The notes under the pieces: model-generated
The model's database searches: none
What the model saw: the letters and a program-made list of their open reading frames with translations, nothing else
What the model was told of the DNA's origin: nothing
Part shown: positions 1-25,407 of the stretch, piece after piece
Layout: each line of letters begins with the position of its first letter
Numbering within the stretch: position 1 is the stretch's first letter
Made by a program: the position numbers and the translations under genes
From: a virus
Virus record (IMG/VR): IMGVR_UViG_3300032278_000108
Span: 1-25,407 of that record
Strand: one strand, 5' to 3'
DNA: 25,407 bases

Positions 1-585
1 ACCATCTAAAAAGATCATATCTGCTATATAACCTCCCCACCCATTTCCATAAGCATCTCTACCCACAAAATGTTCATAGTCTGCATGATTCCAATATGGA
101 GAATTTTCTGCTGAATCTATGCTTACACTATTTGTATCAAAATCAGTTTCTCGAACTCCATTTACATATATTTTTGCTCTATCTGCTTGAGTACCTTCAT
201 TACTATTAAAAACAAATACTAAATGATACCAAGCGCTGCCATCACGAAATTTCCTAGTAGTTATTAAATTATGTCCACCAAAAGTAGAATAAGGATAGTC
301 AATCCATATTAGTTGATCACTTGATATTTGTATTGAACTTCTTTCAGGAGTACCTGTATTAGCTCCTGCAATATTTAAAGTTCCATGCTTTCTATTACCA
401 AAAGTTGCATTACTCATTTTAACCCAACATGATAAAGTCCATCTAGTTTGATCTGAAGGTGTTCCAGTTTCTCTAACCATTGAATCTGTAGTAGCATGCC
501 ATGCGTTATCAAATCTACAAGAATTAGCTATTTCATAAGCTCCTGTTTCTTTGAGAGGTACTACTGTTGATGCTATTAAAGACAT
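1..585 (-). CDS. LamG-like adhesin, partial (3' end outside window)
   Basis: This frame is open from an ATG at 585-583 to the left window edge, giving 195 residues without a stop, so the C-terminus is missing. The start overlaps the upstream fibre stop in a TAATG junction. The visible part reads as a concanavalin/laminin-G jelly roll: a strand WTLSCWVKM at about residues 49-57, SAWYHLVFVF at 117-126, AKIYVNGV at 137-144, and GGYIADMIFLDG near 184-195. The same landmarks occur in the same order in the N-terminal 260 residues of the LamG/SPRY protein at 2514-5324 (RTIAYWCKM, WFHFMVQV, VKIWINGV, YIADLHYLD), so the two are paralogues. LamG folds usually bind sugars or proteins, so a host-binding tip or decoration role is inferred. 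Whether it also carries a SPRY domain cannot be seen. Confidence 0.8.
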   Translation of the reverse strand, partial: MSLIASTVVPLKETGAYEIANSCRFDNAWHATTDSMVRETGTPSDQTRWTLSCWVKMSNATFGNRKHGTLNIAGANTGTPERSSIQISSDQLIWIDYPYSTFGGHNLITTRKFRDGSAWYHLVFVFNSNEGTQADRAKIYVNGVRETDFDTNSVSIDSAENSPYWNHADYEHFVGRDAYGNGWGGYIADMIFLDG

Positions 586-1919
586 TAGGATAAAGCTGCC
601 GAATTAGCTACATAAACATTTGTACCATCACAAAAATAAGATATTAAATAAGTACCGGCTGCTGTTACTGTTGCTAGAAAAGTAGAATCATTTTTTGTAT
701 TTGCATGTGATGATACTGTATGTCCACCAGAATTAATTAATAATATATTTCCTGATTGTTTTGTACTGCTAGCAATACCAGTAAAAGTCAATGTGAAATT
801 CCCACTGGGAGTACATGTAAAGTCATTACTAGCTGTAAGGGCAAAACTACCATCATTATCAGAAGTTACTGTTCCTGCTGCATTAGTAGTAACTGATACA
901 CCTGCACCAAATGTTACTCCACCACCATCTGCTATTGTCATTGCATCATCTCCATCTGTATATTCTATAAGTGGAGTTTTAACTGATGTTGCAAATGAGC
1001 TACTTCCTGTAGAGGTAATTGCTCCACAACCTACTGTTCCTAATGTAGCTATATTTTTGCTACCATCTACAACTACTGCTTTACTTGCAACTACTGTTCC
1101 TGCTGTTAAATCATCTATCTGTTCTATATCAGCTTCACTAATTGCGGCACTTCCCATTGTAAGGGAGGAACCAACAAGGGGTCCACCTGTAAGTGTACCT
1201 GTAGTACTAATATTAGATGATCCAGTATCTATTGTTCCAAAGCCAGATGTTATTGAGCCAGAATTTACTGCACCTGTTGTTACAATACTAGAGCTACCTG
1301 CTACAACACCATAGATTGAACCTATTGCAGTTCCTCCTATTGTTATAGCATCAGCTTCTACTGTACCATCAAAGTAAGCATCTTTAAATTCTAAAGCATC
1401 AGTACCTAAATCTACGATTGCATTTGAACCTGGTGTTAGAGCACCATCGGTTAATATTAATTGTTTTTCGTTTCCTGCATAAAAATTAATTGTATCAGCA
1501 GTTTCAAAGTCTATTTTAGTTTGATCATCTTCTCCAATCTTAATATCTGTTGCTAGTATTGAAGTTATTCCTGTCTGTGCAGAAGGTAGTTTAGCTGCTG
1601 TAATAGCGTTCTCTGCTATATGATCAGCATCAATGCTGCCATCAACATATTGATCTGAGTCAACTGAGTTAGCTGCCATTTTTGCTAATTCAACAGCGTC
1701 ATCTGCTAAATGAGCTACTGTTATTATATTTTGCGCTATCTCTCTAGCTGTAACGTTATTCTCTGCGATCTTTATCGAGGTAACTCCGTTATCTGCTATA
1801 TATAGCGTTACAATAGCATTTGTTGCTAACTCTCTAGCCGTGATAGCGTTCTCTGCTATCTTAAGCGAAGTTACTGAGTTATCTGCTAATACGCTTGATG
1901 TTGCTTGTGTTGTTGCCAT
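585..1919 (-). CDS. Short decapeptide-repeat tail fibre protein (444 aa)
   Basis: Probable trimeric tail fibre. After about ten residues there are ten contiguous 10-residue repeats (residues 11-110), e.g. IAENAITARE, LATNAIVTLY, IADNGVTSIK. A beta-rich Gly/Thr/Ser region follows, with motifs common in phage fibres (DIKIGEDDQTKIDFETAD, IVDLGTDALEFKDAYFDGTV). The final 80 or so residues (NFTLTFTGIASSTKQSG onwards) look like a terminal beta domain related to the C-terminus of the 1550-residue fibre. Residues around GCGAITSTGSSSFATSVKT are almost identical to that fibre. A Shine-Dalgarno AGGAG overlaps the upstream TAG, 7 nt before this ATG. The adjacent LamG gene starts within this gene's stop. 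It is probably a paralogous or alternative fibre; the receptor is unknown. Confidence 0.85.
   Translation of the reverse strand: MATTQATSSVLADNSVTSLKIAENAITARELATNAIVTLYIADNGVTSIKIAENNVTAREIAQNIITVAHLADDAVELAKMAANSVDSDQYVDGSIDADHIAENAITAAKLPSAQTGITSILATDIKIGEDDQTKIDFETADTINFYAGNEKQLILTDGALTPGSNAIVDLGTDALEFKDAYFDGTVEADAITIGGTAIGSIYGVVAGSSSIVTTGAVNSGSITSGFGTIDTGSSNISTTGTLTGGPLVGSSLTMGSAAISEADIEQIDDLTAGTVVASKAVVVDGSKNIATLGTVGCGAITSTGSSSFATSVKTPLIEYTDGDDAMTIADGGGVTFGAGVSVTTNAAGTVTSDNDGSFALTASNDFTCTPSGNFTLTFTGIASSTKQSGNILLINSGGHTVSSHANTKNDSTFLATVTAAGTYLISYFCDGTNVYVANSAALS
907..1052. repeat. Dispersed 146-bp repeat, copy A (partner 5661-5806)
   Basis: By-eye alignment with 5661-5806 gives the same length with about 11 mismatches and no gap. 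It lies in the C-terminal third of the 444-residue fibre gene and encodes the block around ITSTGSSSFATSVKTPLIEY. It marks a recent duplication or recombination between the two fibre genes. Confidence 0.8.
1590..1889 (-). repeat. 30-bp coding repeat array (10 decapeptide units)
   Basis: Ten tandem 30-bp units encode residues 11-110 of the 444-residue fibre. The consensus is (I/L)A(D/E)N-x-(V/I)T-x-x-(K/E/H). Units differ by many synonymous changes, so the periodicity is clearer in protein than in DNA. Most of the array is collinear with the array in the 1550-residue fibre around 9640-9890. Confidence 0.85.
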
Positions 1920-1928
1920 TTATTTCTC

Positions 1929-2501
1929 CTAACTTGGCTCTGCGGGCCACTCTACTGTTAATGCCGCAAAAGCTGATAAAGTTGCTGCCGCATTTATAGC
2001 AGCTTCGTGTTCATTTGCTTTTGTTCTTACTGCTGCTTGATAGGTTGCTACTGCTGAAGGAATTGCTGCTCCTCCACTTGCTGCTCTTAAGGTATACCAA
2101 TCATATTGTACTAATAAATTGGCGGCATAATTATTTGTTTTTAAAATTTCTTCGTTCTTTAATCCTACGGATTTAACATCGCCCTCTGTCCCTCTTCCAG
2201 CTGCCTGATCTTCTGCTGTAAATAATACATCAGTTAATGATTGAGCTGTAGCAGTTCCATAAGTTCCTGTTACTGTATCAGTACCACTATTGTAAGCATA
2301 AGTTATACCTGTATTAACATAATAAGCAGTACTATTTAAATTAGTTGTATCTATTACAGCTGTATAAACACCTATAGCTTTTAATTCAGCTTCCGACCAG
2401 AGTTTAAATATATCTCTTGAATGTGTTATTCCAGCCACTTTGATAGCTTTAGGGTTACTAAATATCTCTGTTATTTCATTACTTTCTACTAGTATGTACA
2501 T
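1929..2501 (-). CDS. Tail fibre assembly chaperone-like protein (190 aa)
   Basis: Small protein with a compact N-terminal part (MYILVESNEITEIF, then WSEAELKAIGVYTAVID at about residues 35-51) and a C-terminal half of the kind seen in phage tail fibre assembly or chaperone proteins: LLVQYDWYTLRA, an Ala-rich helical stretch (VATYQAAVRTKANEHEAAINAA), and a terminal WPAEPS. The AELKAIGVY and LLxxxDWxxLRA motifs are the basis for the call; no enzymatic residues are visible. An AGGAG Shine-Dalgarno lies 6 nt before the ATG. It sits between the LamG/SPRY adhesin and the short fibre, where fibre-folding chaperones are commonly encoded. It could instead be a structural protein of unknown role. Confidence 0.6.
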   Translation of the reverse strand: MYILVESNEITEIFSNPKAIKVAGITHSRDIFKLWSEAELKAIGVYTAVIDTTNLNSTAYYVNTGITYAYNSGTDTVTGTYGTATAQSLTDVLFTAEDQAAGRGTEGDVKSVGLKNEEILKTNNYAANLLVQYDWYTLRAASGGAAIPSAVATYQAAVRTKANEHEAAINAAATLSAFAALTVEWPAEPS

Positions 2502-2513
2502 ATTTTTCTCCTA

Positions 2514-5324
2514 TTATGCTGTACCTGTGAATGTGTTTCCGCCTGCTGAGGCTACCATTTCATGTGCATTTGCGGGTGATGTTGCCCCACCACTTGAAAC
2601 AAGGGGTCTTGCTGCAAATGCGTAATATATTGAATTTTTACCACTACCATTAATGTATGCTGCACTATCCATTATTTTAAATCCATTTGACATAAAAGCT
2701 AATTCCAGTTGACCATGTGTAGATGCTGCTGTGGCAGTAGTAGATGCGTCCCACAACTGCATATATCTATTTCTGAATGATTCATTTGATCTACTTACAT
2801 AACTAGAAGTGGCTATTGCCATATCATGGCTCCATAGAAACCAACCGTTATCGTGGTCAGCTCCTTTAACTATTACCATAGCAGGTAAAAATCCTGTATT
2901 TATAAAGGGCCCATTTATATTTCCGTTTCCTTTATACCACCCAAATTTACTAATTCCTTTCTTTTCTGCCCATACATATGCTACATAAGTACCTGTATTA
3001 GCTGCACTAGCTGTTCCTACTGTAAAATATGTTGAGTCTGGAGCAGTATCATTCCATACTGTAGTATTTTCTTCCATACTATAATGTGTTTCTACATTCA
3101 TATAGTGATTATGAGCATTAGCTCCAGTTAAACTATTTCTTAAAGATGAATGTCCTGGCCCACCATCAACACCTGTGTCTTTATGATAAGTTAACCAACT
3201 ATAATTTCCACTTAATTTTTTTACCCAAATAACTGCGGGAACTGCTCCTAATCCATGTGTTATCTTCCCTGCACCACCTGTTCCTGTCCAAGTACAAATA
3301 CTAAATCCTCCTGTAGTATCAGCTTGATAAGTACTTGCTAATACTTGTGTTGCTCCGCTTCCACTTTGTGATACTGAAGTTTTACTTCCACCATTTGCTT
3401 TCCAACCAAATGATTGAATAATACTATCTTCATCATGAATCCCAGTATTACTTGCATCATTTGTATAGCCATCAGAATCAAAACTGTCTATTTCAAGACT
3501 AGTTTCTGCAACATTAGTATCTGGATGAAGTGCTCCTGCTGTTGGTCCTCTACTAGAATCATGGATTTGCCATGAATTTGCAACAGTTTGATCCTTAACC
3601 ATAATCATATCTGGTTGCATAGCTGAATTCCCACCAAAAACAACTGAATCATTACTACTAGTTGCCTTATACATATCTGTTTGAAAATACTTTGAAGGAT
3701 CATTAGCTGCAGGTGGATCAAACTCTGCGAAGTTTTTACTACACATTGCGTAAAATCCACTTGGCGGAGTATATTCAAAACTTCCATAGCCGTTTCCATC
3801 TGCTACACCAGTATTATCGAGTGTGAATGTTGGATTACCAAAATTTACTTGATAGATACGATCACTTGATCCGTAGTGCCCAAAACCTACGAGACAGTCT
3901 GTTACTCCTTCAGTTAATATATTAGTAATTGCAGCATTAGCTCCTGTAGCGGGATTAGCAGTTCCTGCATTTGTATTCCACCAAGTGCCATTTTTACCAA
4001 TCCAAAATTTACCATTATCCATATCTAGAGCCATTATCATTATATCGCCATCTGCAACATGGAAACTGTTACTACCAGTAAAATCTGCAACATTAGAATC
4101 TCCTCCCGTGCCTGCAGTACCATGAAACATAGTTCCATCACTCATTATTGTCCATGCCAAATCTGCACCTAAATATCCATGTGAATTGCCAGTAAAAGCC
4201 ATTGGCCAATTAGCATCAGTAAGAGCTATTACAAAGTGACTAGAATGAGAACCAATATCTGTAGTTTCAACTTCGTAGTACCACTTACCTGCACTAACTG
4301 ATTGATGTGCTCTAGTTTTTCCATAACTTCCAGTATTAGTTATTTTTCGACCCCCTAGGGTAGCTCTCACTCCACCATCTGGTGTTCCATCACCAGCATT
4401 ATCTAATGAGTTTATAGTATTAAAATTATTGGTTGGTGTGTCTGTTTCTGTCTTTCCATGTATATCTAATAAATTTTGATAAATATAAGCATGATTATTA
4501 TTACCTGAAGTGTCTGCTCCAATACCAGTTGAAGATTGACCATTACTACTTGTACCTGTTTGTTTAAATTCTAAATGAGCTCCAGCACTTCCATATTGAG
4601 CAGTAGTAAAACTAGTTTCTATAGGAATCCATATTCCGTCATCATTAAACTTTCCAAAATCTGTAGCGTCAGCAATAGTATTATCTAAATAATGAAGATC
4701 AGCTATATAACAAGAACGTCTTGCTCCGTTACCTATTAGTGTACTTTGACCATCTGAGCTATCTGTATTATCGTTTCCACCAGGATAATGATTATAACCT
4801 GGTAATCCCTGATGACTATCTAAATGATTGTCCCATTGTTTATGGACTCCATTTATCCAAATTTTTACTCTACCCCTTGCTGTAGGACTAGAAGATGGAT
4901 CAGAAGTACCATAATCTGTATTAGTAGTATCTACTTGTACCATAAAATGAAACCACGATGCAGCATCTATCAAAGGTATTTTAATAATAGAACCTCCCAT
5001 ACTAACTGAGTTATAACTCACATCTGCAGGATTATCATGATTATTTTGAACTGATATATTTTCACTAACTGAACCAGTCCAATGTACAAACTGCCAATTA
5101 TGAGCATCAGAAAAACCAACACATTGTTGCATTTTACACCAATAAGCTATAGTTCGTTTTCTTCTGTTATCTATCGTAGAACTATACCCACTTCCATACT
5201 CTGATCCTAATGCTATTACATGAGTACCTGATGAAGTTGCAGATTCTGATAAAAAAGAATTATCTATCTCAAATTCTGGTTCAGCATCTGCTCCATATAA
5301 CCATTGTTCACTACCTAATACCAT
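2514..5324 (-). CDS. Multidomain adhesin with LamG, SPRY and three C-terminal repeats (936 aa)
   Basis: Residues about 30-260 form a laminin-G/concanavalin-like domain (RTIAYWCKM, SWFHFMVQVDTT, VKIWINGV, YIADLHYLD). Residues about 330-505 look like a SPRY (B30.2-type) beta sandwich: GKWYYEVE at 346-353, a GYLG turn near 383, and IMIMALDMDNGKFWIGKNG at 428-446. The rest, about 520-910, contains three spaced copies of a motif PxMIxVKx(6-7)WxxxxxxxG at about 570, 695 and 813, as in phage adhesin C-termini. An AAGGA Shine-Dalgarno lies in the end of the preceding fibre gene and the two ORFs are 2 nt apart. Inferred role: receptor- or glycan-binding protein associated with the long fibre. No signal peptide or membrane segment is seen, as expected for a virion protein. 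Confidence 0.8.
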   Translation of the reverse strand: MVLGSEQWLYGADAEPEFEIDNSFLSESATSSGTHVIALGSEYGSGYSSTIDNRRKRTIAYWCKMQQCVGFSDAHNWQFVHWTGSVSENISVQNNHDNPADVSYNSVSMGGSIIKIPLIDAASWFHFMVQVDTTNTDYGTSDPSSSPTARGRVKIWINGVHKQWDNHLDSHQGLPGYNHYPGGNDNTDSSDGQSTLIGNGARRSCYIADLHYLDNTIADATDFGKFNDDGIWIPIETSFTTAQYGSAGAHLEFKQTGTSSNGQSSTGIGADTSGNNNHAYIYQNLLDIHGKTETDTPTNNFNTINSLDNAGDGTPDGGVRATLGGRKITNTGSYGKTRAHQSVSAGKWYYEVETTDIGSHSSHFVIALTDANWPMAFTGNSHGYLGADLAWTIMSDGTMFHGTAGTGGDSNVADFTGSNSFHVADGDIMIMALDMDNGKFWIGKNGTWWNTNAGTANPATGANAAITNILTEGVTDCLVGFGHYGSSDRIYQVNFGNPTFTLDNTGVADGNGYGSFEYTPPSGFYAMCSKNFAEFDPPAANDPSKYFQTDMYKATSSNDSVVFGGNSAMQPDMIMVKDQTVANSWQIHDSSRGPTAGALHPDTNVAETSLEIDSFDSDGYTNDASNTGIHDEDSIIQSFGWKANGGSKTSVSQSGSGATQVLASTYQADTTGGFSICTWTGTGGAGKITHGLGAVPAVIWVKKLSGNYSWLTYHKDTGVDGGPGHSSLRNSLTGANAHNHYMNVETHYSMEENTTVWNDTAPDSTYFTVGTASAANTGTYVAYVWAEKKGISKFGWYKGNGNINGPFINTGFLPAMVIVKGADHDNGWFLWSHDMAIATSSYVSRSNESFRNRYMQLWDASTTATAASTHGQLELAFMSNGFKIMDSAAYINGSGKNSIYYAFAARPLVSSGGATSPANAHEMVASAGGNTFTGTA

Positions 5325-5326
5325 TA

Positions 5327-8300
5327 TTAATCCTTAACATCTAGTTGTGGTTTTCCTAATATAACTGCGTCTGTTGCGTATACATAATAAGGTATAATAT
5401 CATATACACCATCTCCACTTGTTGATAGAGTTATGCCAGTACCACCACCGGGAACCTTATATTGACTTCCAATAGATAAAGTAAATGCTCCACCATCATG
5501 CCAAAAAACAAATGATCCTGATTGTCCTACATTTTCTGTTGTTGGATTAGTTAATGTAAAGTTTGCATTAGCACGTAATAAAAAATGTTGATAAGTATCA
5601 AAATCTGGAGTTAAAGAACTTCCTGCTGAAGGCTCGTGTTGCTTTCCAACGGCAGCGGCTCCAAATGTTACTTTACCACCATCGGCTATTGTCATTGCAT
5701 CATCTCCATCTGTATATTCTATAAGCGGAGTTTTAACTGATGTTGCGAACGAACTACTTCCTGTTGAAGTAATTGCTCCACAACCTAATGTTCCAAATGT
5801 AGCTATTTCTTTACTAGCTCCTACAACTACTGCTTTATTTGCAAGTACTGTTCCATAGCTTGCTGTTACTCCATCTATGGTTTCTAATTCAGCTTCAATA
5901 ATGGCAGCACTTCCAATAGTAAAACCTGTACCAGTAACTACACCTGAAGAAGTAACTGCTCCTGAACCTATAGTTCCAACTGTAATATTTGGGGAACCTG
6001 CTAATCCTGTTGCTGTTCCTGTAAGTGTACCTGTTACATTTCCTGTAAATTGTGTTGATGTTATTACGCCAGTGCTTGGATTATATGTTAATCCTGTATC
6101 TGTTTCTATTCCTTGAGTACCTGTTGCTCCATCAACGAATGTTGGATATACAGTTTCATCTGTTGAATTATTGGCATTAACTGTAACATTTGTTCCTACT
6201 GTTGCTGTACCTGCTGTTAAACTTGCAGCTGTTCCTGTTGCATTTGTCATTACACCACTTGCTGGCGTTCCCAGTGCTGGTGTAGTTAATGTTGGCGCAG
6301 TTAAAGTTTTATTTGTTAATGTTTGAGTACCAGTTAATGTTGTAACAGTAGAGTCAATAGCAACTGATAATTCATTACCTGAACCAGTTGTATCAATACC
6401 TGTACCACCCGCAATATCTAAAGTTTCACTATCTAAATCAATACTTAATGCACCACCTGAATCTCCTTGAAAATCTAAGTCTGAAGCCGTTACTTGTGCA
6501 TCAACATATGCTTTAACTGATTGCTGTGTCGGTACAAGAGTTGCACTATTTGTAGACATATTATCTTCATCTACAAAAGCTGTAATAGTTATTGTACCAT
6601 CTGACAAACTTCCATAAGTTACTGTGCCTGATGCTGTTACACCTGTACTAGATAAAAGACCAGTTGAAGGATTATAAGTTAAATCTCCATCTGATTCTAA
6701 ACCTATATTACCACCATCTACATCTCCACCTGCTGTAAATATTATTGCATTATTTTCATTAGTACTTTCGTTATCTGTTATTGTAACTGTTGTCGCTACT
6801 GTAGCTGTATCTGCATTACCAGTAACATCTCCTGTTAGGGGGCCTGCAAAGGCATCTGAAGTTACTGTACCATCGAACCATGCATTTTTAAATTCTAAAG
6901 AACCTGTACCTAAATCTATATCATTAGTTGTTGTGGGTTTTAATACACCATCTGCTAATACTAGCTGTTCTGTACCCTCAATATCAAAACGAATAATATC
7001 TTCATCTGAACTTTCTTCGACTTGTATTTTTGTATCGCTATCAGCATCTACTAAAACTGTTGCAGTAGTAGAACCTGCTGTAGTTGTAACTATAGCTTCT
7101 ACTGCTACACCAGTTGCAGGTGCTGTACTAAATGTAATGGTTGCTCCAGATAAACTATAGTTTGATTTACTTTGATAAACACCATCAAAATAAATCTGTA
7201 CGTTATTCTCGTTAGTTGGTGTAACACCTAAAGCTAAAGTAGTATCACTATTATCACCTGTCATGGTGGCTATAGTTAAAGATATAGCTCCTGATCCAGA
7301 AGTAGCCCATGAAGGCACTCCTGAAGCTAGTGTTAATACTTCATCATCACTTCCTTTTGCTAATCTAATATAATTAGTACCATTATAGTACATTACATCA
7401 CCGGCAGCATCAGATCCTAATGCGATATGTGTTCCATCTACTGAGTTAGCTTGTATAGAAGCTGCTCCATTTGTTGCTATCGCAATATCTCCTGAAATAA
7501 CAACTGGATTAAAGTTAGTACCATCTCCAATTAAAGCTGCACCACTTGTATTGGTTCCCATAGTAATGTCATCGCCAGTAACTGTTAAGTCACCACCAAT
7601 AGTTACATTACCTGTAGTTGTTACAGTATCTACATAAGCATCTTTCCAACGTACTCCAGTAGTACCTAAGTCAACATCACTATCTGTTTGTGGACCAAAG
7701 ATACCATCAGCTACATATACTTGTTCAGCATTAGCTGCGTATAAGTGAATCTCATCAGCAGTTTCAAAATCTATTTTAGTTTCGTTGTCTTCACCTATCT
7801 TAATATCTGCTGCTAGTAAAGATGTGATTGAAGTTTGAGCTCCAGTTGATACTTGTCCTGTAAGATTACCTGTTACATTCCCTGTTAAGTTACCCGTAAC
7901 AGAAGTAGTAGTTAGTACTCCTGTACTTGGATTATATGTTAATCCTGTGTCTGTTTCAATACCCTGTGTTCCTGTAGCACCATCAACAAAAGTTGGGTAA
8001 ACTGTTTCATCTGTTGAATTATTGGCTGCTGCTGTTATACTTGTTGCTAAGTCAGCAGTACCAGTTACATCTCCTGTTATATCACCAACAAAAGCTGTTG
8101 ACGTAATACTTGTTGCTCCTGTAACTACTCCTGCATCTACACTAATTGTTCCGTCTAATAAAATTGCTGATCCTGATGCAGGTTCAATATTTATTGCTGC
8201 TCCAGAATCTAAAGTTAGTACTCCAGCTGAATCAATATCTACTGTACCGTCTGCTGTTATTTGAATATTAGCTGCTGCAGCTGCTGTATCGGTTGTTACT

Positions 8301-9979
8301 AAACTTAATGCTCCGTTTGTTGCTACAGTTAATACAGCCGTATCACCACTAGAACCAGTCATTGTTACAACTTTACCATCTATTGCTACATCATCAACTG
8401 TTAATGCTGTTAAAGTACCTAAACTTGTAATATTTGTTTGAGCAGCTGTTGTTACTGTAGCTGCTGTACCACTTGTATTTCCTGTTACATTACCTGTTAC
8501 ATCACCAGTAACATCTCCTTCAAGATTTGCTACTAATGTACCTACGGCATAACCTGTACCACTCGTATTTACTGTAGTTGTAGGCGCTGCCTGAGTATCT
8601 TTAAATAGTTTCCATTTTCCACTATCACTTGCATCTCTAAATAAACCTGCATAAAGGTCTTGTGAACCTGAAGTATCGTATAATCCGTATAGCCCAATAT
8701 CAACTGCGTCTGCTGCACTATTACCGCTAGCTAGTATGATTAAAGGATCTTCTACGGATAGAGTTGCTGTATTAACAGTTGTAGTGTCTCCACTAACTGT
8801 TAAGTCTCCTGCGATTGTTACATCATCTGGGAGTCCAATAGTAATCTTATTATTTGAAACTGTTGTATTTACTTCATTTGAAGTTCCTTCAAAAGTTAAA
8901 GTATCAGTACCAACTGTAACAGTATCATTTGAACCACTATCTGCAGCGATTGTAAGTACTGAACTTGTAGCTGCTGTACTTGCGGCTGTAATACGTCCTT
9001 GCGCATCAATAGTTATTACTGGAATTGCTGAACTTGAACCATAAGCTGCAGCTGTTACTGCAGTATCGGCTAGTTTAGCTGCCGTTACTTGGTCATTACC
9101 TATATGTGCTGTATCAATACTTAAATCAACATATTGATCTGAGTCTACTGAATTAACAGACATATGAGCTAGATCTACTGCTCCAGCTGCTAACTCATCA
9201 CTATCTACAGCATCATCAGCTAAATGTTCATTATCGATTGACCCAGCTGCATAGTGCTCTGAGTCTATCAAGTCATTAGGTATCATAGTAGCAGTTATAA
9301 CATTATCTGGTAGTTTAGCTGCTGTAATAGCATTATTAGCTATATGAGCAGAATCAATACTTAAATCAACATACTGATCTGAATCTATTGAGTTAACTGA
9401 CATGTGAGCTAGATCTATTGCTCCAGCTGCTATCTCATCACTATCTACGGCATCATCAGCTAAATGTTCATTATCAATACTAGCTGCTGCATAATGCTCT
9501 GAATCTATCAGGTCATTAGGTATCATAGTAGCAGTTATAACATTATCTGGTAGTTTAGCTGCTGTAATAGCGTTATTAGCTATATGAGCAGAGTCAATAC
9601 TTAGATCAACATACTGGTCACTATCTACTGAGTTAGCTGCCATTTTTGCTAATTCGACAGCATCATCTGCCAAATGAGCTACAGTTATTATGTTCTGTGC
9701 TATTTCTCTAGCTGTAATATTGTTTTCTGCGATCTTTATCGAGGTAACACTATTATCTGCTATATATAGAGTGGCTATTGCATTAGTAGCAAGCTCTCTT
9801 GCTGTAATTGCATTTTCAGCTATTTTTACTGATTCTACGGCATTATCCGCTAAATGAGCTACAGTTATTATATTCTGTGCTATTTCTCTTGCTGTAATAT
9901 TATTTTCTGCTATTATAGTAGAAGTTACAGCATTAGTAGCTGGAAAAGTATCTTGTGGTCGTTTACCTATGTATGACAT
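5327..9979 (-). CDS. Long decapeptide-repeat tail fibre protein (1550 aa)
   Basis: Giant repetitive fibre. It begins MSYIGKRPQDTF, an N-terminal motif common in marine phage fibres and a likely virion-attachment tip. Residues 13-312 are about 30 tandem decapeptides. The remaining 1200 residues are Gly/Thr/Asp-rich beta segments with recurring fibre motifs: TTTVNTATLSVEDPLI, repeated GDVTG/GNVTG strings, ETKIDFETADEIHLY, DLGTTGVRWKDAYVD, and two identical 37-residue blocks ending LTYNPSTGV. The C-terminus (FTLTNPTTENVGQSGSFVF to the end) resembles a terminal beta domain. The start has an AGGGG Shine-Dalgarno over the upstream TAG. It is expected to be a homotrimer involved in host recognition. 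Its C-terminal third shares near-identical DNA with the 444-residue fibre. Confidence 0.85.
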   Translation of the reverse strand: MSYIGKRPQDTFPATNAVTSTIIAENNITAREIAQNIITVAHLADNAVESVKIAENAITARELATNAIATLYIADNSVTSIKIAENNITAREIAQNIITVAHLADDAVELAKMAANSVDSDQYVDLSIDSAHIANNAITAAKLPDNVITATMIPNDLIDSEHYAAASIDNEHLADDAVDSDEIAAGAIDLAHMSVNSIDSDQYVDLSIDSAHIANNAITAAKLPDNVITATMIPNDLIDSEHYAAGSIDNEHLADDAVDSDELAAGAVDLAHMSVNSVDSDQYVDLSIDTAHIGNDQVTAAKLADTAVTAAAYGSSSAIPVITIDAQGRITAASTAATSSVLTIAADSGSNDTVTVGTDTLTFEGTSNEVNTTVSNNKITIGLPDDVTIAGDLTVSGDTTTVNTATLSVEDPLIILASGNSAADAVDIGLYGLYDTSGSQDLYAGLFRDASDSGKWKLFKDTQAAPTTTVNTSGTGYAVGTLVANLEGDVTGDVTGNVTGNTSGTAATVTTAAQTNITSLGTLTALTVDDVAIDGKVVTMTGSSGDTAVLTVATNGALSLVTTDTAAAAANIQITADGTVDIDSAGVLTLDSGAAINIEPASGSAILLDGTISVDAGVVTGATSITSTAFVGDITGDVTGTADLATSITAAANNSTDETVYPTFVDGATGTQGIETDTGLTYNPSTGVLTTTSVTGNLTGNVTGNLTGQVSTGAQTSITSLLAADIKIGEDNETKIDFETADEIHLYAANAEQVYVADGIFGPQTDSDVDLGTTGVRWKDAYVDTVTTTGNVTIGGDLTVTGDDITMGTNTSGAALIGDGTNFNPVVISGDIAIATNGAASIQANSVDGTHIALGSDAAGDVMYYNGTNYIRLAKGSDDEVLTLASGVPSWATSGSGAISLTIATMTGDNSDTTLALGVTPTNENNVQIYFDGVYQSKSNYSLSGATITFSTAPATGVAVEAIVTTTAGSTTATVLVDADSDTKIQVEESSDEDIIRFDIEGTEQLVLADGVLKPTTTNDIDLGTGSLEFKNAWFDGTVTSDAFAGPLTGDVTGNADTATVATTVTITDNESTNENNAIIFTAGGDVDGGNIGLESDGDLTYNPSTGLLSSTGVTASGTVTYGSLSDGTITITAFVDEDNMSTNSATLVPTQQSVKAYVDAQVTASDLDFQGDSGGALSIDLDSETLDIAGGTGIDTTGSGNELSVAIDSTVTTLTGTQTLTNKTLTAPTLTTPALGTPASGVMTNATGTAASLTAGTATVGTNVTVNANNSTDETVYPTFVDGATGTQGIETDTGLTYNPSTGVITSTQFTGNVTGTLTGTATGLAGSPNITVGTIGSGAVTSSGVVTGTGFTIGSAAIIEAELETIDGVTASYGTVLANKAVVVGASKEIATFGTLGCGAITSTGSSSFATSVKTPLIEYTDGDDAMTIADGGKVTFGAAAVGKQHEPSAGSSLTPDFDTYQHFLLRANANFTLTNPTTENVGQSGSFVFWHDGGAFTLSIGSQYKVPGGGTGITLSTSGDGVYDIIPYYVYATDAVILGKPQLDVKD
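5661..5806. repeat. Dispersed 146-bp repeat, copy B (partner 907-1052)
   Basis: Partner of the 146-bp block in the short fibre gene. It lies in the same relative place, before the C-terminal domain. The two proteins differ at only a few positions across it. Confidence 0.8.
6075..6175. repeat. Dispersed 101-bp repeat, copy A (partner 7926-8026)
   Basis: It aligns without gaps to 7926-8026 at an offset of 1851 bp, with about 13 mismatches. The encoded residues are identical in both places (NNSTDETVYPTF through LTYNPSTGV). Both copies are inside the long fibre gene. Confidence 0.8.
7926..8026. repeat. Dispersed 101-bp repeat, copy B (partner 6075-6175)
   Basis: Second copy of the intragenic module in the long fibre. 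A third, much more diverged version of the same protein motif (DGDLTYNPSTGLL) is encoded near 6650-6780. Confidence 0.8.
9044..9943 (-). repeat. 30-bp coding repeat array (29-30 decapeptide units)
   Basis: Residues 13-312 of the long fibre divide without gaps into 10-residue units, e.g. IAENNITARE, IAQNIITVAH, LADDAVELAK, MAANSVDSDQ, YVDLSIDSAH, IANNAITAAK. Position 1 is I, L, M or Y; position 2 is usually A; position 6 is V or I; position 10 is often K, E, H or Q. The exact 30-bp register makes corresponding codons recur every 30 bases. Confidence 0.9.
9121..9600 (-). repeat. 240-bp tandem higher-order repeat (2 copies)
   Basis: Positions 9121-9360 and 9361-9600 align base for base with about 21 mismatches in 240 and no gaps. 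Each copy encodes eight decapeptides. A third, partial copy starts at 9601 and soon diverges. This is a recent expansion inside the older 30-bp array. Confidence 0.88.
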
Positions 9980-9988
9980 TTATTACCC

Positions 9989-10324
9989 CTACGTCTGTTG
10001 TAATACAGAGACTATTGTGTCTACTGAACTTGCTGTGTCTGAAACAACCTTTATTATGTCGCTGGCTTCTAGTACGAGTTTTTGATCTACTCCTACGGCA
10101 ACTAATGTTCCACCTTCGAATATTTCTGCATTTTTTACTATATAATAATGTGCAGTTGCAGAGTTATCATATATTCTAATACTAACTTTTATAGGACTAG
10201 TACTTGTTATATTTGAACAAGAGAGCCCTATTACTGTTGTAGTAGTAGAACTTGGTGTAGTGTAGACAGAAACTTCAGAAGTTCCTGTAGCGGCTGCGCC
10301 CGCATTTTTAAATGCATTTGCCAT
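9989..10324 (-). CDS. Small beta-rich virion protein (111 aa)
   Basis: It starts MANAFKNAGAAATGTSEVSV and ends with KLVLEASDIIKVVSDTASSV and DTIVSVLQ. This layout of alternating hydrophobic strands with a late LEAxDxIxVxxxxxxxVdxxxSxL motif is seen in small structural proteins of many tailed phages, whose exact place in the virion is generally unassigned. No catalytic residues are visible. An AGGA Shine-Dalgarno lies within the end of the preceding 69-codon gene, 7 nt before the ATG. Its place in the fibre operon suggests a tail or fibre accessory role, which is inference. Confidence 0.65.
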   Translation of the reverse strand: MANAFKNAGAAATGTSEVSVYTTPSSTTTTVIGLSCSNITSTSPIKVSIRIYDNSATAHYYIVKNAEIFEGGTLVAVGVDQKLVLEASDIIKVVSDTASSVDTIVSVLQQT

Positions 10325-10328
10325 ATTT

Positions 10329-10538
10329 TTATCCTAGCGCTATCGCTAATGCTAAAGCGTCGTCATCAGTTGTTAATTCAGTTACATCTTTAAAAGTTAA
10401 AATTGTATCGTCTGATTTTCTTAAGTATATAGTTCCTGCTACTGCTCCAATAGCTAGTTCGCCAACGGCTATATCATCTGTATCTGGAGCATTAGTATTA
10501 GTTACATTTCTTTTTAATTTTATTAAATTATCTGCCAT
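10329..10538 (-). CDS. 69-aa protein resembling a fibre N-terminal module
   Basis: A 69-residue ORF with a proper Shine-Dalgarno (AGGA at the upstream TAG) and tight spacing to both neighbours, so it is likely real. MADNLIKLKRNVTNTNAP followed by VGELAIG matches the first residues of the 605-aa protein next door (MATNVIKIKRSTGTSAP, then AGELAFTG). It then has IYLRKSDDTILTF and an acidic Ala/Leu end. It has the likely attachment module of a fibre without the shaft. It could be a free-standing adaptor or a remnant of a fibre that lost its shaft; the intact start, stop and ribosome site favour a functional small protein. Confidence 0.6.
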   Translation of the reverse strand: MADNLIKLKRNVTNTNAPDTDDIAVGELAIGAVAGTIYLRKSDDTILTFKDVTELTTDDDALALAIALG

Positions 10539-10547
10539 AATTTAGTC

Positions 10548-12365
10548 CTATGAGAAGGTTCCGCCATCTATTGCTTGCATGGTAAAAGCTGATCCAGTAG
10601 AAGTCATTACATACCCTGCTGTACTTGATGCAGTTAATCCTGTTCCACCTTGACCAACTGCTACAGTTGTTCCTTCCCATGTACCAGAACCAATTGTACC
10701 TACTGTTGTTAAGTTAGAAAGTGTATCAATTGCTGCTTCAATAGTTGCTTCTGTTGTTGCATCTAAAGCATCAACATTTTGAAGTGTTAAAGTTCCCGAA
10801 CTATCAGAGAATGGAGTTGAATCACCAACAGTTAATCCTGATGCTGCTGTTTCAATATTCGCTTTTAAAGTACCTTGAGTACCTGAGAAAACACTAGTAG
10901 AATCTGTAGCATCTGGAATAAATGCAAATTTACCATCTGAATCATCATACCCCATAAATGCTATTTTAGCTCCACCACTATTATATTTCATCTTGATTCC
11001 TCTATCGAGGTTATCATCAGAGCCAGAAGCTCCCATTTCAAATATTGGATCTGCTATAGTTACTGTAGTTGAATTTACAGTAGTAGTTGTACCACTTACT
11101 GTCAAATCTCCTGTAACTGTAAGATTATCTCCTATTGTTGTTTCTGAAGTACCATGTCCGATTGTAACTGCTATACCACTTGTTTCAGTAGCTAATTTTA
11201 AAGCTCCTGTAGCATTAGTAACATATGAGTTACTACCATCATGATAAAGAAGCATATCATCGCCAGTTCCTAATTTAACATTTGCATCATCAGGCATGTC
11301 TACATGAGTAGTAGGACTAATTACCCCTGTTACTCCAAGAGTGCCTCCTACTGTAGCGCCACCTGCGATTGCAGTTGTAGAACTAGCAACCGTAGCATGT
11401 GGTGTAACTGTAATATGAGCTACTGCTGTTCCAGCTGAAGCTATATCATTACCAAATGTTAATGTTCCACTTGTATTAGCTGTTATTGTCCAATCATCTG
11501 AAGCATCATCTGATTCATCAGCTATCAACATTAGTGAAGCTGATTCTCCTTCAGTTCCTGTAACTGAAAGCATGTCTGATGTTATTGCTACATCACCAGT
11601 TCCATGAGGAGCCAGTGTTAAACTTCCATTAGTATCTGTAGTAGAAATGGTATTACCATTTACATTAACATTATCTACATTAAGTGCTGTTAAAGTTCCT
11701 ACTGAAGTTACATTAGATAAAGTATCTAGTGCTGACTCGAAATAAGTTTCAAAGTCAGTTAATGCAACATGAACCATAGTTCCATTATCATTAACAACAA
11801 CTCTATCTGCATCTGCTAGTGTAGTAGATGTTGCAGAGTTTGCTGAACCATCTACAATATTCAATTCTGCTGTAGTAGATGTTACTCCATCTAAAAGATT
11901 AAATTCTGCTGCTGTAGCTGTAAGTGCAGTACCTGCTATTTGTAAGCTGGTTGCATTTACTTGACCAGAGGCACCATAAATTAAGGCTTTACTATTAACA
12001 ATAGTTCCCGCAGAAGAACCGTCTATTAAATTAAGTTCTGCTGCTGTTGAAGATACTAATGTATCTGAACCAGAGCTTCCTAAATATAAAGCTGGGGTTC
12101 TTAGTTGTGTAGTTGAACTAGCAGAGTCAACAATTAGTGCTGAACTTGCTGTAGTCGTACCATGTGCGTGATCCATTAATCCTGCAAAGTAATTTCCGCC
12201 AATTACTGTTACTGCATTTGAATTTGCAGGGTCACCAATAAATAGACGTTGTCCATTATTACCAGCAGTTCCACCGCCTCCTGTAAATGCTAGTTCTCCA
12301 GCATTTAACGACGAGGGTGCGGAAGTCCCTGTCGATCTTTTAATTTTAATTACATTTGTAGCCAT
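10548..12365 (-). CDS. Repeat-rich fibre-like virion protein (605 aa)
   Basis: Beta-rich Gly/Thr/Ala structural protein. The N-terminus NVIKIKRS..AGELAF is a probable virion-anchoring module. Three copies of the motif TAAELNLIDG occur at about residues 107-116, 151-160 and 164-173, a motif frequent in phage fibres. Residues about 417-510 (LTVSGTTTTVNSTTVTIADP, then FMGYDDSDGKFAF) correspond to a segment of the 1550-residue fibre (TTTVNTATLSVEDP, then RDASDSGKWKLF), so the two share a domain. It ends GQGGTGLTASSTAGYVM and AIDGGTFS. Its start is a TAATG overlap with the 126-aa gene. Likely a secondary fibre or tail-tip decoration; the receptor is unknown. Confidence 0.75.
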   Translation of the reverse strand: MATNVIKIKRSTGTSAPSSLNAGELAFTGGGGTAGNNGQRLFIGDPANSNAVTVIGGNYFAGLMDHAHGTTTASSALIVDSASSTTQLRTPALYLGSSGSDTLVSSTAAELNLIDGSSAGTIVNSKALIYGASGQVNATSLQIAGTALTATAAEFNLLDGVTSTTAELNIVDGSANSATSTTLADADRVVVNDNGTMVHVALTDFETYFESALDTLSNVTSVGTLTALNVDNVNVNGNTISTTDTNGSLTLAPHGTGDVAITSDMLSVTGTEGESASLMLIADESDDASDDWTITANTSGTLTFGNDIASAGTAVAHITVTPHATVASSTTAIAGGATVGGTLGVTGVISPTTHVDMPDDANVKLGTGDDMLLYHDGSNSYVTNATGALKLATETSGIAVTIGHGTSETTIGDNLTVTGDLTVSGTTTTVNSTTVTIADPIFEMGASGSDDNLDRGIKMKYNSGGAKIAFMGYDDSDGKFAFIPDATDSTSVFSGTQGTLKANIETAASGLTVGDSTPFSDSSGTLTLQNVDALDATTEATIEAAIDTLSNLTTVGTIGSGTWEGTTVAVGQGGTGLTASSTAGYVMTSTGSAFTMQAIDGGTFS

Positions 12366-12745
12366 TAAAATGACCCTCCATCAAGAGTAAGCATAGTTTC
12401 TGCTGTTCCTCCTGCTCCGGCAAGTGTTTGCCATGTTGATTCCCGATAAACTTTAATCTCATCATCATCTGTATCGTACCAAAGGTCTCCTTCGTTCAAT
12501 TGTGAACCTGATGGAGTACCTGCTTGTACGAAATAATCGCCTGCAAGTTCGTCTAGTGCTGCTTGTACATTAGTAGACTCCATACGCCCAGAAGGTGTAT
12601 ATATAATCGCTGAACCAACAGTTGCTGAAATTTGAGTTGATATTTCGAGTGTAGTACTTTCTCCAGTAACATTATAAGTAGTGCTTGTACCATCTATAGT
12701 TAAAGTTGTAGTTACGGGTGTAGAGATAGTAAGTGTTGTTGCCAT
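12365..12745 (-). CDS. Small fibre-associated structural protein (126 aa)
   Basis: The first 50 residues are Thr-rich alternating strands (TTLTISTPVTTTLTIDG). Then come NVQAALDELAGDYF and GDLWYDTDDDEIKVYRESTW at about residues 58-105. The LWYDTDDDEIKVY stretch resembles a motif that recurs in phage tail fibres and other virion proteins. Its end (TMLTLDGGSF) resembles the end of the following 605-aa protein (TMQAIDGGTFS). It is coupled to both neighbours by TAATG stop/start overlaps. Function unknown; an adaptor between tail tip and fibres is possible. Confidence 0.6.
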   Translation of the reverse strand: MATTLTISTPVTTTLTIDGTSTTYNVTGESTTLEISTQISATVGSAIIYTPSGRMESTNVQAALDELAGDYFVQAGTPSGSQLNEGDLWYDTDDDEIKVYRESTWQTLAGAGGTAETMLTLDGGSF

Positions 12746-13086
12746 TATGCCCTCGTTATTTCTCTATCCAGAGTACAAGTGCCTTTAATAAGTCTTGATA
12801 CTGCCGCATCGCTAGCTGTATAAATTTCTAAATCATACACATATTGTCCAGCAGTTGCTGATGACGAGGTAGCTGCAGGTAAAGCTATATTGACCTTTCC
12901 ATTTGAAGGTGTAGGAATCGTACACGTAAAACTGAACGCAGCAGAAGATGACTCTTCCGCCGCTCTCGCTTGTGCTCGTGCCGAATATCCTGTTAGGTTT
13001 TTGACCACATCATCTTCTTTTACTTCAATATTAATACTAAAGTCTGAGCCTTGGTCAATCTCAATGTTGTAAGTTGCAGCTGACAT
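12745..13086 (-). CDS. Ig-like/BppU-N-type small tail protein (113 aa)
   Basis: First gene of the fibre operon. It has the pattern of a widespread small phage tail protein with a beta-sandwich like the N-terminal domain of baseplate upper proteins: IEIDQGSDFSINIEVKEDD, then LTGYSARAQAR, then GKVNIALPAATSSSATAGQY, then YVYDLEIYTASDAAVSRLIKG and a closing strand TCTLDREIT. No enzyme motif is present. The ATG is preceded by AAGGAG 11 nt upstream, and a consensus promoter lies just before that. A structural role in anchoring fibres is inferred from family resemblance and position. Confidence 0.65.
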   Translation of the reverse strand: MSAATYNIEIDQGSDFSINIEVKEDDVVKNLTGYSARAQARAAEESSSAAFSFTCTIPTPSNGKVNIALPAATSSSATAGQYVYDLEIYTASDAAVSRLIKGTCTLDREITRA

Positions 13087-13097
13087 ATTCTTATTTT

Positions 13098-13103
13098 CTC
13101 CTT
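13098..13103 (-). promoter_or_regulatory. Ribosome binding site for the 113-aa gene
   Basis: AAGGAG on the minus strand, 11 nt before the ATG at 13086. The predicted transcription start (about 13104) falls directly next to it, so the leader would be very short (about 18 nt). Confidence 0.65.
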
Positions 13104-13110
13104 ATTCTTA

Positions 13111-13139
13111 ATTATACTAAAATTAGAGGTAAATGTCAA
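13111..13139 (-). promoter_or_regulatory. Consensus sigma70-type promoter of the fibre operon
   Basis: On the minus strand the -35 box TTGACA (13139-13134) and -10 box TATAAT (13116-13111) are both perfect and separated by 17 bp. The promoter faces the fibre operon, with a predicted start near 13104. It lies in the only intergenic gap longer than about 15 bp in the window. Confidence 0.8.
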
Positions 13140-13155
13140 GATAAATTTTTTGACA
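13134..13155. promoter_or_regulatory. Inverted repeat over the -35 box (possible operator)
   Basis: TGTCAA, ten bases, TTGACA form a perfect 6-bp dyad centred near 13144. One arm is the -35 box itself. Flanking GAGG (13126-13129) and CCTC (13156-13159) extend the symmetry imperfectly. It could be an operator, but the arms are short and partly forced by the -35 sequence. Confidence 0.35.
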
Positions 13156-13219
13156 CCTCCTCTGAAATTGAGAGTTATTTTGCGTGAATTGTATTAGTCA
13201 TTTGACTGTTGATGTTGAA

Positions 13220-13240
13220 GGGTGGCTGATAGCCACGCCC
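13220..13240 (-). terminator. Hairpin after the GNAT gene (possible terminator)
   Basis: In the minus-strand transcript a stem GTGGCT/AGCCAC with a 3-nt loop, extended by a GG/CC pair across a one-base bulge, begins 4 nt after the GNAT stop codon. No U-tract follows (the next bases are UUCAACAUC), so it is a weak intrinsic terminator or an RNA-end stabilising element. The next 60 bases before the promoter contain only a short AGTCA-TT-TGACT dyad (13196-13207). Confidence 0.4.
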
Positions 13241-13244
13241 ATTA

Positions 13245-13889
13245 TTAAGATACGGTATATGTTACATCAGCCCAATCACTGTCTGCACTTTTTAGTGCTT
13301 CACACTGTGCAATAGTTATACTTAAACTATCTAAAGATACGGAAGCTCCCTCAGAATTTAAAGCAAGATCACTAGAGTCTTTGGCTGATGCTGAAATAGC
13401 CATACCTAAATTTCCTAATTTTGTTTTTACTAGTCCGATGGTACTAAACGTTGGGTCATTTTCTACCCAACCTTTGATTGTTGTAATATTCCATTCACGC
13501 ATTAGTCCTACTGCTAATATTTTATGGTCTGTAAAATAACCATTACCTCTATGAGTAGGGTGTATAATATCTGCACGTACCCAAGCTTCTCCAGATGCTT
13601 CAAAACTATATACTCTTATACCCACAGCAACACCTGCTGGGTTTACTGAAATATAAGTTCTGATAATAGGTTGGTTGTTGGGCATAGTATAGCCACTTTT
13701 AATACTAGCATCTGTGCCTGTTTCATTTTGTGTTATTCTTGCAGAAAACCACTTTAAACGTTCGTCATAAGTAAATGTTCCAACTTCTGGACTTAAAGGA
13801 TAATCCTTCCAACACTCCATCCAAAATGTGTAATCGCTTTCTATCATGGGTCTATGTACCCAACTATTATTTGCTGTAACTGTAGTCAT
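13245..13889 (-). CDS. GNAT-like N-acetyltransferase in the tail operon (214 aa)
   Basis: Motif A of the GNAT fold is visible as a strand VRADIIHP (104-111) followed by THRGNGYFTDHKIL (112-125). HPxxRGxG is the acetyl-CoA pyrophosphate-binding loop, followed by a helix. The N-terminus HRPMIESDYTFWMECWKDYP is a plausible first strand and helix, and TYISVNPAGVAVGIRVY (78-94) gives central strands. The C-terminus (about 170-214) is beta-rich and not obviously GNAT. The start ATG overlaps the J stop in TAATG, so translation is probably coupled. Its substrate is unknown; it may modify a virion or host protein, or be a non-catalytic structural GNAT fold. Confidence 0.65.
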   Translation of the reverse strand: MTTVTANNSWVHRPMIESDYTFWMECWKDYPLSPEVGTFTYDERLKWFSARITQNETGTDASIKSGYTMPNNQPIIRTYISVNPAGVAVGIRVYSFEASGEAWVRADIIHPTHRGNGYFTDHKILAVGLMREWNITTIKGWVENDPTFSTIGLVKTKLGNLGMAISASAKDSSDLALNSEGASVSLDSLSITIAQCEALKSADSDWADVTYTVS

Positions 13890-16800
13890 TAGTATTTACC
13901 TCCAACTGTCCAGTCTTTGACAGTTAATAATTCATTTTCTGTTTCCACATAGATAACATCTGTTGGTTCATCTATGTACTCTTTCTTACCCTGATATTCT
14001 TCCGCTAGTATCCATTCTCCCTCAATTAAAATTGGGTGATCATTTGTTATTTCTAATTCATCTTCTAGTATGTAGTATCCTTCTCGTTGTTTATGTATTA
14101 TATATACTACTTTAGTTTTGCCTTCGGGACTATCTACTTCATCTCCTATTTTTAACCCTTCAGGTAACATAGCAGGAGTTAGACATTTACCACCACCACC
14201 ACCAGAACCTGTTAAATCAACCATAGAACAAATTAAAGTTATAGTATTACTACTTGCAGTATGAGTAACTGTTTTTGAAATATATTGTGCCGCACTATGT
14301 GTTGCTGCTGAGAAAGTCCACGCATCATTACCACTGCCAGTATTAGTTAATGCAAATCCTTCTGTTCCTGATCCAGTATTAGCTCTAACATTGGAACCAT
14401 CATTAACCCATGTATAGGTTGCCTCAAATGTTCCATCTGCTGGGTGAACTATGCTTATAGTTCCTGTAGTACTTACTCCATTCCAAGTACTACCATTATA
14501 TGAAGAAAAACTAGCTGCGGCAGCCCCTGAAGTTACTGTAATAGACCCCCATTCTAAATTTGCGTTTGCGTAATCATCTGCAGAAAATCCTGCTAGTGCT
14601 GTTATGTTAAAATCACCTGCTGAATAAGTAGTGTTTGTATCTTGAGTTGTTAATGTAACATTTCCTGCCCCATTTCTAGGTATTGTAATTGTTGTACCAC
14701 TTATAGATGGTGTTCCTATTACTACATTAGTAGGTAAGGTATAGTTATTATAACCTGAAGGATTTGAAGAATTATATGGAGTAAATCCTATTGAATCTAA
14801 GACATCGGCATTAGATAGATTAGCATTTGCATACAGAGCAGCATCATAGCCACTTAGACTAGTTATAGCGAAATCTCCTGCTGAATAAGTTGTATTTGTG
14901 TCAGTAGATGAAAAAGTTGATCCACTCAAAGTCATATTAGTTCCTGCTGAGTATGTTGTATCTTTATTTAATCCGAATTCAACCCAAGTACCACCACCAG
15001 TTGTTGTCCACAAAGTATCAGGATCTGTCCCCGTTTCTATGTATGTGGAGCCTTTTGGCTGTGTACCTGAAGGGTGCCCACTTCCTGAAGTATGAGTTGG
15101 TTCAATTACAGTATTTAAATAATCATTAGTAGTTAAATTAATTATTCCTAAACCTGAACCGCCAGGATTTATATTTAAAATACCTGGAATAGTGTAAGTT
15201 AAATCTCCTAAATAAAATTGCGCAGCAGTAAATGTCCAAGTACTACTGTCTACAGGTTTAGTTCCTATTGAGTACCAAATAGATTTACCTGAAGCAGCAG
15301 TTGGAACTGTAAGTATCCAGCTACCTGGTGTTTCATCTGTTCCCGCTGTAGGAGTACTTGGTATACTAAATCCAGTTTGTAAGTAATAAATTGTAGTAGT
15401 TCCTTTTCCTTCATTCCCCGATTTTGCTTTTGTTAACGTCTGATCTTTAGTAAAAGTAGTAAAATCATCTCCAGCCGCATTTTTACCTGAAATAGTATAT
15501 GTAATTACAAAACTATCAGTTCCATCTGCTGCCCCACTATGATTTCCAATTGTACAAGTGGTACTTTCGTCTCCTGAAGCGCTACCTTCCGTTATATTAG
15601 CAGTATTTCCTATAGCAACTGCAAATTGTCCTGCTAAAACAGTACCTGTTTGAAAAGTTAATGCTGTTTCTCCCTCGTATACTTTAATAGTAGTTCCACT
15701 ATCTGCATAAGAAGAAACAACTCCATCTTCATCAGCTGGTAATGAATGATTATCATTTGATAAAATAGCACTTACTGCAGCAATTCCTTGTTTAGATTTA
15801 GAAAAAGTTTGTATTCTAGTAAAAGCGCTAGAGACTCCTACAGGATCTTTTGCTGTTATAGTATATGTAATAGAAGCAGTATCAGCTGTCATACTACTAT
15901 GATCTGCAAATCTTCTAGAATAAGTTGAAACTGTAGAAGCTGAACCAACAGTTATATTAGTATCATCAGCTACTGCAACTACAAATTGACTATTACCTGT
16001 TCCATAAGCTAGGTGGGTTGTTCCATGCCACACATCTATATCTGTTCCTGAGCCTGTATAAGTTACTGTATCATCTGTAGCAGTAGGAAGAGTATGGGCT
16101 TCATTAGTAAGAATTGTACTAAAACCATCAAGACCTTCTTGAAGTCCAGAAGCTGTTATTTGGTCTCTTGCTAATATATCACCACTGTTACTTCCTTCTC
16201 TTATTTGTACTTCTAATTTTTCTGGCATATCAGAATATGCTGAAGGTGGTGTATAAGTATAAGTTGCAGTAGTAGTATTTTGAACACTTGAATCATTTTT
16301 ATAGAATTGATAATAAACAGTTCCAGTAGTATTCAAAGCTGTTGCAGTTACAACAGCATCTGAAGGAGAAGGAATAAGACCACTAGTATTATATTCAAAA
16401 GTTTGATCTGCCATTGTTAAATTAACAACTCGAGCATCTGTTCCTGCTGACCCATCATTTCCAGCAGCTCCATCAACTCCACCTCCACCTGCATAGTTAT
16501 TTAAAACATAAGAACTAGAAGAATTTCGTATAATTTTTGAAATTATAAAATCATTTATAAAATCTGGTCTAAAAGTGCCTTTATAAGCATATTTAGTAGT
16601 AAATGCTTTTGTTACTGCTCCAACTACTTTTAACTCAGTATTACTTACTACTTGATCTACATACCCATACCACGAACCTGTACCAAATGAAGTGCTTGCA
16701 CTATCATGTAATCTAATAAAGTCTCCTGCAGCAAAATCAGTAGTAAAAGCAGTACTAGAACCAGTTACTGTATCACTATCTAGTGTAGTTGTAATGGTCC

Positions 16801-19800
16801 CTGATGCTTGTGTTAAGCCATTAGCACTGGCCCCTACTTCCTGCCACCAAGTAAAACTTCCTGCTAATCCTGTTTGACCTTTATGATAAGTTGTATCCGT
16901 TACTTGTATAATCGCTTTCCACGGATCAGAAGCAACGGCACTAGCGTCAAATAGAGCATATCCAGTTTGTCCATCTGTTAAAGAACTAAAAGATTGTCTT
17001 CTTTGAGCATGACTTTGAGTAGCTTGAGTTACACTATATTCTCTTCCTGCAGTGTTAACTACTGTGTAAGGACTAGCAGAGAGATCCCAGTTACCTGAAG
17101 AATCTATTGTAAGTCCTGCTGATAATATACCACCAAATGTAAGTTTTTCTAAAGATTGAGATTGGCCTGTTACTGGAGCTGTTATTGTTTTTTCTAATAC
17201 GGCCCATTCTGATAGTGCCCCTCCTTCATATATAGCTCTAATTCTTACAGTATATGTTCCTGCAGGAACATTAGGTACTCTAAATGCATAAGTCTTTGCT
17301 CCTACAAATTCTCTATTAAATCCATCATTTTTGGATACAATTCCAAAATTATGTTCTATTTCAAATTGCGTTATACCTGGTGGAACTCTTTCATAATTTC
17401 GTCTTTCTTCAAAACTAACACCTGTATCATGTGCTCGTTTTGGAGATCTTAAAGCTCCTCTAGTAACTGTTAAATCATTACTACTTTTTGCAGACCAGTA
17501 TACCACTTCTTCTTGTGATGTTCCTGCTTCAATAACTCCATAGCCTGTTGCAGCAAAATCACCTGCATCTCCTACTGTAATTGTAGTTTCAGAATTATCT
17601 AGAGCTTCGTTAACGAATGTCGCATTTAAAACATTATCAGCTACCCAAGTTTCTACAGGAGTTGCCCAACTAATTAGTGCCTCTAAAGCTCCCGTTACAT
17701 CTTCTGTACTATCAGTAGTACTAAAACTAGCAGCAACAGATTGTAAATTAAAAGTTAAACTAGCAGGTGAGGGATACGAAGCATCTCTATGCATATTTAC
17801 AGGTTTCTTTAAAACAGATTCTCTAGTAGGTTCTAAAGTGTACCCTTTTTCTACAATATCGTATTTTTCGTCTCTATATTCTGCAGCTCCAATATTGAAT
17901 ACTCCTTCTCCCTGACTTTCGACTCCCATAATTCTATATTGTTTTGGGTTACCTGTAACTTCATTAGTTGAAGTAGTAGTTCTACCAGAAATTGCCCAAA
18001 CAACTTCTGAATTTGGAGCAGAAGAAAAAGCGGAACTTACAGTAATATTACTACCTGCTGCTATTGTTCCTGCTGATGTGCTAATTGTTTTAGTTTCTAC
18101 CCTTGAATTTTCACTCCAAGCTAATTCTACTTTACCATTATTTTCAGTACCACCATTAGATGCCGCATCAGAATCTTCTTTAACATTAGTAGCTTTAGCA
18201 AAAGTATTAATTGTTGCTCCACTCTCATCAAGAAGTATTAAATCACCTTTTGTATACGTAGTGCTATTTATATGTACTTTTTCTGGACTTACTAAATAAG
18301 CTCCACCTTCTGGGTATATTAAATGCAGTTTATATGTAGTACTTGAGGCTAAAGTTATTGCTCTATCTAAAGTTACTATTGTTGTACTTGTTCCTGCTTT
18401 TATTCTACCGCTAAATTGTATCGTATCTATAGTGGCGTCTTGTATATTTACAACATCACCAGGTCTTAGTATTGCAGCATTCATTCCAGTAGAAAACTTA
18501 CAAAGTTCAGTTTCTAATTTATCTGTAGTAATAGCCCATTTTCCAATTCTATTAGCTTGTCCTTGACTAGTACAACCGAAAGCTTTAAAGTCTTTTGATA
18601 CTATTCTTCCTTTTTCAATTATATTATCTACATCATCTACTATTTCAACTTTCTCTTTAAAGTTATCTTCTGGGTCCATCCACTTAACTAGGTATTGATT
18701 AGCTCTTATTCTCTCAGAAGTAGACTCATAAGAAAACTCTCCGTCTATAACATTACCCTGAGAAAAAGTATAAATAGGTTCTCTAGGTCTATCTTGAATT
18801 GCTACTAATTGACCATCCATCCAAAGAGTTATTCCTCTAAAAACTGATGCAAGATCTTTTAAAACTTTATAAGCTTCCTGAGCTTTTGTAATATAAACAT
18901 TGCATGTAAATCGAGGCTCTTGTCCCCCTTTACCATCAGGTACTAATTCATCACAATATCTTGCAATTTGATATAAAGAATATTTATCAACTAAACTTGC
19001 ATCTACAATATGTCCTAAACCATATCTAGGGTCTCGTACTAAATCATAAAATATCCACGCAGGATTATCAGTATATACAAGCGCATGATTAACACTAGTA
19101 GCAGCAAAGCTAGATACATCTCCTCTAAAATTACCATCCCAATCTTGGTAGGTTGACTCTTGGCCTCCAGTAGATACATTTCTAGCATAACTAGCTGAAT
19201 TACTACTCATTTCCTCTCTAGTTTTATAATTAGTAGGAACTTGAACTTTTTTACCTCTTATGTGATATCCTCTTTTTGGAGTAGTACTAAAATCCTTTGA
19301 GCTAAAAGATACTGCCGCATAAGCAGTATAAGGATAAGTTAGTTTATCTGTAATATGAGATTCAATATGTTTAATAATAGATTCATTGCTATGTTGATGA
19401 TGTCCCAGTGACTTCATGGGCTCATTAACTCTTTGAAATTTTAATCGCCAATTAGTAAAAGGTTTAAAATTTTGAACTGAAAATTCATACTGTTCTATAA
19501 TAGGTTTTGTAGTTCTATGAATTATAAAACCTGTCCCCATGCCTCTAGTATTATCACTAAAGTCATGAATACTAGCTGATCCTAATGCAGAATCTGATCT
19601 ACCAACTAATCTAGATGAATGATAGCTTGACCCATCTCTTGTATATTCGAAATCAACAGTTATTTCTACCCAAGAATTATGCTCATTTCCTGACTTAGTA
19701 CTTGTTGCCATAAGTCCTTGGGGTGCTTCTATAGTCCAACCAACAGCATCTGTTTCTGCAGGCTCTGTTGCTCCTATAGTTGCTGCAGTATAAGTATATG

Positions 19801-20692
19801 CAGAAGTTGTACCTGTTCCTGTTACTCCTGAAATTTGAGTTTGAGCCATTCGCTGACCCGGTGAAAGAACAAAACTTGCACTAGGTGGAGAATTACCTAT
19901 TAAACTAGTAATTGTTTGATGCTTATGCCCACTTCTAAACTCATATTGTACATTATCAAAATTTCGTTTTAGTCCAGATTTAGAAGTATTTATTGCATTA
20001 GGGTTGGCAGGACCAATAATTGTATAACCTGCTCCTGTCGTTGCACTACCTGTTATAGCTGTCACAGCGTTATCACTCATAGTTACTTGATTATTAGAAG
20101 GGTCATAAGATATAATAGTTGAAATATGATCTAGTCCCCCTGCTGCTGCCGTAACAGAAGTTACAGGAGCAACATCTACTTCTACATGTGTACTATCAGT
20201 AAACTCAGTAATCATAGTGAGTAAATCAGAACCTAATTCTTCAAAACCTGCTCCAACAATTCTAAGCATTCCTGCTCCATTTGTTTGACGAGTCTTTTTA
20301 ACCATATCAGCCGTAAAAAAGGCTGCACTAGCAACTATAGTATGGTCTCCTGCAATACAGGTAAATGTAATATCTGGATCTGAAGTAGCTCCTTGTTTAC
20401 CTGCTCCATAAATGTGAATTAGTCTTTTTGGACTACCAGTAACATCAACATTATCTAAAGCTCCATCTGATAAAGTAACAACTGCAGATGCTGCTACAGT
20501 AGTAGAAATTGTTGCAAAAGATCCTCGTTCTATTTGTGATACTCCATCTCTTAATGGAACATCATCAAAATAAATACTAGCATCTCCATTTACTAGTCCT
20601 ACTATTTCCCCTTCAGAAATAGCATCAAAAACTACTGCAGCATTAGTTTCTTTTCCAGTAAAATTTCTGTTACTTCCGTCTCCAAAATTCAT
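13889..20692 (-). CDS. J: gpJ-like central tail tip protein with C-terminal Hint domain (2267 aa)
   Basis: Central tail fibre/tip attachment protein of the lambda J family, about twice the length of lambda J. The N-terminus has AAVVFDAISEGEIVGLVNG (18-36), typical of J. The tail-hub region is seen around residues 535-690 (NPAWIFYDLVRDPRYGLG at 543-560, then QEAYKVLKDLASVFRG, RPREPIYTFSQGNVIDGEF) and continues to FNIGAAEYRDEKYDIVE (932-948). Fibronectin/Ig-like modules follow. Two tandem paralogous Ig-like units lie at about 1525-1640 and 1641-1760, ending KSKQG and KAKSG. A Gly/Thr region then carries TDTNTTYSAGDF twice. The protein ends in a GSGGGGGK linker and a 98-residue Hint domain (2170-2267). 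A Shine-Dalgarno AGGAG overlaps the upstream TAG. It probably determines host adsorption. Confidence 0.9.
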   Translation of the reverse strand: MNFGDGSNRNFTGKETNAAVVFDAISEGEIVGLVNGDASIYFDDVPLRDGVSQIERGSFATISTTVAASAVVTLSDGALDNVDVTGSPKRLIHIYGAGKQGATSDPDITFTCIAGDHTIVASAAFFTADMVKKTRQTNGAGMLRIVGAGFEELGSDLLTMITEFTDSTHVEVDVAPVTSVTAAAGGLDHISTIISYDPSNNQVTMSDNAVTAITGSATTGAGYTIIGPANPNAINTSKSGLKRNFDNVQYEFRSGHKHQTITSLIGNSPPSASFVLSPGQRMAQTQISGVTGTGTTSAYTYTAATIGATEPAETDAVGWTIEAPQGLMATSTKSGNEHNSWVEITVDFEYTRDGSSYHSSRLVGRSDSALGSASIHDFSDNTRGMGTGFIIHRTTKPIIEQYEFSVQNFKPFTNWRLKFQRVNEPMKSLGHHQHSNESIIKHIESHITDKLTYPYTAYAAVSFSSKDFSTTPKRGYHIRGKKVQVPTNYKTREEMSSNSASYARNVSTGGQESTYQDWDGNFRGDVSSFAATSVNHALVYTDNPAWIFYDLVRDPRYGLGHIVDASLVDKYSLYQIARYCDELVPDGKGGQEPRFTCNVYITKAQEAYKVLKDLASVFRGITLWMDGQLVAIQDRPREPIYTFSQGNVIDGEFSYESTSERIRANQYLVKWMDPEDNFKEKVEIVDDVDNIIEKGRIVSKDFKAFGCTSQGQANRIGKWAITTDKLETELCKFSTGMNAAILRPGDVVNIQDATIDTIQFSGRIKAGTSTTIVTLDRAITLASSTTYKLHLIYPEGGAYLVSPEKVHINSTTYTKGDLILLDESGATINTFAKATNVKEDSDAASNGGTENNGKVELAWSENSRVETKTISTSAGTIAAGSNITVSSAFSSAPNSEVVWAISGRTTTSTNEVTGNPKQYRIMGVESQGEGVFNIGAAEYRDEKYDIVEKGYTLEPTRESVLKKPVNMHRDASYPSPASLTFNLQSVAASFSTTDSTEDVTGALEALISWATPVETWVADNVLNATFVNEALDNSETTITVGDAGDFAATGYGVIEAGTSQEEVVYWSAKSSNDLTVTRGALRSPKRAHDTGVSFEERRNYERVPPGITQFEIEHNFGIVSKNDGFNREFVGAKTYAFRVPNVPAGTYTVRIRAIYEGGALSEWAVLEKTITAPVTGQSQSLEKLTFGGILSAGLTIDSSGNWDLSASPYTVVNTAGREYSVTQATQSHAQRRQSFSSLTDGQTGYALFDASAVASDPWKAIIQVTDTTYHKGQTGLAGSFTWWQEVGASANGLTQASGTITTTLDSDTVTGSSTAFTTDFAAGDFIRLHDSASTSFGTGSWYGYVDQVVSNTELKVVGAVTKAFTTKYAYKGTFRPDFINDFIISKIIRNSSSSYVLNNYAGGGGVDGAAGNDGSAGTDARVVNLTMADQTFEYNTSGLIPSPSDAVVTATALNTTGTVYYQFYKNDSSVQNTTTATYTYTPPSAYSDMPEKLEVQIREGSNSGDILARDQITASGLQEGLDGFSTILTNEAHTLPTATDDTVTYTGSGTDIDVWHGTTHLAYGTGNSQFVVAVADDTNITVGSASTVSTYSRRFADHSSMTADTASITYTITAKDPVGVSSAFTRIQTFSKSKQGIAAVSAILSNDNHSLPADEDGVVSSYADSGTTIKVYEGETALTFQTGTVLAGQFAVAIGNTANITEGSASGDESTTCTIGNHSGAADGTDSFVITYTISGKNAAGDDFTTFTKDQTLTKAKSGNEGKGTTTIYYLQTGFSIPSTPTAGTDETPGSWILTVPTAASGKSIWYSIGTKPVDSSTWTFTAAQFYLGDLTYTIPGILNINPGGSGLGIINLTTNDYLNTVIEPTHTSGSGHPSGTQPKGSTYIETGTDPDTLWTTTGGGTWVEFGLNKDTTYSAGTNMTLSGSTFSSTDTNTTYSAGDFAITSLSGYDAALYANANLSNADVLDSIGFTPYNSSNPSGYNNYTLPTNVVIGTPSISGTTITIPRNGAGNVTLTTQDTNTTYSAGDFNITALAGFSADDYANANLEWGSITVTSGAAAASFSSYNGSTWNGVSTTGTISIVHPADGTFEATYTWVNDGSNVRANTGSGTEGFALTNTGSGNDAWTFSAATHSAAQYISKTVTHTASSNTITLICSMVDLTGSGGGGGKCLTPAMLPEGLKIGDEVDSPEGKTKVVYIIHKQREGYYILEDELEITNDHPILIEGEWILAEEYQGKKEYIDEPTDVIYVETENELLTVKDWTVGGKY
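13892..14185 (-). other. Hint (intein/hedgehog-type) domain at the J C-terminus
   Basis: Residues 2170-2267 of the J-like protein. It begins with Cys2170 directly after GSGGGGGK. Block A-like features: CLTP then GLKIGDEVDSPEG. Block B-like: LEITNDHPILI with Thr2216 and His2219 (TxxH). A downstream WILAEE and VIYVETENELLTV resemble the following Hint strands. The protein ends WTVGGKY, so the C-terminal His-Asn and +1 Cys/Ser/Thr needed for splicing are absent. N-terminal cleavage or thioester transfer is the possible activity; this is inferred from the fold, not shown. Confidence 0.8.
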
Positions 20693-20700
20693 ATTAACTC

Positions 20701-21498
20701 CTATAGTTCATCTTGTTCTGATGATGTAGTCTCATCTACCACACTTTCATCCCCCGATCCAGGAACATTTAGCACAGATCCTGGTGGAATCACTAAATTG
20801 CTTGAAGTTGCTTGTCCTGGTAATCTCCATGTACCTACTTCAAAACTTCCATAATAGTTACTATATCCTGCGCTAATTGTTGCTCCACCTACTATTAATT
20901 CTCCATATGCTATAGGTACAGGTACTCCTTGTTGTGTAGTATTTACTGTTCCTCCTAATAAAGAAACATCCTCTTCATCATCATTTGATGGATTAGGAGC
21001 TAACATTTCATTAATTGATCTTAATCCTAATGAAGCACCTGATAACATTAAGCCATATCCAACTCTTGCTCCCCAAGTTGACCCCATCTTAAATCCAACA
21101 TTCGCCATAAATTTTCCTGCTGCAGTACCTGGATATGCTGAAGCGGCTCCTAAACCACCGCCAGCTACAGCTGCACCCTGTACTATCCAGTAACCTGCCC
21201 AAATAATAACAATTGCTGCTAAAAGTTTTCCTGCCCCTTTTGAGCCTGCAGGTATTGGCGTGATTACTACATCATCATCATTTAATTTGAGTAATACCTC
21301 ACGCTCATCTTCTAAATAGTCATCTCCTCTTCTTATATCAAATTGGGTACCTGCATCATGACATTCCATTATATATTGTTTAAAGCCTTCTCGTTGACAT
21401 TCTATTAGTTTAAAAATGTCAAGTAATGTGTTACAATTAGTATTCCACCGCTTTCCAAAGCGATTACCAAATTCTCCTTCTAATATTACTGTTTGCAT
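20701..21498 (-). CDS. I: Lambda gpI-like tail assembly protein (265 aa)
   Basis: Residues 1-80 resemble the ubiquitin-like N-terminal fold of the lambda tail assembly protein I family (MQTVILEGEFGNRFGKRW, then a basic and acidic segment ending DDDVVITPIPAGSKG). A hydrophobic Gly/Ala stretch at about 88-117 (LLAAIVIIWAGYW) could be membrane-inserting. The family motif NTTQQGVPVPIAYGELIVGG with SAGYSNYYG lies at about 190-220. The end is a Pro/Ser and acidic tail not expected in lambda gpI. It overlaps the gpK-like gene by 13 nt. In lambda, gpI acts with gpK and gpJ during tail-tip initiation and is not thought to remain in the mature tail. Confidence 0.85.
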   Translation of the reverse strand: MQTVILEGEFGNRFGKRWNTNCNTLLDIFKLIECQREGFKQYIMECHDAGTQFDIRRGDDYLEDEREVLLKLNDDDVVITPIPAGSKGAGKLLAAIVIIWAGYWIVQGAAVAGGGLGAASAYPGTAAGKFMANVGFKMGSTWGARVGYGLMLSGASLGLRSINEMLAPNPSNDDEEDVSLLGGTVNTTQQGVPVPIAYGELIVGGATISAGYSNYYGSFEVGTWRLPGQATSSNLVIPPGSVLNVPGSGDESVVDETTSSEQDEL

Positions 21499-22199
21499 TT
21501 TTCATTCCTAAAAATTCTTGTCTTATGTTTAGCCCAAAAAGGGTATAATAGTTCTCTACAAGATAACCTATATACTGCATGATGCAATAAAAGATCACCA
21601 TCTAAATAAATACCACAATGATTTGGTACGCTTGATTGTACATTAAAATATAATAAATCATTTTCGAGCAAACTTCCATCAGTCACTTCACTCCAACCTT
21701 CATATTCTTGCCATAAATCTCCAAAATAGTCAAGTCCCTTATCCCACCAGTCATCTTCAAACGCCTGTCTCGGCATTTTAATTTCAAATTTTTCATAGTA
21801 TGATTGTATTAATGAAAAACAATCATTGACACCAAATTCATACTCTCTACCAATTAAAGGCACTTCTGTACGATTTGGCTTTAAATGATGAAGATTGATT
21901 TCAGGGATACTAATTATATAATAATCTAAATTTAATGCATTACACTGCTTCACATCTGTTTCGCTTGGCTTTGCTGTAGTATCTGGGTGACTATGAACTA
22001 CTGCTATTATATCTGCGTTCCTGTTTATTCTTATATAATCTGTTGAATCAATTATAAAATCTTCATTATCTTCTGCAACATTTTTACATGGAAACCATTT
22101 TGATTTGCCTTTCTGTATTGCAATTACACCACAACCTTCTCGAGGATATTCTTTATTAAAATATTTAACTATAGTATCAAAATGACTATCTAATATCAT
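21486..22199 (-). CDS. K: Lambda gpK-like protein: JAMM plus NlpC/P60 (237 aa)
   Basis: Two hydrolase domains. Residues 1-105 form a JAMM/MPN metallopeptidase-like domain with Glu21 (PREGCG) and HSHPDTTAKPSETD (His69, His71, Ser79, Asp82), all key zinc-site and catalytic positions present. Residues about 110-235 form an NlpC/P60 cysteine peptidase domain with Cys127 (GVNDCFSLI), His194 (VPNHCGIYLDG) and a possible third polar residue at His206/207. Both active sites look intact. In lambda this protein is needed for tail-tip assembly; the NlpC/P60 part may also cut peptidoglycan peptides at infection. The start is an ATGA overlap with the gpL-like stop. Confidence 0.9.
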   Translation of the reverse strand: MILDSHFDTIVKYFNKEYPREGCGVIAIQKGKSKWFPCKNVAEDNEDFIIDSTDYIRINRNADIIAVVHSHPDTTAKPSETDVKQCNALNLDYYIISIPEINLHHLKPNRTEVPLIGREYEFGVNDCFSLIQSYYEKFEIKMPRQAFEDDWWDKGLDYFGDLWQEYEGWSEVTDGSLLENDLLYFNVQSSVPNHCGIYLDGDLLLHHAVYRLSCRELLYPFWAKHKTRIFRNEKCKQ

Positions 22200-23401
22200 T
22201 TAAAGACCCTAGAACCTGGAAATCCTCCGAATGGCAATGTTGCGTCTGCTTCACCAATTACTCTTCGAGTTTCACTATCAACAGTACCAAAGCTAGATCT
22301 AAAACGTCTAGCACAACCTTTAAGCGTTTTTGAGCACTGATCTCCGATTTTCCAATAAGTATTAAAAGTTGGTGTAGCTTGATGAGCTGACGTATATTGT
22401 GTAGTATATTTTACTTGCCATAGTCTTGTAGTTACATCTTGATTCCCTCTATCATAAGTTACATATTCATTATAATTTGGATCGGTATAACCTTTATAAG
22501 TAGTACTTGCAGAATAAGCACTATAAACTCTTATTCTTCTCCAATTAGTATTAGTATCACCAGGAGGACCTGGTGTACAGGTTCTAGTACATTGCCAATA
22601 ATCATATGAACTTTGTCCTGTTGTTAAAGTTCTATCTGCATTAATTTGAGTTAAACCTGTTTTTGCAACTCTTCTATATTGACCTGCGGTATATGCAGTA
22701 CCACTAGCATAAGCAGTATCTAATCCTGCTAAGCTTGAAAGAACAACTTGTTCATCTTTAGCATTAAAAAATACAATACGAGATGTTCCGTCATCTGATA
22801 TTCTACCATAAGTGTCCCATTTACATCCTCCAATTTGATCTTCTTCATCTAATTCTTCTGATCCTCCTTGGTAAATCCAAGCACAAGCATTTCCAATAAT
22901 GTTACGTCTTGGCAATTTAGTTCCAAATAAATCAAAAGCTGAAGATAGTTCGAATGTGATTTGTACTGGATTTTTTTCTGAAATTCTATCTATAAACCAC
23001 ATTTGTATTGGGAATTCTACTGGAGGATTTGCGTCTCCTGATTGTCCAATACAATATTTATATAAAGTAGTTCTTCTATATATCTTTTTTCCTAATAAGT
23101 CTTCATTAGATAACCCACCTAAAGCATCACTAAAAGTACTTAGTAGATTTGCAACTTGTATGGTTGGTCGGGCAGAAGCCCCCGTTGATTGAAGGTTAAA
23201 ACCTTCAGATTGAATAGGTAACGCAAGATAAGTTCTAGTAGTTCCACCACTAAATTGATCTCTGAATTGAACAGTAGTTAAATCAGCTTCTAGACCTGAA
23301 TAAAAATAAGCATATGTATCAGTACCAATCTCTAATTCCCACAATTCTATAAGTTGAGAACCAGGATCCTGTTTCTGTACATCTTTGGTTATATCTGTCA
23401 T
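22196..23401 (-). CDS. L: Lambda gpL-like minor tail protein with large insertion (401 aa)
   Basis: Minor tail protein L family. In lambda L the C-terminal domain binds an Fe-S cluster through four cysteines. Here the matching cysteines are Cys173 (NACAW), Cys193 (GGCKWDTYG), Cys356 (DQCSKTL) and Cys363 (KGCARRF); the last pair has the same 7-residue spacing known from lambda. Between Cys193 and Cys356 lie 162 residues, far more than in lambda. The insert contains two similar aromatic modules of CBM5/12-like look (YASGTAYTAGQYRRVAKTG, YSASTTYKGY then YVTYDRGN, with YWQC and LWQV strands). Start and stop both overlap neighbours by ATGA. The inserted part may add surface or glycan binding at the tail tip; that is inferred. 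Confidence 0.88.
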   Translation of the reverse strand: MTDITKDVQKQDPGSQLIELWELEIGTDTYAYFYSGLEADLTTVQFRDQFSGGTTRTYLALPIQSEGFNLQSTGASARPTIQVANLLSTFSDALGGLSNEDLLGKKIYRRTTLYKYCIGQSGDANPPVEFPIQMWFIDRISEKNPVQITFELSSAFDLFGTKLPRRNIIGNACAWIYQGGSEELDEEDQIGGCKWDTYGRISDDGTSRIVFFNAKDEQVVLSSLAGLDTAYASGTAYTAGQYRRVAKTGLTQINADRTLTTGQSSYDYWQCTRTCTPGPPGDTNTNWRRIRVYSAYSASTTYKGYTDPNYNEYVTYDRGNQDVTTRLWQVKYTTQYTSAHQATPTFNTYWKIGDQCSKTLKGCARRFRSSFGTVDSETRRVIGEADATLPFGGFPGSRVFK

Positions 23402-23772
23402 GATTCATAAACTCGTCTAAAAGTTGCAGTACAGCCATAAAAGTCTCCATAAGAATAAATTTGAGACCAATTATCACATACAACTTTTACAGCTGTTTCT
23501 CCTGAGTTGTTTGAATCTGGAATTGTAAAAGTAAATGCTGTTACTGCTCCTTTAGTAGCAAAAAATGCTGTAATATCATCTATATCTTCTTTAGTTCTAT
23601 TATTAAAAGTTACAGCATAACTTTCAGCAAGATTATTTATTCCATTTACAAGACGTTGTTCATAACCGTCTCCAAAGTCTGTTTTAAAAATTCTAGGTGT
23701 AGAAGCCCGTGTCATACTTTTATCAGGCTTTACCACTCCTAAACTACCACTAATATCAAATCCTATTGCCAT
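23398..23772 (-). CDS. M: Lambda gpM-like minor tail protein (124 aa)
   Basis: Small beta-barrel tail-tip protein of the phage minor tail family. Typical features are the early PRIFKTDFGDGYEQRLVNGIN (about residues 26-46), a mid strand ESYAVTFNNRTKEDIDDITAFF (50-71), AFTFTIPD (79-86), KVVCDNWSQIYSYGDFYG (96-113) and the closing ATFRRVYES. Length is close to lambda gpM. It begins 5 nt after the tape measure stop and its stop overlaps gpL's start (ATGA). In lambda gpM joins the tape measure initiator complex at the distal tail. Confidence 0.9.
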   Translation of the reverse strand: MAIGFDISGSLGVVKPDKSMTRASTPRIFKTDFGDGYEQRLVNGINNLAESYAVTFNNRTKEDIDDITAFFATKGAVTAFTFTIPDSNNSGETAVKVVCDNWSQIYSYGDFYGCTATFRRVYES

Positions 23773-23777
23773 AATTA

Positions 23778-25407
23778 TTATCCATAAGGGCTAAGTGCCC
23801 CACCTGGTCTTTTCTGTTTATAAATTTCTTCTGTTACTGCTACGGATATTGCTCTTCCTAAATTTGCTGCTTGTTGTCCTTGATCGGATTCTAAAGCACT
23901 AGTTGTCTGCCCATCAGAAGATACATTAACATTTACTACAACGTTTGAGCCTCCACCTTTCATCTGTACAGGAATACTTCTTCCATCTGGTAACGGTACT
24001 ACTGCTTCATTATATCTGCCTTCTCCAACAAGATAGGTTGGTTCTGTTGCAATTCCGCCTGATCTATAGCCCCTGGGTTTTTTATTTCCTATATATCCAC
24101 CACTTGCTTTTGGAATAACTCCTCCTCCTGCAAAACTAAATCCCATGGCTTCTACAGCTTTCATAGCTATTAATTTAATTATAACTTGTGCTATTGCTGC
24201 TATGACTGCTTTTGACATTTCAAGGAATGCCTCTTTCATAGTTTTAGTTCCATCTATAACTCCCATTATTCCTTTTTGTAATCCTTGATCAAAAGCTTGT
24301 AATCCTGCTACTCCAATCTCATGAATAGTATCTATTGATAGTTCCAAATTCCTATTTTTTTGTTTTTGTAACGCTATACTGTTTTCCAAATTAGTCACTT
24401 CTTTTAAATGCAACCTGAGTTCTTCTCCCCCCATGGCCTTTGTAAGTTTTAAATTGTGATCTTTAAGTTTATTTTCTAAACTTAATTGAGTTGCTTTGCC
24501 TTCATTTATTTTTTGTAACGTCATTTGCTTCTTACCAAAGTCAGTCCCACCAACAATTGAACCTTTAATTTGTTCTCCCCTGAGTTTTGCTGCTGCTAAA
24601 TTAGCTATTGCTCTTTCCTCGTCAGCTATTAATGTTACAAATTCTAATTGTTTTTTATAATTTTCCGTAATTCTTTCCTTTAACTCCGCAATTCCTTCAT
24701 CTGTAAGTTTATTTTTCTCTGCTATTTCAGCCATAGCTAACTGAGCCTTTAAGTTTTTTTCCATTTGATCTAATTCTATTATATATTTACTTCTAGCATC
24801 TGCAGTAGGTCTCTGCCATTTGTTCCTTGTTTGGTTAACCTTTTCCCATTGCTCCTGTTCCCGTGCTAACGCATTAGTTCCAGCTCGCCAAATTTCTACT
24901 CTTGCATTCATTGCGTCTAGGTCTTCTTTATTCAAGTCCTTTCCGTCTCTTAGAGTATCATAGTAGTCCTGGAAGCCCTTATCAAGCTTTGTACCTACTC
25001 TAAAAGCGTCTAGCATTGCTAAAGATAGTTCTTTAAATTCATCTTTAGCTTTTACTGCTTCCTCTAACTCAGCCGACCACCTCTCTCCGATTGGCTTACC
25101 TATAAATTGCTGTATTTTGTTCAACCAACCCAAGCCTCTCATAGGGGGTAATTTCTTTCCAGCCATAAACTGAGTCATCGTGCTCTTATTCATTACCTTC
25201 TCAGTTTCCACCTGATATTTTTTACGAGCTTCTAACCAAGTATCATAAACCTCTTCCATTCTTAATTGGCCTACTCCTCTTCCTCGTTGGGCTAACCATG
25301 CAAAATATCCCATCTTCATAACCTTTTCTGACTCATTTGCAAATTCTTCTATTTCCGCATTTAGCATACGCTGTTGAATAATAAAATTCTGCATGTCACT
25401 GTTAGCT
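23778..25407 (-). CDS. H: Tail tape measure protein, C-terminal part (5' end outside window)
   Basis: The frame stays open to the right edge above the first in-frame ATG (25394), reading ANSD before that Met, so the true start is outside the window and only the C-terminal portion of about 542 residues is present. It has long helical and coiled-coil stretches (rich in Glu, Lys, Leu, Ala), a hydrophobic segment VIAAIAQVIIKLIAMKAVEAM, then the hallmark tape-measure tail: FAGGGVIPKASGGYIG, PTYLVGEGRYNEAVVPLP, and NVVVNVNVSSDG. In lambda it sets tail length and helps DNA ejection. It is the first gene of the visible tail-tip operon. Confidence 0.92.
   Translation of the reverse strand, partial: ANSDMQNFIIQQRMLNAEIEEFANESEKVMKMGYFAWLAQRGRGVGQLRMEEVYDTWLEARKKYQVETEKVMNKSTMTQFMAGKKLPPMRGLGWLNKIQQFIGKPIGERWSAELEEAVKAKDEFKELSLAMLDAFRVGTKLDKGFQDYYDTLRDGKDLNKEDLDAMNARVEIWRAGTNALAREQEQWEKVNQTRNKWQRPTADARSKYIIELDQMEKNLKAQLAMAEIAEKNKLTDEGIAELKERITENYKKQLEFVTLIADEERAIANLAAAKLRGEQIKGSIVGGTDFGKKQMTLQKINEGKATQLSLENKLKDHNLKLTKAMGGEELRLHLKEVTNLENSIALQKQKNRNLELSIDTIHEIGVAGLQAFDQGLQKGIMGVIDGTKTMKEAFLEMSKAVIAAIAQVIIKLIAMKAVEAMGFSFAGGGVIPKASGGYIGNKKPRGYRSGGIATEPTYLVGEGRYNEAVVPLPDGRSIPVQMKGGGSNVVVNVNVSSDGQTTSALESDQGQQAANLGRAISVAVTEEIYKQKRPGGALSPYG

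What the first reader, a model, noticed from the sequence alone, without database searches (positions are those of the whole stretch)
13892..14211. Hint domain capping a phage tail-tip protein behind a polyglycine linker
The J-like protein ends in a 98-residue Hint-fold domain (Cys2170, TNDH with Thr2216/His2219) directly after GSGGGGGK. Hint domains catalyse an N-to-S acyl shift at their first Cys. With no C-terminal Asn and no C-extein, full splicing is impossible, so the plausible chemistry is self-cleavage or transfer of the J protein's Gly-rich end to a nucleophile (hedgehog-like). On the host-contacting protein this could mean maturation, release, or covalent attachment to a host or virion molecule. 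The DNA, motifs and missing splice junction are seen; the activity is inferred.
Basis: partly seen in the sequence, partly recalled or inferred. Interest (0 to 1): 0.88.

Follow-up and report, generated by a model that had tools for sequence, protein, structure and literature searches.

The report
Self-cleaving cap on phage tail-tip protein
A marine-type phage's host-contacting tail-tip protein ends in a small intein-like domain that probably cuts itself off, and near relatives that lack the domain stop at exactly the predicted cut site, so it looks like a removable cap that moves between phages independently of its neighbours.

Summary
In detail: the 2267-aa J-like protein (window 13889-20692, minus strand) ends in GSGGGGGK followed by a 98-aa Hint domain (Cys2170; TNDH 2216-2219) with no C-terminal Asn and no C-extein. 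A Hint fold is predicted with confidence (pLDDT 88.9) and the top PDB match is the Tetrahymena Vint domain, followed by inteins and BILs. In 27 aligned relatives (34-95% identical), Cys1 and LEITNDHP never vary. The domain always ends its protein, and the HN splice end is replaced by [GSH]-G-x-Y. So N-terminal self-cleavage at K2169|C2170 is the best reading; activity is inferred, not shown.

New here: (1) a J homologue 94% identical in its core lacks the Hint and stops at ...HVGGGGK*, the predicted product; four others stop at ...GK*. (2) The Hint is 74-91% identical between phages whose flanking J domain and downstream GNAT gene are only 33-56% identical, so it moves independently of both flanks. 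(3) The same family caps three other virion-module proteins, including ones not at a tail tip. (4) Three relatives carry an extra HN-ending Hint inside the poly-Gly linker. Covalent attachment to the host has no support. New variant of a known kind.

The parts
13889..20692 (-). J-like (TipJ) tail-tip protein ORF, 2267 aa
   Evidence: PHROG_31 central tail fiber J 4e-145; PF13550 9.8e-23; lambda TipJ 3.5e-73
18416..18886 (-). conserved J core (PF13550 phage tail protein), residues 603-759
14210..14575 (-). terminal domain of J before the linker (residues 2040-2161), probably a beta-sandwich; homologous to the end of Hint-less J proteins
   Evidence: alignment, identities; beta-sandwich nature inferred from sequence
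14186..14209 (-). linker GSGGGGGK (residues 2162-2169); predicted new C-terminus after cleavage
   Evidence: same position as the stop in Hint-less J L068 (...HVGGGGK*)
13892..14185 (-). C-terminal Hint domain, residues 2170-2267
14183..14185 (-). Cys2170, predicted nucleophile of the N-S acyl shift; invariant 27/27
14036..14047 (-). block-B motif TNDH (Thr2216, His2219) inside invariant LEITNDHP
13892..13903 (-). C-terminal GGKY, occupying the place of the intein HN end; its codons GGAGGT form a Shine-Dalgarno-like sequence for the next gene
   Evidence: Shine-Dalgarno role inferred from sequence
13245..13889 (-). 214-aa GNAT-fold protein, start overlaps the J stop (TAATG); follows J with or without the Hint
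   Evidence: AlphaFold pLDDT 84.3; Foldseek N-acetyltransferases E 8.7e-8

Best explanation
The domain is an autoprocessing Hint module of Vint / B-type-BIL character, fused to the very C-terminus of J. After folding, Cys2170, helped by Thr2216 and His2219, attacks the K2169 carbonyl (N-S acyl shift). With no terminal Asn and no C-extein, the thioester is resolved by water or a small thiol, releasing the 98-aa Hint and leaving J ending in ...GGGGGK, the same kind of C-terminus that Hint-less J homologues encode directly. It therefore behaves as a self-removing C-terminal cassette. Inferred role: a transient cap during J assembly, or a tolerated passenger. Shown: sequence, predicted fold, invariant motifs, domain position, Hint-less homologues with the same end, independent inheritance relative to the flanks. 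Inferred: chemistry, cleavage, timing, benefit.
For: Predicted Hint fold with best match Vint 8r2c, then gp41-1 intein and BIL 2lwy. Cys1 and LEITNDHP invariant in 27 relatives down to 34% identity while residue -1 varies across the family (K, V, I, T, D, E, N, W). HN end replaced by [GSH]GxY in the complete members; every complete member ends its protein. Purifying selection dN/dS 0.06-0.24. Hint-less J homologues stop at the equivalent residue: L068 ...LHVGGGGK* (core 94% identical), L103 ...ISGGGK*, L069/L073/L081 ...LGK*, each followed at the stop by a gene placed like the GNAT; all eight Hint-bearing J have Lys at -1. No Hint elsewhere in the Hint-less contigs tested.
Against: No activity data. 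The active-site distance could not be measured. The GK* end of Hint-less J overlaps the Shine-Dalgarno-like GGAGG of the next gene, so part of that match may be a DNA-level constraint; the matching position does not depend on it. Block-F His is also lost, so cleavage could be slow or need a trigger. The window domain alone falls just below Pfam's Vint cut-off.
Confidence: 0.62

Rival explanations
1. The Hint makes the thioester but hands J's C-terminus to another nucleophile (a lipid, sugar, protein amine or N-terminal Cys), as in hedgehog, so J is covalently attached or cross-linked.
For: Chemistry possible for any Hint with Cys1 and no Asn; the Gly-rich end is flexible; hedgehog precedent (PMC7765530, PMC7664689).
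Against: 98 aa leaves no room for an adduct-recognition region (Vint profile has 166 positions). Hint-less J homologues end in a plain GGGGK*, so no attachment is needed there. The module sits on unrelated proteins.
Confidence: 0.12
2. Catalytically silent Hint fold kept as a structural or folding cap that stays on J.
For: Activity unproven; block F and G residues degenerate.
Against: Cys1 and block-B Thr/His invariant across 27 diverse relatives; a purely structural cap would not need Cys at position 1.
Confidence: 0.15
3. Assembly chaperone: the Hint is a C-terminal trimerisation or protection cap shed after J assembles, the Hint counterpart of the autocleaved intramolecular chaperones of tailspikes and T5 fibres. 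This is a role compatible with the main mechanism.
For: Same position and proposed fate as phage C-terminal intramolecular chaperones, removed by autoproteolysis (PMC10579305); caps several virion-module proteins.
Against: Very close J relatives do without it (L068); inteins and Hints are normally monomeric (general knowledge); no trimer model was run.
Confidence: 0.3
4. N-half of a split intein that trans-splices J to another protein.
For: About 100 aa with blocks A and B, like an Int-N.
Against: Longer relatives show the degenerate F/G region is present in the same chain; no HN[CST] C-half in the window; Foldseek aligns it over whole mini-inteins (TMq 0.67).
Confidence: 0.03

Closest known systems
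Vint domain (PF14623; Tetrahymena structure 8r2c)
   Same: best sequence, profile and fold match; C-terminal; motifs A and B kept, intein C-end lost (PMC2362128)
   Different: Vint proteins are eukaryotic VWA-Vwaint-Vint proteins; this one is 98 aa against a 166-position profile, and sits on phage virion-module proteins
B-type bacterial intein-like (BIL) domains
   Same: splicing motifs except the C-terminal one; N-terminal self-cleavage expected (described in PMC7765530)
   Different: known B-type BILs are in bacterial proteins; no BIL-B profile could be run here
A-type BIL / PT-HINT Hints at the ends of phage tail proteins (phage NCTB BN7874_136 and _132, Dickeya phage AD1_108, Alcaligenes phage Afa-NA1)
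   Same: Cys-Hint at the C-terminus of a tail protein, after a Gly-rich linker in NCTB
   Different: those end in HN plus 7-12 residues; the window family has no HN
Phage C-terminal autocleaved intramolecular chaperones (K1F tailspike, T5 L-shaped fibre)
   Same: self-removed C-terminal domain on a host-recognition protein (PMC10579305)
   Different: unrelated fold; cleavage after a Ser; forms homotrimers
Hedgehog Hog domain
   Same: C-terminal Hint, Cys1 thioester, no splicing
   Different: no sterol-recognition region, no sequence or fold preference for Hog

Membership tests
Hint superfamily | horseshoe Hint fold | tested here: met
   AF2 pLDDT 88.9; Foldseek hits Vint, inteins, BILs with prob about 1.00
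Hint superfamily | block A Cys1 and block B TxxH | tested here: met
   invariant in 27/27
Hint superfamily | Cys1, Thr and His adjacent in space | not testable with these tools
   model coordinates not available
Vint | Pfam PF14623 curated score | tested here: inconclusive
   window 25.6 bits vs cut-off 27; relative L036 32.0 bits, over the cut-off; E=1.2e-5
Vint | VWA-Vwaint-Vint architecture | tested here: not met
   J protein has PF13550 and no VWA; hence a Vint-like domain, not a Vint protein
B-type BIL | intein motifs without the C-terminal HN | tested here: met
   A and B present, F weak, G end [GSH]GxY
B-type BIL | match to BIL-B profile | not tested
   no such profile in the libraries used
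B-type BIL | N-terminal self-cleavage | not testable with these tools
   needs protein
Intein / A-type BIL | C-terminal HN and a C-extein or C-flank | tested here: not met
   ends TVGGKY*; no complete relative has HN at this end
Hog (hedgehog) | sterol/adduct-recognition region after the Hint | tested here: not met
   protein stops at the end of the Hint
Split intein N-half | separate C-half followed by a +1 nucleophile | tested here: not met
   none in window ORFs over 60 aa; the rest of the genome is not available

The most novel reading that the evidence does not exclude
A new class of mobile protein element: a 'terminal intein', that is, a Hint cassette of about 300 bp that inserts at stop codons rather than inside genes. 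It needs only N-terminal self-cleavage to restore the native host protein, and has spread across J, VrlC, fibre-like and podoviral virion-module proteins. Some J proteins also carry a second, HN-ending Hint nested in the same poly-Gly linker.
Probability: 0.22. Interest if true: 0.82.

Novelty: new variant of a known kind. Interest (0 to 1): 0.62.

Why it matters
If the Hint cuts at K|C, phage tail-tip maturation would include an intein-type self-cleavage not described in the papers found here, with a ready natural control (Hint-less homologues with the same end). It would show that Hint domains can behave as removable C-terminal caps that move between genes, linking inteins, BILs, Vint and hedgehog-type domains. 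A 98-aa N-cleaving Hint acting after a Gly-Lys end would also be a small, useful tag-removal tool.

Tried and rejected
Search of INPHARED phages with the window Hint or its T4-like relative: no match, or only a chance-level one. 84,980 prokaryote genomes: no relative confirmed, so no prophage carriers found at that sensitivity. Hint_2 PF13403 in the window: none. Split intein: no C-half. Host-specific attachment: rejected as the leading idea because the module is also on non-tip proteins. C-terminal GK* match as pure protein-level proof: tempered, because GGAGG there also looks like the Shine-Dalgarno of the next gene. Isolate homologues of the fibre-like carrier L012, and of the terminal J domain: none found. 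More J-GNAT junctions by the GNAT gene: only two already known loci. Failed calls from wrong frame or strand: 57, 60, 71, 92.

Full report
WHAT IS THERE. The window is a 25.4-kb viral contig with a lambda-like tail module on the minus strand: tape-measure end, M/L/K-like minor tail proteins, a tail assembly protein, and a 2267-aa J-like protein at 13889-20692 (PHROG_31 4e-145; PF13550 9.8e-23; lambda TipJ 3.5e-73). J's last 106 residues are GSGGGGGK plus 98 residues starting CLTPAM and ending TVGGKY*.

IS IT A HINT. Alone, the domain scores E=1.2e-5 against Pfam Vint but 25.6 bits, just under the 27-bit cut-off. Relatives were collected from viral contigs, and 27 sequences were aligned. Invariant: Cys1, Met6, a block-B LEITNDHP, Arg34, Trp58 (domain numbering). 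23 of 27 match Vint, best 1e-8. The family profile finds the solved Vint domain 8r2c (1.6e-6) and gp41-1 intein (0.004) in the PDB. AlphaFold2 gives pLDDT 88.9, pTM 0.77; Foldseek's best matches are Vint 8r2c, gp41-1 intein, the Clostridium BIL 2lwy and Tetrahymena BIL2. The first-half active site is complete. The second half is not: the intein end HN is replaced by [G/S/H]-G-x-Y and the domain always ends the protein in complete members. So splicing is excluded and N-terminal cleavage is the remaining chemistry, as described for B-type BILs (PMC7765530). Selection on the domain is purifying (dN/dS 0.06-0.24).

THE CUT SITE IS THE NATURAL END OF HINT-LESS RELATIVES. A search with the J core returned 80 loci; 27 had a complete C-terminus, and only the window's own twin L067 carries the Hint. 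L068, 94% identical to the window in the J core, ends ...TITLAALLSQLHVGGGGK*. L103 ends ...ISGGGK*; L069, L073 and L081 end ...GNLGK* or ...GDLGK*. Most of the remaining complete ends are of other kinds. In the window the aligned position reads ...TITLICSMVDLTGSGGGGGK|CLTP. All eight Hint-bearing J proteins have Lys at -1, whereas other members of the Hint family have V, I, T, D, E, N or W there. In L068 and L103 the GNAT relative starts at the J stop; in L069, L073 and L081 a more divergent gene sits in the same place. Cleavage K|C would thus recreate the Hint-less protein. Caveat: the same bases (GGAGG before TAATG) look like the Shine-Dalgarno of the next gene, so the Gly-Lys identity in Hint-less J may be partly a DNA constraint; the position of the stop is the stronger argument.

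THE HINT IS INHERITED INDEPENDENTLY OF ITS FLANKS. Against L003, L004, L005, L006, L007 and L008 the Hint is 74-91% identical in protein, but the J domain before it is 39-56% and the GNAT after it 33-43%, and the J core, where sampled, 43-44% (tblastn values are slightly lower). Four-fold degenerate sites differ at 5/31 (Hint) against 20/32 (GNAT) for L003 (Fisher p=2.5e-4), and 52/179 against 109/201 pooled over the six (p=9e-7; comparisons are not independent). L068, nearest in J core, has no Hint and a GNAT only 39% identical. So the Hint has a younger common ancestor than both neighbours. Exchange by recombination explains this; whether the cassette has its own mobility is open, and no endonuclease was seen with it.

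IT IS NOT A TAIL-TIP SPECIALITY. The same Hint family ends (a) J proteins; (b) fibre-like proteins next to neck genes of T4-like phages (L009, L012, L036, L042; PHROG head-closure and adaptor neighbours); (c) VrlC/DUF4815 proteins (L018 PF16075 4.6e-59; homologues in Pelagibacter phage HTVC008M and cyanophages); (d) a protein between portal and coat genes in HMO-2011/CRP-like podoviruses (L046-L058). Cultured HMO-2011, CRP-1 and CRP-212 carry different C-termini on that protein.

NESTED HINTS. In L004, L006 and L007 a second Hint of 142-146 aa (C...TxGHP...LVHN; PT-HINT 3.6e-9 for L007) sits inside the poly-Gly linker: GG|C...HN|GGGGGGG(Y)K|C.... It matches the window-family profile (E 5e-9 to 1.6e-7), and hhalign aligns the two groups (E 2.7e-10). 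Precise excision would leave the ordinary Gly linker. BIL domains lacking a +1 nucleophile mostly cleave (PMC7664689).

PRECEDENTS. Tail proteins ending in HN-type Hints occur in phage NCTB (annotated 'contains intein domain'), Dickeya phage AD1, Alcaligenes phage Afa-NA1 and, by tblastn, Erwinia jumbo phages. Literature searches found no description of such a C-terminal Hint on a phage tail protein; the library is open-access only. The functional analogue is the autocleaved intramolecular chaperone (PMC10579305).

MECHANISM AND CONFIDENCE. Most likely: N-S acyl shift at Cys2170, hydrolysis or thiolysis, loss of the 98-aa Hint, mature J ending GGGGGK (0.62). Role: transient cap or tolerated passenger (inferred). 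Hedgehog-like transfer 0.12; silent structural cap 0.15; split-intein half 0.03.

Noticed in passing
L004:2182-2607, L006:2588-3025, L007:5551-5976: Second, HN-ending Hint inserted inside the poly-Gly linker just before the terminal Hint (nested autoprocessing domains on one J protein).
   Followed up: partly
window 13245-13889: GNAT-fold gene follows J with a TAATG overlap, with or without the Hint; it could in principle acetylate J (for example its terminal Lys), untested.
   Followed up: partly
window 13894-13903 and 14182-14194: Near-identical short direct repeats GG(T/A)GGTAAAT at both ends of the Hint cassette in the window; the downstream copy also looks like the Shine-Dalgarno of the GNAT gene. 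Possible recombination footprint or coincidence.
   Followed up: partly
L017:5070-5645: A second, separate Hint-like ORF (Hom_end_hint E 0.0021) lies directly after the Hint-capped protein.
   Followed up: no
L063:6273-6734 (phage NCTB BN7874_135): Free-standing small Hint protein ending LVHNKVD directly after a Hint-capped tail protein.
   Followed up: no
L147:2995-5283, L148:3001-5148, L149:1801-5412: The protein between portal and coat genes of HMO-2011-like phages has exchangeable C-terminal modules: Hint in L046-L058, different ends in HMO-2011, CRP-1 and CRP-212, the first two with a Cys.
   Followed up: partly
L018:1963-6348: VrlC/DUF4815 protein with a Hint cap is 1461 aa, much shorter than cultured Kyanoviridae homologues (about 2000-2900 aa), as if the Hint replaced the C-terminal part.
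   Followed up: no
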